From positions 1,612,001 to 1,676,000 of the forward strand of contig NZ_CP045725.1 in assembly GCF_009646095.1 (NCBI RefSeq): 64,000 bases of DNA, in the 5' to 3' direction. Shown here piece after piece: positions 1 through 64,000 of the stretch. The stretch comes from Raineyella fluvialis. GTDB taxonomy: Bacteria > Actinomycetota > Actinomycetes > Propionibacteriales > Propionibacteriaceae. The translations under genes were made by a program, and so were the position numbers. The notes under the pieces are model-generated. The model saw only the letters and a program-made list of their open reading frames with translations, had not been told where the DNA came from and searched no databases. Within the stretch, counting starts at the first letter, position 1. The number at the start of each line of letters is the position of its first letter.

Positions 1-2
1 TC

Positions 3-1214
3 GGTGGTGGGGTGTTCCTCGACCGGGGGTTCCGGACCAAGGGCAGGGTCCGTGCCCACGGCGCGATGATCGCCGGCCAACTCAACATGAGCGGCGCGAC
101 TCTGGCCGGTGCGGGTGATGCGCTGGTGTTGGACGGGGCCACGATCGGCAGTGGGGTGTTCCTCGATGCCGGGTTCCGGGCGTCCGGTCAGGTCCGCCTC
201 CACACGACCACGATCGCCGGCCAACTGAACATGAGCGGCGCGACCCTGACCGGCGGCGGGCGCGACGCGCTGGTGCTGGACCGGGTGAGTATCGGCGGCG
301 GAGTGTTCCTCGACGCCGGTTTCCGGGCGACCGGTCAGGTGCGCGCAATCGGGGCGAAGATCACCGGTCAGTTGGCGCTGACCGGCGCAACCCTGACCCG
401 ACCGGGCGGGACCGCTCTAAACCTGCAGGGTGCCGAGGTGAACGAGTTGTGGCTGCGGGGGCTGAGTGGCGTGAGCGGCGCCGTGGACCTGAACGCGTGC
501 GACATCGGTGAGCTGGTGCTCGACCCGGGGGGAGGACTGCTGCCCGGTGGGGGCCTGATCGCGGATGGCTGGCAGGTCCGATCGCTTAGCGGGGAGATCG
601 CCGGCCGGGCGGACCTGGCTCAGAAGTGGCTGGACACCCGGCCTGGGCACGTTGCGTACTCACCGCAACCGGCCCGGGTGTTGGCCGCTGTGTACGAGGA
701 AGCGGGGCAGCCCGACCAGGCCCGGCGACTGCGCTACACCGCGGCTCGCAAGCTCACCGCGCAGGCGCCCTGGTGGGCCAAGCCGGGGCTGTGGGCCTAC
801 GGGCTCCTCGTCGGGCACGGCTACTACCCCCTGCTCACCCTGCCGTGGTTGCTGGCCGCGCTGGCGCTGACCTTCGGCGTGGCGACGACCCAGCGAGCGG
901 CCTTCATTCCGACCGATCCGGGTAAAGCCACCGCGGCCGTTGCCGCGGTCGATGCGAGCAGCCCGGAGGCTCCATCGCCGGCTCCGGTCGTGGTGACCGG
1001 TGCCATGGACTGCACCACTCTCGGCACCTATCCGTGCTTCGATCCCGGCTCCATCGCCCTGCAGACCGTCGTCCCGCCCGCGGCAGCGATCGAGACGACG
1101 GCATGGCGGCCGACGGGCTGGGTCGTCGTCGCGCTGACCGTCGCGAAGTCCGCCGGTTGGATCCTCTCCGTGCTGTTCCTCGCCGGGATCACCGGCCTCC
1201 TGCGCCGGACCTAG
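3..1214 (+). CDS. Membrane-anchored beta-helix (pentapeptide-like) repeat protein, 5' end outside window
   Basis: The frame is open at the window edge, so the true start lies upstream; the in-frame GTG at 12 falls inside a repeat unit and is unlikely to be a start. The first ~165 residues are tandem units of about 45-50 residues with recurring cores VFLDAGFR, GQVR, GQLNMSGATL and DALVLD. This spacing suggests a right-handed beta-helix. A short helical segment (YEEAGQPDQARRLR) follows, then two hydrophobic stretches near residues 262-290 and 368-396, the second at the extreme C terminus, so the helix domain is probably held at the membrane. Similar proteins occur in actinobacteria, often with an unsupported oxidoreductase label. 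No catalytic motif is visible and the function is unknown. Confidence 0.7.
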   Translation, partial: GGGVFLDRGFRTKGRVRAHGAMIAGQLNMSGATLAGAGDALVLDGATIGSGVFLDAGFRASGQVRLHTTTIAGQLNMSGATLTGGGRDALVLDRVSIGGGVFLDAGFRATGQVRAIGAKITGQLALTGATLTRPGGTALNLQGAEVNELWLRGLSGVSGAVDLNACDIGELVLDPGGGLLPGGGLIADGWQVRSLSGEIAGRADLAQKWLDTRPGHVAYSPQPARVLAAVYEEAGQPDQARRLRYTAARKLTAQAPWWAKPGLWAYGLLVGHGYYPLLTLPWLLAALALTFGVATTQRAAFIPTDPGKATAAVAAVDASSPEAPSPAPVVVTGAMDCTTLGTYPCFDPGSIALQTVVPPAAAIETTAWRPTGWVVVALTVAKSAGWILSVLFLAGITGLLRRT

Positions 1215-1323
1215 ACGTCCTGGCACCTCGAGGTGGCTGCTCCGTACGCACCTCCCCGGTACGCCCGTCCTCGATCCGACTGGGACACTGGGAAGACCAG
1301 GACAGTGCAGACCAGGAGCAGAC

Positions 1324-1635
1324 ATGAGTGTCGTCGTCACCGCCGTTTTCTACCCCCTTCCCGGCCGCAGGCATGACCTTGCGGCCGCGATGCGCGCGGG
1401 GATCGAAGCCGTCCATGGTGAGGAGGGCTGCGAGCTCTACGCCATCCATGACGCGGAGGACGGCACCATCACCATGATCGAGAAGTGGGCCAGTGCCGAG
1501 GCGCTCGATGCGCACGCGAAGGGCGAAGCCATCGCCGTGCTCAACCGCGACGTCGAGGGCCTGCTGGCTCAGCCCACGCTCGTCACCCGGATGATGCCGA
1601 TCCCCATGGGGACCGATGAGCAGGGACGGCTCTGA
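1324..1635 (+). CDS. ABM-fold (antibiotic biosynthesis monooxygenase / quinol monooxygenase-like) protein
   Basis: A 103-residue single-domain protein with the dimeric ferredoxin-like ABM pattern: an N-terminal strand (VVVTAVFYPLPG), a helix, then CELYAIHDAEDGTITMIEKW, and a C-terminal strand (LVTRMMPIPMG). The EGCELY and IEKW segments match the family's conserved EGxxxY and ExW positions. Members of this size include YgiN-like quinol monooxygenases and many uncharacterised oxygenases, so the substrate cannot be named. ATG 1324 has AGGAG at 1314-1318. It is a single-gene unit closed by the hairpin at 1663-1698, and nothing ties it to the sugar operon downstream. Confidence 0.75.
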   Translation: MSVVVTAVFYPLPGRRHDLAAAMRAGIEAVHGEEGCELYAIHDAEDGTITMIEKWASAEALDAHAKGEAIAVLNRDVEGLLAQPTLVTRMMPIPMGTDEQGRL

Positions 1636-1662
1636 CGGGCTGACAGCCCGATATACGACGTC

Positions 1663-1698
1663 GAGGCGGGGTGGGATCAGCTGATCCCACCCCGCCTC
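1663..1698. terminator. Perfect 36-bp palindrome, probable terminator of the ABM gene
   Basis: Two 18-base arms beginning GAGGCGGGGTGGGATCAG are exact reverse complements with no loop. It starts 27 bases after the stop codon at 1635. No T-run follows, as is usual for terminators in high-GC actinobacteria; an operator role is not excluded. Confidence 0.6.
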
Positions 1699-1766
1699 CT
1701 CGCTGTCGGGTGCGGTTCGGATACGCCGAAGCAGATGTGCTCGCCATCTCATTGCTCGCTCATCGT

Positions 1767-1782
1767 AGATCCTATAGGATCT
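1767..1782. promoter_or_regulatory. 16-bp perfect palindrome, likely GntR/FCD operator before the kinase operon
   Basis: AGATCCTATAGGATCT is an exact palindrome in an AT-richer patch 49 bases upstream of the ATG at 1831. FadR/FCD-type GntR proteins usually bind short palindromes near promoters, and a gene for such a protein lies at the far end of the same cluster (8025-8768). Pairing the site with that protein is inference. Confidence 0.45.
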
Positions 1783-1830
1783 CGGATATTCCCAGACAGG
1801 GAAGAGCGTCCTCAACGACGAGGAGTGGCG

Positions 1831-3597
1831 ATGGCGTTCCTGGATCATGACCCTGAGACCTTTGCTGCGGCCGCGACCGCAGGATTCGTGGCTGCCCACG
1901 GCGACCTGGTGCGCCAGGTCCCCGGCGGCGTCGTCCGTACGACGCGCAGCGAAGCGGACGAGGTGGCACTCGTCATCGGGGGTGGCTCGGGCCACTTCCC
2001 GGCCTTCGGAGGGCTGGTGGGCCCCGGACTCGCGCACGGCGCGGTGCTGGGCAACATCTTCGCCTCGCCCAGTGCGCACCAAGTGGCCGATGTCGCGCGG
2101 ATCGCCGAGCAGGGCCGGGGGGTACTGCTCAGCTACGGCAACTACGCCGGCGACGTGCTCCAGTTCAACGCCGCGGCCGACCGGCTGCGGCAGAGCGGGA
2201 TCCCTGTGCGGTCGGTGGCGGTCACCGACGACATCTACTCCGCTCCGGCCGAGGAGGCGCACAAGCGTCGCGGCATCGCCGGGGACCTGGTGGTCTTCAA
2301 GGTGGCGGGCGCGGCTGCCGCGGCCGGGGACGACCTCGATGCCGTCGCCCGGGTCGCCGAGGCCGCCAACGCGGCCACCCGCTCCCTCGGCGTCGCCTTC
2401 AGCGGCTGCACCCTCCCTGGTGCCGATCAGCCGCTCTTCCGCGTCCCGCAGGGGCGGATGGCGGTCGGCCTCGGCATCCACGGCGAACCCGGCATCGACG
2501 AGGTCGACGTGCCGACAGCCCGCGGGCTGGCCGAACTGCTGGTCGACAGGCTCCTCGGCGAGGTCCCCGGGGGAGGCGACCCTCGGGGCCGCCGCGTGGT
2601 GGTGATCCTCAACGGTCTGGGGTCCTTCAAGTACGAGGAGATGTACGTCGTCCACGACGAGGTGCGCCGCGTACTGGCAGCGCGCGGGATCGAGATCGCC
2701 GACGCGAAGGTCGGGGAGTTCTGCACGAGCTTCGAGATGAGTGGTATGTCGCTCACCCTCTTCTGGCCGGACGAGGAGCTGGAGTCACTCTGGCGTGCAC
2801 CGGCGCGATCCGCCGCGTACGTCCAGGACGGGACGCCGGTCGCCCAACACGCAGTCGACCTGTCCGAGCAGCGCCTCGCCGCCCTCGATGAGCACGTCTC
2901 CCTGCCGGTCGCGGCGGAGGAATCCCGGGCGTACGTCCCGCTGGTGCAGTCGGCGCTGGCGGAGCTGAGCCGCACCGTCGACAGCCATGTCGACGAGCTG
3001 GGGCGGATCGACGCGATCGCCGGCGACGGGGACCACGGCCTGGGCATGCAGCGGGGCGCGCATGCCGCTCTGGCGGCGGCACGCTCGGCCGACGGGAACG
3101 CGGCAGGAGCGGGCACCGTCCTGCGGCTGGCGGCCGATGCCTGGGCCGACGAGGCCGGCGGTACCTCGGGGGCGCTGTGGGGCCTGATCCTGCGCTCCCT
3201 CGCCGACGCCGTCGGCGACGCGTCCGCTCCCAGCGCCGAGGCGGTCCGACGGGGCGTCCGCGATGCCTGCGACCAGGTGATGACCCAGGGCGGGGCACGC
3301 GAGGGGGACAAGACCATGGTCGACGCGCTGGCGCCGTTCGCGAACGCGCTCGAAGGCGCTGCCGCCCTGCCTCTCGCGGAGGCCTGGCGGGAGGCCGCCG
3401 ACGCCGCGCGGGCCAGCGCCGAGGCGACGGCCGCGATGCTGCCGCGACTCGGCCGGGCCCGGACACACGGGGCGAAGTCCCTGGGCACCCCGGATCCCGG
3501 CGCGGTCTCCTTCGCGCTGATCGTCAACGCGCTGGCCGACCTGTTCGCCGCCTCGTTGCCGGTGCCGGCGGTGTCCGACGCGATCGTGACGGCCTGA
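1831..3597 (+). CDS. Dihydroxyacetone/erythrulose-type kinase (DhaK-DhaL fusion, ATP-dependent)
   Basis: A 588-residue single-chain kinase that phosphorylates short ketoses with ATP. The N-terminal DhaK domain (~1-330) carries GIHGEPG with His217, the residue that binds the ketose carbonyl covalently in this family. The C-terminal DhaL domain (~365-588) has the AGDGDHG nucleotide/Mg loop near residue 398. The frame is open back to 1735, but ATG 1831 is chosen because AGGAG lies at 1821-1825 and homology begins there. It overlaps the next gene by one base (TGATG). Beside a TIM-type isomerase rather than glycerol dehydrogenase genes, L-erythrulose is at least as likely a substrate as dihydroxyacetone (LerK-like). 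The family call is firm; the substrate is inferred. Confidence 0.88.
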   Translation: MAFLDHDPETFAAAATAGFVAAHGDLVRQVPGGVVRTTRSEADEVALVIGGGSGHFPAFGGLVGPGLAHGAVLGNIFASPSAHQVADVARIAEQGRGVLLSYGNYAGDVLQFNAAADRLRQSGIPVRSVAVTDDIYSAPAEEAHKRRGIAGDLVVFKVAGAAAAAGDDLDAVARVAEAANAATRSLGVAFSGCTLPGADQPLFRVPQGRMAVGLGIHGEPGIDEVDVPTARGLAELLVDRLLGEVPGGGDPRGRRVVVILNGLGSFKYEEMYVVHDEVRRVLAARGIEIADAKVGEFCTSFEMSGMSLTLFWPDEELESLWRAPARSAAYVQDGTPVAQHAVDLSEQRLAALDEHVSLPVAAEESRAYVPLVQSALAELSRTVDSHVDELGRIDAIAGDGDHGLGMQRGAHAALAAARSADGNAAGAGTVLRLAADAWADEAGGTSGALWGLILRSLADAVGDASAPSAEAVRRGVRDACDQVMTQGGAREGDKTMVDALAPFANALEGAAALPLAEAWREAADAARASAEATAAMLPRLGRARTHGAKSLGTPDPGAVSFALIVNALADLFAASLPVPAVSDAIVTA

Positions 3598-4376
3598 TGA
3601 GCACCGTCCGCTCCCACGTCGTGCTCGGCACCAGCCTGAAGATGTACTTCAGCCACGCCCGCACCCTGGCCTGGGCCAAGGACGTGGCCGCGATCCTCGC
3701 CGCGGCACCGGCCGTCGCGGACGGACGGGTCGAGTTCTTCGTCGCCCCTTCCTTCCCGGCGCTGCCGGAGGCGGTCCGGATCCTCGCCCCGCATCCGGTC
3801 GCCGCCCAGGACGTCGCGGCCGCCGAGACGGGCGCCTTCACCGGTGAGGTCAGCGCGGGCGAGTTGGCGGAGATCGGCGTACGCCTCGTCGAGATCGGTC
3901 ACGCCGAACGGCGGCGGCTGTTCCGGGAGACCGATGCCGAGATCGCCGCGAAGTGCGCGGTGGTGCTGGGGCAAGGGATGACGCCGGTGCTGTGCGTCGG
4001 CGAGCCGGAGGCGGGTGACCCGTCCACCGCGGCCGACGTCGTGGTCGACCAGGTCGACGCCGCGTTGTCCGCCGCGCTGCCCGCGACCACGCCGCGCCGG
4101 GTGATCGTGGCGTACGAACCGCACTGGGCGATCGGAGCCGCCGAGCCGGCACCGGCCGCGTACGTCCAGGAGACCTGCGGGATCGCCCGGGAGCGACTGC
4201 TGCAGCGCTACCCCGGTCTGACGCTGCTCTACGGAGGCAGCGCGGGGCCCGGGACGTTGACCGCGCTCGGCGATGCGGTCGACGGACTGTTCCTCGGGCG
4301 GTTCGTCCACGATCCGCGCAACCTCGCCGCCGTGATCGACGAGGCCTCCGCGCTGCTCGACTGCTTCACCCACTGA
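3597..4376 (+). CDS. Triose-phosphate isomerase-family enzyme, probably tetrulose-phosphate isomerase (LerI/EryH-like)
   Basis: A 259-residue TIM-barrel isomerase with all three catalytic residues: Lys15 (TSLKMY, where housekeeping TIM has NWKMN), His102 (IGHAERR, instead of GHSERR) and Glu174 (AYEPHWAIG, instead of AYEPVWAIGTG). The phosphate loop YGGSAGP and the LFLGRF end are present. These motif changes are the kind seen in catabolic paralogues such as L-erythrulose-1-phosphate isomerase, not in the glycolytic enzyme. The start overlaps the kinase stop by one base, implying translational coupling and use of the kinase product. An ordinary second TIM cannot be excluded. Confidence 0.82.
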   Translation: MSTVRSHVVLGTSLKMYFSHARTLAWAKDVAAILAAAPAVADGRVEFFVAPSFPALPEAVRILAPHPVAAQDVAAAETGAFTGEVSAGELAEIGVRLVEIGHAERRRLFRETDAEIAAKCAVVLGQGMTPVLCVGEPEAGDPSTAADVVVDQVDAALSAALPATTPRRVIVAYEPHWAIGAAEPAPAAYVQETCGIARERLLQRYPGLTLLYGGSAGPGTLTALGDAVDGLFLGRFVHDPRNLAAVIDEASALLDCFTH

Positions 4377-4453
4377 TCGCCCCGACCTGTCCCGGTACGA
4401 CCGGAGACCCTCGGTGGCCATCGCCACACACGAACGACAAGAAAGAAGGACAC

Positions 4454-5437
4454 ATGTACACGCCAGAGAACTGGCCGATCGCCTGCAAGATGAACTTCGG
4501 CCCCCGGGCCGAGGACGGCTCGCCGATCGCCACCGCTCCCGTCCGCGTCTGGGAGGACCAGCTCGCCCAGGTCGCTGGTGTCGGGTTCACCGAGATCGAC
4601 CCGATGGACGACTGGATCCCGATCGCGGAACTCTCCCCGCAGCGGTTCGAGGAGTTCCGCGGCGCCCTGGACCGGTTCGGCCTCCACGTCGCCGCCATCT
4701 CCATCGGGCGCAACAGTGTCGTCGACGTCGAGCACGGCGAACGGAACGTGGCCACGATCCACGCGACCATCGATCGAGCAGCCGATCTCGGTGCGGAGAT
4801 CGTGAACGTCGGCTTCCAGCAGGCGCTCACCCCGCCGCAGAAGGAGGCCCTGTGGTTCTGGTTGGCGGAGGGCCACCACGACGATCCCGCGCTGCGCCCC
4901 CTGGCCATCGAGCGGGTCCGGGAGCTGTGCGACCACGCGCAGCGCCGCGGTCTGCAGATGAGCCTGGAGATGTACGAGGACGGCTTCCTGGGCACCCCGG
5001 AGGACGCGCTCGCCTTCCTGCGCGACGTCGACCACCCGGCGCTCGGCATCAATCCCGACATCGGTAACCTGATCCGGCTGCACCGGCCGATGCCCACGTA
5101 CGACGTCATGTACGACCAGGTGCTGCCGTACTCCAACTACTGGCACATCAAGAACTACCTGCGCGATGAGGACCCGGCCACCGGCGCGTATTTCTCGGCC
5201 CCCGTGCCCCTCGAGTACGGCGTGATCGACTACCGGACGATCATCCGGCGAGCGTTGCGCGTCGGGTACTCCGGCCCGTTCATGACCGAGCACTACGGCA
5301 GCGACTGGCTCGGCGTCGGGGCCACCAACGCGCGCTACATCCGCGAGGTCCTGCTGCAGGCTCGCAGCCTCATCGAGGCGCGCGGCACGACGTCGCAGGA
5401 GGCGCCTGACCTGTCGTTGAGCGCGGCCCAGGCCTAG
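4454..5437 (+). CDS. Xylose isomerase-like TIM-barrel sugar (phosphate) isomerase/epimerase or decarboxylase
   Basis: A 327-residue AP-endonuclease-2/xylose-isomerase-like barrel. Likely metal ligands appear in order: Glu in SLEMYEDG, Asp in GINPDIGN, His in NYWHIKN and Glu in MTEHYGSD. The ATG at 4454 follows an AAGAAAGAAGGA ribosome site. The family includes tagatose and psicose epimerases, inosose dehydratases and, in published D-apionate catabolism, the 3-oxo-isoapionate decarboxylase OiaC. Its position between a TIM-type isomerase and an NAD dehydrogenase would suit that last role, but sequence alone does not decide it. Confidence 0.75.
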   Translation: MYTPENWPIACKMNFGPRAEDGSPIATAPVRVWEDQLAQVAGVGFTEIDPMDDWIPIAELSPQRFEEFRGALDRFGLHVAAISIGRNSVVDVEHGERNVATIHATIDRAADLGAEIVNVGFQQALTPPQKEALWFWLAEGHHDDPALRPLAIERVRELCDHAQRRGLQMSLEMYEDGFLGTPEDALAFLRDVDHPALGINPDIGNLIRLHRPMPTYDVMYDQVLPYSNYWHIKNYLRDEDPATGAYFSAPVPLEYGVIDYRTIIRRALRVGYSGPFMTEHYGSDWLGVGATNARYIREVLLQARSLIEARGTTSQEAPDLSLSAAQA

Positions 5438-5523
5438 ATCCTCGCCAGCGCGAACAAGAGCCCGGCACGGACGGGCGTACTCACCTTTTCACAGCACCTA
5501 TTACCCAAATCATGGAGGATCTG

Positions 5524-6510
5524 ATGACTCAGGAGATCAGGCGGACCACTGTCGTGGGCGCCGGCTACATGGGCGGCGGCATCGCCCAATCACTCGCCAT
5601 CGCGGGGTTCGACGTCACGATCGCCGACGTCGACGCGTCGGCCGCCGAGCGCGCGTACGCCCGGCTCATCGCCGAGGCACACGAGTTCGAGGACCAGGGC
5701 CTGTACAAGCCCGGGTCGGCGGCCCTCTGCGAGGCCAACATCCGCTGGGCGACGTCCATCGAGGAAGCCGTCGCCGACGCGGACTTCATCGAGGAGGCCG
5801 TCTTCGAGCGCGTGGACATCAAGAAGGCGGTGCTGGAGCGGATCTCCCGGGCCGCGCGGCCCGACGCGATCATCGGCACCAACACGTCGACGATCCCGGT
5901 GCACGTGCTGGTCCCGGCCGTGGCCGGCCCCGAGCGGTTCCTCACCGTCCACTTCTCGAACCCCGCCCCGTTCATCCCCGGTGTCGAACTGGTCGCCGGA
6001 GAGGCCACCCGGCCCGAGGTCATCGCCACGGTGAAGGACATCCTGCAGCGCTGCGGTCGCCAAGGCGCCCAGGTCGCCGACACGCCGGGGATGGTGCTGA
6101 ACCGGCTGCAGTACGTCCTGCTCAAGGAGGCGTGCTCGATCGTCGAGGAGGGCATCGCCACCCCGGAGGACGTCGACACGATCGTACGGACCACGTTCGG
6201 CTTCCGACTCGGGTTCTTCGGCCCGTTCGCGATCGCCGACCAGGCCGGTCTGGACGTCTACGCCAACTGCTTCACGACCTTCGAGGACGCCTTCGGGGAG
6301 CGGCTCGCCACCCCGGCGGTGCTCACCGACGCCGTCAGCGCCAACCGCCTCGGCATCAAGAACGGGCGGGGACTCACCGGCGACTTCGACGACGACACCA
6401 AGGCCGCCCTCATCGCGTACCGCAACAGGGCGTACTCCCGGATGCTCGACCTGGTCCAGGAGATGGGTCCGGCCCCGGCCGGCACCAAGGCCACCGTCAG
6501 CGTCGACTGA
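5524..6510 (+). CDS. NAD-dependent dehydrogenase of the 3-hydroxyacyl-CoA dehydrogenase superfamily, probably acting on a sugar acid
   Basis: A 328-residue protein. A Rossmann domain starts at once (VVGAGYMGGGIAQSLAIAG), followed by the NTSTIPV and VHFSNPAPFIPGVELV segments that hold the catalytic His and Asn of the 3HCDH fold, then a C-terminal helical domain (GMVLNRLQYVLLKEACS). An upstream ATG at 5512 is in frame, but ATG 5524 has GGAGG at 5514-5518 and is preferred. In this superfamily lambda-crystallin-type L-gulonate dehydrogenases and related enzymes oxidise sugar acids, and no other fatty-acid gene lies nearby. The sugar-acid role is inferred from context. Confidence 0.78.
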   Translation: MTQEIRRTTVVGAGYMGGGIAQSLAIAGFDVTIADVDASAAERAYARLIAEAHEFEDQGLYKPGSAALCEANIRWATSIEEAVADADFIEEAVFERVDIKKAVLERISRAARPDAIIGTNTSTIPVHVLVPAVAGPERFLTVHFSNPAPFIPGVELVAGEATRPEVIATVKDILQRCGRQGAQVADTPGMVLNRLQYVLLKEACSIVEEGIATPEDVDTIVRTTFGFRLGFFGPFAIADQAGLDVYANCFTTFEDAFGERLATPAVLTDAVSANRLGIKNGRGLTGDFDDDTKAALIAYRNRAYSRMLDLVQEMGPAPAGTKATVSVD

Positions 6511-6563
6511 GGTCGACAACACCCAACTCACCCACTCGCCACGCAAGGCTTTGGAGGATCAAC

Positions 6564-7919
6564 GTGGATTCATCAAACGTGGTTATCGACGAGAACAAAC
6601 TGATCGGGCGAATCACCCGGCGGATCGTGCCGTTCGTCATGGTGCTGTACACCGTGGCGTACGTCGACCGGTCGGTCATCGGATTCGCGAAGCTCCAGAT
6701 GGGGGCGGATGTCCACCTCTCCGACGGAGCGTACGGCCTGGGAGCGGGCCTCTTCTTCCTCGGCTACTTCCTCTTCGAGGTGCCGTCGAACTTCGTCCTG
6801 CCGCGCGTGGGGGCGCGCAAGTGGTTCACCCGGATCCTCGTCACCTGGGGCCTGGTCACCATGGCGACGGCGCTCACCCGCAACCCGGCGAGCTTCTACT
6901 CGCTGCGCTTCCTGCTCGGCGTCGCCGAGGCCGGGTTCTACCCGGGCATCCTCTACTACCTGACGCAGTGGTACCCGCAGCGGCATCGGACCCGCGCCAC
7001 CGGGACGTTCGTGCTCGCGGCACCGTTGGCGTTCCTGATCATGGGTCCACTGGCGGGCTGGATGCTCGGGTTGGACTGGTTCGGGCTGCGGGGCTGGCAC
7101 TGGATGTTCCTGCTCTGCGGCGGGGTCGCCGTCCTGGCTGGTATCCCGACGATGTTCTGGCTGAAGGACACGCCGCGCGACGCGCCGTGGATCAGCCCTG
7201 CCGAGGCCCAGTGGATCGAGGACGAACTGGCTCGTGACAAGGTCGAGCTCGGTCAGGTCGAGCACCACAACCCCTTCGCGGCGCTGGGGTCGAAGTACGT
7301 GTGGGGATTCGCGTTGCTGTTCTTCCCCTCGACCGTCGGGGTCTACGGGCTCAGCTTCTGGGTGCCCTCGGTGGTGAAGGAATTCACCAAGAGCAACATG
7401 GCGGTCGGTTGGCTGTCCACCATTCCGTACGTGTTCGGATTCATCGGGATCCTGCTGACCTCGCGCTGGGCCAGCCGGTTCAAGGAGAACTGGTACCCGC
7501 TGGCGGCCATCTTCGCCGTCGCCGCCGTGGGGATCGGACTGGCCGGGGCCGTGCGTTCGCCGGGGCTGGAGTTGGCCGCGATGTCGCTGGCAGCCTTCTG
7601 CCTCTACTCCATCGCCGGCGTCTTCTGGCCGCTGCCCTCCCGCTACCTGGTGGGGGCGACCGCGGCGATCGGCATCGCCTTCGTCAACTCGTTCGGCAAC
7701 ATCGGCGGCTTCGTCGGTCCGTACGCGGTGGGCGCGATCTCGGACGCCACCGGGACTCCCCGCAACGGCATGTACTTCCTCGCCGTCGTGCTCGCACTGG
7801 GAGCTGTCGGCACGCTGGTGCTGAAGGCGATGTGGGGTGGCAAGAACCCGGTGACCTCCATGGTCGGGGCCGGCACGGCCGGCTCCCCCCAGCAGGAGGA
7901 CAGCCCGGTGGGTCAGTGA
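6564..7919 (+). CDS. MFS transporter, anion:cation symporter (ACS) family
   Basis: A 451-residue, 12-helix major facilitator. It has the family's early YTVAYVDRSVIGFAKLQM helix, the EVPSNFVLPRVGARKWFTRI loop between helices 2 and 3, and GVAEAGFYPGILYYLTQWYP in helix 4, all typical of ACS permeases such as tartrate, phthalate and galactonate carriers. The frame is open far upstream, but GTG 6564 is chosen because GGAGG is at 6553-6557 and the hydrophobic core follows. It is the last gene of the operon and should import a carboxylated substrate, which supports a sugar acid as the pathway input. Confidence 0.85.
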   Translation: MDSSNVVIDENKLIGRITRRIVPFVMVLYTVAYVDRSVIGFAKLQMGADVHLSDGAYGLGAGLFFLGYFLFEVPSNFVLPRVGARKWFTRILVTWGLVTMATALTRNPASFYSLRFLLGVAEAGFYPGILYYLTQWYPQRHRTRATGTFVLAAPLAFLIMGPLAGWMLGLDWFGLRGWHWMFLLCGGVAVLAGIPTMFWLKDTPRDAPWISPAEAQWIEDELARDKVELGQVEHHNPFAALGSKYVWGFALLFFPSTVGVYGLSFWVPSVVKEFTKSNMAVGWLSTIPYVFGFIGILLTSRWASRFKENWYPLAAIFAVAAVGIGLAGAVRSPGLELAAMSLAAFCLYSIAGVFWPLPSRYLVGATAAIGIAFVNSFGNIGGFVGPYAVGAISDATGTPRNGMYFLAVVLALGAVGTLVLKAMWGGKNPVTSMVGAGTAGSPQQEDSPVGQ

Positions 7920-7963
7920 CCGGGACTCTCCGGGTGCGGGCAACCCCGCAGCGATGACGCAAG

Positions 7964-8009
7964 CGGCCGGGGCGGCGGATGACGAGGGTGTCATCCGCCG
8001 CCCCGGCCG
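7964..8009. terminator. Bidirectional terminator between MFS and GntR genes
   Basis: Perfect 20-base arms (7964-7983 and 7990-8009, first arm CGGCCGGGGCGGCGGATGAC) around a 6-base loop. It sits between two convergent stop codons (7919 and 8025), so it can end both transcripts. Confidence 0.85.
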
Positions 8010-8024
8010 TACGTCGTCCTCGGC

Positions 8025-8768
8025 TCAGTCGGTCGGGTGCGGCCGCCACAACCCTGGCGGTGTCCCGTCCTCGCTGACGGTGTAGCGGACCCGCTCGAGG
8101 TGGAAGCGCATCGCTGCCACCGCCCCGGCGGTGTCGCCTCGGCGGACAGCCTCCAGGATGGCGTGGTGCTCGGGCACGGCCACGCTGACGTCGGAGACGC
8201 CGATACCGACGGTCTGGCGCATTCTGTGCATCCGGAACGAGAGGGAATCGACGGCCTGGGCGAGGTAGCGATTGCCGCAGTGGTTCAGGATCGCCTCGTG
8301 GAAGGACCAGTCGTCCTCGAAATAGCGGCGGACGTATTCGTGCACGTTTTCGTGGCCGGGCTCGAGCAATTCCTGCGCCGATCGCTCATGACGTGAGAAT
8401 GCGGCTTCCAGATCGGGAAGGACTTCATCGGCGTGGCGCATGGACCGCTCGATCGCGCCGCTCTCCAGGACCAGTCGGGCGTCCGCCAGTTCATACATCT
8501 GCGCTTGCGACATGGGCGGTGAGACCCGATAGCCGCGACGTACGCTACGGCGGACGAGACCGGTCGGCTCCAGCCGGGCCAACGCCTCACGGACGGGCGT
8601 CGGGGAAACCCCGAGGGATTGTGCGAGACCGTCGATGGAAAGTGGTGTGTCGGGTTCGAGGGTGCCCCAGGTGAGCATGTCCAACAAGGCGTCGTAGACG
8701 TCGTCGGGAAGCGCCTTCGCCTTAATGCGGCCGAGCGGATGCGCGGCGCTTTCCTCCGATTCCTTCAC
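8025..8768 (-). CDS. GntR-family transcriptional regulator, FCD subfamily
   Basis: A 247-residue regulator. The N-terminal winged helix-turn-helix (~17-85) includes SIDGLAQSLGVSPTPVREAL and the wing GLVRRSVRRGYRVSP. The C-terminal all-helical FCD domain carries the metal/ligand pattern (DDWSFHEAIL, PEHHAIL, MRFHLERV). The start is GTG at 8768. FCD regulators usually sense the organic acid or sugar acid whose operon they control. The gene converges on the sugar operon and is the likely repressor acting at the palindrome 1767-1782. Confidence 0.85.
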   Translation of the reverse strand: MKESEESAAHPLGRIKAKALPDDVYDALLDMLTWGTLEPDTPLSIDGLAQSLGVSPTPVREALARLEPTGLVRRSVRRGYRVSPPMSQAQMYELADARLVLESGAIERSMRHADEVLPDLEAAFSRHERSAQELLEPGHENVHEYVRRYFEDDWSFHEAILNHCGNRYLAQAVDSLSFRMHRMRQTVGIGVSDVSVAVPEHHAILEAVRRGDTAGAVAAMRFHLERVRYTVSEDGTPPGLWRPHPTD

Positions 8769-8841
8769 GGCTTGAGTTTAGCCGACCAGGGCCTGATCAC
8801 CGGCGGGCACCGGTGTGAGGTGGTGCGGGACGAGGGCCCGC

Positions 8842-9619
8842 TCACGGCGTGGGACTCGCCTCCACCGACGCGATCCAGCCGAGCAGGTCAGCGCGGTCGA
8901 GGCGTTGGGCTCCGGTGGTGCCGGCGCAGGTCGGGTTGCGCATGAAGGAGGTGGTCCCGGCGATGACGTTGCTGTCGCCGAGGAAGTTCGGCCCCCCGGA
9001 GTCACCGAAGCAGGTCCCCCGCTGGAGGCGTTGGCCGAGAGGAGCATCGACCCGTTGGTGACGTACGACAGTCCCGAGTCGATCTGGACCAGATGGGGAT
9101 GGGCAACCATCCGGACCACCGCCTGCTGGTCCTTCCGGGCCGCGGCGTCCGGGTAGGCCGCCTGAAGGCCGTAGCCGACGGCGGTGAACGCGGTGCTCGC
9201 CCGGGGTGGAGCGTGTCGAGTTGCCCGGCCGCGGGCAGTCGGCCGTAGGTCGTCAGCGGCATCGGTCGGTCGAGGACGACGACACCGACGTCATCGGTGG
9301 AGGGGGTGGCGGGATCGAAGGACGGGTAGGTCCGAGGCGTGCCGTGCACGTCGCTGAGGCCGCCGACGGTCGGGGTGAACCACAGATCGACCCGGGCCGC
9401 CGGACTCTGCGTGCAATGACCGGCGGTGAGGAAGACCCGGTCGGAGATGAGCGTGCCGCTGCACCTCCACAGGTAGCCGCCGTCGGCGTCAAAGGCGGCC
9501 ATCAGGCCCACCTCCGGGTGGCCGCTGCCATCTGCTGTGCCTGCGGTGATCGCGTTGGCCCGCGGAGCCCCCGCCACGACCAGGAGACCGACGACCAATG
9601 CCACGATGAGTGTTCGCAT
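8842..9619 (-). pseudogene. Secreted trypsin-like serine protease, frame broken twice (probably sequence error)
   Basis: The ATG at 9619 is followed by a clear signal peptide (MRTLIVALVVGLLVVAG...ANA). The chymotrypsin fold shows the catalytic His in FLTAGHC, Asp in TDDVGVVVLD and, only in another frame, Ser in CFGDSGGPNF. The frame changes near 9190-9205 (after LDTLHPGR) and at 9016-9020, where adding one G to a five-G run restores GTCFGDSGGP and a protein ending GWIASVEASPTP at 8842. With both repaired the catalytic triad is complete, so the gene is probably functional. An in-frame GTG at 9628 is an alternative start. There is no operon partner; 8769-8841 holds no gene. Confidence 0.75.
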
Positions 9620-9753
9620 GACTGCCACCTCGCTCTCGAGCTGCAGTCAGACTAGACGGGGCGCCGAGATCGTGGCCAGCGAAGTGCCGGCTCAGGAATC
9701 CTGCTCCGGGTCGTCGGCACCTGGCGCGGCCGGCAACCGGAGAAGGCGCCCCC

Positions 9754-11277
9754 TCATGCCGCCACATGACTGAGCAACCCCGTCATCGGCACCGTCCAGA
9801 TGTCCTGACCCGCCGCGCCCCGGCGTTCCAGCAGGGCGTTCGCGGCCAGGAAACCGGTGGTCGCGGCCCGTTCCATCAGGGCGACGGGCAGCTCGCAGCG
9901 CACCCAGTCGCCGGCGAGCACCAGTCGGGGATCCGGAGTCGTGACCGAAGGGCGCTCCGACCAGGGCTGCGGACCGATCAGGGTGCAGTCGTCGCGGACC
10001 AGGACCTCGCGGTGCACCACCTGCGCTGCGGTGGTCTCCGGGAAGACGCGGTGCAGCTCCTCGACCAGTCGCTCGACGACCCTGTCGGCCGCCGCACCAT
10101 CCGTGGTGACCTCGAGCGGGCAGGCGTACGCGTGGAGTTCGACGACCGAGCCGCCGTGCTCGTGCGCCCAGGTCGCCGCGCCGGTCTCGAACCGCTCCAG
10201 CACCGACACGTTGTCCAACGGTCCGTAGCCGGAGGTGCCGAGGAAGGCCGGACGATCCGCGGCAACCGAGCGGTCCAGCCAGAGGCGTACGACCACGAAC
10301 GGGGGTGCGTTGTGGGTGGCCGCGACCTGCTGCTGCCAGTCGGCCATCCCTGGGCCTGTTCCCGCCAGGCCGGCGACGAGGCCACGCGCCGACCGCGGAT
10401 CCGCGGCGAGGACCACCGCATCCGCGACCAGGTCCTCCGACCCGGCCCGTACGGTCACCCCGTCCGGCGCCAGGTCGAGGCCGGCCACTGTGGCACCCGT
10501 CCGCACCTCGACGCCGAGCCCGGCCAGGTGGCGGCCGAGCGGCGCCCACAGGGCGGTGTCGTAGTCGTCGTCGGGGACGTCGAACAGCAGGCCCTCGGCC
10601 GATCCCATGAAGTAGGTGTGGAACATGGCCACCAGCTCACCGGCGCTGAACTCGGTCGGATCGGCGAAGAACGACCGGGCGAACACCTCCAGGGCCAGGT
10701 CGCGGGCGGCCTGCGGGAACCGTAGCCGGTCGAGGAAGGCCGCGGCCGACTCCCCGTCGTAGCGGTCGTACGTTCCGGGGAACCTCACACGCAGCAGTTC
10801 GAGCGCTGCCGGGACGTTGACCCGGGCGAGGGACCGCAGGGTGAAGGTCGGGCTGCGGCGGACGAACTCCAGCACGCTCCACGGTGGCGTCCGGGGCAGG
10901 TCGGTGAAGGAGTCTCGCAGACCGTCGGGTCGTTGCAGCGGGTAGTCCTCGATCGGGACGAGCCGGCCCAGAGCGGGATCGGCGCGCCGGATCAGCCCGC
11001 GCAGGTTGTAGTACTGGCGGAAGAAGGCGTGGAAGCCGCGGCTCATCGTCCGCCCGTCGCCCAGCGGCCACGCCGCGACCCGCCCGCCCAGCCGATCAGC
11101 GGCCTCGAGCAGCGTGACCCGGGCGCCGCGCTCGGCCAGCGCGGTCGCGGCGGCCAGACCGGCGATGCCACCGCCGACGACGGCCACGTGCAGGTCACCG
11201 TCGATCCGCGGCGCCCCCGAGGGGCCGGGATGGCAGACGGCGCGCCGGTCCCGGCCGGGCAGTCCGTCGCTTCTCAT
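9754..11277 (-). CDS. crtU: Isorenieratene synthase-type FAD carotenoid desaturase/methyltransferase
   Basis: A 507-residue FAD oxidoreductase. The dinucleotide motif VAVVGGGIAGLAAATALAE is near residue 31. The stretch GFHAFFRQYYNLRGLIRR followed by PIEDYPLQRPDG is characteristic of CrtU, which turns beta-ionone rings into aromatic rings. The C-terminal FAD contact is LVLAGDWVRCELPVALMERA. ATG 11277 has AGGAGGAG just upstream and overlaps the crtYd stop by 4 bases. It is the last gene of the carotenoid operon. Together with CrtYc/CrtYd it predicts an aromatic end product such as isorenieratene. Confidence 0.85.
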   Translation of the reverse strand: MRSDGLPGRDRRAVCHPGPSGAPRIDGDLHVAVVGGGIAGLAAATALAERGARVTLLEAADRLGGRVAAWPLGDGRTMSRGFHAFFRQYYNLRGLIRRADPALGRLVPIEDYPLQRPDGLRDSFTDLPRTPPWSVLEFVRRSPTFTLRSLARVNVPAALELLRVRFPGTYDRYDGESAAAFLDRLRFPQAARDLALEVFARSFFADPTEFSAGELVAMFHTYFMGSAEGLLFDVPDDDYDTALWAPLGRHLAGLGVEVRTGATVAGLDLAPDGVTVRAGSEDLVADAVVLAADPRSARGLVAGLAGTGPGMADWQQQVAATHNAPPFVVVRLWLDRSVAADRPAFLGTSGYGPLDNVSVLERFETGAATWAHEHGGSVVELHAYACPLEVTTDGAAADRVVERLVEELHRVFPETTAAQVVHREVLVRDDCTLIGPQPWSERPSVTTPDPRLVLAGDWVRCELPVALMERAATTGFLAANALLERRGAAGQDIWTVPMTGLLSHVAA

Positions 11278-11585
11278 CGCTCCTCCTGACGGCCCAGGCG
11301 GTGCCAGAGCAGCACCGTGAGGGTGACCATGGCGAAGCCGAAGCCGAAGTCCTCGATCGGGATGTCCCAGGGGAACCTCACGCCCAGGTACCGGCCCGGA
11401 GCGTACGCGACGATCGGCGCGGACAGCTTGGTCAGCCAACCGTCCACCAGCACCTGGAAACCGAAGACGATCGCGATCGAGACCCAGTACTGGGCGGTGC
11501 GGAAGATGCCGGTCCGCAGCCAGAACAGCTCGGCGGCCACCACCAGCACGACGGCCGCTACGGTGAAGAGGGTGTACTCAGGCAT
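11274..11585 (-). CDS. crtYd: Lycopene cyclase subunit CrtYd
   Basis: A 103-residue membrane protein with three hydrophobic spans. The acidic motif PWDIPIEDFGFGF is the second half-active site of heterodimeric CrtYc/CrtYd cyclases. It overlaps crtYc by 8 bases and crtU by 4, so the three are translationally coupled. With CrtYc it cyclises lycopene ends in the membrane. Feeding CrtU implies beta rings, by analogy with the Brevibacterium pathway. Confidence 0.85.
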   Translation of the reverse strand: MPEYTLFTVAAVVLVVAAELFWLRTGIFRTAQYWVSIAIVFGFQVLVDGWLTKLSAPIVAYAPGRYLGVRFPWDIPIEDFGFGFAMVTLTVLLWHRLGRQEER

Positions 11586-11934
11586 CGATCCGGCTCCTCT
11601 CGCGACGCGCCGCGGCCCGTCGGGCCAGGCTGAGGACCGTGCCGACGGCCTCGTACGTCAGCAGCCCGCAGATCGGGACCACGACGAAGAAGACGAGTTC
11701 CTCCAGCGGGACCGGGCCGAGCAGGATCCCGGTGGTGAAGCGGCGGCTGTAGCTCCAGTGACCGCGCAGGATGCCGATCACGTCCCAGACCGTGAACAGC
11801 GCCACGGTCGGCAGCAACGCCGCCAGCAGCCGCAGCGGGCGGCGGTAGACCCGGGCCCGCAAGGCGAACTCCAGAGGGAGGGTGACGAGCAGGCACGCGG
11901 CCATCAGGAGCAGGTACTGCCAGTGGTCAGTCAA
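11578..11934 (-). CDS. crtYc: Lycopene cyclase subunit CrtYc
   Basis: A 118-residue protein with three transmembrane stretches and the partner motif GPVPLEELVFFVVVP (PxEE), the acidic site of this cyclase family. It overlaps the Rieske gene upstream by 8 bases and crtYd downstream by 8 bases. It forms the lycopene cyclase with CrtYd; neither half is expected to work alone. Length is normal. Confidence 0.85.
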   Translation of the reverse strand: MTDHWQYLLLMAACLLVTLPLEFALRARVYRRPLRLLAALLPTVALFTVWDVIGILRGHWSYSRRFTTGILLGPVPLEELVFFVVVPICGLLTYEAVGTVLSLARRAAARRERSRIDA

Positions 11935-12910
11935 CGCTCGTCCTCTCGACCAGCCCGGCGCGGAGCGCGTAGGTGCGTTCGGCGTAGTCGAGGTCGTCGC
12001 GCCACAGGGCGTACGCCGTCCGCCGGATGAGGGGCACGATGCCGCCTCGCAGCAGCCGGGCCACCGCGAACCCGGGGCGGTCCGAGTAGGCGATGGTGGC
12101 CTCGGTCATCACCGTCCGCGGCCGCCCTCGTTCGTCCTCCCCCTGGGGGGTGGCATGCGTCTCGACGACCGATCCGGCGCCTTCGCCCTCGAGGATGCAC
12201 ATCGTGATCGTCCGGGCGTCGGGGGTGGTGAACTCGGCGCGGACCGGCACGCCCCAGGTCCGGTTCACCCGGAAGGCGACGTCGAGCACCAGCCGGTCGG
12301 GCGAGCTGGCCTCCTCGTCGACGCTCAGGTGGCTGAAGGCGTACGGGTGGAACCAGGCGCCGTGCCACGGATCCAGCCGGTTCGCGATGATGTCGCGCGG
12401 CTCGCAGACAGCGGTCCGGGTGACCACGGCTGCGATCGAGGCCTGCTGCGGCGGTCGCGGGGGGAGGACGGGCGCGTCCGCCGGCGTCTCGCCGGGCATC
12501 GGCAGGCGGACCCAGACCAGCACCCCGTCGTCGTACGCCGGGTACTCCCGCCACGATGACGGGCCCTCCGAGGGCAGCGCCATGCCGTGCCAGCGGCAGA
12601 GCAGGTCGGTGCCGTGGGACACGCAGCCGTGCAGCGGCGCGCCCAGATGCGGACAGGCGCCCGGCCCGGCGTGGAGACGGCCCTCCGTGTCCCGCCACAG
12701 CACCACCTCGCGCCCGGCGATCATCCGGAGCACCGACGTCGTCCGTACGTCGGCCGTCGCTCCCGCCACGCACCAGCCCCCGGGATCGCGTCGGGAGGAT
12801 GCCGCCAGAGCGCGCTCGATGCGGGCCGGTCGGGCGTCGCGCCAGGTCGACCGGAGCGCCTCGGGGCCGGGTTGGGGCAGGCGGGTGAGACCCGTCACCG
12901 AGCGCCTCAT
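11927..12910 (-). CDS. Rieske [2Fe-2S] oxygenase-like protein of carotenoid clusters (DUF5914 type)
   Basis: A 327-residue protein. A Rieske domain (~70-150) has the cluster ligands in CPHLGAPLHG and CRWHGMALP. A C-terminal domain follows with RLDPWHGAWFHPYAFSH, whose histidines may be a mononuclear metal site. Proteins of this type recur inside actinobacterial crt operons; their reaction is not established. ATG 12910 overlaps the crtB stop by 4 bases. A ring or end-group oxidation of the carotenoid is a reasonable guess, no more. Confidence 0.72.
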   Translation of the reverse strand: MRRSVTGLTRLPQPGPEALRSTWRDARPARIERALAASSRRDPGGWCVAGATADVRTTSVLRMIAGREVVLWRDTEGRLHAGPGACPHLGAPLHGCVSHGTDLLCRWHGMALPSEGPSSWREYPAYDDGVLVWVRLPMPGETPADAPVLPPRPPQQASIAAVVTRTAVCEPRDIIANRLDPWHGAWFHPYAFSHLSVDEEASSPDRLVLDVAFRVNRTWGVPVRAEFTTPDARTITMCILEGEGAGSVVETHATPQGEDERGRPRTVMTEATIAYSDRPGFAVARLLRGGIVPLIRRTAYALWRDDLDYAERTYALRAGLVERTSVD

Positions 12911-13842
12911 CCGGTCACCCCCTCGGGGATCCTGGCCGGCCGGATGCGGACCGGCGGCGCATCCCAGCGCGGCGGCCCGAGGACCAGGCTGCGCAGCGCC
13001 ACGCCCAGCTTCTCCCGGCCGGGAACGCGGATCCGGCCGGAGAAGACGTCGTAGTCGGCCTCTTCGATCCGGTCCAGGATGCGACTGTAGAGGACGAGGG
13101 CGGTGCCGACGCAGCGCCGCGACGCCGGCGGGAGCAGGGGAAGTCCCCGGGCCGCCTCCGTGTAGAGGACACGGTTGCGGGCGATCTGCTCAGCCAGGAA
13201 CGCCCGCCACTGCGGGGTCACCCGCCGTTCCCAGGGGTCGGCGCCGTGCCGGGCGAGGTCGTCGGCCGGCAGGTAGACCCGTCCCCGGTCGAGGTCCTCC
13301 GCCACGTCACGCAGGAAGTTCGTCAGCTGGAAGGCGAGACCCAGAGCCCGGGCCGGGACCTTCGCGGCCGGCGACAACGGCTCCAGGACGGGCAGCATCA
13401 TCTCGCCGACCACCGCGGCCGACCCCTCCATGTAGCCGTCGCGCAACTCCGACCAACTCGCCCAGGTCGTCCGGGTCAGGTCGAGCGCCATCGCGTCGAA
13501 GAAGCGGTCGAAGCACTCGGGGTCCGTACGGCGTCGGCGCAGGCTGTCGACCACTGCGGCCATCACCGGTTCGTCCGAGTAGCCTCGGGCCAGCGCGGAC
13601 CGGAAGTGCTCGCGGAAGGCGGCCAACCGCTCGGCAGGCCCGCCCTCGGCCGGCACCGCGAGGTCGACCCGGTCGGGCTCGTCGACGATGTCGTCGGCCA
13701 GGCGGCACAGGGCGTACACGGCGTACACGTCGCGGCGTTGCGCAGCCGGCAGCAGCCGGGCACCCCAGTAGTACGTGGTGCCGTACTGGCGCGTCAGCTC
13801 GGCGCAGCGCCGATAGCCGAGGCGGAGCAGCGGGGTCGTCAT
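12907..13842 (-). CDS. crtB: Phytoene synthase
   Basis: A 311-residue trans-prenyltransferase that joins two geranylgeranyl diphosphates head to head. Both Asp-rich Mg sites are present: LADDIVDEPD near residue 52 and NFLRDVAEDLDRGRVYLP in the second half. GYMEGSAAVVGEMM and LGLAFQLTNFLRDVAED match the family. The frame runs on far upstream, but ATG 13842 overlaps the crtI stop as ATGA and gives normal length. Adjacent to the desaturase and the GGPP synthase, so it is the committed step of the operon. Confidence 0.92.
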   Translation of the reverse strand: MTTPLLRLGYRRCAELTRQYGTTYYWGARLLPAAQRRDVYAVYALCRLADDIVDEPDRVDLAVPAEGGPAERLAAFREHFRSALARGYSDEPVMAAVVDSLRRRRTDPECFDRFFDAMALDLTRTTWASWSELRDGYMEGSAAVVGEMMLPVLEPLSPAAKVPARALGLAFQLTNFLRDVAEDLDRGRVYLPADDLARHGADPWERRVTPQWRAFLAEQIARNRVLYTEAARGLPLLPPASRRCVGTALVLYSRILDRIEEADYDVFSGRIRVPGREKLGVALRSLVLGPPRWDAPPVRIRPARIPEGVTG

Positions 13843-15362
13843 CGGACCAGCTCCGCGACGCGTCGGGCGGCCAGCTTGCCCGAGATCAGCACCATCGGGA
13901 TGCCCACCCCGGGCGTCGTCCCGGAGCCGGCGAACACCAGTCCGGGCACCCGGCGGTCGACGTTGCGGGGCCGGAACGGTCCGGTCTGCGCGAAGGTGTG
14001 CGCCAGCGCGAACGGTGTCCCCGCGGCCAGCCCCTGCGCCGCCCAGTCCGCCGGGGTGACGAGCTCCTCGGTGACGATGTCCTGGCTGTACCCGGCGGCG
14101 CCGAGGAAGGCGTGGAGTCGCTCGCGCAGCCGGGGGCCCTCGACCGACCAGTCGAGGCGGCCGACCTGCAGGTTGGGTACCGGCTCCAGCACGTACAGGG
14201 TCTGGTGGCCGGGTGGTGCCGCCGCCGGGTCGTGCATCGAGGGGGCCGCGACGAAACGCGACGGGTCCCGCATCGGACGCCCCCGATCGAGCAGATCGAC
14301 GAAGGCGTCGTCCCACGCCTCGCCGAAGTGGATGTTGTGGTGCCCCGCGCCGTCGGGGAGCTGCTCGCCACGCAGGCCCAGGTGCCAGACGAGCGCCGAC
14401 GGCGAGTAGGACCCGTTCCGGGCGACCCGGGGGCGGGGACGTCCGGCAGCAACCGGTCGTACGCCACCGGCAGGTCGGCCGTGACGACGACGGCGTCGGC
14501 GCGCACCACCTCACCGTCGGCGAGTCGTACGCCCGAGGCGGCGCCGGACGACGTGCGTTCGACCCGCTCGACCGGCGTCGAGTAGCGGATGGTGACACCC
14601 GCGTCGGTGGCGGCCTGCGCCATCGCCCGGGGCACGGCATGCATGCCTCCGTCGGGGAACCACACCCCTCGATCGAGTCCATGTAGGTGATCACCGCGTA
14701 CAGGGACAGCGCCCGGGCGGGGGACAGGCCGGCGTACATCGACTGGAAGCTGAACACCCGCTGGAGCCGCTCGTCCTGGAAGCGACGGGCGATCTCCGGC
14801 CCCAGCCGGCCGAAGGCACGCAGCCGCAGCAGGTCGAGGGCTGCCCTGGGCGAGCGGAGCAGACCGAGGGGCGAGTCGAAGTTGGCGTCGATGAAGTGCG
14901 GCGTCTCGACGGCCGCCAGCCGCTCCAGCCAGTCGACGAACCGGTCGAACGCGTGCGCGTCGCGGCTGCCGCACTGCTGGCGGATCTCCTCGCGCATCTT
15001 CTCCCGCCCGGGCCTGACCAGCAGGCGTGAGCCGTCGGCGAAGAAGGTGTGGTAGGCCGGATCCAGCAACTGCAGGGCTACGTAGTCGGCCATCCGCGCG
15101 CCGACGGCGGCGAACGCCTCCTCGAGCAGCCCCACCATGGTGAAGACGACCGGCCCGGTGTCGAAGCGGAACCCGTCCCGGCTCAGGGTCCCGTTGCGGC
15201 CCCCGGGACGTCGAGGGCCTCCAGGACCGTGACCCGATGCCCGGCACCGGCGAGGTGGAGCGCCGCGCTGAGGCCCGACAGGCCGGCACCGACCACCACG
15301 ACGTCGGACGCCTTCGACGACCGGCGGTCGATCGGGGTCTCACCCCGCACGGAGACGGACAT
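13839..15362 (-). pseudogene. crtI: Phytoene desaturase, frame broken three times (probably sequence error)
   Basis: An FAD desaturase of about 507 residues spread over all three reverse frames. The N terminus (ATG 15362) has [20 protein letters not shown]. The middle contains FRFDTGPVVFTMVG and SFQSMYAGLSPARALSLYAV. The C terminus has VFAGSGTTPGVGIPMVLISG, the FAD end motif. Frame breaks lie at 15200-15204 (one G short: PGGRNGTLS), 14665-14668 (one G short: SIEGVWFPDGGMH) and 14427-14433 (one C short: PAPRVARNGSYSP). All three are single-base losses in G/C runs, and the repaired protein has normal length, so the gene is most likely intact. It desaturates phytoene to lycopene for CrtYc/CrtYd. 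Confidence 0.85.
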
Positions 15363-17012
15363 CAGGCCTCCCGCCAGGCGATTGCCCGAGCGGTCTGGCG
15401 GATGCCGTCCGCCCCTCGGGAGCCAGGGACGACGTCGCGAGGCAGGCGTCCGTGGCCGCGTACTCGAGGGTGATCAGCTCCTCGACGGCATCGGCCACGC
15501 CGGCCTCCCGCATCGCCGCGGCGAGCACCGGGACGTCGTCGGGTGAGAAGGCGGGGGTGCCGAGACGGTCGAGCATCGTCGCCGCCTCACCCGTGAGGGC
15601 CCTGCGGGCCAGCGTCAGCAGGACTGTCGCCTTCGCCTCGAGCAGGTCGTCCCCGGCGGGCTTGCCCGTCCGTGCCGGGTCTCCCCAGACACCCAGGAAG
15701 TCGTCGCGCAGCGCGAAGGCGCGCCCGATGTGCTCACCGCAGCGGATCAGGGTGGCCACCGTCTCGGCGGAGGCGCCTGCCGCCAGCCCACCGAGCTCGA
15801 GCGGGCGCTCGACCGAGTAGCGCCCCGACTTGAGCCGGGCCACGTGCTCGGCGTGGCGCAGGTCCCGCCGCCCGGCCGCCGCGCCGGTGAGGTCGGCCCG
15901 CTGGCCGGCCACCAGTTCGACACACAGCCGGTACCAGACCTGGCGCAGCTCAGGGGACAGGTCGTCGGCGAGGCGGTCGGCGAGGGTGTGCGCCAGATCG
16001 CCCAGGAGTACGGCGATGTTGCGGCCGAACACCTCGCCGTCACCGCGTCCGGAGGCCTCCTCGTGCCAGCGGGTCGCCTCGACGTGCGCCGAGGGCCGTC
16101 CGCGCCGGGAGACGGACTCGTCCATCACGTCGTCGTGGATCAGGGCGAAGAGGTGCAGCGCCTCCAGGGCGGCCGCGGCGCGGACGAGGTCGTCGTAGCC
16201 CGTCGATCCCGGGACGCCGCCAGCGGCCACGAACCCCCAGTAGCTGAGGGTGACCCGCAGTCGCTTGCCCCTGCCGACGAGCAGGTCGGCGAGCCAGGCC
16301 GGCAGGTCTTGGGGCAGCACGTCGACGCCCATGCCGGCGGTGTAGCCCTCCCACTCGGCCGCCAGCTCGTCGAGCCGGTCGCGGAGCAGCGCGTCCACGT
16401 CCTGGCAGGCCGTGGTGGCGTCCGGTCGGTGCGACTCCCCGGGCCACGAGGCCGGCAGTACGCGTACGAGCTGGGGCACCTGGAGGGCGGCCCACGGGCT
16501 GTACGTGTGCGGGGCCGCGGTGATGGCCTCGACGAAGCGGTCCCAGGGCACCCAGGTCCACTCGGCGACCTCCGCCGGGTCGGGCCGGGGCTCGTCGTCG
16601 ATCACGAAGGCACCGAACACCGGGCAGATCTCGTTCTCGACGATCCCCGAGGAGTCGGTCGCGCGGTAGCGGAAGTCGGGGAGCAGGGAGAACACGGGGC
16701 CGACGGTGATGCCGAGCTCCTCGCGGATGCGTCGGCGGGCAGCCTCCTCGATCGGCTCCCCGGGACGCGGGTGGCCGCAACAGGAGTTCGTCCACACCCC
16801 GGGCCAGGTCGCCTTGCCCAATGCGCGCCGGGTGAGCAGGACCTCGCCCGGGCGTTGAACAAATAGGTCGAGAAAGCGAGGTGCAACTGGGTATCAGTGG
16901 TGTGCACCGACAGCCGATCGGCAGATCCGATCGCCGTCCCGGCCGCGTCGAGGAGCACCACCTCGTCGTCGCCCCCACCTGCGGGGCTGGGCATTGCGTA
17001 CTGTGCCGACAT
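15340..17012 (-). pseudogene. Isopentenyl-diphosphate isomerase-GGPP synthase fusion, frame broken near its 5' end (probably sequence error)
   Basis: ATG 17012 opens a Nudix-type IPP isomerase (LSVHTTDTQLHLAFSTYLFN, then WTNSCCGHPRPGE and RIREELGI), ~175 residues. It continues without a stop into a polyprenyl synthase with both Asp-rich motifs (LIHDDVMDES and LRDDFLGVWGD). The frame shifts near 16848-16851, where adding one G restores NARGEVLLTRRALGKATWPG. A second loss (one C near 15416) is likely at the 3' end, because the repaired tail ([20 protein letters not shown]) stops at 15362 and overlaps crtI as TGATG; as written the frame ends at 15340. No stop/start pair is hidden in any frame at the domain junction, so the fusion looks real. 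It would make GGPP from IPP in one chain. Confidence 0.8.
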
Positions 17013-17016
17013 GTTC

Positions 17017-17095
17017 TGTCCAATGTTTGTCCAACGTTGTGTCCAACGTTAGGCTGCTGACTTCCCCGACGTCAAGGGCGACAATGTCCAAGGTT
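17017..17095. promoter_or_regulatory. CarH-type operator: four copies of TGTCCAAnGTT between the crt operon and the regulator gene
   Basis: TGTCCAATGTT at 17017-17027, TGTCCAACGTT at 17028-17038 and 17040-17050, and TGTCCAAGGTT at 17085-17095. The first three are direct repeats spaced 11 and 12 bases, about one helical turn. CarH tetramers are known to contact tandem ~11-bp repeats through several MerR-type domains. The array starts 5 bases upstream of the idi-crtE start at 17012, well placed to block that promoter, and the fourth copy lies 50 bases before the regulator's GTG. Confidence 0.7.
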
Positions 17096-17144
17096 TGTGG
17101 AATCCTTGTCGGGAGGCTGGCCGACCCGGACGGAGGAGCGTGAC

Positions 17145-18002
17145 GTGTACACCGTGAAGCAGGTGGCGTCCCGTACGGGTGTCCGCGAGACGACGCTGCG
17201 GGCGTGGGAGCGGCGCTACGGTCTGGTGCACCCCGTACGGTCCGACGGCGGCTACCGCCTCTATGACGACGCCCAGGTCGACCTGTTGCGGCGGATGGCG
17301 GCCCTGGTGGACAGCGGTGTCCCGGCTGCCATGGCAGCGGAGTCACTGCTGGCGGCGGACCCGGGAGGCAGGAGTCCGGCAGTGCTGGACGAGGGGCCCG
17401 ATCTCGTTGCCGCCGCCGCAGACCTGAATCCCCGCCGGCTGGGAGCGGTGCTCGACGACGCGTTCGCCCGGCGTCCGTACGAGGAGGTGGTCGACGACTG
17501 GTTGGCCCCCCAATTGGCCCGGCTGGGTGAGGCCTGGGCGGCGGGCCTGGTGTCAGTGGCGCAGGAGCATTTCGTCAGTGTCGGAGTGCTCGGCAAGCTC
17601 GCCTCCCTGTATGCGGCGACCATCCCGGCGCACTCCGGCGCGCCGATCCTGGTCGGGCTGCCGGAAGGGGGGCGGCACGAGCTGATGATCTTCGCCTTCG
17701 CCGTCTGCCTGCGGCTTCGCGGCGCCGACGTGGTCTACCTGGGGGCGGATGTCCCGGTGGCCGAGTGGGAACTAGCGGTGCGGACCCTGCTGCCGAGGGT
17801 GGTCGTGCTGGGTGTGCACGGTGCCGGTGACGTCGCCCCGGCGCGGGCGGTGGTGCAGCGGCTGGCCGGGCTGCAGCCCCCGGTGACGGTGATGGCCGGA
17901 GGGTCACGGCGTGACGAGGTCCAGGGCGCCCAGGCCATGGATGATCGGATCGGTGCGGCGGCCGACCAACTCCTGGTCAGGCTGCGCGCCGGCGCCGTGT
18001 GA
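17145..18002 (+). CDS. CarH/LitR-like B12-dependent light-sensing MerR repressor
   Basis: A 285-residue protein. A MerR-type winged helix (1-75: VKQVASRTGVRETTLRAWER, GGYRLYDDAQ) is followed by a helical bundle and a cobalamin-binding Rossmann domain. The light-sensor signature W-x9-EH is present as Trp131, Glu141 and His142, and His178 (GGRHELM) stands where CarH has its lower cobalt ligand. In CarH, adenosylcobalamin drives tetramer formation in the dark and repression of carotenoid genes; light breaks the Co-C bond and releases DNA. GTG 17145 follows GGAGGAG at 17132-17138. Divergent from the crt operon with matching operators between, so the function is well supported. Confidence 0.88.
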   Translation: MYTVKQVASRTGVRETTLRAWERRYGLVHPVRSDGGYRLYDDAQVDLLRRMAALVDSGVPAAMAAESLLAADPGGRSPAVLDEGPDLVAAAADLNPRRLGAVLDDAFARRPYEEVVDDWLAPQLARLGEAWAAGLVSVAQEHFVSVGVLGKLASLYAATIPAHSGAPILVGLPEGGRHELMIFAFAVCLRLRGADVVYLGADVPVAEWELAVRTLLPRVVVLGVHGAGDVAPARAVVQRLAGLQPPVTVMAGGSRRDEVQGAQAMDDRIGAAADQLLVRLRAGAV

Positions 18003-18011
18003 GTCGTCGCC

Positions 18012-18506
18012 TCACCGATCAGCGGGCCGCTCGTGCTGGGGGTCGATGGCCTGCAGCAGGTGCTCGGCGATCGCCGTGAGTTCGGCCACCTGCGTGTCGG
18101 AGAGGTTGTCGAAGACGTACGTCCGCACGGCCTCGACGTGACCGGGGGCGGTCCGCACGATGAGGTCCCAGCCCTCCTCCGTCAGGGTCGCCCGAGTGGC
18201 CCGGCGGTCATCCGGGTCGGGGGAGCGGACCACGAGCCCGCGCTGCTCGAGCTTCGAGACCACCTGGGAGAGACGGGACAGGGACCCCTCGGCGAACGCC
18301 GCGAGATCGCTCATCCGCCGGGTACGGTCAGGGGCCTCCGAGAGGCCGGCCATCACCATGTACTCGAAGAACCGCAGCCCGGCATCCCGGCGCAGTTGGC
18401 CGTCCAGGGCCGTCGGCAGCCGCAGGATGACGCCCCCGAGGGCCAGCCAGGCGCGGCGCTCCGCCGCATTCAGCCACCGGGGTTCGTTCGTCTGCTCGTG
18501 CTCCAT
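18012..18506 (-). CDS. MarR-family transcriptional regulator
   Basis: A 164-residue winged-helix protein: dimerisation helices flank SDLAAFAEGSLSRLSQVVSK (recognition helix region) and the wing GLVVRSPDPDDRRATRATLT, including the conserved DxR of MarR wings. The closing helices contain FDNLSDTQVAELTAIAEHLL. ATG 18506. Convergent with the CarH gene (9 bases between stops) and likely autoregulated through the inverted repeat at 18529-18542. The ligand is unknown. Confidence 0.85.
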   Translation of the reverse strand: MEHEQTNEPRWLNAAERRAWLALGGVILRLPTALDGQLRRDAGLRFFEYMVMAGLSEAPDRTRRMSDLAAFAEGSLSRLSQVVSKLEQRGLVVRSPDPDDRRATRATLTEEGWDLIVRTAPGHVEAVRTYVFDNLSDTQVAELTAIAEHLLQAIDPQHERPADR

Positions 18507-18528
18507 GGTTCTTATCGTACGCCAAGCC

Positions 18529-18542
18529 GTTCAAAGTTGAAC
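18529..18542. promoter_or_regulatory. Inverted repeat, candidate MarR operator
   Basis: GTTCAA-AG-TTGAAC, perfect 6-base arms 22 bases upstream of the MarR start. TTCAA/TTGAA arms with a short spacer are typical of MarR sites. The repeat lies between this gene and the divergent L33 gene. Confidence 0.45.
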
Positions 18543-18565
18543 TAACGAATGGCGCTGACTGAACC

Positions 18566-18580
18566 TGGGAATGATTGTCA
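18566..18580. promoter_or_regulatory. Candidate Zur box upstream of zinc-free L33
   Basis: TGGGAATGATTGTCA matches the actinobacterial Zur consensus TGAAAATGATTTTCA at 12 of 15 positions, including the central AATGATT core. It lies 67 bases before the L33 start. A zinc-free ribosomal protein is a standard Zur target, which raises confidence. Confidence 0.55.
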
Positions 18581-18647
18581 ACACGGCGGCGTTGTGGGCA
18601 CGGGTCCGGCGTCCGCGTCGGCCCCAGCGACAGGAAGGACGACCGAG

Positions 18648-18815
18648 ATGGCCAAGAAGAACGATCTGCGCCCGCTGGTGCGGCTGCGGTCCAGCGCGGG
18701 GACAGGCTTCACGTACGTGACACGCAAGTCGCGGCGCAACACGCCGGACCGGCTGGTGCTGAAGAAGTTCGACCCGGTGGCGCGCAAGCATGTGGAGTTC
18801 CGCGAAGCGCGCTGA
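18648..18815 (+). CDS. rpmG: 50S ribosomal protein L33, zinc-independent (C-minus) form
   Basis: A 55-residue basic protein starting [20 protein letters not shown], then [20 protein letters not shown], the L33 core. The CxxC pairs of zinc-binding L33 are absent, so this is the C-minus paralogue normally made in zinc shortage to replace the zinc form in the ribosome. ATG 18648 follows AGGAAGGA at 18632-18639; an in-frame start 33 codons upstream adds unrelated residues and is rejected. The Zur-like box upstream fits this role. No other ribosomal protein genes are near. Confidence 0.9.
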
Positions 18816-18831
18816 CCTGCGCGTGGCTGCC

Positions 18832-18864
18832 GGTGGGGCGGCCGCTCAGACGAGCTGCCCCACC
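18832..18864. terminator. Stem-loop between L33 and the HAD gene
   Basis: GGTGGGGC (18832-18839) pairs with GCCCCACC (18857-18864). It overlaps the 3' end of the convergent HAD gene and could end L33 transcription. No T-run. Confidence 0.4.
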
Positions 18865-19632
18865 AGCGGCACCACATCCGCGATCGAGTTGAACACCTTG
18901 CTCGGCCGGAAGGGGAACCGCTGGATGTCCTCGCGTCGGGTGATGCCGGACAGGACCAGGATGGTGCGCATCCCGCCCTCCAGTCCCGAGACCACGTCGG
19001 TGTCCATCCGGTCGCCGATCATGACCGTGCTCTCGGAGTGGGCCCCGATGGCGTTGAGGCCCGATCGCATCATGTACGGGTTGGGCTTGCCGCAGTAGTA
19101 GGGCTCGATGCCGGTCGCCTTGGTGATCAGGGCGGCGACCGCGCCGGTGGCCGGCAGGATCCCCTCGGGCGAGGGGCCGGTGGGGTCCGGGTTGGTGGCG
19201 ATGAATTTCGCCCCGCCCAGGATCAGGTTGATCGCCTTGGTGATGGCCGGGAGTGACCAGGCGCGGGTCTCGCCGAGGACCACGTACTCCGCCTCCGTGT
19301 CGGAGAGGATCATCCCCGACTCGTGCAGGGCGGTGGTGAGGCCGGCTTCGCCCAGCACGTAGACCGTCGCCCCCGGTGACTGGTCCTCGAGGAAGGCAGC
19401 GGTCGACAGGGCCGAGGTCCAAATGTTCTCCTCCGGCAGGTCGATGCCGCTGCGGAAGAGCCGGGCGCGCAGATCGCGGGGGTGAAGATCGAGTTGTTCG
19501 TGAGCACGAGGAAGCGACGCTCGGCCTTCTGCAGGGCGGCGATGAACTCCGCCGCCCCGGGATGGCCCGGTTCTCGTGGACGAGGACGCCGTCCATGTCC
19601 GTCAGCCAGCTGTGGACGGGGGTGTCGTGCAT
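18846..19632 (-). pseudogene. NagD-like HAD-IIA phosphatase, frame broken twice (probably sequence error)
   Basis: HAD motif I is WLTDMDGVLVHENRAIPG after ATG 19632, motif II is FLVLTNNSIFTP, motif III is the Lys in YYCGKPNPYMM and motif IV is VMIGDRMDTDVVSG. These sit in three frames. Adding one G to the four-G run near 19556-19560 (PGAAEFIAALQKAERRF) and one C near 19478-19482 (FTPRDLRARLFRSGIDLP) gives one protein of ~262 residues, the usual length. HAD-IIA enzymes dephosphorylate small phosphates such as nucleotide monophosphates or p-nitrophenyl phosphate; the true substrate is not predictable. AGGAG precedes the start. Confidence 0.82.
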
Positions 19633-19803
19633 CGGGATCTCCTCGGGGCCGTCATGCTGTCATCGGCAGTATTCCAGCCGCCCCCTCGGGATCGTCCGAG
19701 GGGTGGTCCGCCGCCCGGGCAGGGCATATCGTACAAGTATCAACTGTTTACGTACTGTTCAACTTCTTTCTGGAGGCCCCACAAGGACCTCGGGAGGTGC
19801 ACT

Positions 19804-21557
19804 GTGAAGCTCGCCGAACAACTCGTCGCCCAGCTCCAGCAGGCCGGTGTCCGACGCATCTACGGGATCGTCGGGGACTCGCTCAACCCCATCGTCGACG
19901 CCGTCCGCCGCTCCGGCGGCTCGGCCAACGGGGGGATCGACTGGATCCACGTACGTCATGAGGAGGCGGCCGCGTTCGCCGCCGCCGCGGACGCCCAACT
20001 GACCGGGGAACTGGCTGTCTGTGCCGGGTCCTGTGGCCCGGGCAACCTCCACCTGATCAACGGCCTGTACGACGCGAACCGCTCCGGCGCGCCGGTGCTC
20101 GCCATCGCCTCCCACATCCCCAGCCAGGAGATCGGCACCGGCTACTTCCAGGAGACTCACCCGGACCGCCTCTTCACCGAGTGCTCGGTCTTCAACGAGA
20201 TGGTCACCGATCCCACCGTCTTCCCCCGGCTGGTCGATTCCGCCATGCACCATGCCCTGGCCGACCACGGCGTCGCGGTGCTGACCATCCCCGGTGACGT
20301 GGCCGACCGCGAGGCCACCGCCCCACCCCCGCCTGGCATGACGTACGGTCTGCGAGCCTGACGCCCGATCCGCAGGCCGTCCAGGACCTCGCCGACATGA
20401 TCAACGCTGCCGACAAGGTCGCCATCTTCGCCGGCGCCGGAGTCCAGGGGGCCCATGACGAGGTGATCGCCCTCGCCGACACGATCGGTGCGCCGATCGG
20501 CCACTCGCTGCGCGGCAAGGACTTCATCCAGTACGACAACCCGTTCGACGTCGGGATGACCGGCCTGCTCGGCTACGGCGCCGCCGCCGCCGGGATGGAG
20601 GGGGCCGACCTGATCCTGCTGCTCGGCACGGACTTCCCGTACGACCAGTTCCTGCCGGACACCCGGACCGCGCAGGTCGACCGCAACGCCGCCACGATGG
20701 GCCGGCGGACGGACGTCGACCTCGCCGTCCAGGGCGACATGGTGCCCACCCTCGAGGCGCTGATGCCGCTGCTGAAGCACAAGAGCCGGCGCGGCTTCCT
20801 CAAGGAGATGCTGAAGAAGCACGAGAAGCTGATGACCTCCACGGTCGGCGCGTACGTGCACAAGCCGCAGCGCAAGCGTCCGATCCACCCCGAATACGTG
20901 GCGAACCTCCTCGACAAGGTCGCCGCCGACGACGCGATCTTCACCGCCGACACCGGCATGTGCAACGTGTGGACGGCCCGCTACATCAACCCGAACGGCA
21001 AGCGCCGGCTGATCGGCTCCTTCCTGCACGGATCGATGGCGAACGCCCTGCCGCACGCGCTGGGGGCGCAGTTCGCGTTCCCCGGGCGGCAGGTGATCTC
21101 CGTCTCCGGGGACGGCGGCCTGGGCATGCTGATGAGCGAGTTGGTCACCGCGCAGATGTACCAACTGCCGATCACGGTGGTGGTCTTCAACAACTCCACC
21201 CTCGGCATGGTGAAGCTGGAGATGCTCGTCAACGGCCTGCCCGGTCACGGCACCGACGTGCCGCAGGTGAGCTACGCGAAGGTCGCCGAGGCGCTGGGCT
21301 TCCATGCGGTTGCGGTGGCGGAGCCCAAGGAGGTGGAGTCCGCGCTGACCGCGGCGCTGGCGCACCGTGGTCCGTCGCTGGTCGAGGTGGTCACCGATCC
21401 GGACGCCCTGTCCCTGCCGCCGGCCGTCACCGGTGAGCAACTGATCGGCTTCGCCACTGCGATGAGCAAGACCGTGCTCAACGGCGGTGCCGGTGAGGTC
21501 GTGTCGATGGCCCGGTCGAACATGCGTAACATCCCGCGGAGCTGGAAGCTGCGCTGA
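19804..21557 (+). pseudogene. poxB: Pyruvate dehydrogenase (quinone)/pyruvate oxidase, frame broken once (probably sequence error)
   Basis: A ThDP enzyme of ~584 residues. GTG 19804 follows GGGAGG at 19792-19797. The N-terminal domain has RIYGIVGDSLNPIVDAVR and the catalytic Glu in RHEEAAAFAAAADAQLTG. The C-terminal ThDP motif is SGDGGLGMLMSELVTAQ to FNNSTLG. At 20320-20324 one C is missing; adding it joins REATAPTPAWHDVRSASLTP and the second half. CSVFNEMV and the overall length match E. coli PoxB, which oxidises pyruvate to acetate and CO2 with quinone at the membrane. The 170 bases upstream contain an AT-richer stretch (19733-19770) with two TCAAC copies, probably promoter. Other acetolactate synthase-like roles are less likely. 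Confidence 0.8.
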
Positions 21558-21561
21558 GCGG

Positions 21562-22254
21562 TCAGCGGCCCGCCAGCGAGCGGGCCGCAGCCGTGGCCTC
21601 CGGGACAGCCGCGCGCCCACCGTCCTGGACGATCACCAGGACGACGTGGGTGGCGTGGACGCCGATGCCCTCGGTCCAGGTGGTTCCCTGCGTGGTCCGG
21701 CGGCCGGCATACCAGCCGTCGCCGCTCCCCAGCTGCTTCGTCGTGGTGGCGCCGCCGGTGCACGAGGCCAGGATCCGCTGGTAGCCGGTGGCGTAGTCGG
21801 TCGCCGTGGCGGTGGAACCGAAGGAGAGCACCAGGCCGTTGCCGGGACGTCCGGCACCGTCCAGGTAGGAGCCCATCAGGGCGGCGTCGGGCCGACTCGT
21901 CAGCGCTCCGCTGTTGGCGGGGCACATCGGTAGTGCCTCGACGGCGGCCTGCTGGGCCGCGACCTCGTGCACCCAGGTGCCGTTGGGGACGAACTCCTCT
22001 TCGGCCGGGGGCCGCTCCTTCGCGCTGAATCCGAGGTAGGACGCCGGCAGCGAGGCGGCGGACAGGTCGCCGGCGGTCGAGGGCGCCGGGGTGGTCGGGC
22101 GCGGCTGGGCCGAGGGCCTGGCCGGCACCGAGACGAGCCCCTCGGCTCCGGTGCTCGTCCCTCCCGCCGGTTGCGCGGGGGTGCAGCCTGCGGTCACCAG
22201 GGCCGACAGCGCCAGCCCGAGGGCGGCGGTGGGCAGTGAACGGCGCATCGTCAT
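21562..22254 (-). CDS. Secreted lipoprotein of unknown function
   Basis: 230 residues. The signal peptide MTMRRSLPTAALGLALSALV ends in the lipobox LVTAGC, so the protein is lipid-anchored outside the membrane. A Pro/Ser/Thr-rich linker (~30-70) leads to a globular domain with the patterns ALPMCPANSG, GYQRILASCTGG and VHATHVVLVIVQDGG; the two cysteines may form a disulfide. This resembles the sensor-type domains found in actinobacterial surface lipoproteins, but I cannot name the family. It starts 15 bases after the peptidase gene stop and is probably cotranscribed with it. Confidence 0.7.
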   Translation of the reverse strand: MTMRRSLPTAALGLALSALVTAGCTPAQPAGGTSTGAEGLVSVPARPSAQPRPTTPAPSTAGDLSAASLPASYLGFSAKERPPAEEEFVPNGTWVHEVAAQQAAVEALPMCPANSGALTSRPDAALMGSYLDGAGRPGNGLVLSFGSTATATDYATGYQRILASCTGGATTTKQLGSGDGWYAGRRTTQGTTWTEGIGVHATHVVLVIVQDGGRAAVPEATAAARSLAGR

Positions 22255-22268
22255 CGACGTCTCGCCGC

Positions 22269-24212
22269 TCAGTACTGGATGTGCTGGTAGTCGCGACCCG
22301 GATTCCACCGGCCTCCCCAGAACCAGCCCTTGCTCTCCAGCGAGGAGACGACCGTCGAGTCGGTCCGCAGGACGGCGGGGTGGGTCACCGGCCGGTCGAG
22401 GACGGCGCCCAAGATGTACGCGGAGCCGTTGCTGGGCCACCACACGCCGTTGTCGTCGCGATAGGGGTTCTCGACAGTGTTCATGTCGACGGCGGTCCCG
22501 TACGAATGGGGGCTGACGGCGTAGGGGTTGCCGACGACGCTGCGGCAGTTGAAGCCGGAGGTGTTGTCCGCCGCCATCTGCGTCGGGTCGTCCCCGCCGA
22601 AGGCGTTGGGGTTGGTGATCTGGTGGAACTCGTAGTCGGCGCCGTACGCCTTACTGAAGGCGGTGATCACGTCGTTGACGAGGTAGTCGCGGATGATGAT
22701 CTGACCCCGCTGCATCGCGCCGTTGAAGTCGCGGTAGTCGAGGTCGATCGTCCGGAGGCTGGATGGCGGCACGGGGCAGCCCGCGCGGTAGGTGGAGGAG
22801 ACGTCGGCGTCCGTCGCCACGCGGACGGACGGGTGGAGGTCCCAGGAGATCGACGTGCCCCCGGTCAGCGTCCAGGAGATCGCGCCATGCTGGAAGGCGC
22901 TCCGACAGTTGGCGAACGAGGAACAGATCTCATCGGTGGTGGGATAACCCAGCCGGCCGTTCTCCCAGTTGTTGTGGGTCCAGGTTTCGCGGATGGAGCC
23001 GCGGACGAAGTGTGCGTCGGTGGCGGGGCTCCAGTAGATCTCGCCGCCTTGGTAGTGCTGGCCGCAGCCGTTCTGGGTGAGGCCGCAGAACTCGTCGGAG
23101 GTGGGGTAGCCGAGGAAGCCGTTCTCCCAGTTGTTGTGGGTCCAGGTTTCGCGGATGGAGCCGCGGACGAAGTGGGCGCCGGTGGCGGGGCTCCAGTAGA
23201 TCTCGCCGCCTTGGTAGTGCTGGCCGCAGCCGTTCTGGGTGAGGCCGCAGAACTCGTCGGAGGTGGGGTAGCCGAGGAAGCCGTTCTCCCAGTTGTTGTG
23301 GGTCCAGGTTTCGCGGATGGAGCCGCGGACGAAGTGGGCGCCGGTGGCGGGGCTCCAGTAGATCTCGCCGCCTTGGTAGTGCTGGCCGCAGCCGTTCTGG
23401 GTCAGGCCGCAGAACTCGTCGGAGGTGGGGTAGCCGAGGAAGCCGTTCTCCCAGTTGTTGTGGGTCCAGGTTTCGCGGATGGAGCCGCGGACGAAGTGTG
23501 CACCGCTGGCCGGGCTCCAGTAGATCTCACCGCCTTGGTAGTGCTGGCCGCAGCCGTTCTGGGCCAGGCCACAGAACTGGTCAGAGGTCGGGTAGCCGAG
23601 GAACCCGGCCTGTGCTCCATTGGCCGCCCACTTCGCCAGGATGTCGTCGCGAACGACGTGAGCGCCGGTGGCCGGGCTCCAGTAGACGTCCGCGCCTTGG
23701 TAGTGCTGCCCGCAGCCGCTCTGGGCCAGGCCGCAGAACTCGTCGGAGGTGGGGTAGCCGAGGAAGCCGTTCTCCCAGTTGTTGTGGGTCCAGACCTCAC
23801 GGATGGAGCCGCGGACGAAGTGGGCGCCGGTGGCGGGGCTCCAGTAGATCTCACCGCCTTGGTAGTGCTGGCCGCAGCCGCTCTGCGTCAAGCCGCAGAA
23901 GACCTGACTGGTCGCCGGACCGAGGGCCCCCTGCAACTCCGCCGCCTTTGCGGCGATGGCCGATTCCCCGGTGGACAGGGTCGGTGTCGACGAGGTGGTG
24001 GCCAGTGCGGGTGCCGGTTCTGGTGCCGGTGCCAGGGTGGTCGGCTGGAGGACGGCCGTGTCGGTGGGCGTGGGATTGGTGGTCCCGGTGGCGGTAGGTG
24101 AGGCGCTCGGCGTCGGCGTGGGCGTGGGCGCGGCCTGCGCCGGTTTCGGGACCAGACCGAACACGACCAGGACCACCACCACGAGAACGCTCGTGGACGC
24201 GCTGCGAGCCAT
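22269..24212 (-). CDS. Secreted LGFP-repeat cell-wall protein with M15 (VanY-like) peptidase domain
   Basis: 647 residues. The signal peptide ends AQA near residue 27, then a Thr/Pro-rich linker to ~100. LGFP repeats occupy ~104-458 (FLGYPTSDEFCGL, HYQGGEIYWSP, AHFVRGSIRETW); such repeats bind the actinobacterial envelope. The C-terminal ~470-647 domain has zinc ligands in SPHSYGTAVDMN and DYQHIQY, the H-x6-D...H pattern of M15 D-Ala-D-Ala carboxypeptidases or endolysin-type L-Ala-D-Glu peptidases. Each repeat carries two cysteines, likely disulfide-bonded. Probably remodels peptidoglycan at the cell surface. Heads a two-gene unit with the lipoprotein. Confidence 0.85.
   Translation of the reverse strand: MARSASTSVLVVVVLVVFGLVPKPAQAAPTPTPTPSASPTATGTTNPTPTDTAVLQPTTLAPAPEPAPALATTSSTPTLSTGESAIAAKAAELQGALGPATSQVFCGLTQSGCGQHYQGGEIYWSPATGAHFVRGSIREVWTHNNWENGFLGYPTSDEFCGLAQSGCGQHYQGADVYWSPATGAHVVRDDILAKWAANGAQAGFLGYPTSDQFCGLAQNGCGQHYQGGEIYWSPASGAHFVRGSIRETWTHNNWENGFLGYPTSDEFCGLTQNGCGQHYQGGEIYWSPATGAHFVRGSIRETWTHNNWENGFLGYPTSDEFCGLTQNGCGQHYQGGEIYWSPATGAHFVRGSIRETWTHNNWENGFLGYPTSDEFCGLTQNGCGQHYQGGEIYWSPATDAHFVRGSIRETWTHNNWENGRLGYPTTDEICSSFANCRSAFQHGAISWTLTGGTSISWDLHPSVRVATDADVSSTYRAGCPVPPSSLRTIDLDYRDFNGAMQRGQIIIRDYLVNDVITAFSKAYGADYEFHQITNPNAFGGDDPTQMAADNTSGFNCRSVVGNPYAVSPHSYGTAVDMNTVENPYRDDNGVWWPSNGSAYILGAVLDRPVTHPAVLRTDSTVVSSLESKGWFWGGRWNPGRDYQHIQY
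22956..23441. repeat. Near-identical 162-bp tandem repeats inside the LGFP gene
   Basis: Three consecutive 54-codon units (residues 258-419) are almost identical at DNA level, with a fourth close copy adjacent (to 23603) and more diverged units outside (whole array 22839-23903). Such conservation at synonymous sites indicates recent duplication or gene conversion, and copy number may vary. Confidence 0.85.
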
Positions 24213-24326
24213 CAGAATCCCCCCAAGTCGGCCCCGATGATGGGATGGGCCGACAGCGCTCAGGCTAGCCTTCGAGGGACCTTGCGCCGGTCCGCTGGGA
24301 CGGATCCTTCGCAGGTGTGGGCCATC

Positions 24327-25064
24327 TCACGCCTGGCCGAGCATCCAGGCGGCCGCGTCCTCCGGCGTCTCCACCTGGGGGACGCCGGCCGGTGCCGGCG
24401 GCCGCCGGACGATCACCACCGGGATGCCGAGGTCGGCGGCGGCGTCGAGCTTGGCCTCGGTGAGGGAGCCCCCGGAGTTCTTCGTGGTGAGGACATCGAT
24501 CCTGCGGCCGCGCATCAGCGCGGTCTCGGAGGCCCGATCGTACGGTCCGCGCTCGATCAGCACCTCCCAGTTGTCGGGCACCCACCAGTCGGCCGGCTCC
24601 ACCAGGCGGACCAGGACGTAGCGGTCGGTCCAGGCCGCGTAGCTGCGCAGCGACTTGCGCCCGGTGGTGACGAACGTTCGGGCCCCGAGCTCCTCGGCCA
24701 CCTGGACCGCCTCGGCGGTGGAGTCCACCCAGTGCCACGTGTCGGCGTCGGGGCGGACCTCCCACCCGGGACGCTGCAGCCGCAGCAGCGGGATCCCGGT
24801 CGTGGCGTGGGCCGCGGCGGCGTTCGCGCTGATCTGCGTGGCGAACGGGTGCGTCGCGTCGACCACGGCGGTGATGCCGTGCTCGCGCTCGTACGCCACC
24901 AGCCCGTCGACACCGCCGAAGCCGCCGATCCGGACCTCACCGGCGGGAAGAGCGGGCGTCGTCACCCGCCCGGCGAGCGACGAGATGACAGAGTGACCCT
25001 GGTCGACCAGTTGGATGGCCAGGGTGCGGGCCTCCCGGGTGCCACCCAGGATCAGCACGGTCAT
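24327..25064 (-). CDS. cobK: Precorrin-6A reductase
   Basis: A 245-residue NADPH-dependent reductase of the corrin ring. It starts with the nucleotide motif TVLILGGTREARTLAIQL, contains VVDATHPFATQISANAAAA (the family's DATHPFA signature) and the C-terminal TTKNSGG segment. ATG 25064 is chosen because homology begins there and because it forms an ATGA overlap with the repaired cobA end; 20 upstream in-frame codons are unrelated. Last gene of the riboswitch-led operon. The 114 bases after it contain only a weak hairpin and no gene. Confidence 0.9.
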   Translation of the reverse strand: MTVLILGGTREARTLAIQLVDQGHSVISSLAGRVTTPALPAGEVRIGGFGGVDGLVAYEREHGITAVVDATHPFATQISANAAAAHATTGIPLLRLQRPGWEVRPDADTWHWVDSTAEAVQVAEELGARTFVTTGRKSLRSYAAWTDRYVLVRLVEPADWWVPDNWEVLIERGPYDRASETALMRGRRIDVLTTKNSGGSLTEAKLDAAADLGIPVVIVRRPPAPAGVPQVETPEDAAAWMLGQA

Positions 25065-26070
25065 CGCACCAGCCCCGGTCGGCCAGGTCGTTCGTGCCAG
25101 GGAGTTCGTCGCCGGCCACTGCACCGATCACCGTGACGGCGGGCGACCCGACGGAAGCCTCCGCGACGGCGTCCGGCAGCTCGCCCAGGGTGGAGCGGAC
25201 GACCCGCTGGCTGGCCAGCCCGGCATCGGCGATCGTCGCGGCGGGTGTGGTCGGGTCCATCCCGTCGGCAAGGAGGCGGGCGCAGATCCGCCGCAACGTG
25301 TGGACACCCATCAGGATCACCAGCGTGGTGCCGGTGTGCGCGAGGGAGGCCCAGTCGAGCGTGGAGCGCGGGTCGTCCGGCGCAACATGCCCGGAGACGA
25401 CGGTGAATCCCTGGGTGAGGCCGCGGTGGGTCACCGGGATTCCGACGAGCTCGGGGGCGGCGATCGAGGAGGTGACGCCGGGCACGACCGACACGGGGAT
25501 GCCGGCGGCCGTCAGCGCGATGACCTCCTCGCCACCACGGCCGAAGACGTACGGGTCGCCGCCCTTGAACCGGACGACGTGCTTGCCGAGTCGTGCCTGG
25601 GCGACGAGGACCTCGTTGATGGTGTCCTGGGAGGTCTGTTCGCCGCGCGGGATCTTGGCCACGTCGATGACTTCGGCGTGGGGCGGGATCTCCGCCAGGC
25701 ACTCCTGCGGGGCCAACCGGTCGGTGACGACGACGTCCGCTTCGCGCAGGGCCCGCAGGCCAGCGACGGTGATCAGGCCCGGATCGCCCGGACCACCGCC
25801 GACCAGAGTGACCCGGCCCCTGCCGGGGGTGGCAGGAGCCGGATCAGCCGGCACCGGGCGAGGGGCGATGACCAGGTCGTACGACCCCTCGGGTGCGATG
25901 TCATGGGTGATCAGGCCGCGCTGGACCAGGTCCTTCAACGCGGTCGGCAACTCCTCGGCCGCGACGGTGACCTCGGCCCCGTCGCGGAGCAACGCCGCGA
26001 TGTGGGCGGCCATGGTGGCGTCCAGCCCGGTGATCAGCACCTGGCGGCCGGCGACATCGATCTCAAACAC
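24937..26070 (-). CDS. cobA: Uroporphyrinogen-III C-methyltransferase with an N-terminal SirC-like segment
   Basis: Makes precorrin-2 by two SAM methylations, the entry to corrins. Residues ~1-85 (VFEIDVAGRQVLITGLDATM) resemble a shortened precorrin-2 dehydrogenase domain. The methylase follows: GRVTLVGGGPGDPGLITVAG, VVTDRLAP, VRFKGGDPYVFGRGGEE, PGVTSSIAAP. The start is GTG 26070, overlapping the preceding stop by 8 bases. As written the frame runs 128 bases into cobK. Adding one G to the four-G run at 25072-25077 would end the protein as ADRGLVR at 25061 with an ATGA overlap, so the long overlap is probably a sequence error. Confidence 0.87.
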   Translation of the reverse strand: MFEIDVAGRQVLITGLDATMAAHIAALLRDGAEVTVAAEELPTALKDLVQRGLITHDIAPEGSYDLVIAPRPVPADPAPATPGRGRVTLVGGGPGDPGLITVAGLRALREADVVVTDRLAPQECLAEIPPHAEVIDVAKIPRGEQTSQDTINEVLVAQARLGKHVVRFKGGDPYVFGRGGEEVIALTAAGIPVSVVPGVTSSIAAPELVGIPVTHRGLTQGFTVVSGHVAPDDPRSTLDWASLAHTGTTLVILMGVHTLRRICARLLADGMDPTTPAATIADAGLASQRVVRSTLGELPDAVAEASVGSPAVTVIGAVAGDELPGTNDLADRGWCDDRADPGWHPGGPHPGHPTGRPGSLCHLVARRAGDDARSSRR

Positions 26071-28390
26071 GCGCGGCCTCCACGAGGGCATCGGTGACGG
26101 AAGGTTCCCGGACGGCGATCCGGATCCAGTGGGGGCCCAGTCCCGGGAACGTGTCGCCGCGGCGGACGGCGAAGCCGCGCACCCGCAGCCGTGCCCGGGT
26201 CCCGGGATCATGGCTGTCGGCCAGGACGAACGGGCCGGCGGCCGGGGTGACGACGTCCCATCCCAGAGTGGTGAGGGACTCGATCAGGTGGTCGCGGTCA
26301 CGCGTGGTGCGGACGACGGCGAGCTGGGCCTCGACCCTGGCGCGGTCGGTCGTGCAGGCGACCATCGCCGCCAGTGCCGGGCTGGACACCGACCATGGCG
26401 GCTGCTGGGCGGCAAGCCGGGCGATGAGCCGTGGGTCACCGACCACGTAGCCGGCGCGCAGCCCGGCCAGGCCCCAGGTCTTGGTCAGCGAGCGGACCAC
26501 CAGCAGGTGGTCCATCTCGGCGTGGATCTGGCTCTCGTGCTCACCGGGGACAGCGTCCATGAACGCCTCGTCGATGACCACGATGCGGCCGGGTCCAGCG
26601 AGGTCCCGGAGGGCCTCGCCGTCGTGGAGGACGCTGGTCGGGTTGGTCGGATTGCCGATCATCAGCAGATCGGTCGGCGGCAGCGCGTCGACGTCGAGGG
26701 TGAACGGCGGGGCCAGGACGTGGCGGTGGGGCGTCCGTCCGGCGGCCAGCAGCGCGGCCTCGGGCTCGGTGAACTGCGGGTGCACGACGACCGGCCGGTC
26801 CCCGGGGATCGCCCGGGCGATGAGGGTGAACGCCTCCGCGCCGCCCGAGGTGGGCAGCACCATCTCCGGCGTCACGCCGTGGAAGGCGGCGATCGCCGCG
26901 CGCGCCGCGGTCGCGTCGGGGTAGGCGCCCAGCCCGGGAAGGGTCGCCATGATCGCCTCGGTCATCCAGGCCGGCGGCCCGGGGAGGCGTACGTTCACCG
27001 CGAGGTCGACCAGGCCCTCGCCCACCTCGGTGTCGCCGTGGTGCTTGAGGTCGGGACGGCTGGACGCGTACGCGTGGGTGGCGTCGCAGAACTCCTGGGC
27101 CAGCTCCGGAGCGCCGGCCCAGTGCACGTGCAGGTAGGAGGCGTGGACGTTCGGGGCCATCGTCGGCTCCGCCGGGGTGGTCGTCGTCCGGTGGAACTCG
27201 TGGCCGCGGGTCCCGTCGGCGTCGCGGTAACCGAGCACCAGCGTGGGGCCCATCGCGGCGGTGGCGTCGACCGCGCCGACCATCGGGTGGCCGTCGACCT
27301 CGCGGCACAGGTAGAGCAGGCCGGCGCACTCGCCGACGGTCGGGGTGCCCGCGTCGATCGCCTCGCGGATGGAGGCGATCATCGAGGCGTTGGCCGACAG
27401 TTCCTCGGCATGGACCTCAGGGAAGCCGCCGCCCAGGTAGATCCCCGCGGTGTCCGGCGGCAGGGCCGGATCGCGCAGCGGATCGAACTCCACCGGCTCG
27501 CAGCCGGCCGCCTCCATCAGTTCGGTCGTCTCGGCGTAGCGGAAGGTGAAGGCGCGTCCACCGGCGATCGCGATCCGCGGGCGTGTGGTGGTCTCGGCCA
27601 CCGGCGGGTGCACCTCCGCGGCGGGATCCCACGGCCGGGCGGACAGTCGTGGGGCGGTCATCGCGATCTTCACCACCCGGGCGAGGTCGACGTTGTCCGC
27701 GATCCGCTGGGCGAGGGCGTCGAGAGCCTGCCGCGATTCGTCCCGCTCCGCCGCGGGGACCAGTCCGAGGTGCCGGGAAGGGACATGGATGGCCTCGTCA
27801 CGGGGCAGGACACCGAGCACCGGGATGCCGAGCCGGCGCAGGGCCCGCTTGACCTCGTCGGCGTGCCGGGGCGAACCGGCCTTGTTGAGGATGATGCCCT
27901 CGACCTTGACCCCCTCCTCGAACGCGGCCACCCCGCCGACGGTCGCGGCGATGGTGCGGGAGGCGTGCGAGATGTCGACGGTGAGGATGACGGGGGACTC
28001 GGTGAGTTCGACGACGTGGGCGGTCGAGGCGAAGCCCTCGGTCTCCGCCTTGCCGTCGAAGAGCCCCATCACCCCTTCGATGATCGCGATCCGCGCGGGG
28101 TTGGGCTGCTGGGCGGTGGTGTGGAGAGCGCCGTGAAGGAGCAGGGGGACGATGCGCTCCTCGCCCTGCATCCACGGATCGAGGTTGCGACCGGGGCGCC
28201 CGGTGGCCAGCGCGTGGTAACCGGGATCGATGTAGTCGGGCCCCACCTTGAAGGCGGCGACGTCCAGCCCGTACGGCGCCCTCGACAAGGCGGCCATCAA
28301 CCCGGTGGCTACGGTGGTCTTGCCCTGGCCCGAGGCCGGTGCCCCGATGACCACACGTGCCAGCGGCGTGGAGGGCCTCTCCTCGGTCAC
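26063..28390 (-). CDS. Cobyrinate a,c-diamide synthase fused to CobC/CobD-type threonine-phosphate decarboxylase
   Basis: 775 residues. The N-terminal half is CobB: P-loop GAPASGQGKTTVA, KVGPDYIDPGYH, and a class I glutaminase with its Cys in GECAGLLYLC and a late His segment. It amidates cobyrinate side chains a and c. From ~residue 465 a PLP aminotransferase-fold domain begins (HHGDTEVGEGLVDLAVNVR), with the Schiff-base Lys in VRSLTKTWGLAGLRAGY; this matches CobC/CobD enzymes that make aminopropanol phosphate from threonine phosphate. GTG 28390 overlaps the cobO stop as GTGA. Both domains look complete, and no stop is hidden at the junction in this frame. Confidence 0.87.
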   Translation of the reverse strand: MTEERPSTPLARVVIGAPASGQGKTTVATGLMAALSRAPYGLDVAAFKVGPDYIDPGYHALATGRPGRNLDPWMQGEERIVPLLLHGALHTTAQQPNPARIAIIEGVMGLFDGKAETEGFASTAHVVELTESPVILTVDISHASRTIAATVGGVAAFEEGVKVEGIILNKAGSPRHADEVKRALRRLGIPVLGVLPRDEAIHVPSRHLGLVPAAERDESRQALDALAQRIADNVDLARVVKIAMTAPRLSARPWDPAAEVHPPVAETTTRPRIAIAGGRAFTFRYAETTELMEAAGCEPVEFDPLRDPALPPDTAGIYLGGGFPEVHAEELSANASMIASIREAIDAGTPTVGECAGLLYLCREVDGHPMVGAVDATAAMGPTLVLGYRDADGTRGHEFHRTTTTPAEPTMAPNVHASYLHVHWAGAPELAQEFCDATHAYASSRPDLKHHGDTEVGEGLVDLAVNVRLPGPPAWMTEAIMATLPGLGAYPDATAARAAIAAFHGVTPEMVLPTSGGAEAFTLIARAIPGDRPVVVHPQFTEPEAALLAAGRTPHRHVLAPPFTLDVDALPPTDLLMIGNPTNPTSVLHDGEALRDLAGPGRIVVIDEAFMDAVPGEHESQIHAEMDHLLVVRSLTKTWGLAGLRAGYVVGDPRLIARLAAQQPPWSVSSPALAAMVACTTDRARVEAQLAVVRTTRDRDHLIESLTTLGWDVVTPAAGPFVLADSHDPGTRARLRVRGFAVRRGDTFPGLGPHWIRIAVREPSVTDALVEAARV

Positions 28391-28998
28391 CACTCGATCC
28401 CCTTCTGGCCCTTCTGGCCGGCGTCGAAGGGGTGCTTGATCTTGGTCATCTCGGTGACGAGGTCGGCGATCTCGAGCACTTCGGGGGCGCAGTCGCGGCC
28501 GGTGATGATGACGTGCTGGGTGCCCGGGCGATCCCGCAGGGTCTCGGCGACGTCGACCGGGTCTATCCAGCCCCACTTCATCGGGTAGGTGAACTCGTCG
28601 AGCACGTACAGCGTGTGCTGTTCGTCGGCGAGGCGCCGCTTGATCTCCGCCCAGCCCTCCTGGGCGGCGACGGCGTGGTCCTCATCGGACCCTTCCTTGC
28701 GGGACCAGGACCAGCCCGACCCCATCTTGTGCCACTCGATCGGACCGCCCTGGCCCGTCTCGGCGTGGACGGCGGCGAGGGCCTCGAGGGCGGTCTGCTC
28801 GCCGATGCGCCACTTCGCGGATTTCACGAACTGGAAGACGCCGATGTCCCAGCCCTGGTTCCAGCCGCGCAGGGCCAACCCGAACGCTGCAGTCGACTTC
28901 CCCTTGCCTGGGCCGGTGTGCACGATCACCAGCGGCCGGTTGCGGCGCTGCTTGGTGGTGAGCCCGTCGTCGGGCACGGTCAGCGGCTTCCCTTGCAT
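28387..28998 (-). CDS. cobO: Cob(I)yrinic acid a,c-diamide adenosyltransferase
   Basis: 203 residues of the CobO/BtuR (CobA-type) ATP:corrinoid adenosyltransferases. Walker A is HTGPGKGKSTAAFGLALR near residue 28; FQFVKSAKWRIGE, YVLDEFTYPMKWGW and HVIITGRDCAPEVLEIADLV are family hallmarks. It forms the Co-C bond of adenosylcobalamin, the cofactor that MutAB and the CarH-like regulator need. It lies one base from the chelatase stop and overlaps the next gene by 4 bases, so it is tightly coupled in the operon. Confidence 0.93.
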   Translation of the reverse strand: MQGKPLTVPDDGLTTKQRRNRPLVIVHTGPGKGKSTAAFGLALRGWNQGWDIGVFQFVKSAKWRIGEQTALEALAAVHAETGQGGPIEWHKMGSGWSWSRKEGSDEDHAVAAQEGWAEIKRRLADEQHTLYVLDEFTYPMKWGWIDPVDVAETLRDRPGTQHVIITGRDCAPEVLEIADLVTEMTKIKHPFDAGQKGQKGIEW

Positions 28999-28999
28999 G

Positions 29000-31084
29000 T
29001 CAGGCGGCCTTTCGTCGGGGATCGGTGCTGAGACGGTCCTTCACGGTGTCCACGATGGTACGGCCGGCCGCTGACACTTCGTCACGGCCGATCTCCCCCA
29101 GTCCGACCAGGTCGGCACCCATCGTCGCGGCCAGGCCGGCGGCGAGGCCGAGGCGAAAACGTCCCGTCTCGCAGTCGACGACGACGGCATCGTACGAGGC
29201 CAGGTGGCCGGCGACCCGGGTGGCGCGGGGGAGCGCCTCCGCGCCGGCGGTGGCGCGACCGTCGGTGACGACCACCAGCAGGGGGCGGCGGCGCGGGTCG
29301 CGGATCCTCTCCCGGCGCAGCACCTCGGCGGCCATCGCCAGACCCTCCGCCAGCGGCGTACGGCCCCCGGCGGGCAGCTCGTCCAGCCGGCGCGCGGCGG
29401 TGTCGACCGACGACGTGGGCGGCAGGGCGAGCGTCGCCTCGGCGCCGCGGAAGGTGATCAGGCCGATCTTGTCGCGGCGCTGGTAGGCGTCGAGGAGGAG
29501 GCTGAGGACGGCGGTCTTCACCGCCTCCATCCGGCGCCGGGCCGCCATCGAGCCGGAGGCGTCGACGACCAGCAGGACGAGGTTGGACTCCCGGCCCTCA
29601 CTGACGGTGCGTCGCAGGTCACCGGCGGCCAGCCGGAGCTTGCCGGTGGAGCGTCCGCGGGCGGCCTGGTATGGCGCCGCGGCGCGGATCGTCGCCGGCA
29701 GGTGCAGGGTCCGGCCCTCGAGGCCGGCCCCGACCGTACGACCCTGGGTGGTGATCGCCCGGGACCGCCGGCCGGCGTCGCCGGTGCCAACCCCGCGTGC
29801 CTCCAGCCGGCGGGTGCGATAAGGCTTTCCCGCCGCGGCGAGCGCCAGACGGGGCGCCGTCCCGGTGTCGATGGCGTCGGTGTCGGCGTCGTCGGCGTCA
29901 GTACGATCCTGATGGCCGGGTTCCGGTGTCTCCTGCGGGCCACTCGGCTGCCCTTGGCCCTCCTGCTCGTCGCGCCCGCTGGGATCGTCGGGGGAGGCCG
30001 GCGGCTGCGGGTGGTCGGGATCCTTCGGATCGTCCGGGGTAGGGGTCGGATCCGGGTCGGGCTGGTCCGGATCGTCGTCCAGGTCGTTGAGTAGGCGCTC
30101 CAGCAGGTCCTCGTCCAGGCCCGGCGCGTCGAACGGGTTGCGGCGGCGGCGGTGCGGCAGGGCCAGGCGGGCGGCGGCGCGCAGATCGTCCTTGACGACG
30201 CGGTCGCGGCCGTTCCAGGCGGCGTGGGCCGCGGCAGCGCGGGCGGTGACGATGTCGGCCCGCATCCCGTCGACCTCGAAGGCGGCGCAGATCTCGGCGA
30301 TCTTGAGCAGGGCCCGCTCCCCGAGGACGACCCCGTCGAGGAGCTCGCGGGCCTCGGCCAGGCGGGTCCGGGTGGCTTCCTGGGCCTCGTCGTAGCGGGC
30401 TGCGAAGCCGTCCGGGTCCAGGTCGTAGGCCAGGCGGCGGCGGACGACCTCGGCGCGCAGCGCCGGGTTCCGGGGCGCGGCGACCTCGACGGTCAGCCCG
30501 AACCGGTCGAGCAACTGGGGACGGAGCTCGCCCTCCTCGGGGTTCATCGTGCCGACGAGGACGATCCGGGCGGCGTGGGAGATCGAGACCCCGTCGCGTT
30601 CCACGGTGTTGCGGCCCATCGCGGCGGCGTCGAGGAGCAGGTCGACGAGGTGGTCGTGCAGCAGGTTGACCTCGTCGACGTAGAGCAGGCCGCGGTTGGC
30701 GTCGGCCAGCAGGCCCGGCTCGTAGCGGACGCGGCCGGCGCCGAGGGCCTGTTCGAGGTCCAGCGAGCCGATCACGCGGTCCTCGGTGGCGCCGACCGGC
30801 AGTTCGACCAGGCGGGCGGGGCGGGTCGTGGTGACGTCGGTGACGTCGTGCGGCCCATCGGGGCAGGCGTTGTCGATGGCCGCAGGGTCGCAGCCGAAGC
30901 GGCAGCCGGCGACCACCTGCTGCGCCGGGAGCAGTTCCGCCAGCGCCCGCACCGTGGTCGACTTCGCGGTGCCCTTCTCGCCGCGGACCAGCACCCCGCC
31001 GATCGCGGGCGAGATGGTGGTCAGGACCAGAGCCAGCCGCATGTCGTCGGAGCCGACGACGGCGGAGAAGGGGTAGTGGCGCAT
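29000..31084 (-). CDS. Cobalt chelatase AAA+/VWA subunit (fused ChlI-ChlD type)
   Basis: 694 residues. The AAA+ domain (1-~330) has Walker A in VRGEKGTAKSTTVRALAELL and Walker B in GLLYVDEVNLLHDHLVDLLL. A ~100-residue acidic, Pro-rich linker (D/P/Q repeats, ~340-440) follows. The C-terminal integrin-like VWA domain carries the MIDAS motif LVVDASGSMAARRR. The protein is Mg-chelatase-like, but no chlorophyll genes are present, and with CobN at 59412 it most likely powers ATP-driven cobalt insertion into hydrogenobyrinate diamide. First gene after the cobalamin riboswitch. ATG 31084 is preceded by GGGAGG. Confidence 0.88.
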   Translation of the reverse strand: MRHYPFSAVVGSDDMRLALVLTTISPAIGGVLVRGEKGTAKSTTVRALAELLPAQQVVAGCRFGCDPAAIDNACPDGPHDVTDVTTTRPARLVELPVGATEDRVIGSLDLEQALGAGRVRYEPGLLADANRGLLYVDEVNLLHDHLVDLLLDAAAMGRNTVERDGVSISHAARIVLVGTMNPEEGELRPQLLDRFGLTVEVAAPRNPALRAEVVRRRLAYDLDPDGFAARYDEAQEATRTRLAEARELLDGVVLGERALLKIAEICAAFEVDGMRADIVTARAAAAHAAWNGRDRVVKDDLRAAARLALPHRRRRNPFDAPGLDEDLLERLLNDLDDDPDQPDPDPTPTPDDPKDPDHPQPPASPDDPSGRDEQEGQGQPSGPQETPEPGHQDRTDADDADTDAIDTGTAPRLALAAAGKPYRTRRLEARGVGTGDAGRRSRAITTQGRTVGAGLEGRTLHLPATIRAAAPYQAARGRSTGKLRLAAGDLRRTVSEGRESNLVLLVVDASGSMAARRRMEAVKTAVLSLLLDAYQRRDKIGLITFRGAEATLALPPTSSVDTAARRLDELPAGGRTPLAEGLAMAAEVLRRERIRDPRRRPLLVVVTDGRATAGAEALPRATRVAGHLASYDAVVVDCETGRFRLGLAAGLAATMGADLVGLGEIGRDEVSAAGRTIVDTVKDRLSTDPRRKAA

Positions 31085-31154
31085 GGAGCCTCCCTGCGGG
31101 TGCCGCGCCCGCGTGGTCGATGGTCGGGCGTACGCGGAGGCGTACGGCTCGGCA

Positions 31155-31258
31155 CGCGGCGATGCCCTGACTCGGACTGGCGACCAGACCTCACAGTGGC
31201 GGGACCGTTCCGGACTCTCACCGGATTGCTCGCCGGGTGCGGGTCGATCCTACCGGTG
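31155..31258 (-). promoter_or_regulatory. Cobalamin riboswitch (leader of the chelatase-cob operon)
   Basis: Read on the minus strand, the region holds CCGGTGAGAGTCCGG (31224-31210), then CCCGCCACTGT (at 31200) and AGTCAGGGCATCGCC (31172-31158), the conserved core and B12 box of the class. A perfect hairpin with arms CGTACGC/GCGTACG (31129-31146) lies between the aptamer and the GGGAGG ribosome site and may be the expression platform. It should reduce operon expression when cobalamin is plentiful. The rest of the 393-base gap (31259-31477) holds no gene I can support. Confidence 0.88.
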
Positions 31259-31477
31259 GGCGGGGGTGGGGCAGTCGTTGTGTCAGGGCGTCGTCGGTGC
31301 CGGGGTTGAGGTCCGGAGCAGCTCGATCCGGTGCGCGTCGCCGCCTCGCCGACCCGTCGAGTGTAACCCGGGTCATATCGGGTCACCGGTGTAGGCGGGG
31401 TCGGTCGGGGTGCGGGGTGATGTCAGAGCTGAGTTCTAGCGTGGGGGCTGTCGGGAGGATCTGCTCGAGGGGGAGCG

Positions 31478-32878
31478 ATGACGGTGACCATGACAGCGCC
31501 TGCGCAGGCGTGGGTGGAGACGGATTGGCCGGACCCACCGGCCTGGGTGGCGGCCGAATGGCCGCAGGATGTGTTCGCGGTGCCCGGGCCGCAGCGTGCG
31601 GCCGACGTCGACCTGCCGGACGTACGGCAATGGATCCGCTGGCTCGGGACGCAGGAGGTGTTCGACGTCGGGGATCTGCGGCTCGAGGAGGCGTCGGCCC
31701 GCTGCATCGAGCTGATCACGGCCCTGGAGAAGCTGAAGGCCGCCACGGCGGCTGCCCAGGCGAGGGTGTCCGAACGGTTCGACCTGCTGCAGCGGCAGCT
31801 GCAGACCGACGCAGGGGTGCCGGCGCGCCGGTTGGGTGAGGGGGTGGGCGCGCAGGTGGCGCTCGCCCGGGGCGAATCGCCGGTCAAGGGTGGCCGATTC
31901 CTGGGTGCGGCGCAGGCCTGGGTGCGCGAGATGCCGCGGACGCTCGAGGCGCTCGCCGAGGGTCGGCTCAATGAGTGGCGGGCGACGCTGGCGGTGCGGG
32001 AGACGGCCTGTCTGGCGATCGAGGACCGTCGGGCGGTGGACGAGGACTTCGGGAAGCTTCTGGCTGCCCGCAAGACCATGGGGGACCGGACGATCACGGC
32101 GGAACTGCGCCGGATGGTCTACGAGCGCGACGCCGAGGCCTACATCCGGCGGATCGAGGCGGCGGTGAAGGGACGCCGGGTGACGAGCCGGCCCGCGCTG
32201 GACGGCATGGCGTACGTGACGGGGCTGCTGCCGCTGCAGCAGGCTGTCGGGGTGTACGCGGCGCTCTCGCAGGCGGCTGATTCCGCACGCGCCGCCGGCG
32301 ACGAGCGGGGGCGCGGCCAGCTGATGGCCGACACCCTCGTCGAGCGGGTGACGGGTCGACCGGCGGACCGGCCCTGCGACGTCCACCTCGACATCGTGAT
32401 CACCGACCACTCCCTGTTCGCGGAGGACGACACGGCGGCGGAGATCGGCGATGTCGGGCCGGTGCCCGCGGGCTGGGTGCGGCGGATGCTGGGCACGATC
32501 GAGGATCCCGACGTACGCGTGCAGGTCCGGCGGCTCTTCCGGGGACCGGGGGCCACCCTGATGGCGACGAAGACGGCTGGCCGGTTCTTCACCCGGGGGC
32601 TGCAGCATCTGATCCGGGTCCGGGACCAGCACTGTCGTACCCCGTGGTGCGACGCCCCGATCAGGCACGCCGACCATGTCGTGGACCACGCGTCGGGCGG
32701 GCCGACCGACCTGGACAACGGCCAGGGCTTGTGCGAGCGCTGCAACCACACGAAGCAACTGGCCGGCTGGGCCGCCAGCGTGGACCCCGGACCCGAGCAC
32801 CGGGTCCGGTGGGAGACGCCGACCGGGCACACGTACGACTCACTGCCGCCGCTCGGGCCGGGGGAGGGCCGCCACTAG
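31478..32878 (+). CDS. DUF222 / HNH endonuclease-domain protein (REP13E12-like)
   Basis: 466 residues. A long helical DUF222 region (~50-330) is followed by an HNH nuclease motif near the C terminus: Cys pair in HCRTPWCDAP, His-Asp-His in RHADHVVDH, Asn in TDLDNGQGLC and the second Cys pair with His in CERCNHTKQ. Actinobacterial genomes carry many copies of this family, sometimes as the REP13E12 repeats of mycobacteria; their role is unclear. It sits between the cobalamin operon and cobL with no flanking repeats or insertion-sequence ends. GAGGGGGAG precedes ATG 31478. Confidence 0.85.
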   Translation: MTVTMTAPAQAWVETDWPDPPAWVAAEWPQDVFAVPGPQRAADVDLPDVRQWIRWLGTQEVFDVGDLRLEEASARCIELITALEKLKAATAAAQARVSERFDLLQRQLQTDAGVPARRLGEGVGAQVALARGESPVKGGRFLGAAQAWVREMPRTLEALAEGRLNEWRATLAVRETACLAIEDRRAVDEDFGKLLAARKTMGDRTITAELRRMVYERDAEAYIRRIEAAVKGRRVTSRPALDGMAYVTGLLPLQQAVGVYAALSQAADSARAAGDERGRGQLMADTLVERVTGRPADRPCDVHLDIVITDHSLFAEDDTAAEIGDVGPVPAGWVRRMLGTIEDPDVRVQVRRLFRGPGATLMATKTAGRFFTRGLQHLIRVRDQHCRTPWCDAPIRHADHVVDHASGGPTDLDNGQGLCERCNHTKQLAGWAASVDPGPEHRVRWETPTGHTYDSLPPLGPGEGRH

Positions 32879-32887
32879 GGTGTACCC

Positions 32888-34099
32888 GTGATCGAGGTCG
32901 TGGGAGTGCGGGCCGACGGGCCGGATGAGGCCGCCCGCCGGATGTTGGCCGACGCCGAGGTGGTGCTCGGCGGTGAACGTCATCTGGCGATGGCGCGCGC
33001 CCTCGGCGTCCAGGCCGAACTCGTCCCGTGGCCCTCGCCGATGCGTCCGGGCCTGCCCGCTCTGATGGAGTCGGTGGCCGGCCGCCGGGTGGTGGTGCTC
33101 GCCTCGGGTGATCCGATGGTGTCCGGCATCGGCTCGACCCTGGTCAGGCTGCTCGGACCGGAGGCCGTCCGCATCCGGCCGGCCGCGTCCTCACTGGCTC
33201 TGGCACGCGCCGAGATGCGCTGGCCCGAGGAGACCTGCGACTTCGTCAGCCTGGTGGGTCGTGACATCGATCGGCTGCGCCGTCACCTCGCTCCAGGCAA
33301 TCGGGTGATCGCACTGTCCGGCGGACGGGGGACGCCCGCCGAGGTCGCCGCGCTGCTGCGGGAGGCCGGCTTCGGAGCGACCCGGATGACCGTGCTGTCG
33401 GACCTGGGGTCCGAGGCCCAGGCCCGTTTCGACGGCACCGCCGCGGAGTGGCCGTACGACACGGTCCCGCCGCTGAATGTGCTGTGCCTCGACGTGGCCA
33501 TGGCGGACGGCGCGCGCCCGGCCGGCCTGTCGTTGGCCCCCGGTCTTCCCGACGAGGACTTCGAGAACGACGGCCAGCTCACCAAGCGCGACATCAGGGC
33601 CTCGGCGCTGGCGCATCTGCGGCCCTGCCCCGGCGAGCTCCTCTGGGACGTCGGCGCCGGTGCCGGCTCCGTCGGCATCGAGTGGGCCCGCCTGGACCGG
33701 CGCAATCGCGTGGTCAGCATCGAGCGTGACCACGAGCGGGCCGCCAGGATCCGTCGCAACGCGGACCGTCTCGGGGTGCCCGAGCTGCGGGTCGTCGAGG
33801 GCGACGCGGCGACCGCGATCGATGACCTGCCCACGCCCGACGCGGTGTTCCTCGGCGGCGGTGCGACCGCCGAAGTGATCGCCGCGTGCTGGGAGGCGCT
33901 GCGTCCCGGCGGCCGGATCGTGGTCCACACCGTCACCCTGGAGACCGAACGGGCCATCATCGATGCCTGGCAGCGCCATGGCGGCGACCTCACCAGGCTG
34001 TCGATCGAGTCGGGCCAGCCGATCGGGCGGTTCACCGGCTGGAAGCCGGCCCGGCCCGTGGTCCAATGGGCAGCCCAGAAGAACCAGGAGAACGCGTGA
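32888..34099 (+). CDS. cobL: Precorrin-6Y C5,15-methyltransferase (decarboxylating), CbiE-CbiT fusion
   Basis: 403 residues. The N-terminal CbiE-type methylase (~1-200) has VVVLASGDPMVSGIGSTL and FVSLVGRDIDRL. The C-terminal CbiT Rossmann methylase begins after DGQLTKRDIRA, with SAM motif LLWDVGAGAGSVGIEWARL and AVFLGGGATAEVI. It methylates C5 and C15 and removes the C12 acetate carboxyl. The start is GTG 32888, 9 bases after the HNH gene. It overlaps cobM by 4 bases (GTGA). Confidence 0.92.
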   Translation: MIEVVGVRADGPDEAARRMLADAEVVLGGERHLAMARALGVQAELVPWPSPMRPGLPALMESVAGRRVVVLASGDPMVSGIGSTLVRLLGPEAVRIRPAASSLALARAEMRWPEETCDFVSLVGRDIDRLRRHLAPGNRVIALSGGRGTPAEVAALLREAGFGATRMTVLSDLGSEAQARFDGTAAEWPYDTVPPLNVLCLDVAMADGARPAGLSLAPGLPDEDFENDGQLTKRDIRASALAHLRPCPGELLWDVGAGAGSVGIEWARLDRRNRVVSIERDHERAARIRRNADRLGVPELRVVEGDAATAIDDLPTPDAVFLGGGATAEVIAACWEALRPGGRIVVHTVTLETERAIIDAWQRHGGDLTRLSIESGQPIGRFTGWKPARPVVQWAAQKNQENA

Positions 34100-34836
34100 C
34101 CGTCCACTTCATCGGAGCCGGCCCCGGAGCCGCCGACCTGCTGACCTTCCGTGGGGCCGCCCTGATGGGTGCCTCACCGGTCTGCCTGTACGCCGGCACG
34201 TACGTCACCGAGGAGATGCTGGCGCATTGCCCCGACGGCGTGGAACTGGTCGACACGGCCGTGGTGAACCTTGATGAGCAGGTCGCCATCATGAAGCGCG
34301 CCGCCGACGAGGGCCGTGACGTGGCTCGCCTCTGCTCGGGCGACCCGTCGATCTACTCCGCGATCGCCGAGCAGACCCGTCGACTGGACGCCGAGGGCAT
34401 CGAGTGGGACGTCACCCCCGGCGTCCCGGCCTATGCCGCGGCCGCCGCGCTGGTGGGCAAGGAGTTGTCCGTGCCCGAGGTCGCCCAGACGGTCATCCTC
34501 ACCCGCGCCCAGCGGGACTCGACGAAAATGCCGCCGGAGGAGTCGCTCAAGGAACTCGCGAAGACCCACGCCACCCTGGTGCTGCACCTGGCGATCCGGT
34601 TCGTCCGCCAGATCCAGGAGACCCTCATCCCGGAGTACGGCGCCGACTGCCCGGTCGTCGTCGTGTCCCGGGCCGAGCAGCCGGACGAGCTGATCCTCCG
34701 CGGCACCCTCGCGGACTTCGCCGACGCCGTGGAGGAGCACGACCTGCGCCAGGCCGCCATCATCATCGTCGGCTGGGCCCTGGACAGCGAGGATTTCCCG
34801 GACTCCCACCTCTACCGCACGCGGCATTCCCGCTGA
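34096..34836 (+). CDS. cobM: Precorrin-4 C11-methyltransferase
   Basis: 246 residues with the CobM/CbiF pattern: VHFIGAGPGAADLLTFRGA at the N terminus, CLYAGTYVTEEMLAHCP, LCSGDPSIYSAIAEQ, DVTPGVPAYAAAAALVG and TRAQRDSTKMPPEE. It transfers a methyl from SAM to C11. GTG 34096 overlaps the cobL stop. Normal length. The second and last gene of this two-gene cob unit; the next element downstream is a riboswitch that starts a new transcript. Confidence 0.92.
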   Translation: MTVHFIGAGPGAADLLTFRGAALMGASPVCLYAGTYVTEEMLAHCPDGVELVDTAVVNLDEQVAIMKRAADEGRDVARLCSGDPSIYSAIAEQTRRLDAEGIEWDVTPGVPAYAAAAALVGKELSVPEVAQTVILTRAQRDSTKMPPEESLKELAKTHATLVLHLAIRFVRQIQETLIPEYGADCPVVVVSRAEQPDELILRGTLADFADAVEEHDLRQAAIIIVGWALDSEDFPDSHLYRTRHSR

Positions 34837-34869
34837 CCCGCAGCCCGCCTCCGCGCGCGGAACACGACC

Positions 34870-35082
34870 CGGTAGGGTGCTGCTCGCTGGTTCGGACGGT
34901 GGAGTGATCCGCCGCCCGTCGCAAGAGGGAACCCGGTGTGAATCCGGGACTGTCCCGCAGCGGTAATGGGGAACGACACCACCACACGAGCACTGGGCCG
35001 ACGGGTCTGGGAAGCGGTGGTCGAGGAACCCGGCAGGAGCAGCAATCTGCTGGAAGGCCCCTGAGTCCGAAGACCTGCCAGC
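34870..35082 (+). promoter_or_regulatory. Cobalamin riboswitch upstream of the mutAB operon
   Basis: A complete-looking aptamer: GGTAGGGTGCTGCTCG at the 5' side, ACCCGGTGTGAATCCGGGAC (34931-34950), TGTCCCGCAGCGGTAATGGG (34951-34970) and the B12-box side GTCCGAAGACCTGCC (35066-35080). The nearest downstream genes are an unknown protein and methylmalonyl-CoA mutase, a cobalamin user rather than a maker, which is unusual for the class. With the hairpin below and the short leader this accounts for the 355-base gap 34837-35191. Confidence 0.92.
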
Positions 35083-35109
35083 ACGCGGGCGCCACCTGGC
35101 GCCGGCGTG
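35082..35109 (+). terminator. Strong hairpin at the riboswitch 3' edge, possible expression platform
   Basis: CACGCGGGCGCC pairs with GGCGCCGGCGTG around an ACCT loop with one G-G mismatch. It begins where the aptamer ends, so the two could compete. No T-run follows; it may be a high-GC intrinsic terminator or simply the 3' boundary of the fold. Confidence 0.45.
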
Positions 35110-35191
35110 ACAGTGCCTCGGGATCGGGGTGTGTGTCGCTGGCTGCGGCACGTTTCACGGTCCTCGAGGTGCACGAGTCCGAGGAGCCATC

Positions 35192-35629
35192 ATGGAAGCC
35201 CTGTCCGTCCACCGTTCGTACGCCCACTACCGGGGCGCCGACATCGCCACCGTCATCCCCAGCCTCCTTGACTGGGACGACACCGGTTACCTCCGCAGCC
35301 TGGATCCGTCCGCCCTCCACGATCGCCTCCATCTCGTCACGGCCGCCCGGGACGGGCTCCTGGTGGGATACCTCGTGGTCGATGCCGCCGGCGGGCTGAT
35401 GCGGATCGTCGACGAGCACCTCGTCGTCGGCGCCGACCCGAGCGGGGAGCTCGCTCGGGATCTGACCGAGTTCGGCGTGGACGTCGCCGCGAGTCCGTGG
35501 GGTGACGTGGAGGTCGCCCGTACGAGCGTGGCGGTACCGCACCTGTTGCGGGACGGCTGGCATCCGCTTGCTGATGGCGCTCGGCGCCCAGGACCCACCA
35601 TCACCATGAGTGGAGCAGGAGCCGCATGA
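35192..35629 (+). CDS. Hypothetical 145-residue protein cotranscribed with mutAB (possibly GNAT-like)
   Basis: ATG 35192 follows GAGGAG at 35181-35186; the frame is open further up, but homologous-looking sequence and the ribosome site favour this start. The stop overlaps mutA as ATGA, so translation is coupled. Segments such as LLVGYLVVDAAGG, MRIVDEHLVVGADP and LLRDGWHPLADG loosely resemble an acetyltransferase-fold core, but I see no convincing acetyl-CoA loop. No signal peptide, membrane segment or metal motif. Its place between a cobalamin riboswitch and AdoCbl-dependent mutase suggests a job in cofactor or mutase handling; this is inference. Confidence 0.75.
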   Translation: MEALSVHRSYAHYRGADIATVIPSLLDWDDTGYLRSLDPSALHDRLHLVTAARDGLLVGYLVVDAAGGLMRIVDEHLVVGADPSGELARDLTEFGVDVAASPWGDVEVARTSVAVPHLLRDGWHPLADGARRPGPTITMSGAGAA

Positions 35630-37536
35630 CAACACCGACAACCCAGTCAACGCGAGACATCCCCCCGGACGTCGGCACCGAGGAGCCACCGGGATTCATC
35701 CTCGCCGGTGACTTCCCGACGCCGACCGAGGCGGACTGGCGGGCAGCCGCCGGCAAGGTGCTCAACCGCAAGCGACCGCCCGAGCGGCAGCTGACCCCCG
35801 ACGAGGCCGTCGGGCGACTGCGCCGCGCGACGGTCGACGACGTCACGATCGATCCCCTCTACACGCGTGAGGGGGTCACCGAGGACCTGGGCTACCCCGG
35901 GGTGATGCCTTTCGTTCGTGGCACGACGGTGCGCCGTGGGCAGATGGACGCCTGGGACGTCCGCGCCCTCCACGAGGATCCCGAGGTGGCCTTCACCCGC
36001 AAGGCCGTCCTGACCGACCTCGAGCGGGGCGTCACCAGCCTGTGGCTGCGCCTCGACCCCGACGCGATCGCCCCCGGCGACCTCGGTGAGGTGCTGGCCG
36101 ACGTACTGCTCGACCTGGCCAAGGTCGAGGTCTCCAGCCGGACCGACCAGGTCGCCGCCGCCGAGGCGCTCCTCTCGCTGGTGGAGGCCAGCGGCAAGGA
36201 CCGCGCCGCGCTGTCGGTCAACCTCGGCCTCGACCCGATCGGCTTCGCCGCCGACCAAGGCGTGGCGGCCGATCTCAGCGGCATGGCGCCGTGGGTCGCC
36301 CGGCTCGAGGGCTACACCCAGTCGCGTCCGTTCGTCGTCGACGCCACCCTCTGGCACAACGCCGGTGCCGGTGACGTCCACGAGGTCGCCTGGGCGCTGG
36401 CGACGGGCCTGGAGTATGTCCGGGCCCTCGTCGAGCAGGGTCTCCCGCTCGACGACGCCTTCGACGCGATGATCTTCCGGGTGACCGCGAGTTGTGACGA
36501 GTTCGCCACCATCGCGCGGCTGCGGGCGCTGCGCCGCTGCTGGGCGCGGATCGGTGAGGTGCTCGGGGTCGCCGAGGATCGTCGCGGTGCCCGCCAGCAC
36601 GCGGTCACCTCCTGGCGGGAACTGACCCGCGACGACCCGTACGTGAACATGCTGCGCGGCACGATCAGCACCTTCTCGGCCGCCGTGGGTGGCGCCGAGG
36701 CGATCACCACCCTGCCGTTCGACACCGCGCGCGGCCTGCCCGGCGAGTTGAGCCGGCGCGTGGCGCGCAACACCCAGATCGTGCTCGCCGAGGAGTCCAA
36801 CATCGGCCGGGTCAACGATCCCGCCGGCGGGACCTGGTACATCGAGTCGCTCACCGACGAGATCGCCGACGCCGCCTGGAGCGCGTTCCAGGAGGTCGAG
36901 GCGGCGGGCGGCATGGTCGCCGCCCTGGCCGACGGGCTGCCCACTCGCATCCTGGCCGACCTCAACGAGAAGCGCCGGCACCTGCTCGCCACCCGGCAGC
37001 GGCCGCTGACCGGCGTCTCGGAGTTCCCGAACACGTCGGAGCCGGCACTCGACGTCCGTCCACGCCCCGAGGCCCCGGCCGGCAACGGTCTGGTGCGCCA
37101 CCGCGATGCCGAGGTCTTCGAGGCCCTGCGCGACCGCACCGGCGACTCGGGTCAGGCGGTGTTCCTGGCGTGCCTGGGGTCCCGCCGCGACTTCGGCGGC
37201 CGGGAGGGCTTCGCCTCGAACCTCTTCCACATCGCCGGACTGGCCACCCCCTCCTGCGAGGGTGGCAGCACCGACGAGGTCGTCGCCGCCTGGCGCGCCA
37301 CCGGCACCCCGGTGGCGGTGCTCTGCTCCTCCGCAACGGTCTACGCGGAGCAGGGTCTCGAGGTCGCTGCCGCCCTTAAGGAGGCCGGTGCCCGCACCCT
37401 GCTCCTGGCCGGATCCCTGAAGGAACTCGGTGACCCGGCGCGCGCCTCGGCCCTCATCGACGGGACGATCGCCCTCGGTGTCGACGTCGTCGAGGTCCTC
37501 ACCACCACGCTCGACACGCTAGGAGTCGCCCGATGA
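35626..37536 (+). CDS. mutA: Methylmalonyl-CoA mutase small (beta) subunit
   Basis: 636 residues, the non-catalytic partner of MutB. It has the mutase barrel ([57 protein letters not shown]) and a degenerate cobalamin-like C-terminal domain ([20 protein letters not shown]) without the DxHxxG cobalt-binding motif. It overlaps the 145-residue protein gene and mutB by 4 bases each. Together they interconvert succinyl-CoA and methylmalonyl-CoA, central to propionate formation or use. Confidence 0.95.
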
Positions 37537-39749
37537 GCGCAATGCCGCGATTCGACTCGATACCCCTCGGCGGCCGCGACGTCCCCGCTGACGCCCGCGC
37601 CCGTTTCGAGGCCCTGCTGGCCGCCGGCCCCACCGAGGAGTGGGAGACGCCGGAGCAGATCCCGGTGCAGCACGTCTACGGACCCGAGGCGTACGAGGGG
37701 CTGGACTTCCTCGACACCCGTCCGGGCATCCCGCCGTACCTGCGGGGTCCGTACGCCACGATGTACACCAACCAGCCGTGGACGATCCGGCAGTATGCCG
37801 GCTTCTCCACCGCCGAGGAGTCCAACGCCTTCTACCGGCGCAACCTGGCCGCGGGCCAGAAGGGCCTCTCGATCGCGTTCGACCTGGCCACGCACCGCGG
37901 CTACGACTCGGACCACCCGCGCGTCGCCGGTGACGTCGGGATGGCAGGTGTGGCGGTGGACTCCATCCTCGACATGCGCCAACTGTTCGACGGCATCCCG
38001 CTGGACCGGATGAGCGTGTCGATGACGATGAACGGTGCGGTGCTGCCCGTCCTGGCGCTGTACGTGGTGGCGGCCGAGGAGCAGGGGGTGAAGCCGGAAC
38101 AGCTCGCGGGGACCATCCAGAACGACATCCTCAAGGAGTTCATGGTCCGCAACACCTACATCTACCCGCCGGCCCCCAGCATGCGGATCATCTCGGACAT
38201 CTTCGCCTTCACCAGCGCGAACATGCCCAAGTTCAACTCGATCTCCATCTCGGGCTACCACATGCAGGAGGCCGGGGCGACGGCCGACATCGAGATGGCC
38301 TACACCCTGGCCGACGGTGTCGACTACATCCGCGCCGGTGAGTCCGTCGGGCTGAAGGTCGACCAGTTCGCCCCCCGCCTGTCGTTCTTCTGGGCGATCG
38401 GGATGAACTTCTTCATGGAGGTCGCCAAGATGCGGGCCGCGCGCCTGCTCTGGGCCCGCCTCGTGCGGCAGTTCGACCCGAAGAACCCGAAGTCGATGAG
38501 CCTGCGGACGCACTCGCAGACCTCGGGGTGGTCGCTGACCGCCCAGGACGTCCACAACAACGTCATCCGGACGTGCGTCGAGGCGATGGCGGCGACCCAG
38601 GGGCACACCCAGTCGCTGCACACCAACGCCCTCGACGAGGCCATCGCCCTGCCGACGGACTTCAGCGCCCGGATCGCCCGCAACACCCAGCTGTTCCTGC
38701 AGCAGGAGTCGGGCACCTGCCGGGTCGTGGACCCGTGGGGAGGATCGGCGTACGTCGAGAAGCTCACCCACGACCTGGCCCGCCGGGCGTGGACGCTGAT
38801 CGACGAGGTCGAGCAGGCCGGCGGCATGACCAAGGCCATCGAGGCCGGCATCCCCAAGATGCGCATCGAGGAGGCGGCCGCCCGCACCCAGGCGCGGATC
38901 GACTCCGGCCGCCAGCCGGTGATCGGCGTCAACACCTACCAGCTCGATCACGAGGCGCCTCTCGAGGTGCTGAAGATCGACAACAAGCAGGTGCGTGCCG
39001 CCCAGATCGCCAAGCTGGAGCAGCTGCGCGCCGGCCGTGACGAGGCCGCCTGCCAGGCGGCCCTGGAGCGGCTCACCTGGGCCGCGGCCAATCCCGACCC
39101 GACCGATCCCGAGCGCAACCTGCTCAAGCTGGGCATCGACGCGGCCCGGGCCCAGGCCTCGGTCGGTGAGATGTCGATGGCCCTGGAGCAGGTCTTCGGT
39201 CGCTACACCGCCCAGATCCGTACGATCAGCGGTGTGTACTCCAAGGAAGCCGCCGGATCCCCGGCGATGGGCACGGCCCGGGAGATGGTCGAGGCCTTCA
39301 TCGAGGCGGAGGGCCGACGGCCGCGCATCATGGTCGCCAAGATGGGCCAGGACGGCCACGACCGAGGGCAGAAGGTGATCGCCACGGCCTATGCCGACCT
39401 CGGCTTCGACGTGGACGTCGGCCCGCTCTTCCAGACCCCCGAGGAGGCGGCCCGCCAGGCCGTCGAAGCCGATGTGCACGTCATCGGCGTCTCCTCGCTG
39501 GCCGCCGGCCACCTGACCCTGGTGCCGGCGCTCCGCGAGGAGCTCGAGCGGCTGGGACGGCCCGACATCATGATCGTCGTCGGCGGGGTGATCCCCGAGC
39601 AGGACTTCGAGGAGCTCCGCGCCGCCGGCGCTTCGGCGATCTACCCGCCGGGCACGATCATCCCGGAGGCCGCGGTGGACCTGCTGACCGAGCTGCGCGC
39701 CCGGCTCGAGGCGACGGAGGACCGGCCGGTCGATGCCCAGACCGATTGA
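37533..39749 (+). CDS. mutB: Methylmalonyl-CoA mutase large (alpha) subunit, AdoCbl-dependent
   Basis: 738 residues. The substrate barrel contains [20 protein letters not shown] and [20 protein letters not shown]. The C-terminal cobalamin domain has [20 protein letters not shown] with His609 as the lower cobalt ligand, close to His610 in the Propionibacterium enzyme, followed by SSLAAGH and [11 protein letters not shown] 37533 overlaps mutA. It carries out the radical rearrangement of methylmalonyl-CoA to succinyl-CoA. meaB follows with a 17-base overlap. Confidence 0.96.
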
Positions 39750-40749
39750 TGTGATGGCCCTCGCCGACGGTGTTCGGCGAGGGTCGCCCTCCGCGGTGCC
39801 GCGGGCCATCACCCTGGTGGAGTCCCAGCATCCCGCCCACCGCACCGCGGCCCGTCGGCTGCTCACCGAGATCGCCCCGCTGACGGGGCGGTCGGTGCGG
39901 GTGGGGATCTCCGGCGTGCCGGGGGCGGGGAAGTCCACCTTCATCGACGCCATGGGAACCCGGCTGATCGAGCGCGGGCACCGGGTCGCGGTCCTGGCGG
40001 TCGATCCGTCCAGCACCAGGACCGGCGGGTCCGTCCTGGGGGACCGCACCCGGATGGCGCGGCTCACCGCGTCCGATCGGGCGTACGTCCGGCCGTCCCC
40101 CTCCGGGGGGCATCTGGGCGGGGTGGCCCGGGCCACCCGCGAGGCGATGATGGTCGTCGAGGCGGCCGGTTACGACATCGTCATCGTGGAGACGGTCGGG
40201 GTCGGCCAGTCCGAGGTGGCGGTGGCCGGCATGGTCGACACCTTCCTCCTGATCGCGCTCACCGGTGCCGGGGACCAGCTGCAGGGCATCAAGCGCGGCA
40301 TCCTCGAGCTTGCCGACCTGATCGCCGTCAACAAGGCCGACGGGGACAACGTGACCGAGGCCCGGGTCACCGCCCGGGAGTTGTCGATCGCGATGAAGCT
40401 GATCTCGTCCGATCCCGACTCCCGCCGCTCACCCGTGCTCACCTGCAGCGCGTACACCGGCGACGGTCTGGACGAGGTGTGGCAGGAGGTCCTGGCGCAC
40501 CGCCAGTGGGTCGAGGAGACCGTCGGTCTCGACGCCTTCCGGTCGGCCCAGCAGGTCGACTGGATGTGGGCGCAGGTCGAGTCGGCCCTGCTGGGGGCCG
40601 TCCACGCGGACCCCACCGTCCGCGAGGAATCGACGGCCGTCGCTGCGGCCGTGCGCGCCGGCGAGCTGTCGGCCCTGGAGGCCTCGGGAAGGATCCTGGC
40701 GGCGTACGCCCGGGCCGTCCCGCGGCTGGACTGGGCCGCGGACGACTGA
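39733..40749 (+). CDS. meaB: MeaB-type GTPase, methylmalonyl-CoA mutase chaperone
   Basis: 338 residues of the G3E SIMIBI GTPases. P-loop [17 protein letters not shown] near residue 60; [20 protein letters not shown] (switch), ETVGVGQSE and VNKADGD (base recognition) follow. MeaB gates AdoCbl loading and protects the mutase from inactivation. It overlaps mutB by 17 bases, so it is coupled. The C-terminal dimerisation helices are intact. It ends 12 bases before the convergent cbiO stop. Confidence 0.93.
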
Positions 40750-40761
40750 CCCGTCGGGGGC

Positions 40762-41565
40762 TCAGGGCCTCGCCAGCAGTCTGGTGACGTCCTCGAGCCC
40801 CCGCGGCCGCTCCGCCCAGCCGAGGCGGGCGGCCAGCTCCAGCGGCCAGGGCGTGCGCAGGTGGGCGGCCGCGACCAGCACCGGGTCGCCCAGCAGGTCC
40901 GCGACGGGACCCTGCCGGGTACGTCCGCCGGTGACGACGACGGCCGACGTGCCCCAGGCGAGCGCCAGATCGACGTCGTGGGTCGCCATGGTGACCGTCG
41001 TCCCGTGCGCCTCCAGCCGCGCGATCGCGGTGAGCATGTCCTCGACGCCGTCAGGGTCGAGACCCGCCGTCGGCTCGTCGAGCAGCAGGTGGGACGGTCG
41101 CATCGCGACGGCCCCGGCGACCGCCACCCGCTTCTTCTCTCCGTACGAGAGCTGGTGGGTGGCCCGCTCGCTCAGGTGCGAGACCCCGAGCAGGTCGAGG
41201 GCCTCGACGACCCGGTCGCGCGCCTCGTCCTCGGACAGCCCGAGGTTGAGCGGCCCGAACGACACGTCCTGCGTCACGTCGGCGCTGAACAGCTGGTCGT
41301 CGGGATCCTGCAGCACCAGTTGCACGCGGCGGCGATGGTCGCTCAGTCCGTGCCGGCTGTGCTGCAGCGGGACACCGTCGATCGACACCACCCCTCCGGT
41401 CGGCACGATGGCACCCGACAGACAGCCCAGCAGCGTCGTCTTGCCCGACCCGTTGGCGCCCAGCAGGACCGTACGCTCACCGGCCGTCAGGCTCACCGAC
41501 ACCTCGTCCAACACCGTGCCTCGGGACGGATAGCCAGCGGAGAGGCCTTCAGCCTGCAGGGTCAT
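40762..41565 (-). CDS. cbiO: Cobalt ECF transporter ATPase
   Basis: 267-residue ABC ATPase. Walker A is [19 protein letters not shown], the Q-loop [20 protein letters not shown] is typical of ECF ATPases, the signature is [16 protein letters not shown], and Walker B is [15 protein letters not shown]; the switch His is in [12 protein letters not shown] 41565 overlaps the cbiQ stop as ATGA. It energises CbiMNQ for cobalt uptake. The last gene of the unit; codons open beyond the ATG are cbiQ sequence in another frame. Confidence 0.93.
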
Positions 41566-42341
41566 GCCAGTACTCCGAATCCGTGGGTGCCGAGGGCGGC
41601 GAGCACCAGCAGCCACGCGCAGGTGGCGGCCAGGAACGCCGGGGTGTGGGGTCGTACGTGGCGCAGGGTCCGCAGGTCGTCGGTGTAGCCGCGTCCGGCG
41701 AGCCCGCGCTCCAGCCGGCGGGACCGTTCCCAGGCGCGGACCAGCACCCCGGCCGCGAGCGCGCCGAACGAACGCAGGGATCGCCGCAGGCCGACGTAGC
41801 CCAGCCGGGCCGCCTGGGCGCTGCGGATCGTCACGGCCGACTCCCACAGCACGAAGAGCAGCCGGTACATCAGCGCGGCGATGTCCATCGCCGGCCCCGG
41901 GATGCCGACGCGCCGCCCGGCGTCGACGAGGTCGACCATCGGCGTGGAGACGGCGAGCAGGACAACGGCGCACGCGCCCGCCACGCTGCGGCCCAGGACC
42001 GTCGCGGCGCGCGCCACGGACTCCGCCGTGATCGCCAGCGGCCCCCACGCCCACCAGATCGTCGACCCGGGATGCACCGGGCCGACCTCCAGCGCGATGG
42101 AGAGCACGCCCGTGACCACAAAGGCCAGCGGCAGGGTCAGCGCCGCGAGCCAGAGCCGCCACCCGACCCTGGCGAACCGGATCGCCGCCACGCTCAGCCC
42201 CAGCACCACCAAGGGCGTGACCGGCCAGGCCGGCACCACCAGGTCCAGCAGGAGTGTCCCGGCGACGAGGAACGTCTTGTCCGCGACGGCGATCCGCCGC
42301 CAGGGGCTGCCCCAGGCCGCGGCGTCGAGTGAGAAGGCCAC
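41562..42341 (-). CDS. cbiQ: Cobalt ECF transporter T component
   Basis: 259-residue membrane protein with five to six spans and the two coupling-helix motifs of T components: [20 protein letters not shown] and [18 protein letters not shown] (the A-R-G type motifs that dock on the ATPase). The start is GTG 42341. It joins CbiM/CbiN to CbiO. Six bases separate it from cbiN. Confidence 0.9.
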
Positions 42342-42347
42342 CGGTGC

Positions 42348-42713
42348 TCAGCCCTCGCGGGACTCGGCGGCGGGCCCGGCGGCGGACTCGGCGTCAGGCC
42401 GCCCCTCGCGCAGCCGCCGGATCTCCCGCCGCGACTGCAGCCGGCCGATCGCCCAGCCCAGGACCGCTCCGCCCAACGCCGCCTGGGCGGCGAACAGCCC
42501 GGACTCGATCTCCGCGCTGCCGACCCGGAAGACCGGCTGGAACCAGGGCGTCACGCCGTTGCCGGCCAGGGCGGTGACGGCCGCGGAGTCGGTCCCGCCG
42601 AACTGGGCCCCTGGTGCCATCGCCCGGGCGATGGTGAACGTAGCCACCAGCAGCACGACGATCACCCCGACCAGGGTCCAGGTCACCCATGCCCGCTGCC
42701 GTCGCTCAGGCAC
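42348..42713 (-). CDS. cbiN: Cobalt transport protein CbiN
   Basis: 121 residues with two transmembrane helices ([19 protein letters not shown] and an Ala/Leu-rich one, [16 protein letters not shown]) flanking an extracytoplasmic loop that includes [13 protein letters not shown]. This is the CbiN plan, where the loop inserts cobalt into CbiM. It has a longer basic C-terminal tail than usual. GTG 42713 overlaps the cbiM stop by 8 bases. Assigned partly by position; sequence in this family is weakly conserved. Confidence 0.82.
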
Positions 42714-43404
42714 GGACGCCGCCCTCGGCCTCGGCGGGCTGCGCCGGGTGGGGCATGATGCCCAGGCCGGCGAGTTCGGGACCGGCGATGGAGCGCAGGA
42801 CCCGGAAGAGGACGACGCCGACCAGCCCCTCGATCACCGCCAGCGGGATCTGGGTGAGCGCGAAGATGGTGGCGAACTTCGCGAAGGCCGCGCCGAACGT
42901 CGGGTCGGGGTAGGCCAGCGCCAACTGGCCCGAGGTGACGACGTACGTGGCCAGGTCGGCGAGCGCCATCGCCACGAACACCTGGACCTCCAGCGGTGTC
43001 CGCAGCCGGCGGAGCACGACGTACGCCGCGTAGCCGACCCAGGGACCGGCGATGGCCATCGAGAAGACGTTCGCGCCCAGCGTGGTCAACCCGCCGTGGG
43101 CGAGCAGCAGCGCCTGGAAGACCAGCACCACCGTGCCGAGGAAGGCCATCACGGGTGGCCGGAAGAGGATCGCCCCGGCCCCGGTGCCCGTGGGATGCGA
43201 CGAGGAGCCGGTGACCGAGGGCATCTTCAGCGCCGAGAGGATGAAGGTGAAGGCGCCGGCGGCGGCCAGCAGCACCCGGTTCTCCGGGTGTTCGCGGACC
43301 TGCCGGACGGTGGCACGGACCCCCTGCACGACGAACGGTGCGGAGGCGACGGCCCAGCCGACGCAGTGGGAAACGGGGAGGAACCCCTCAGCGATGTGCA
43401 CCAT
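42706..43404 (-). CDS. cbiM: Cobalt ECF transporter substrate-binding subunit
   Basis: 232 residues. The N terminus [20 protein letters not shown] supplies the Met-x-His metal ligands of CbiM (normally MHIxEG; here a Val is inserted after Met1, unless an initiator at position 2 is used). [20 protein letters not shown] is the conserved His-containing core motif, and [19 protein letters not shown] another. Seven or so membrane spans. First gene after the riboswitch at 43440-43535, with GGAAGGA before the ATG. Specific for Co(II) rather than nickel because of that riboswitch. Confidence 0.92.
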
Positions 43405-43439
43405 GTGTCCTTCCGGGATGACGCGTCCCGATCGTGGCC

Positions 43440-43535
43440 TGCCCTCGGGATGAGTTCCTGACTTGACTCACAGTGGCGCGACCGCGCCGGATTTCCACCG
43501 GCTTCCTCGAGTCCCGAGTGTTGTGGACCACATAG
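43440..43535 (-). promoter_or_regulatory. Cobalamin riboswitch upstream of cbiMNQO
   Basis: On the minus strand: CCGGTGGAAATCCGG (43501-43487), GCGCCACTGTGAGTC and AGTCAGGAACTCATCCC. A small hairpin (CGGGA/TCCCG arms) lies just before the GGAAGGA site and could hide it. Expected to lower cobalt import when cobalamin is plentiful. Fills most of the 153-base gap before cbiM. Confidence 0.85.
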
Positions 43536-43557
43536 TAACCCGCTGACGCGGCGTCGC

Positions 43558-44484
43558 TCACTCCGGGTCGGTGACGTCGATGACCGTCGCTCCGAGGACC
43601 GCCACCAGGTCCTCGGCCGCCAGCACGAAGGCGGTCCCGTGGTCCCCACCGCCGATCGACACCTCGCGGCCGGGCGGGTCGACGAGCGTACGGTCCGCGT
43701 AGACAGGCCAGGCGTGGGTGGCGCCGAACGGGGTGATGGTGCCCCGCTCGTAGCCGGTGACCTCCCGGGCCTCCTCGGCACCGGGCATGGTCAGCCGGTT
43801 CACACCGAGCGCGGCGCGCACCTTCTTCCAGGAGACCTTGCGGCCGCCCGGGACGAGCAGGAAGAAGTAGTCCTCCGCCGCCCGGCGCACCACCAGGGTC
43901 TTGGTCAGGTCCGAGGGCGGCACGCCGATCGCGGCAGCATGCTCCTCGAGGCTGGTGCTCGGCAGGTGCGTCCGGACGCGATGCGACGCGCCGGTCCGCT
44001 CGAGGGCGGCGAGGGCGCGGTCGGCGCCGGGCAGCGGGGGTTCGGTCACGGTCCCAGCATGCCCGGCCGGCGTCCCCGGGTGAAGCCAGACCTCGTCACC
44101 GCGCAGTTCCACCCGGTGCGTACGGGCGGACACGGTTGCCGGCAGGGACAACGCCTCCCCGGTGACCAGGGAGAAGCGGGCCTCGTGCACCGGGCACTCG
44201 ACCCAGCCGTCCTCGATCCAGCCGTCGGCGAGCGAGGCGTACCGGTGGGTGCAGGCGTCGTCGAGGGCGTAGAGGCGACCCGCGCTGCGGAAGACGGCGA
44301 TGTCGGCGCCGGTGCCGTTGACGCCGCCGGGGACGACGATCGCCGCGCCGTCCGCGAGGTCACCGACGGTGCCGACGCGCAGCGGCGGCAGCGGAACGGC
44401 GGGTGGCGGACCGTTGTCGGGACGCGACGACGCCCGGCGCAGCCATCGCCGCAGCGATGACCCGCGCCGGGCGCCCCGTGTCAT
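43558..44484 (-). CDS. Rieske ferredoxin fused to a YbaK/ProX-type aminoacyl-tRNA deacylase domain (fusion may be a frameshift product)
   Basis: 308 residues. Residues ~35-140 are a BphF-like Rieske ferredoxin with cluster ligands in CTHRYASLADGWIE and CPVHEARFSL. From ~150 (LPGADRALAALERTGASHRV) a YbaK domain begins, with TLVVRRAAEDYFFLLVPG and the conserved lysine segment GGRKVSWKKVRAALG; such domains hydrolyse mischarged tRNA. Removing one G near 44060-44075 would end the ferredoxin with GMLGP at 44046 and let the deacylase start at GTG 44049 with a GTGA overlap, the usual arrangement in this genome. So this is either a true fusion or two genes joined by an indel. Confidence 0.72.
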   Translation of the reverse strand: MTRGARRGSSLRRWLRRASSRPDNGPPPAVPLPPLRVGTVGDLADGAAIVVPGGVNGTGADIAVFRSAGRLYALDDACTHRYASLADGWIEDGWVECPVHEARFSLVTGEALSLPATVSARTHRVELRGDEVWLHPGTPAGHAGTVTEPPLPGADRALAALERTGASHRVRTHLPSTSLEEHAAAIGVPPSDLTKTLVVRRAAEDYFFLLVPGGRKVSWKKVRAALGVNRLTMPGAEEAREVTGYERGTITPFGATHAWPVYADRTLVDPPGREVSIGGGDHGTAFVLAAEDLVAVLGATVIDVTDPE

Positions 44485-44487
44485 GAC

Positions 44488-45324
44488 TCAGTTGTTGGTG
44501 ATGAACTCGTCGACGAGGCGGTTGAACTCGGCGGCGTGCTCGATCTGCAGCCAGTGGCCGCACCGGTTGATCAGCACCAGGCGGCTGTTCGGGATCAGCG
44601 AGACGAGGCGCAGGCTGTGCTCGAAGTGCACCACCCGGTCGTCGCGACCGTGGAAGAGCAGCGCCGGCGCCTGGATCGTACGGACCTTGGCCTGGTCCAG
44701 CTCGACCACGGCACGGTTGCCGATGGCGTCGAGGAAGTTCTTGTTGTGCTCCGGCTGCGCGGCGACCATGTCGGCGCGGCCCTGAATCAGGTCGTCCGTG
44801 GCGAAGGAGTTGTCGAACGTCATGACGTTGACCAGTTCCTTCATCACCGCGAAGGACGGCTCGCGGTAGCCGCGCTGCAGGATCTTGATGCCCTCGCTCA
44901 GCCCGCCGGGGCCGAAGAGCGTGGTCGAGCCGGAGGACGACCCCATGGTGATCAGCCGGTTGACCCGCTCGGGGTACTCGTAGCCGAAGCGGATCGTCGA
45001 GCCGCCGCCCATCGAGTTGCCGATCAGGGTGGCCTTCTCGAGGCCGAGCTCGTCCATCAGGTCGGCGACGGCCTTGGGGTGGTTGCGCTCCTGCCAGGTG
45101 ACGGGATCCGACTCGCCCCAGCCGGGCATGTCCGCGGCGATGACGTGGTACTTCTCGGCGAAGGCCGGGATGTTGTTCGAGAAGTTGGTCCAGCCGGTCG
45201 CGCCGGGGCCTGAGCCGTGCAGCAGGATCAGGGCCTCACCGTCGGCCGGTCCGGCCTCGTTGAGGTGGATCCGCCCGGAGGCGGTGTCCACGAACCGGCT
45301 GGTGTTCTCGTACGTCAACTCCAT
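44488..45324 (-). CDS. Meta-cleavage product (C-C bond) hydrolase, BphD/MhpC/CmtE family
   Basis: 278-residue alpha/beta hydrolase. Oxyanion loop LLHGSGPGATGWTNF, nucleophile Ser in LIGNSMGGGSTIRFG, acid in LLFHGRDDRVVHFEH and His in RCGHWLQIEHA; G-N-S-M-G-G is the signature of hydrolases for aromatic ring-fission products. It would split the HOPDA-like product into 2-hydroxypenta-2,4-dienoate and a carboxylic acid. Part of the minus-strand catabolic operon; GAAGAGGA precedes the ATG. The lower-pathway hydratase, aldolase and dehydrogenase are not in the window. Confidence 0.88.
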   Translation of the reverse strand: MELTYENTSRFVDTASGRIHLNEAGPADGEALILLHGSGPGATGWTNFSNNIPAFAEKYHVIAADMPGWGESDPVTWQERNHPKAVADLMDELGLEKATLIGNSMGGGSTIRFGYEYPERVNRLITMGSSSGSTTLFGPGGLSEGIKILQRGYREPSFAVMKELVNVMTFDNSFATDDLIQGRADMVAAQPEHNKNFLDAIGNRAVVELDQAKVRTIQAPALLFHGRDDRVVHFEHSLRLVSLIPNSRLVLINRCGHWLQIEHAAEFNRLVDEFITNN

Positions 45325-45354
45325 GGAAATGTCCTCTTCTTCGTGGCAAAGGGC

Positions 45355-46569
45355 TCAGCGGGCGAGCTTCTTGAGCTCGATCGCCGGGTCGGCGAGCTTG
45401 ATCGGGTCGACCACCAGGCCGCGGTCGATGATCCGGCGAGCGGCGCGGACGGCCGTGCCGCCGTCCAGAGTGGCGGCGCCGATCATCCGGCCGTCGGCTT
45501 CCATCCGGAAGGCCGCGACCGGCACGCCGTCGACGTAGCGGACGATCGGGGTCCCGTTGACCAGGTCGCCCACCGCCTCGACATGCACACCGTAACGATC
45601 CGACCACATCCAGGCAGCCCCGTGTTCCGGAAGCGGCTTGCCGACGATCGCGGCGGCGACGTTCTGACCGCCGTGCATGGCCGACTCCCAGTGCTCGTGG
45701 CGGCGCAGCACGGTGCCGTCGGCCCGGCGGATCCGGGCCACGTCCCCGGCCGCGTAGACGCCCGGGTTGGTGGTGCGGTGGGCCTCGTCGACCAGGATCC
45801 CCTGGTCGGTCGCCAGCCCGGCGGTCTCGGCGAGGTGCGTCTCGGGGACGATGCCGACCGCGACGAGCACCGCGTCGGCGACGACACTGCTGCCGTCGTT
45901 GAGGGTGATCGTGTACTCGGCACCCGACTGCCTGATGGCCGTGGTCATCGCGCACCGGACGTCGACGCCGTGGGCGGCGTGCATCGCGTGCAGCCGGACG
46001 GCCAGTTCCGCGCCGGTGAGCGGGACCAGCGGCACCGGCACCGGGTCGATCAGCGAGACGGTCGCCCCGTCCTTGACGGCGGTGCTGGCCACCTCGGCGC
46101 CGATCAGACCGGCGCCGATGATGGCGAGACGTACGCCGGGCTTCAGCAGGCCCCGCAGCGTGTCGGCGTCGGCCTTGGTGCGCAGTTGCAGCAGACCGGG
46201 CAGGTCGCCGCCGGGGATCGGGAGCCGTCGTGCCCGCCCGCCGAGCGTCAGCACGGTGGTGCCGGCGCGGAACGTCGACCCGCCGGCCAGCTCCAGCACG
46301 CCCTCGTCGGGGCGCAGCGCGGTGACGCGGTCGGTGACCAGTTCCACGGCATTGTCGGAGTACCACGAGTCGGGGACGAAGGAGAGCTTCTCCAGCGGCA
46401 TCGAGCCGTCGAGGTACTCCTTGCTCAGCGGCGGCCGGTCGTACGGCACGCCCTCCGGATCGATGATCGTGACCCGGCCGTCGTATCCATGCTTGCGCAG
46501 CTCCTGGGCGGTGGTGAAACCGGCCAGGCCGCCGCCGACGATGGCGACGCCGTCGTCCCCGGCCGGCAT
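45355..46569 (-). CDS. Ferredoxin--NAD(P) reductase component of the ring-hydroxylating dioxygenase
   Basis: 404-residue FAD flavoprotein of the BphA4/HcaD class. FAD motif VAIVGGGLAGFTTAQELRKH, RPPLSKEYL (typical Lys contact), NAD motif LAIIGAGLIGAEVASTAVKD, and ADAVLVAVGIVPET followed by PGVYAAGDVARIRR. It passes electrons from NADH to the Rieske ferredoxin encoded just upstream, with which it shares one base (TGATG). Confidence 0.9.
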   Translation of the reverse strand: MPAGDDGVAIVGGGLAGFTTAQELRKHGYDGRVTIIDPEGVPYDRPPLSKEYLDGSMPLEKLSFVPDSWYSDNAVELVTDRVTALRPDEGVLELAGGSTFRAGTTVLTLGGRARRLPIPGGDLPGLLQLRTKADADTLRGLLKPGVRLAIIGAGLIGAEVASTAVKDGATVSLIDPVPVPLVPLTGAELAVRLHAMHAAHGVDVRCAMTTAIRQSGAEYTITLNDGSSVVADAVLVAVGIVPETHLAETAGLATDQGILVDEAHRTTNPGVYAAGDVARIRRADGTVLRRHEHWESAMHGGQNVAAAIVGKPLPEHGAAWMWSDRYGVHVEAVGDLVNGTPIVRYVDGVPVAAFRMEADGRMIGAATLDGGTAVRAARRIIDRGLVVDPIKLADPAIELKKLAR

Positions 46570-46937
46570 CAGGCCGTCACCTGCGTGACGGCGCCCTCGA
46601 CGGGCACACCCGGGTGGAGCCAGATCTCGTCACCGCGGAGCTCGACCTTGTGCGTCCGGGCCGGAATGCTCGCCGGCAGGCAGAGCGCGGCGCCGGTGCA
46701 CAGGGAGAAGCGGGCCGAGTGGATCGGGCACTCGACCTCCTCGCCCTCGATCCAGCCGTCGGCCAGCGAGGCCTCCTCGTGGGTGCAGGTGTCGTCGATG
46801 GCGTAGTACTTGCCGTCGGAGAAGAAGACGGCGATGTCACGGCCGGTGCCGTTGGTGGCGCCGTCGACGACGATCGCCTCCTCGTCCTCGATGTCTCCGA
46901 CGTCGGCGACCTTGATCGGCTCGAGCTTCTCGCTCAT
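46569..46937 (-). CDS. Rieske ferredoxin component of the dioxygenase
   Basis: 122 residues. Cluster ligands in CTHEEASLADGWIEGEE and CPIHSARFSLCTG; HKVELRGDEIWLHPGVP closes the fold. It is shorter and more acidic than oxygenase Rieske domains, as expected for an electron carrier between the reductase (45355-46569) and the oxygenase (48793-50845). ATG 46937 has AGGAAGGA; upstream in-frame codons are non-homologous. Confidence 0.9.
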   Translation of the reverse strand: MSEKLEPIKVADVGDIEDEEAIVVDGATNGTGRDIAVFFSDGKYYAIDDTCTHEEASLADGWIEGEEVECPIHSARFSLCTGAALCLPASIPARTHKVELRGDEIWLHPGVPVEGAVTQVTA

Positions 46938-46977
46938 GGTGGGAGTCCTTCCTGTACGTGGGGTGGGGTGCGCCGGC

Positions 46978-47709
46978 TCAGCTGGCCGGCCACGCCACCG
47001 TCGTGGCGTAAGCGTACGAGTCGGCCGGTAGCCACCGCTCGTAGTGGTGCCGGAACTGCTGCCGGCGGTAGAACTCGCGCGTCTGCGGTCCGCGCTGCGG
47101 GGTGGCGGGGATCCGCAGCGGGTCGCCGCGGAAGGTCGCGGTGGACAGTCGTAGCGCCCAGTGCCGGTCGTAGACGACCTGGTCGGCCCACACCTCGACG
47201 AGGAGCAGGTGACCGGGCAGCTCGGTGTTCTCACACCAGTGGTAGCTGACGCAGCCCTCCTCCCGGCGGGTCTCGGCGACCTCGGCGGTGATCCGGTCGT
47301 ACATCGCCGGGCTGGCCTGGACCGCGTTCTGGATCACCACGCGCACCTCGCCCGTCGCGGGCCAGCGGATGGCGCGATGCGACTCGCCGAGTCGCTCCGG
47401 CTCCCAGACACCCTCGCGCAGCGCGTAGATCTCGCGGCGGTAGAACTCGGTCCCCACCGACCCGTCCGCCGCCGCGCCGGTGACCAGACCGGTCAGCACC
47501 GGATAGTCGCCGGCCAGCGCGCGACGCCAGAACGCGTCGTACGCCTCCTCGGTCTCCCACAGCATGGTGAGGACGTGGAAGGAGCTCTCGTCGAGGCTGC
47601 CGTACAACTCGGCGCTGGCGCAGCCCGGGGCCTTGCGCAGCAGCGTGGTCTCCTCGCGCAGTGGTGCGGGATCGGCCAGGTCATGGAACTCGTGCAGGAC
47701 GCGGAGCAT
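46978..47709 (-). CDS. Tandem ABM-fold protein of unknown role in aromatic degradation
   Basis: 243 residues that look like two ABM/dimeric alpha-beta barrel units in one chain: MLRVLHEFHDLADP...APGCASAELYGSLD...LTMLWETEEAYDAFWRR, then VRVVIQNAVQASPAMY...REEGCVSYHWCENT...LLVEVWADQVVYDRHW. Each half keeps the EGC/GC-x-SY/AEL and W positions. The fold occurs in quinol monooxygenases and heme-binding proteins, so it may process a diol or quinone intermediate of this pathway. The reaction is unknown. Two bases after the preceding stop, with GAGGAGGA. Confidence 0.7.
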   Translation of the reverse strand: MLRVLHEFHDLADPAPLREETTLLRKAPGCASAELYGSLDESSFHVLTMLWETEEAYDAFWRRALAGDYPVLTGLVTGAAADGSVGTEFYRREIYALREGVWEPERLGESHRAIRWPATGEVRVVIQNAVQASPAMYDRITAEVAETRREEGCVSYHWCENTELPGHLLLVEVWADQVVYDRHWALRLSTATFRGDPLRIPATPQRGPQTREFYRRQQFRHHYERWLPADSYAYATTVAWPAS

Positions 47710-47711
47710 CG

Positions 47712-48764
47712 TCAGTCCTCCTCGACGCGGGTGCGGAAGTCGACCACCCAGTCGGGGGCCATGTACCTATCCTCCGCCGGGAAGCGCCGGTGCACCCCCT
47801 CGATGAGGAATCCGCCGAGCCGGTCGAAGGTGTCGAAGTAGGCGTACTCCGACGCCCCGCCGCGTAGGTCGGAACCCATGCACAGCGGTGCGCCGAGTGC
47901 GGTCATCGCCTCGACGGTCTGCGCCCAGTCGGCGGAGTCCGTGGTGAGGTAGGGGAACAGGTGGTGGATCCCCGGTCCGCGCTGGTCGGTGAACTCCCGG
48001 TTGTAGTGCGCCGGACCGTACGTGCACTGGATGATCTCGAAGCCGAAGTCCCCGGTGGAGCCCTGCGCGGTGAAGTAGCCGTGCTGCACCGGGCGCAGGT
48101 CGCGGTAGTACGGATTGTCGAGGCGGCCGTGCTCGGTCTGCCAGGTCTTCACGGCGAACGACTCGATGCCGAGGATCGCCCGGTACTGCTCGAGCGTCGC
48201 CAGGGTGTCGTCGACGACCACGCCGAAGTGGAAGACCTGCTGCATCGGCAGCGGTGTGCGGCCGCCGCGCAGGGCTTCGCCGTCGAGCGTACGGACCTCG
48301 CCCGTCGCAGCGTACGGGGCCGGCAGTACCTCGAGCAGGTAGCCGCCCAGGGCCTCGCGGGTGTCCCAGAAGGTGCGGCGGACGTCCCCGTCGACCACGT
48401 GGGTGTGGGCCGCCCGGATCCCCAGTGCCCCGAAGTGCGAGGCGATGGACGCCTCGTCGGCGCCCTCGGCGCGGACGGTGAGGTAGGCGATGCCCTCGCC
48501 CCGGGAGAGGAGGAAGTGGGAGAACGGCGTCTCGCCACCGGTCGGTTGGACCAGTTCGAACGGGACGTTCCCGCCGGCCCGCCCGAAGGCGGTGCGGTAG
48601 GTGCCGGCGCTGCGCCGCCCGTACGAGACCATCGCCGACAGGCGGTCGTCGGTGCAGTCGTTCGTCGTCCACTCGGTGGTGTCGAGGTAGGTGGCGTGCT
48701 GCTCGATCGCCTGGTCCAGGTCGCGGACCACGACGCCGATCTTCTCGAGGGTCGTGATGTTCAC
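47712..48764 (-). CDS. VOC-superfamily protein, possible type I extradiol dioxygenase or glyoxalase-like enzyme
   Basis: 350 residues with two vicinal-oxygen-chelate modules. The second has a plausible metal triad: His in QQVFHFGVVVDDT, His in GPGIHHLFPYL and Glu in GGFLIEGVH. The first (LEKIGVVVRDLDQAIEQHA) lacks the first His. Its place between the oxygenase and ferredoxin genes would suit ring cleavage, but a class III enzyme (51881-52834) could do that step instead. The start is GTG 48764 after GGAGAGGAGAG. Confidence 0.72.
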   Translation of the reverse strand: MNITTLEKIGVVVRDLDQAIEQHATYLDTTEWTTNDCTDDRLSAMVSYGRRSAGTYRTAFGRAGGNVPFELVQPTGGETPFSHFLLSRGEGIAYLTVRAEGADEASIASHFGALGIRAAHTHVVDGDVRRTFWDTREALGGYLLEVLPAPYAATGEVRTLDGEALRGGRTPLPMQQVFHFGVVVDDTLATLEQYRAILGIESFAVKTWQTEHGRLDNPYYRDLRPVQHGYFTAQGSTGDFGFEIIQCTYGPAHYNREFTDQRGPGIHHLFPYLTTDSADWAQTVEAMTALGAPLCMGSDLRGGASEYAYFDTFDRLGGFLIEGVHRRFPAEDRYMAPDWVVDFRTRVEED

Positions 48765-48792
48765 GGCTCTCCTCTCCCGGGGAAGGGGTGGG

Positions 48793-49440
48793 TCAGTAGA
48801 ACAGGCTGAGGTTCTTGTTGAGGATCATCGACATGTCGAAGAGGATCCGGCGCTCCTTGATCGCGTACCCCCACACGGAGGAGGGGTCACGGACGATCCG
48901 GTCGATCCGCTCACCGGTGATCGAGTCCTGGGAGCGCTGCCCGTTGGAGCGGTAGTCGTAGAAGTTCGACTTCACGACGTACTCGTCGGCGGCGATGCCC
49001 TTGGTCACCCGGATGTTGGCGATGATGTGGCGGGACCGCGACGGCGGCTCCTCGCCCCAGGCCTGGTTCGTCAGCAGCCGGTCGACGCGCTGCTTGAGCT
49101 GGACCGTGTTCTCCTCGAAGTAGGCGGAGGTCCGATAGTCGGCGATGCGCTGGGAGCGCTCACGGGACAGCCGGTCCTCCTGGGTGGGTGCCCAGTACAT
49201 GGCGTCGTCGGTGAAGAAGTCGAGCCAGGCCCCCCAGTTCCAGTCGTCGAGGACCTGCACCTCCTCGTAGAGGAACCGGGTGATCGCCCGCTCGACGGCC
49301 GGGTCGACCTCGGCGAGCAGGGCGGTCAGCTTGTCGGTCGTCGCGCTCACCGGGAGGGCGGCGGCCGCCGGGTCGCCGAAGGGGATGGCGGTGCTGTTGG
49401 TGGAGTCAGTGCTGTTGGTGGAGTCAATGGTCACGGTCAT
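48793..49440 (-). CDS. Aromatic-ring-hydroxylating dioxygenase beta subunit
   Basis: 215 residues of the SnoaL-like beta subunits: ITRFLYEEVQVLDDWNWGAW, LDFFTDDAMYWAPTQEDR, SRSRHIIANIRVT and KERRILFDMSMI. The N terminus is extended by a low-complexity Ser/Thr/Asn stretch from the 18-base repeat at 49391-49426. Structural partner of the alpha subunit, from which it is 49 bases away. Confidence 0.9.
   Translation of the reverse strand: MTVTIDSTNSTDSTNSTAIPFGDPAAAALPVSATTDKLTALLAEVDPAVERAITRFLYEEVQVLDDWNWGAWLDFFTDDAMYWAPTQEDRLSRERSQRIADYRTSAYFEENTVQLKQRVDRLLTNQAWGEEPPSRSRHIIANIRVTKGIAADEYVVKSNFYDYRSNGQRSQDSITGERIDRIVRDPSSVWGYAIKERRILFDMSMILNKNLSLFY
49391..49426. repeat. 18-bp perfect tandem duplication in the beta-subunit gene
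   Basis: GTGCTGTTGGTGGAGTCA occurs twice head to tail, coding an in-frame DSTNST duplication near the N terminus. Typical replication slippage; the unit length keeps the frame. Confidence 0.9.
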
Positions 49441-49489
49441 GGGTCACACCTCGTCGTGCGTCGGGTCTGGTCGTGTCGTACGGTGCGGC

Positions 49490-50845
49490 TCAGGCCTCGG
49501 CGGCGACGGTGTCGCCGGCCGACAGGCCGAGGCGGTGCTGGGCGCGCTTCTCCATGAGTTCCTCCCAGGAGTCGGAGGTCATCATGTCGAGGTAGTTCGC
49601 GTACATGTTGATCGCGGCGTTGTCGGAGAAGACGTGGGCGGACGAGCCACCCGGGTAGCAGCCCTCGTCCCACTGGATCGGGGCGCCGACCATCTGGTAG
49701 AGGTAGCCGGTGTCGCGGGCGACGCGGCCCTTGAGCACGTGCTGCATCTCTTCCCAGTTCAGCGCGTCGTCGGCCTCGAACATGCCGCCGGGGGTGAAGG
49801 TCCGCAGCACGTCGCGGCGGATGGAGTCCTTGATCTCCTCCGGGGCGTCCTTCGGCACGAAGGTCCAGGCCCAGACCTCCATCTCGTGCGGGCCACGCGG
49901 GTGGGTGACGCGGATGGTGTAGTTGCCCAGCACCATGAAGGTCGGCCAGATGTTCAGGTGGCCGCGGACCTCGCGGTTGTCGCCCAGTCGGCGGGCGATC
50001 ATCTCGGCGATCTCGGGCTGGGCCTCGTACTTCTGCATCGCCTGGCCGGTGTTGGGGACCTCGGCGCCCTTCTCGCCGTACCAGGCGCCGCCGTGGCCGT
50101 AGTCGGAGAAGAACTGGCGCCCGACCGGGTTGGTGCCGCGCTTGGTGCGGTCGGCGGCGTCGGAACCCTTGTTCAGCACGGTGGCGGCGGAGACGTGGGT
50201 GATCTCGGAGTGCTGCATGTCCGACGTGGGCTGCTCGGCCATGAACTTCCAGTTGTTCGGCAGCACCCAGCGGTGGAAGGCCACCTGCTCCATGCCGCCG
50301 TCCCAGCGGTCGATGTAGCCGTCGAGGTAGTACTTCGCCGAGCCGAGGTAGTCCTCGAAGTCGGGGGCGTCCTCGTCCCAGGTGCCGAACCAGAAGCCCT
50401 TGTAGTACTGGATCCGCGGGACCTTGACGGCGCTGAAGTTGCCGCGCTCGAAGGTCTCCGGGTAGGCGGTGTCCTGCCGCGGCACCTGGATCAGGTCGCC
50501 GGCCAGGTCGTACGCCCAGCCGTGGAAGGTGCAGGTGAAGGCCTTGGCGGTGCCCTTGTCGACCCGGCAGATGCGCATGCCACGGTGGCGGCACTGGTTG
50601 AGGAACGCCCGGACCGACCCGTCCTTCTGGCGGACGACCATCACCGGGTCCTCGCCGATGTAGGTCTGCAGGAAGTCGCCCTTCTTCGGGATCATCGAGT
50701 CGTGGGCGAGCATCACCCAGGCGCGCTTCCAGACCTTCTCCAGCTCCTGCTCGTAGATCTCCTCGTCGGTGAAGATCCGGCCGTTCAGACGGCCATTGTC
50801 GATGTCGATGAGGTCGGTGATGTCGAGTGACGTGTTGTCGGCCAT
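49490..50845 (-). CDS. Aromatic-ring-hydroxylating dioxygenase alpha (Rieske oxygenase) subunit
   Basis: 451 residues. Rieske ligands in NQCRHRGMRICRVDKG and FTCTFHGWAYDLAG. The catalytic domain has NNWKFMAEQPTSDMQHSEIT, where the two His of DMQHSEITH bind the mononuclear iron, with an Asp expected later as the third ligand. It adds O2 across an aromatic ring to give a cis-dihydrodiol. Similar to biphenyl, cumate and phenylpropionate-type oxygenases, but the substrate is not predictable. First gene of the minus-strand catabolic operon; AAGGGAG precedes the ATG. Confidence 0.92.
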   Translation of the reverse strand: MADNTSLDITDLIDIDNGRLNGRIFTDEEIYEQELEKVWKRAWVMLAHDSMIPKKGDFLQTYIGEDPVMVVRQKDGSVRAFLNQCRHRGMRICRVDKGTAKAFTCTFHGWAYDLAGDLIQVPRQDTAYPETFERGNFSAVKVPRIQYYKGFWFGTWDEDAPDFEDYLGSAKYYLDGYIDRWDGGMEQVAFHRWVLPNNWKFMAEQPTSDMQHSEITHVSAATVLNKGSDAADRTKRGTNPVGRQFFSDYGHGGAWYGEKGAEVPNTGQAMQKYEAQPEIAEMIARRLGDNREVRGHLNIWPTFMVLGNYTIRVTHPRGPHEMEVWAWTFVPKDAPEEIKDSIRRDVLRTFTPGGMFEADDALNWEEMQHVLKGRVARDTGYLYQMVGAPIQWDEGCYPGGSSAHVFSDNAAINMYANYLDMMTSDSWEELMEKRAQHRLGLSAGDTVAAEA

Positions 50846-50970
50846 GGAAACTCCCTTGTCAACGGACCGGCGGTCGGGCTCCGTGACGGTTCGGCCGATG
50901 AGGCCGAGGGGCGTCCGGCACTGGAGCCTTCGGTTCTGGGATCTGCAGGGTGAGGTCTGGTGTGACCTCT

Positions 50971-50990
50971 ACTTGAGTGAGCACTCAAGT
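50971..50990. promoter_or_regulatory. TetR operator between divergent dioxygenase and tetR transcripts
   Basis: ACTTGAGTG-AG-CACTCAAGT, perfect 9-base arms with a 2-base centre. 126 bases before the alpha-subunit start and 73 before the tetR GTG, so one bound dimer could control both directions. Confidence 0.72.
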
Positions 50991-51063
50991 CTGTGGTGAG
51001 GATCACGCTAGAGGCCGGTGGCCTAGGATCGACAGAGACCGTTCCATCAGGAAGGACACGCGT

Positions 51064-51768
51064 GTGCCCAGAACCGCCGACGATGCGCCCACCCGCCAGC
51101 GGATCCTCGATGCGGCCCGCCGCATCTCCGCCGAACGGGGATACAAGGGCACGACGCTGGCGATGATCCAGAAGGAGGCCAAGGTCCACCCCGGCTCCTT
51201 CTACTGGCACTTCGAGGACAAGGACTCGCTCTTCGCCGCGCTGGTGCGCTATGCGTACCAGGAGTCGCAGCCGATGGTCGACCGCCTCGGCCCCGGGGAC
51301 GCGGCCAACCCGGTCAAGGTCGTCCTCGACGCCATCGTCCAGAACCCTGCCCGGCACGGACTGTGGCGGTTCAACGTCCAGTTGATGCTCGACCCGGACA
51401 TGCAGGACTCGAAGACCGCCGAGGAGATCCGGACGCTGCGCGTCATCACCCAGCGCTCACTGACCGGTGCCTGGCTGGACCTCGTCCCGCCGCGGGTGCT
51501 GGCGGAGATGCCGGACCTGCCGGTACGGATGGCTGACTTCTCCCTCGCGGTGGTCGAGGGCTGCATCCTGTCCCGGGTAGCCGGGACCCAGCGCGACGAG
51601 GAGTTCATCACCGCGGTCGCCACCGCCGTGATGGCCCGGATGGTGACCCTCGCCTGCGAGGAGGTGGGCGAGCCGGTGCCCGGCTTCTTCCTCGAACGGG
51701 CGGCCGGCATCGAGACGATCGTCCTGGGCCGGCCTGCCGGGGTTGACCTCACCCGCCCGGCCACCTAG
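51064..51768 (+). CDS. TetR-family transcriptional regulator of the aromatic cluster
   Basis: 234 residues. The N-terminal helix-turn-helix (TRQRILDAARRISAERGYKG, MIQKEAKVHPGSFYWHFEDK) is typical TetR; the rest is a helical ligand domain without recognised specificity. GTG 51064 follows AGGAAGG at 51050-51056 and matches the normal N terminus, although the frame is open from 50977. Likely represses the divergent dioxygenase operon through the site at 50971-50990, and perhaps its own operon, until an aromatic ligand binds. Confidence 0.88.
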   Translation: MPRTADDAPTRQRILDAARRISAERGYKGTTLAMIQKEAKVHPGSFYWHFEDKDSLFAALVRYAYQESQPMVDRLGPGDAANPVKVVLDAIVQNPARHGLWRFNVQLMLDPDMQDSKTAEEIRTLRVITQRSLTGAWLDLVPPRVLAEMPDLPVRMADFSLAVVEGCILSRVAGTQRDEEFITAVATAVMARMVTLACEEVGEPVPGFFLERAAGIETIVLGRPAGVDLTRPAT

Positions 51769-51880
51769 CCTCCTGATCACCCGTTCACCGGCCGGAGGGC
51801 GTCCGACCGTGATGGGATGAGTGAGCACGGGTCCGTTCGTCACCGCGTCGTGTCCCCCCGTTCTCGAGGAACCCATCATC

Positions 51881-52834
51881 ATGTCGCTCGCCCTCATCGC
51901 GATGTCCCACAGCCCCCTGCTGCACACCGCCGAACTACCGCCCGCTCCCGAGGTCCGTGCCCGGGTCGACGGCGCCTTCGAGGCCATCCACGCCTTCGCC
52001 GCGGAGTACGACCCGACGCTGGTCGTCGTCTTCGCGCCGGACCACTACAACGGCTTCTTCTACGACCTGATGCCCCCGTTCTGCGTCGGCCTGGCCGCCG
52101 AGGCGATCGGCGACTACGGCACCGAGGCGGGCCCGCTGTCCGTCGACGAGGCGTACGCCCTTGCCGTCGTCCGGCACGCCCAGCAGGCCGACATCGACAT
52201 GACCCTGTCGCGGCGGATGGAGGTCGACCACGGTGCCGTGCAGCCCCTGGAGACGCTGTTCGGCGGGCTGGACGCCAAGCCGGTCGTGCCGGTCTTCGTC
52301 AACGGGGTCGCCGCGCCGTTCGTCCCGATGCGGCGGATCCGGGCGATGGGGCAGGCGGTCGGTGACTACCTGGCCTCCCTCGACGAGCGGGTGCTGGTGA
52401 TCGCGTCGGGTGGCCTGTCGCACGACCCGCCGGTCCCGCAGTGGGACACGGCGTCCGCCGGCGTCCGCGAGGGCCTGATCGACGGCCGCCATCCCTCGCC
52501 CGAGGCGCGCGAGGCGCGCCAGCGCCGGGTGATCGAGGGTGCCGCGGCGTTCGCCCGGGGAGAGGCCCCCATCCGCGACCTCAACCCGGACTGGGACCGC
52601 GCCTTCATGGCCGACTGTGCCGCCGGCGACCCGGCCCGCTTCGACGCGTACGAGGCCGAGCAGATGACCGAGGACGCCGGGCACTCCTCGCACGAGGTGC
52701 GCACCTGGGTCGCCGCGTTCAGCGCGCTGGCGGCGGCCGGGGCGTACGAGACGACGCTCGAGTACTACGAGGCGATCCCCGAGTACATCGCCGGCTTCGG
52801 CGTGATGGCCGCCCGTACCGCTGGGGAGCGCTGA
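51881..52834 (+). CDS. Class III extradiol dioxygenase, MhpB-like (2,3-dihydroxyphenylpropionate 1,2-dioxygenase family)
   Basis: 317 residues of the LigB fold. Iron/catalytic His residues are in MSHSPLLHTAE, VFAPDHYNGFFYD, MEVDHGAVQPLETLFG and ASGGLSHDPPVPQWD. The C-terminal WVAAFSALAAAGAYETTLEYYE matches MhpB. It opens catechol-type rings next to a hydroxyl. ATG 51881 is in frame with 20 upstream codons that are not family sequence. One base separates it from the dehydrogenase gene, so this pair runs diol to ring-fission product. Confidence 0.88.
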   Translation: MSLALIAMSHSPLLHTAELPPAPEVRARVDGAFEAIHAFAAEYDPTLVVVFAPDHYNGFFYDLMPPFCVGLAAEAIGDYGTEAGPLSVDEAYALAVVRHAQQADIDMTLSRRMEVDHGAVQPLETLFGGLDAKPVVPVFVNGVAAPFVPMRRIRAMGQAVGDYLASLDERVLVIASGGLSHDPPVPQWDTASAGVREGLIDGRHPSPEAREARQRRVIEGAAAFARGEAPIRDLNPDWDRAFMADCAAGDPARFDAYEAEQMTEDAGHSSHEVRTWVAAFSALAAAGAYETTLEYYEAIPEYIAGFGVMAARTAGER

Positions 52835-52835
52835 C

Positions 52836-53645
52836 ATGGGGTGGCTCGAAGGACAGGTCGCGGTCCTCACCGGGGGCGGTTCGGGTCTCGGCCGGGCGCT
52901 GGTGGACACCCTCCTGGAGGAGGGCGCCAGGGTCGTCGTGCTGGAGTACTCGACCGACAAGTGCCGGGCCCTGGAGGAGCAGTGCGACCCGGAGCGGGTC
53001 GCCGTCGTGCAGGGCGACGCCGGATCGTACGCCTCGAACCGCGCGGCCGTCGACCTGGCGGTCTCCCGGTGGGGCAAGCTGGACAGCTTCATCGCCAACG
53101 CGGGGCTGTGGGACTTCAGCCGGCGCCTCGACGACATGACGCCGGAGGAGGTGGAGCGCGGCTTCGACGAGCTCTACCGGCTCAACGTCAAGGGTCCGCT
53201 GCTGGGAGCCAAGGCCGCCCTGGAGGCGTTGCGGGCGACTCGTGGCTCGTTCATCATCACGCTGTCCAACGCCGCCCTCTACCCGGGCGGCGGCGGTGCC
53301 CTCTACATCTCGAGCAAGCACGCCGGTGCCGGGCTGGTCAAGCAGTTGGCGTACGAGTTGGCGCCCGACGTACGGGTCAACGGGGTGGCGCCGGCGGGCA
53401 TGGTCAGTGACCTGCGGGGGCCGGCGGCGATGGGGTTGGCCGACACCTCGGTGAGCGGCTTCGACATGGCCGGGATGGTGGCGAAGAAGTCCGCCCTGCG
53501 GCGCTGCCCCGAGGCGGTCGACTACACCGGGGCGTACGTGCTGCTGGCCTCCCGGAAGTACGGCATCACCACCTCCGGGTCGATCCTGGACGTGGCCAAC
53601 GCGAAGGGGCTCATCGGCCGGGTGGTCGACGACCTGCTGGGCTAG
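52836..53645 (+). CDS. cis-Dihydrodiol dehydrogenase (BphB-like SDR)
   Basis: 269-residue short-chain dehydrogenase. NAD motif VAVLTGGGSGLGRALVDTLL, DAGSYASNRAAV (adenine contact), FIANAGLWDFS, the catalytic Ser in TLSNAALYPGGGGA and Tyr/Lys in LYISSKHAGAGLVKQLAYEL; RVNGVAPAGM follows. These segments closely follow biphenyl and cumate dihydrodiol dehydrogenases. It oxidises the dioxygenase product to a catechol for the neighbouring extradiol enzyme. Its TAG stop at CTAG is shared with the convergent hydrolase gene. Confidence 0.9.
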   Translation: MGWLEGQVAVLTGGGSGLGRALVDTLLEEGARVVVLEYSTDKCRALEEQCDPERVAVVQGDAGSYASNRAAVDLAVSRWGKLDSFIANAGLWDFSRRLDDMTPEEVERGFDELYRLNVKGPLLGAKAALEALRATRGSFIITLSNAALYPGGGGALYISSKHAGAGLVKQLAYELAPDVRVNGVAPAGMVSDLRGPAAMGLADTSVSGFDMAGMVAKKSALRRCPEAVDYTGAYVLLASRKYGITTSGSILDVANAKGLIGRVVDDLLG

Positions 53646-54417
53646 GGTGATGGTTTGGCCGGTAGGGCAAGGGAAGCATTGCTGATGCCGGAGGGGTGAC
53701 GACCTGCCGTACTGAGGGGGCGACGGGTCACGGGGGACGGCGCCTCGGTGAGGAACATCTCGACCAGCGCCCGGAACCGGTCCACCTGCTCGATCTGCAC
53801 CCAGTGGCCGGCGTGAGGGAACATGTGCAGCTGTGCGTTGGGGAGGTGCTGGGCCAGGCACAGCGCCTGCTCCCGGGCGGCCGGCCGGTCCTCGCGGCCG
53901 TGGACGACGAGCACTTCGTGGGTGATCGACCGCAGTTGCCGCGGGGAGAAGAGTGGGGGCGTCATTCCCTTCGGTCGGTCGGTGACGACCTCGCAGGTCG
54001 GTTCCGGCGGGTTCGCCTCCGCGGCGCCCGGCACCAGGACCGCACGGTCGAGCTGCTCGGGACCTCCATCAGCAGGCGGAGGGCGATCAGCGCCCCCAGG
54101 CCACTCGCCACCACGTGGACCGGGGACCGTCCCAATTGCTCGAGCAGCCCCAGCACCAGCGGCAACCGCAACTCCACTGTCGCCAGGACGCCCAGCGGGG
54201 CCAGGAGCCTGTCACGTTCCGAGGACTCCGGTCGCTCCGGCGCCACGTGGTGCCAATCCGGCATCGAGGAGATCTGCGCGCTCCAGTTGGAGAGGGCGGA
54301 GTCGCCCTGGCGGCCGCCGTGCAGCCAGAGGATGGTCGTACGGTCGGGGTCTCCGCTCTCGTAGACCCGCAGTTGGTGGCCGGAGGCCGTGGTCTCCCTG
54401 GCCTCGATCGTGGTCAT
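53642..54417 (-). pseudogene. Alpha/beta hydrolase with altered nucleophile elbow, frame broken once (probably sequence error)
   Basis: Starts MTTIEARETTASGHQLRVYE with ILWLHGGRQGDS as oxyanion region. The nucleophile elbow reads HVVASGLGALIALRL; aligned on the usual VGHSLGG, Gly replaces the catalytic Ser, with a Ser one position earlier. The second half, in another frame, has LVVHGREDRPAAREQ and FPHAGHWVQIEQ (acid and His). One C is missing near 54059-54061; adding it gives LMEVPEQLDRAVLVPGAAE and one chain of ~258 residues. It may have lost hydrolase activity even when the frame is restored, or use a shifted Ser. Convergent with the dehydrogenase gene. Confidence 0.7.
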
Positions 54418-54587
54418 GCCTGGCTGGTCTCGGGAAGGGATGTGACGTGGGCGAGCTCCTGGATCACGGCTCTGCTCCTCTCGAACGGCACTGGAGGATA
54501 CCGACTGGGGGAAGGGCCGGCCAATGCGGAGGGGGTGGTCGTGATCGTCGGATGCAGCGTCGGACGATCATTCCACCGGATCTTTTG

Positions 54588-54617
54588 AGATTAATCACGG
54601 CTAAAGACTGCGGTCAA
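54588..54617 (-). promoter_or_regulatory. Candidate sigma70-type promoter for the hydrolase, with nearby inverted repeat
   Basis: On the minus strand TTGACC (54617-54612) and TAATCT (54593-54588) are 18 bases apart, good matches to -35/-10. Downstream, TGATCGTC/GACGATCA arms (54542-54549, 54563-54570) could be an operator. Nothing else is evident in the 243-base gap 54418-54660. Confidence 0.4.
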
Positions 54618-54660
54618 CGTGAATAGCCTGTGAGTCGGTAGCCCCGCCTCAGAGCCCGGC

Positions 54661-56229
54661 TCAGTCCTCGACGAACCGCGGTGTCCAGACCTGGCCGCCG
54701 GGGGTCACCCGGGTGGAGCGGGCGCCGATCATCACCAGGCACTTCATGTCGACCTCGGCCGGGTCCCAGTCGCCGAGCGTGGTGACCTGCAGGGACTCCT
54801 CGGCGCGGCCGACGTCGCGGCCGACCACCACGACGGTCTCGGGACCCCGCTCCTCGAGCAGGATGTCGCGGGCGGCGAACAGTTGCTCGGGACGGGCTTT
54901 CGACCGGGGGTTGTAGAGCGACAGCACCAGATCGGCGCGGCAGATGTGGCGGATCCGGTCCTCGATCACCGACCAGGGCTTGAGCCGGTCCGACAGCGAC
55001 ATGATCGCGAAGTCGGCGCCCATCGGCGCGCCGGCCCGTGCCGCCACCGCCTGGGCGGCCGTCACCCCGGGCAACACCCTGATCGGGACGTCGGCGTACG
55101 CCGGGTCCTCGGCCGCCTCGAACACGGCCGCGGCCATCCCGAAGACACCGGCGTCACCACCGGAGACCACCGCCACCCGCTCACCGCACCGGGCCAGGTC
55201 CAGCGCGAACCGAGCCCGGTCCACCTCGACCGTGTTGCCCGAGGCATGCCGCTGCAGCCCTTCGCGCTGCGGCACCCGGTTGACGTACGGGGCGTAGCCG
55301 ACGATGTGGTCGACCGTGGCGAGCGCCCCGGAGGCCTCCGGCGTCAGCCAGTGGTCAGGGCCGGGCCCCAGCCCGACGACCAGCACCTCGGCGTGACCCG
55401 CGCCCTGCTCGGCGGTCTGCGTCGGCTGCGGGGTCGCGGTGGCGGAGGCGGCTCGTACGGCACTGCGCTCGGCACGTCCGGCGGCATCGGCACGGGTGTC
55501 GGGCCCCGGCACGAGCACCATCGACATGTACGGCACCGTGTCCGGGTCGACGTCGGCGACGCGGCGGACCACCTGGTCGGTGCCGCTGGCGTGCTCGACG
55601 TACCAGGCGCCGTCCAGCCGGCCGGCCTGGCGCAGCGCCTCGACCACCCCGGGAAACGTCCGGCCCAGCTTCATGATCACCGCGGCTTGGGTGTCGGCCA
55701 GCCGGCGGGCCAGTTCCGGCACCGGCAGGGTGCCCGGGAGCACGGTCAGCACGTCCTCGTGGCGGGCCAGCCCCGTGCCCATCGCGGTCGTCGCCGCGGC
55801 GAGGGCCGGCACGCCCGGCACCACCTCGCACGCGAACCGGTCGGCGAGCCGGTCGTGCAGGTACATGTACGAGCCGTAGAACAGCGGGTCGCCCTCGGCC
55901 AGCACGACGACATCGCGCCCCGCCGCGAGATGGGCCGCGAGCCGCTCGGCGCACTCGTCGTAGAACGCCGCGATCTCGCCGTAATAGCCCAGCGGGTGGA
56001 GCGACTCGGCCGTGGTCACCGGGTAGCGCAGCAACTCCTCGATGACGCCCGCGGGGACCAGGTCGTCGGCGATCCGGCGGGCGATCGACTCGCCCTTCGG
56101 GCCGGAGTGGTAGGCGATCACGTCGGCGTCGGCGATCAGCCGGGCGGCCTTGCGGGTGATCAGTTCCGGGTCACCCGGGCCGACGCCGACACCCCAGAGG
56201 TGCCCGGTCGCCGGTCCCGCAGCCGTCAT
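54661..56229 (-). CDS. Precorrin-2 C20- / precorrin-3B C17-methyltransferase fusion (CobI-CobJ)
   Basis: 522 residues. The first methylase (~1-250, CobI): LWGVGVGPGDPELITRKAAR, VVLAEGDPLFYGSYMYLHD, VVPGVPALAAATTAMGTGL. An Ala/Thr/Gln-rich linker (~255-290) leads to the second (CobJ): VLVVGLGPGPDHWLTPEA, YAPYVNRVP, VVSGGDAGVFGMAAAVFEA and LSLYNPRSKARPEQLF. This fusion is common in actinobacteria. The two methylations flank the CobG oxygenation, and cobG lies directly upstream with an ATGA overlap. Confidence 0.92.
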   Translation of the reverse strand: MTAAGPATGHLWGVGVGPGDPELITRKAARLIADADVIAYHSGPKGESIARRIADDLVPAGVIEELLRYPVTTAESLHPLGYYGEIAAFYDECAERLAAHLAAGRDVVVLAEGDPLFYGSYMYLHDRLADRFACEVVPGVPALAAATTAMGTGLARHEDVLTVLPGTLPVPELARRLADTQAAVIMKLGRTFPGVVEALRQAGRLDGAWYVEHASGTDQVVRRVADVDPDTVPYMSMVLVPGPDTRADAAGRAERSAVRAASATATPQPTQTAEQGAGHAEVLVVGLGPGPDHWLTPEASGALATVDHIVGYAPYVNRVPQREGLQRHASGNTVEVDRARFALDLARCGERVAVVSGGDAGVFGMAAAVFEAAEDPAYADVPIRVLPGVTAAQAVAARAGAPMGADFAIMSLSDRLKPWSVIEDRIRHICRADLVLSLYNPRSKARPEQLFAARDILLEERGPETVVVVGRDVGRAEESLQVTTLGDWDPAEVDMKCLVMIGARSTRVTPGGQVWTPRFVED

Positions 56230-57410
56230 CGGCTGCTCTCCACGTCGCCCTCGTCCTGACCCATCAGTCGTCTCTCCTCGATCGTGTCGATGACCGTCAC
56301 CACGTGCTGGGGTGCCACCACGTCCACGTACGGTCCGCGGGGTGCACCGCAGCGGTGCTCGCACCCGGAGATGTGCACGTCCTCGGTGAGGATCACCTCA
56401 CCGTTCGTCGCGGCATCCACCAGGCGCTCGGCCATGGCCAGGGTATCCACCTCGGTGCGGACACACCCGATCGCGCCGGTGCAGGCGCTGACGTGGGCCC
56501 ACGGCTCGGCCGGGTCGATGGCGTAGCCGACGCCACGGAAGGCGGCCATGTCGTACGCCCCTCCCTCGACCAGGAGCTGGCGCCACGGCGTGATGGTGAT
56601 CTCGCCGCGGGGCAGCACGTCGACCATTTCCGGGGTGAGCAGGCCGAGCGGGACACCCGCGAGCAGGTCCTCGCCGACCGGGCCGACATGGGGGCGGTGG
56701 CCGCGGGTGATGGCGCGCGACGAGCCGGCACCGAGCTGCACCGACAGCTTCGCGCCGAATTTCGACCGCGAGCGGAAGCCGAGCTGGTACGGATGGAGCG
56801 GCGGCGGATCCTCGCGCAGTCGCAGCCGGCTGAACTCCTGGGCCAGCCAGATCATCGTCTCGACCGCCTGGCGGGCCAGCACGTCCCAGGCTTCGCCGGT
56901 GCTGGTCGCGATGATCCCGGCCGAGGGGGTGACGGCCTGGTAGAGCAGGTCCCAGCGCTCGGCGGCGATGTCGCCCCGGCCGTCGTCGAAGGCCCAGACG
57001 AAGCTGCCGGGCAGGTCCTCCAGCTGTGGCTCGGCCTGGATCGCCGCGTCGAGCTCGTCGACCATCGGCCGAAGGTCGGGCCGCGACGAGGACGGCAGCG
57101 GGGAGCAGAGGATCGTCCGGACCCGCTCGTGGCTGCGGGGGATGATGCCGGTGGCGATGAACGCGTTGATCGCGCTCGCGGGGATCGCCCCGTACGGGTC
57201 GAGGGTCATCGAGCGTAGCTGGATGTTGCCGCGGATCGTCAGCTGGAGCAGACCGTCGGAGTACTCGGCCGAGATCTCGGACAGCTGGCGCAGGACCTGG
57301 GACGTGATGTGCCCGCCGGGGATCCGGAGGCGGACGAGGCCTCCGTCCCTGGCGCGGAAGGGTCGCGTCAGACCGGGCGAACCATCGGTCGACGCGTCGG
57401 ATTGGGGCAC
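56226..57410 (-). CDS. cobG: Precorrin-3B synthase (CobG), ferredoxin-nitrite/sulfite reductase fold
   Basis: About 394 residues with the half-domain pattern of sulfite/nitrite reductases: GGLVRLRIPGGHITSQVLRQ, LLQLTIRGNIQLRSM, FVWAFDDGRGDIA. The [4Fe-4S] ligands are in SACTGAIGCVRTEVDT and ISGCEHRCGAPRG (four Cys). CobG hydroxylates C20 with O2 to start ring contraction in the aerobic pathway. GTG 57410 (AGGATC upstream) is preferred to an in-frame GTG at 57449; neither has a strong ribosome site. It pairs with a second CobG-like protein (58139-59248) across cobH. Confidence 0.83.
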   Translation of the reverse strand: MPQSDASTDGSPGLTRPFRARDGGLVRLRIPGGHITSQVLRQLSEISAEYSDGLLQLTIRGNIQLRSMTLDPYGAIPASAINAFIATGIIPRSHERVRTILCSPLPSSSRPDLRPMVDELDAAIQAEPQLEDLPGSFVWAFDDGRGDIAAERWDLLYQAVTPSAGIIATSTGEAWDVLARQAVETMIWLAQEFSRLRLREDPPPLHPYQLGFRSRSKFGAKLSVQLGAGSSRAITRGHRPHVGPVGEDLLAGVPLGLLTPEMVDVLPRGEITITPWRQLLVEGGAYDMAAFRGVGYAIDPAEPWAHVSACTGAIGCVRTEVDTLAMAERLVDAATNGEVILTEDVHISGCEHRCGAPRGPYVDVVAPQHVVTVIDTIEERRLMGQDEGDVESSR

Positions 57411-57476
57411 ATTGGCGATCCTAGACGGCCGACCCTTACCGGAGAACACTCGACCGGCGCAGTCTCGACCGCGTGT

Positions 57477-58142
57477 TCAGATCTCCTGCTCGCGGGAGAG
57501 GGCGTTGATCGCCGACGAGGCGAGGGCGGAACCGCCCCGGCGTCCGTGCACGACCAACCATTCCAGACCGTACGGGTTCTGCGCCAGCGCGACCTTCGAC
57601 TCGGGTGATCCGACGAAGCCCACCGGGATGCCGAGCACCGCCGCGGGCCGTGGCCCGCCGGCGGCGACGATCTCGAGCAGCTGGAACAGGGCGGTCGGGG
57701 CGTTGCCCACGGCCACCACCGCCCCTTCGAGCCGGTCCCACAGGGACACCGCGGCGGCACTGCGGGTGGTCTGCCAGGCCTGGGCGATCTCCGGGACGCG
57801 GGGGTCCTGCAGGGCGCAGATCACGTCGTTGTCCGCCGGCAGTCGCCGCCGGGTGATCCCGGCCGCGATCATCGTCGCGTCGGTGTAGATCGGGGCGCCG
57901 CCGCGCAGGGCCGTGCGTGCGGCGTCCACCAGACCCGGCGAGAAGGCGATCTGCTCGGCCAGCGACGGGTCGCCGGCGGCGTGGATCATCCGCACCGCGA
58001 CGGTCGCCTGGGCCTCGGTGAAGTGGGACAGGTCGGCCTCGGCCCGGATCATCCCGAAGGACTTCTGGTAGATCGAGGTGCCGTCGGTGTCGTAGTCGTA
58101 GAGCTGCGGCGGTCGTGCCGGGATCGTCACGCCGTCCCTCAC
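57477..58142 (-). CDS. cobH: Precorrin-8X methylmutase
   Basis: 221 residues: YQKSFGMIRAEADLSHFT, VRMIHAAGDPSLAEQIAFSP (the catalytic His is in this conserved RMIHxxG motif), IYTDATMIAAGITRRRLP, and the C-terminal VGNAPTALFQLLEI and VGFVGSPESKVAL. It moves the C11 methyl to C12, giving hydrogenobyrinate. GTG 58142 overlaps the preceding CobG-like gene by 4 bases. Confidence 0.94.
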   Translation of the reverse strand: MRDGVTIPARPPQLYDYDTDGTSIYQKSFGMIRAEADLSHFTEAQATVAVRMIHAAGDPSLAEQIAFSPGLVDAARTALRGGAPIYTDATMIAAGITRRRLPADNDVICALQDPRVPEIAQAWQTTRSAAAVSLWDRLEGAVVAVGNAPTALFQLLEIVAAGGPRPAAVLGIPVGFVGSPESKVALAQNPYGLEWLVVHGRRGGSALASSAINALSREQEI

Positions 58143-59248
58143 GCCCGCAGTTCGGCCACGGCGGCGGCGAGGTCAGCCGGAGCCAGCAGGTCGACGTGCT
58201 CGCCGTGCGGCTCCCCGCAGCGACGGTCACAGCCGGACACGTGCACCGGACGGCGGACCAGGGACGGGTCCTGCCGAGCGGCGTCGACGAGCTGCTCGGC
58301 CATGGCGACGGTGTCGATGGCGGACTTCGCGCAGTTCGGCAGGCCGGTGCAGGCGCTGATCGAGGCCCACGGGTCGCTCGGGTCGACGACGTAGCCGGCG
58401 GCCGCGTACGTCGCGGCATCCTTCGCCCCACCGGGGATGAGCACCTGGCGCCACGGCGTCAGGGTGACGTCGACGAGCGTGGGCAGGGCGCGGATCATGT
58501 CGCCGGTGAACAGGCCCAGTGGGACGCCGGCCAGCAGATCGGCGCCGTACGTCCCGACTGCCGGCGGAGTGGAGACGGTGATCGGCTGGTCGGTGCTGTC
58601 GGGGATGTCATCGCCCAGCTTGTAGGCGAGTTCGCGCGCGTGCCAGACCGGCAGCTCGGTCTCGGTCCGGGCCATCTGGACGTTCTGGGCGAGGGCCAGC
58701 ATCACCGACGGGGCGTCGGCGCGGGAGACCTCCCAGGCGCGTCCGTTGTCGAGGGCGACGATCCCGTGGTCCTCGTCGATCGCCTGGTAGCAGACGTCCC
58801 ACGGCTCACCGGCCACGTCGCCGCTGCCGTTGTCGAAGGCCCACATGAAGCGGCCGGTCAGCTCCTCCAGCAGCGGGATCTCCTGGAGCTCCTCGTCCAG
58901 CTCGGCGACCATCGGCTGCAGGTCGATGTCGCCCATCGGGGAGCAGAGCACGTTGCGGACAAGTTCATGGGTCGGCGGGATGAGGCCGGTCGCCCGGACC
59001 GCGTCAGCGATCTCGCAGGGGACGGAGCAGTCCTCCTCGAGCGGCAGGCCGCGGACCTGGAGGTTGGTCCGGGTGGTGACCTGGACACGTCCGTCGCCCC
59101 AGCGCTCGGCGATGCCCAGCAGGTGGCGCAGAACGTCGGTGGGGAGTCGGCCGCCGGGCTTGCGCACCCGCACGATGGCTCCGTCGCTGGCCCGGAACGG
59201 TCGGGTGAGACCCGGGCAGCGGTCGATCAGGGGGCGGGACTCACTCAT
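58139..59248 (-). CDS. Second CobG-like sulfite/nitrite reductase-fold protein
   Basis: 369 residues with the same plan as the cobG product: AIVRVRKPGGRLPTDVLRHL, VQVTTRTNLQVRGLPLEED, RFMWAFDNGSGDVAGEPWD, and four cluster Cys in SACTGLPNCAKSAIDT and VSGCDRRCGEPHG. The two paralogues differ widely elsewhere. One may be the precorrin-3B synthase and the other a variant of unknown role, or both may be needed. ATG 59248 is chosen (AGGA nine bases upstream) over GTG 59254. First gene of the minus-strand unit; 163 bases separate it from divergent cobN. Confidence 0.82.
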   Translation of the reverse strand: MSESRPLIDRCPGLTRPFRASDGAIVRVRKPGGRLPTDVLRHLLGIAERWGDGRVQVTTRTNLQVRGLPLEEDCSVPCEIADAVRATGLIPPTHELVRNVLCSPMGDIDLQPMVAELDEELQEIPLLEELTGRFMWAFDNGSGDVAGEPWDVCYQAIDEDHGIVALDNGRAWEVSRADAPSVMLALAQNVQMARTETELPVWHARELAYKLGDDIPDSTDQPITVSTPPAVGTYGADLLAGVPLGLFTGDMIRALPTLVDVTLTPWRQVLIPGGAKDAATYAAAGYVVDPSDPWASISACTGLPNCAKSAIDTVAMAEQLVDAARQDPSLVRRPVHVSGCDRRCGEPHGEHVDLLAPADLAAAVAELRA

Positions 59249-59411
59249 GAGCACATATCCTACGTGCGCCGTAGACGGATTCGTGCCATCGGTGTTCTGC
59301 TGCGGAACGGTGACGTGTTCCCGTGGCTAGGCTGGCCGACAGTGCCGCGGATCACATCCTCGGCCGCCGTGTTCCAGCCGACCCGCGCGGCCGCCCGCGC
59401 CGAGGAGCCCC

Positions 59412-62400
59412 GTGACGACGATCGCCCTGCTGTCCACGTCCGACACCGACCTGCTGTCCGCCCGCGCCAGCGGCGCCGACTGGGTCTGGGCCAACCCGAC
59501 CCGGGTCGACGAGGCCGCGGTGACGGCGCTGGTGGCCGGCGCTGACCTGGTGGTCTTCCGCTTCCTGGGGGGTCCGCAGGAGTTGCCCGACACCTACGCC
59601 GCCGCGCGGGCCGCCGGCCGGCCGATGGTCGTCCTCGGCGGGGAGCAGCGCCCCGACGCGGCACTCATGGCGCTGTCGACCGTGCCCACCGGAGTCGCCG
59701 CCCAGGCGCACGTCTACCTGGCCCAGGGTGGCGCGGAGAACCTCCGCCAGGTCCACGGCTTCCTCTCCGACACCGTGCTGCTGACCGGTGAGGGCTTCGC
59801 GCCGCCGGCCGAACAGCCGTTCTGGGGCGTGCTGCGGGACGTGTCGGTCGATGTCCAGGGCCGGCCCCGCGTCGGCATCCTCTTCTACCGGGCCCAATGG
59901 TCGGCCGGGAACGTCGCGTACGCCGAGGACCTCGCCGACGCCGTCGACGCGGCCGGGGGAGTCGGGGTGCCGATCTTCGCTGCCTCGCTGCGGGAGGCCC
60001 CCGCCGACCTGCTCGACCACCTGGGGACGTACGACGCCCTGGTCACCACCGTGCTCGCCGCCGGCGGCAGCCGGGCCGCCACGGCGCAGGCCGGCGGGGA
60101 CGACGAGGCCTGGGACGTCGATGCCCTGGCCCGCCTCGACGTGCCGATCCTGCAGGGCCTCTGCCTGACCTGGAGCCGCGAGTCATGGGAGGCCTCCGAC
60201 GAGGGGATGACCCCGCTCGACGTCGCCACCCAGGTCGCGGTGCCCGAGTTCGACGGCCGGATCATCACCGTCGCCTTCTCCTTCAAGGAGAACGACGCCG
60301 ACGGCCTGCCGCACTACGTCACCGACCCGGAGCGGACCCGCCGGGTCGCCGAGCTCGCCGTCAACCACGCCCGGCTGCGCCACATCCCGGTGGCCGAGCG
60401 CCGGATCGCCGTCGTCCTGTCGGCCTATCCGACCAAGCACGCGCGGATCGGCAACGCCGTCGGCCTGGACACCCCGGTGTCGCTGATCCGGCTGTTGCGC
60501 CAGATGCGGGCGGCGGGCTACGACCTCGGCACGCCGGGTGAGATCCCCGGCACGGAGGCGTACGACGCCCTGCTGGCGCGGGTCGGGGAGGTGCCCGAGG
60601 GGGAGACCGAGGACACCACCCGCGGCAACGCCCTGATCCACGCGATCATCGAGGCGGGCGGCCAGGACGAGGAATGGCTGACCGCCGAGCAGCTCTCCGG
60701 CCAGCCGGTCCGGATTGCCGCGGCGCGCTACCGGGAGTGGTTCGCGCGTTTTCCGGAGGGTCTGCGGGAGGCGGTCACCGGTGCCTGGGGCCGGCGCCGG
60801 GGAACGTCTTCGTCGACCCGACCAGCCCCGGCACCGGCGACCCCGATGGTGAGATCGTCGCCGCCGCCCTGCGCGCCGGCAACCTGGTGATCCTCGTCCA
60901 GCCGCCCCGCGGCTTCGGAGAGAACCCGATCGCCATCTACCACGACCCGGACCTGCCGCCGACGCACCAGTACCTCGCCACCTACCGGTGGCTGGCCGAG
61001 GAGTTCCGCGCCGACGCGATCGTCCACCTCGGCAAGCACGGCAACCTGGAGTGGCTGCCCGGCAAGAACCTGGCCCTCTCCCCGGCCGACGGTCCCGACG
61101 CCGCGCTCGGCTCGCTGCCGGTGGTCTACCCGTTCCTGGTCAACGACCCGGGCGAGGGCACCCAGGCCAAGCGCCGCGCGCACGCGACGATCGTCGACCA
61201 CCTCATCCCGCCGATGGCCCGCGCCGAGACGTACGGCGACATCGCCCGCCTGGAGCAGCTCCTCGACGAGTACGGCAACGTCTCGGCGATGGACCCGGCG
61301 AAGGCCCCCGCCCTGCAGGCCGAGATCTGGACGCTGATCCGGGCGGCCCGGATGGACGCCGAGCTGGGCCTGGACGACCGGCCCGAGGGGGACGCGTTCG
61401 ACGACTTCGTCATGCACGTCGACGGCTGGCTCTGCGAGATCAAGGACGTCCAGATCCGCGACGGCCTGCACATCCTCGGCCGGGTGCCGGAGGGCGAGGA
61501 GCTCGTCAACCTCGTGCTGGCCGTGCTGCGGGCCGGCCAGGTCTTCGGCGGCGCGGTGAACGCCGTGCCCGGGCTGCGCCGCGCGCTGGGCCTGGCCGAC
61601 GACGCACCGCTGGCCGACGTGGACCGGGTCGAAGGCATTGCGCATGCGTTGGTCGCCGGCCTCGCCACGCGGGACTGGGACGCCGGGGCGGTCGAGGAGG
61701 TCATCTCCTCCGTCGGGGGAGACCTCGCCGAGGCCCCCGGCGCCGACCGCGCCGCCGTCGCTGCTTCTCTGCGGTTCGCTTGCGAAGAGGTGGTGCCCCG
61801 GCTACGCGGCACCGGCCGCGAGATCGACGCCGTGCTGCACGCCCTCGACGGCGGCTACACCCCGGCGGGCCCCTCCGGCTCTCCGCTGCGCGGCCTGGTG
61901 AACGTGCTGCCGACCGGCCGCAACTTCTACTCGGTCGATCCGAAGGCGATCCCGTCCCGGCTGGCGTACGAGACGGGGTCGGCGATGGCCGAATCGGTCC
62001 TCGCCCGCTACCTCGAGGAGACCGGCGCCTACCCGCAGTCGGTCGGCCTGTCGGTGTGGGGCACGTCGGCGATGCGGACCTCGGGCGACGACATCGCCGA
62101 GGTGCTGGCGCTGATGGGCGTCGTGCCGCGATGGGATGAGGCCTCCCGCCGGATCGTCGGGCTCGACACCGTGCCGCTCGCCGAGCTCGGCCGGCCCCGT
62201 GTCGACGTGACCGTACGGATCTCCGGCTTCTTCCGCGACGCCTTCCCGCACGTCATCGCCATGCTCGACGACGCCGTGCGGCTCGTCGCCGAACTGGACG
62301 AGGCCGACGAGGACAACTACGTCCGCGCCCACACCAGGGCCGATCGGCAGGCCCACGGCGACGAGCGCCGCGCCACCACGCGGATCTTCGGCTCGAAGCC

Positions 62401-63094
62401 CGGATCGTACGGTGCCGGCATCCTGCCGCTGATCGAAGCGGGCGACTGGCGTACGGACGCCGACCTGGCCGAGGTCTACACCACCTGGGGCGGCTACGCG
62501 TACGGGCGTGACATGGACGGCCGCCCCGCGCGCGAGGACATGGAGACCAACTACCGGCGCATCCAGGTCGCCGCGAAGAACGTCGACACCCGCGAGCACG
62601 ACATCGCCGACTCCGACGACTACTTCCAGTACCACGGCGGGATGGTCGCGACCGTACGGGCGCTGACCGGCGCGGACCCCAAGGCGTACGTGGGGGACTC
62701 GACGGTGCCCGATGCGGTGCGCACCCGCTCGCTGGCCGAGGAGACCGCCCGGGTCTTCCGGTCCCGGGTGGTGAACCCGCGCTGGATCGCCGCCATGCAG
62801 CGCCACGGCTACAAGGGGGCGTTCGAACTGGCCGCGACGGTCGACTACCTGTTCGGCTTCGACGCCACCGCCGGCGTCGTCGACGACTGGATGTACGAGA
62901 AGCTCGCCGAGTCGTACGTCCTGGACGAGGACACCCAGCAGTTCATGCGCCACGCCAATCCGTGGGCGCTGAACGGCATCATCGAGAAGCTGCACGAGGC
63001 GGCCGACCGTGGGCTGTGGGAGGAGCCGGATCCGGAGCTGATGGCCCGGATGCAGCAGGTCTACCTCGACGTGGAGGGTGATCTGGAGGAGTGA
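59412..63094 (+). pseudogene. cobN: Cobaltochelatase large subunit CobN, frame broken once (probably sequence error)
   Basis: About 1,227 residues when repaired, normal for CobN. The N-terminal part has VFRFLGGPQELPDTY and LCLTWSRESWEASDEGMTPL. The second part has IVHLGKHGNLEWLPGKNLAL, FYSVDPKAIPSRLAYETG, GLSVWGTSAMRTSGDD and ISGFFRDAFPHVIAMLDDAV, all CobN/BchH hallmarks. The frame breaks near 60785-60793; adding one C gives AWGPAPGNVFVDP and a continuous chain. GTG 59412 follows GAGGAG. It binds hydrogenobyrinate diamide and inserts cobalt with the ChlI/D-type subunit at 29000-31084. Confidence 0.9.
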
Positions 63095-63129
63095 GCCCGG
63101 CTCGCGCCCGTCGTCGGTGTCGGGTGGTC

Positions 63130-63260
63130 TGCTGCGGACGGTGGGTCTGAGTTGCCGCGGACCTTATGCGTTCCCGCGGACGGTAGGGCTGACTTCCCGC
63201 GGACCTTAGGCCACTCTCGCGGACCTCAGGGTATCCGCGGGAACACTCCAACGTCCGCGG
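63130..63260. repeat. Cluster of CCGCGGA-centred direct and inverted repeats
   Basis: Two imperfect ~40-base direct copies (GCGGACGGTGGGTCTGAG... at ~63134 and GCGGACGGTAGGGCTGAC... at ~63177), each with a second CCGCGGACCTTA core, are followed by inverted copies (TCCGCGGGAAC at ~63234 and ~63254). They lie between convergent cobN and the exporter gene and could fold into several hairpins that end transcription. Confidence 0.7.
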
Positions 63261-63261
63261 G

Positions 63262-63363
63262 AACGAGGGGGTTGGCGGTAACGAGGGGGTTGGCGGTAAC
63301 GAGGGGGTTGGCGGTAACGAGGGGGTTGGCGGTAACGAGGGGGTTGGCGGGAACGAGGGGGTC
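63262..63363. repeat. 18-bp tandem repeat array, about six units
   Basis: AACGAGGGGGTTGGCGGT repeats with starts at 63262, 63280, 63298, 63316, 63334 and 63352, nearly identical, ending 4 bases before the exporter stop codon. No spacers, so not CRISPR. Length likely varies between strains. Confidence 0.9.
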
Positions 63364-63366
63364 GGG

Positions 63367-64000
63367 TCAGGCGCCGTGCCGGTGCCTCAGGATCCGGCCG
63401 ACGAGACGCCAGGTCGACGGGGGATCGGCGCGGGTGAACGCCCATTCCGGGTCTGTCAGCATGCGCGCACCGGACAGCCCGGCCACCATCGCGATGACGA
63501 CGAGGACGGTGGACACACCGTTCTGCATGGCCTGGAGGACGTCGGCCTGGTCGAAGTAGATCAGGGTCCGCAGCGCCGCGGAGCCGGGGATCGACACGAG
63601 CACCGTCGGGACCGTCATGATGATCTTCTCCATCGAGAACAGTCGACCCGCCCCGCGCAGAGCAGCCCCATCAGGAAGCAGCCGACGAAGGTCGCCACGT
63701 GCGGCCGCACCCCGGCCTGCAGCATCAGCAGCCGCGGGGTGTTGCCGATGATCGCGATCACCCCGGAGGCCAGCGCCATCCGCCACGGCGAGTTGAACAT
63801 CGTCGCCCAGCCGAAGACCGCGAAGAAGCTTGCCGCCAGCAATGCCGTCCACACCGCTATCGGATCTCCGGCCAGGGGAGGGACGGCAGCAGGGGAGACG
63901 CCGCTGAGCGTGGCCACTCCCCACACCCCGATGGCCATCGCCAGCAGCACCATGAACGCGTACATCAACCGGGGGATGCCGGTCAACAGGTCGATCCGGG
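63367..64000 (-). pseudogene. ThrE-type threonine/serine exporter C-terminal part; gene leaves the window, frame broken once (probably sequence error)
   Basis: The visible part is hydrophobic with several membrane spans: LMYAFMVLLAMAIGVWGVAT, VWTALLAASFFAVFGWATMF, ASGVIAIIGNTPRLLML, and, in another frame, TVPTVLVSIPGSAALRTLIY and VLVVIAMVAGLSGA. Adding one G to the four-G run at 63649-63654 joins the two frames as LLCAGAGRLFSMEKIIMT. The pattern of an N-rich Gly/Pro segment followed by VSIPGSAALR suggests the ThrE family, which exports threonine and serine. The start lies beyond 64000; the TTG at 63986 is inside the coding sequence. Confidence 0.65.

What the first reader, a model, noticed from the sequence alone, without database searches (positions are those of the whole stretch)
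1767..8768. Sugar-acid operon resembling the D-apionate/L-erythrulose route
The set NAD dehydrogenase, TIM-barrel enzyme, DhaK-type kinase, TIM-type isomerase, ACS transporter and FCD regulator parallels published D-apionate catabolism (ApnO, OiaC, LerK, LerI). The kinase neighbour is an isomerase with non-glycolytic active-site motifs. DerI and the lactonase are not seen. The operator-like palindrome at 1767-1782 is well placed.
Basis: partly seen in the sequence, partly recalled or inferred. Interest (0 to 1): 0.6.

Follow-up and report, generated by a model that had tools for sequence, protein, structure and literature searches.

The report
Sugar-acid operon feeding an erythrulose pathway
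This is a small gene cluster, with relatives in many other bacteria, that probably turns an unidentified sugar acid into erythrulose and then into central metabolism, using different front-end enzymes from the published D-apionate route it was thought to be.

Summary
The gene set and the palindrome are real: DhaK-type kinase, TPI-like isomerase, AP_endonuc_2 TIM barrel, 3-hydroxyacyl-CoA-dehydrogenase-family (3HCDH) enzyme, ACS transporter and FCD-GntR regulator at 1831-8768, palindrome at 1767-1782. The back end fits LerK/LerI: kinase and isomerase group with those beside the D-apionate oxidoisomerase (ApnO) family; RpiB genes of the type found in such modules lie elsewhere in the genome. The front end is not ApnO/OiaC: the ApnO family (PGDH_C) and its partner TIM barrel are absent from this genome, and the window's barrel is no closer to that barrel than to unrelated families. 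Relatives show two modules converging on one kinase type; some genomes carry both. The 3HCDH enzyme is swapped with PdxA in relatives (15 and 14 of 40 loci, never both); both families oxidise beta-hydroxy acids. The palindrome core ATCCTATAGGAT (at most 1 mismatch) lies upstream of module genes in 18 of 40 loci, in none of 15 ApnO-family loci, and once in this genome. Best reading: a locally regulated route from an imported hydroxy acid, probably C5, by 3-oxidation and loss of CO2 to erythrulose. Substrate and the barrel's exact step are unproven.

The parts
1767..1782 (.). Operator-like perfect palindrome AGATCCTATAGGATCT (core ATCCTATAGGAT 1769-1780), 48 bases before the kinase start
   Evidence: single in genome; core (at most 1 mismatch) upstream of module genes in 18 of 40 loci, window included; 0 of 15 type A loci
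1831..3597 (+). Fused DhaK-DhaL kinase, L-erythrulose kinase (LerK)-like
   Evidence: tree: inside a supported 13-row set (95/99) with 7 kinases of ApnO-family loci
3597..4376 (+). [quoted passage not shown] Ser in place of catalytic-loop Asn (GTSLKM)
4454..5437 (+). AP_endonuc_2 TIM barrel of the 5TNV family (Mg-bound structure); step not proven (3-oxo acid decarboxylase or tetrulose 3-epimerase)
5524..6510 (+). 3HCDH-family NAD dehydrogenase, predicted beta-hydroxy acid 3-dehydrogenase (Ser122, His143, Glu155, Asn193 invariant)
6564..7919 (+). ACS-type MFS transporter (anion:cation symporter), predicted sugar-acid importer
8025..8768 (-). FCD-domain GntR regulator, convergent with the operon, presumed to bind the palindrome

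Best explanation
The stretch is one catabolic operon with its own regulator. The ACS transporter brings in a hydroxy acid, most likely a five-carbon sugar acid other than D-apionate. The 3HCDH-family enzyme oxidises its 3-hydroxyl with NAD to a 3-oxo (beta-keto) acid; loss of CO2 gives erythrulose. The 5TNV-family TIM barrel acts on this keto compound: either it is the decarboxylase, standing where OiaC stands in the apionate route (about 55%), or it is a tetrulose 3-epimerase that turns D- into L-erythrulose while decarboxylation is spontaneous (about 30%). The DhaK-type kinase (LerK) makes L-erythrulose 1-phosphate, the TPI-like isomerase (LerI) makes D-erythrulose 4-phosphate, and an RpiB-family isomerase (DerI role) encoded elsewhere in the genome makes D-erythrose 4-phosphate. 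The FCD-GntR protein represses the operon at ATCCTATAGGAT until the substrate or an intermediate appears. Shown here: gene families, absence of ApnO and its partner barrel, shared kinase/isomerase clades, dehydrogenase swap, operator conservation. Inferred: substrate, reaction order, the barrel's step, who binds the operator and with what sign.
For: Kinase and isomerase lie in supported sets that mix ApnO-family loci (type A), 3HCDH loci (type B) and PdxA loci (type C): kinase 95/99, A 7, B 5, C 1; isomerase 97/98, A 8, B 5, C 1, 2 unlabelled. In L038, L040 and L049, the closest 3HCDH-bearing loci by barrel identity, the 3HCDH module has no kinase directly beside it and shares its contig with a type A barrel-PGDH_C-kinase cluster, PGDH_C lying 8 to 17 kb from the barrel; in L038 that kinase carries the module's operator (1 mismatch). 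Within 10 kb of the barrel, RpiB is in 10 of 15 3HCDH loci, kinase in 13 (in L038 it is the type A one), TIM in 10, FCD in 14. 3HCDH and PdxA never share a locus: 15 and 14 of 40, both 0, neither 11 (hypergeometric 1.9e-4, uncorrected for kinship). Catalytic Ser/His/Asn invariant in 14 of 14. One distant copy of the dehydrogenase (52%) lies about 2 kb from a BKACE beta-keto acid cleavage enzyme (L172). Operator: 24 sites in 18 of 40 loci; the next best of the 90 permuted palindromes has 1 site; 0 sites in 701,876 control bases. Ser for Asn in the TPI loop in all 29 ler-type sequences in which that region was aligned, as in the solved L-erythrulose-1-phosphate isomerase 11ef. Two RpiB genes elsewhere in the genome match the same model as the RpiB genes of the modules.
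Against: No gene in the stretch fixes the substrate. With PdxA, which usually oxidises and decarboxylates by itself (recalled), a separate decarboxylase would be superfluous, yet the barrel is kept; this favours the epimerase reading or another step. The nearest structures after 5TNV are the isomerase Art22 (Z 25.9) and many ketose 3-epimerases near Z 25, and the homology of the two barrels is not special. 11 of 40 barrel loci have neither 3HCDH nor PdxA. 6 of 11 type B kinases fall outside the window's set, and two of ten type B isomerases belong to a second, distant lineage. 6 of 14 loci found by the dehydrogenase alone (48-53% identity) show no barrel (one of the 6, L174, is only 6.2 kb), so the dehydrogenase family is wider than this module. 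No RpiB lies in the window's operon, and the two candidates elsewhere are named RPI_actino (ribose-5-phosphate isomerase) by NCBIfam, their scores for its DerI model (141-145 bits) being below its cut-off of 240. 22 of 40 loci have no operator-like site within 1 mismatch upstream of a tested module gene.
Confidence: 0.6

Rival explanations
1. The published D-apionate route after all: the 3HCDH enzyme is an unrelated stand-in for ApnO (oxidation at C2 plus hydroxymethyl migration) and the barrel is a divergent OiaC.
For: Same position and same downstream kinase/isomerase clades; both barrels keep an invariant E-D-H-E set.
Against: PGDH_C and the partner barrel absent; 5 of 14 tested genomes with the 3HCDH module also hold PGDH_C, as do two more, G569 and G639, where it would be redundant; the barrels are no closer than unrelated families; 0 of 15 class PGDH_C loci had the window's barrel or 3HCDH enzyme within the fetched flanks; 3HCDH enzymes oxidise beta-hydroxyls.
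Confidence: 0.12
2. A four-carbon acid (tetronate) route: 3-oxidation and decarboxylation give dihydroxyacetone, and kinase plus TPI-like enzyme make dihydroxyacetone phosphate and glyceraldehyde 3-phosphate.
For: DhaK and TPI folds; PdxA and DUF1537-kinase neighbours in some relatives; PdxA2 serves tetronate pathways (recalled).
Against: RpiB, useless for triose phosphates, is in 10 of 15 3HCDH loci; kinase/isomerase group with those of ApnO-family loci; Ser in place of the TPI Asn as in a solved L-erythrulose-1-phosphate isomerase; this genome already has a separate cluster of DUF1537 kinase, PdxA, RpiB and TIM.
Confidence: 0.15
3. The barrel is a tetrulose (erythrulose) 3-epimerase and the acid is a D-pentonate; 3-oxidation gives D-erythrulose by spontaneous decarboxylation and the barrel makes L-erythrulose. 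(A sub-case of the best explanation for the barrel's step.)
For: Many ketose 3-epimerases are among the nearest structures after 5TNV; the barrel is kept with both 3HCDH and PdxA.
Against: Fold similarity does not name the reaction; several AP_endonuc_2 functions score alike.
Confidence: 0.3

Closest known systems
D-apionate catabolism ApnO-OiaC-LerK-LerI-DerI (Carter et al. 2018, Nat Chem Biol 14:696; not held; the pathway is recalled, the reference seen as cited in PMC6302742)
   Same: Acid transporter, NAD dehydrogenase, AP_endonuc_2 barrel, DhaK-type kinase, TPI-like isomerase; kinase and isomerase in the same clades
   Different: Dehydrogenase is 3HCDH, not PGDH_C/KARI-like; barrel is the 327-residue 5TNV family, not the 270-residue one; no lactonase recognised in the stretch; its operator is not found in 15 ApnO-family loci within 1 mismatch
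Tetritol pathway of Mycolicibacterium smegmatis (EltD, LerK, LerI, DerI; passages seen in PMC10733421 and PMC12780249)
   Same: L-erythrulose kinase and L-erythrulose-1-phosphate isomerase
   Different: No polyol dehydrogenase or ABC transporter here; a separate tetritol-type cluster lies at 1.11 Mb of this genome
L-gulonate 3-dehydrogenase (lambda-crystallin, PDB 3ado/3f3s) followed by 3-keto-gulonate decarboxylation (function and pathway recalled)
   Same: 3HCDH family; 3-oxidation of a sugar acid, then beta-decarboxylation to a ketose
   Different: Remote similarity (95 and 96 bits); C6 to C5 there, probably C5 to C4 here
PDB 5TNV, Mg-bound TIM barrel of M. smegmatis, title names no function
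   Same: 61% identity and Z 47.5 to the predicted P0003 model; its 91% relative in L108 has the same module TIM-RpiB-kinase-FCD-barrel-3HCDH
   Different: GntP permease in place of ACS in L108

Membership tests
D-apionate route (ApnO/OiaC) | ApnO-type PGDH_C dehydrogenase (PF16896); that PGDH_C is ApnO is recalled plus neighbourhood | tested here: not met
   0 in own genome; positive control 4.8e-73 in R. etli p42f, 20 of 296 class genomes
D-apionate route (ApnO/OiaC) | OiaC-type 270-residue TIM barrel beside PGDH_C (that this is OiaC is recalled plus neighbourhood) | tested here: not met
   no hit of P0009 in own genome; relatives of the query in 11 other loci at 32-56%; P0003 not closer to it than to 5 control families
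D-apionate route (ApnO/OiaC) | D-apionate lactonase ApnL in the cluster | tested here: inconclusive
   none among the 7 proteins of 1324-8768 scanned; the rest of the window and genome was not searched for it
LerK/LerI/DerI erythrulose module | DhaK-L kinase and TPI-like isomerase in one clade with those of ApnO-family clusters | tested here: met
LerK/LerI/DerI erythrulose module | TPI-like enzyme with Ser for Asn in the GNWKM loop, as in solved 11ef | tested here: met
LerK/LerI/DerI erythrulose module | DerI-type RpiB | tested here: inconclusive
   none in the operon; two genome copies (1110412, 1276183) fall among module RpiB genes (modest support) and match the same model RPI_actino above cut-off (198 and 183 vs 168); NCBIfam's DerI model is below cut-off for them and for the 4 actinobacterial module RpiB proteins scanned
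LerK/LerI/DerI erythrulose module | activity on L-erythrulose and its 1-phosphate | not testable with these tools
   needs enzyme assay
3HCDH beta-hydroxy acid dehydrogenases | catalytic Ser, His, Asn | tested here: met
   S122, H143, N193 in 14 of 14; that these are the catalytic residues is recalled
Ketose 3-epimerases (DTE/DPE) | closest fold and activity | tested here: inconclusive
   among the nearest structures after 5TNV, but Z near 25 for several functions
FCD-GntR regulon with operator ATCCTATAGGAT | site in the locus and FCD neighbour | tested here: met
   all 22 loci with a site (at most 1 mismatch) have an FCD gene, against 9 of the 18 without; binding itself not tested

The most novel reading that the evidence does not exclude
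A previously undescribed route in which an unidentified C5 sugar acid is oxidised at C3 and decarboxylated to erythrulose, run as one regulon (FCD-GntR on ATCCTATAGGAT) across Actinomycetota, with a related gene set in Alphaproteobacteria, where unrelated dehydrogenases (3HCDH or PdxA, perhaps SDR) and unrelated importers (ACS, TCT, GntP) are interchangeable around a constant barrel and a LerK/LerI/DerI back end.
Probability: 0.4. Interest if true: 0.68.

Novelty: new variant of a known kind. Interest (0 to 1): 0.5.

Why it matters
It would give a function to the 5TNV barrel family, whose title names none, and to a 3HCDH subgroup whose best family names are fatty-acid-type enzymes. It would show that the LerK/LerI/DerI module is a hub that takes erythrulose from more than one acid. 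The mutually exclusive 3HCDH and PdxA genes look like a clean case of unrelated enzymes filling one slot, and the operator makes the regulon predictable in new genomes. It also warns against naming such clusters 'apionate' from the kinase and isomerase alone.

Tried and rejected
Rejected: ApnO/OiaC identity. The hhalign match between the two barrels looked supportive (E 2.8e-11), but the barrel matches five unrelated AP_endonuc_2 control families at 1e-18 to 2e-9, so it says nothing special. Rejected as main reading: plain dihydroxyacetone/TPI metabolism, because of RpiB, clade and loop residue. The P0004 model had mean pLDDT 70.3 with long stretches under 50 and was not used. The P0003 fold searches could not tell decarboxylase from epimerase. 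The guess that Cupriavidus necator pBB2 would hold OiaC led nowhere in the stretch looked at; pBB1 holds an ApnO-type gene but its record carries no annotation. A sigma-70/terminator scan of 1600-1900 found nothing.

Literature: the two key papers (10.1038/s41589-018-0067-7 = PMC6435334, and 10.1021/jacs.5b08968) are not held and are recalled only. Seen as passages: PMC11747546, PMC12780249, PMC13001218, PMC8914248, PMC6302742, PMC10733421. Searches were seen as listings (13 and 124 empty); no listed title described this gene set, and one search listed 6 papers, none about bacterial sugar-acid regulation by title. The library is open-licence PMC only, so this is no proof that the module is unpublished.

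Rows dropped: L051 (barrel hit with a stop inside) and L062 (3HCDH hit with a stop inside) were left out of alignments A2/A3 respectively but kept in the locus tallies; 28 of the 40 barrels went into A2, and 14 of the 15 3HCDH rows into A3. L071 and L072 have an annotated GntR regulator that the FCD query did not match, so the FCD tally is a lower bound.


Full report
OBSERVATION. The stretch holds, on +, a fused DhaK-DhaL kinase (1831-3597), a TPI-like isomerase (3597-4376), an AP_endonuc_2 TIM barrel (4454-5437), a 3-hydroxyacyl-CoA-dehydrogenase-family (3HCDH) enzyme (5524-6510) and an ACS-type transporter (6564-7919), and on - an FCD-GntR regulator (8025-8768). The palindrome at 1767-1782 is perfect, the only site in the window within 3 mismatches, and single in the 3,649,865-base genome: with up to 3 mismatches two other sites appear, both at 3; the 12-base core occurs once with up to 1 mismatch.

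WHAT THE PUBLISHED ROUTE LOOKS LIKE IN SEQUENCE. In R. etli p42f curated models hit ApnL (1049.7 bits, cut-off 750), OiaX (783.9, cut-off 700) and DerI (257.9, cut-off 240); the OiaK model gave 473 bits, below its cut-off of 700. The same cluster has a 'phosphogluconate dehydrogenase C-terminal domain' (PGDH_C) protein, TPI and DhaK/DhaL. P. sprentiae has a gene named oiaK next to the same PGDH_C family. Pantoea At-9b has MFS-kinase-TPI-TIM barrel (270 aa, P0009)-PGDH_C (P0010) with RpiB nearby. P0010 is closest in the PDB to 5T57 (1.8e-58), and its N-terminal part weakly to ketol-acid reductoisomerase (1.8e-4), which fits an oxidoisomerase. That PGDH_C is ApnO and P0009 is OiaC rests on these neighbourhoods and on recall of Carter et al. 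2018, which I could not read.

THE WINDOW IS NOT THAT ROUTE. PF16896 is absent from the genome, while the same search rings at 4.8e-73 in p42f and in 20 of 296 class genomes. P0009 finds nothing in the genome. In 15 class loci around PGDH_C (L093-L107), P0009-like barrels are adjacent in 10 (one at 31%), the window's barrel and 3HCDH enzyme in none, within the flanks fetched. Profile comparison of the two barrels gives E 2.8e-11, but five unrelated control families score 1e-18 to 2e-9. I call the PGDH_C module type A, the 3HCDH module type B and the PdxA variant type C.

RELATIVES OF THE WINDOW MODULE. A scan of genome contigs with P0003 gave 32 loci. Within 10 kb of the barrel: FCD 31 of 40, kinase 25, TIM 19, RpiB 17, 3HCDH 15, PdxA 14, SDR 20, ACS 17, TctA 12, GntP 3. 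3HCDH and PdxA never occur together; 11 loci have neither (hypergeometric 1.9e-4, not corrected for kinship or near-copies). 3HCDH loci go with ACS (11 of 15), PdxA loci with TctA (12 of 14). PdxA and 3HCDH are unrelated, but members of both oxidise beta-hydroxy acids (recalled), so I read them as filling one slot. A test from the other side, with P0004 as query at E 1e-70, gave 16 of 394 class genomes, 18 matches. Four of these were already in hand; of the 14 other loci fetched, 8 have the barrel near it (dehydrogenase identity 52-73%) and 6, at 48-53%, do not (L174 is only 6.2 kb long). Of those 6, L170 and L174 have a HisD homolog next to SDR and 3HCDH; L172 and L175 have a protein that matches AttM-type lactonases below cut-off, and L172 a BKACE gene.

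BACK END. The kinase tree puts the window in a supported 13-row set of A 7, B 5, C 1 (95/99); the isomerase tree in a 16-row set of A 8, B 5, C 1 and 2 unlabelled (97/98). The other 6 of 11 type B kinases lie outside that set, and 2 of 10 type B isomerases (L046, L108), with 3 type C ones, belong to a second lineage at 36-38% identity. The isomerase carries GTSLKM; all 29 ler-type rows with that region aligned have Ser where this genome's own TPI has Asn, as does the solved L-erythrulose-1-phosphate isomerase 11ef, GTSWKM. RpiB is missing in the window operon. Two of the genome's four RpiB genes fall among the module RpiB genes in the tree (branch supports modest) and match the same NCBIfam model, RPI_actino, above cut-off, as do the 4 actinobacterial module RpiB proteins scanned; NCBIfam's DerI model is below its cut-off for all of them. 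So the DerI role is by neighbourhood, not by model name. One of the two lies beside a second LerK-like kinase in an ABC-transporter/Zn-dehydrogenase cluster at 1.11 Mb, the other beside a TIM, PdxA and DUF1537 kinase at 1.276 Mb.

TWO ROUTES, ONE HUB. Of 14 genomes with the type B module tested for PGDH_C, 5 have it and 9, the window's own included, do not; G569 and G639 also hold both. In L038, L040 and L049, the closest 3HCDH-bearing loci by barrel identity, the type B module has no kinase directly beside it and shares its contig with a type A cluster with kinase, PGDH_C lying 8 to 17 kb from the barrel; in L038 that kinase has the operator ATCCTATAGGAA about 66 bases upstream. L045, which has no 3HCDH gene, shows the same neighbourhood. 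Coexistence argues for different substrates; the shared kinase argues for a shared product, L-erythrulose.

OPERATOR. ATCCTATAGGAT with at most 1 mismatch: 34 sites in 22 of 40 loci, 24 of them 450 bases upstream to 60 bases inside the start of a tested module gene, in 18 loci; 0 in 15 type A loci (2 sites at 2 mismatches). Among the 90 palindromes made by permuting the half-site letters the real one has 24 such sites and the next 1. Control DNA of 701,876 bases has none within 1 mismatch. All 22 loci with a site have an FCD gene, against 9 of the 18 without; L071 and L072, counted as without, have an annotated GntR regulator that the query missed. Four of the 14 loci found through P0004 have the site too, all with barrel and FCD.

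ENZYMES. P0004: Ser122, His143, Glu155 and Asn193 invariant in 14 of 14; nearest solved protein 5-formyl-3-hydroxy-2-methylpyridine 4-carboxylate 5-dehydrogenase (3.7e-51). P0003: Glu172, Asp202, His231, Glu279 and Lys233 invariant in 28 of 28; model pLDDT 90.5; 5TNV Z 47.5, then the isomerase Art22 (25.9), ketose 3-epimerases and others near Z 25. 5TNV is 91% identical to the barrel of L108, whose module is TIM-RpiB-kinase-FCD-barrel-3HCDH-GntP.

MECHANISM AND LIMITS. A 3-oxo C5 acid losing CO2 gives erythrulose; L-pentonates would give L-erythrulose directly, D-pentonates would need an epimerase, and isoapionate-type acids would give the same 3-oxo acid as the apionate route. This is chemical inference; none was tested. 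The substrate is unknown, and the barrel's step is open between decarboxylation and epimerisation.

VERDICT. Observation confirmed; the apionate reading is half right (back end) and half wrong (front end). It is a new variant of a known kind: a sugar-acid operon that joins the erythrulose hub through different enzymes.

Noticed in passing
window 1663-1698: A 36-base perfect palindrome (GAGGCGGGGTGGGATCAGCTGATCCCACCCCGCCTC) between the ABM-domain gene and the operon folds as a very stable hairpin (z -6.5); the terminator scan did not list it. Possibly a transcription boundary.
   Followed up: partly
window 1324-1635: Small antibiotic-biosynthesis-monooxygenase (ABM) domain gene upstream; it lies before the hairpin and does not seem to belong to the operon.
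   Followed up: no
L125 (own genome 1102000-1121900): Second LerK-like kinase and RpiB with a sugar ABC transporter, Zn-dependent dehydrogenase and AraD-like protein: a tetritol-type cluster by inference.
   Followed up: partly
L126 (own genome 1266000-1285900): MFS transporter, DUF1537-type kinase (below the D-threonate kinase cut-off), PdxA, RpiB and a GTSWKM-type TIM: a tetronate-type cluster by inference.
   Followed up: partly
own genome 473979-474904: A Dak1 kinase match split into two overlapping frames, perhaps a frameshifted copy; one of five Dak1 loci.
   Followed up: no
L061, L066, L067: Microbacterium loci carry the exact operator core twice, before the kinase and before the barrel.
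   Followed up: yes
L052-L055: Streptomyces loci have a more distant barrel (44-47%) with SDR genes and a D-2-hydroxyacid-dehydrogenase-like gene around it (the latter named from its sequence, not scanned), and no kinase, TIM or FCD hit within 10 kb: perhaps a different pathway with the same barrel family.
   Followed up: partly
L170, L174: Related 3HCDH genes sit with an SDR and a histidinol-dehydrogenase homolog, an arrangement reminiscent of sulfonate (DHPS) catabolism (recalled), without the barrel in the DNA held.
   Followed up: partly
L172: A related 3HCDH gene lies near a lactonase-like protein (AttM model, below cut-off) and a BKACE beta-keto acid cleavage enzyme.
   Followed up: partly
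L051:10001-10900; L062:10996-11979: The barrel hit of L051 and the 3HCDH hit of L062 each contain one stop codon within the aligned stretch; decayed genes or end overrun, not resolved.
   Followed up: no
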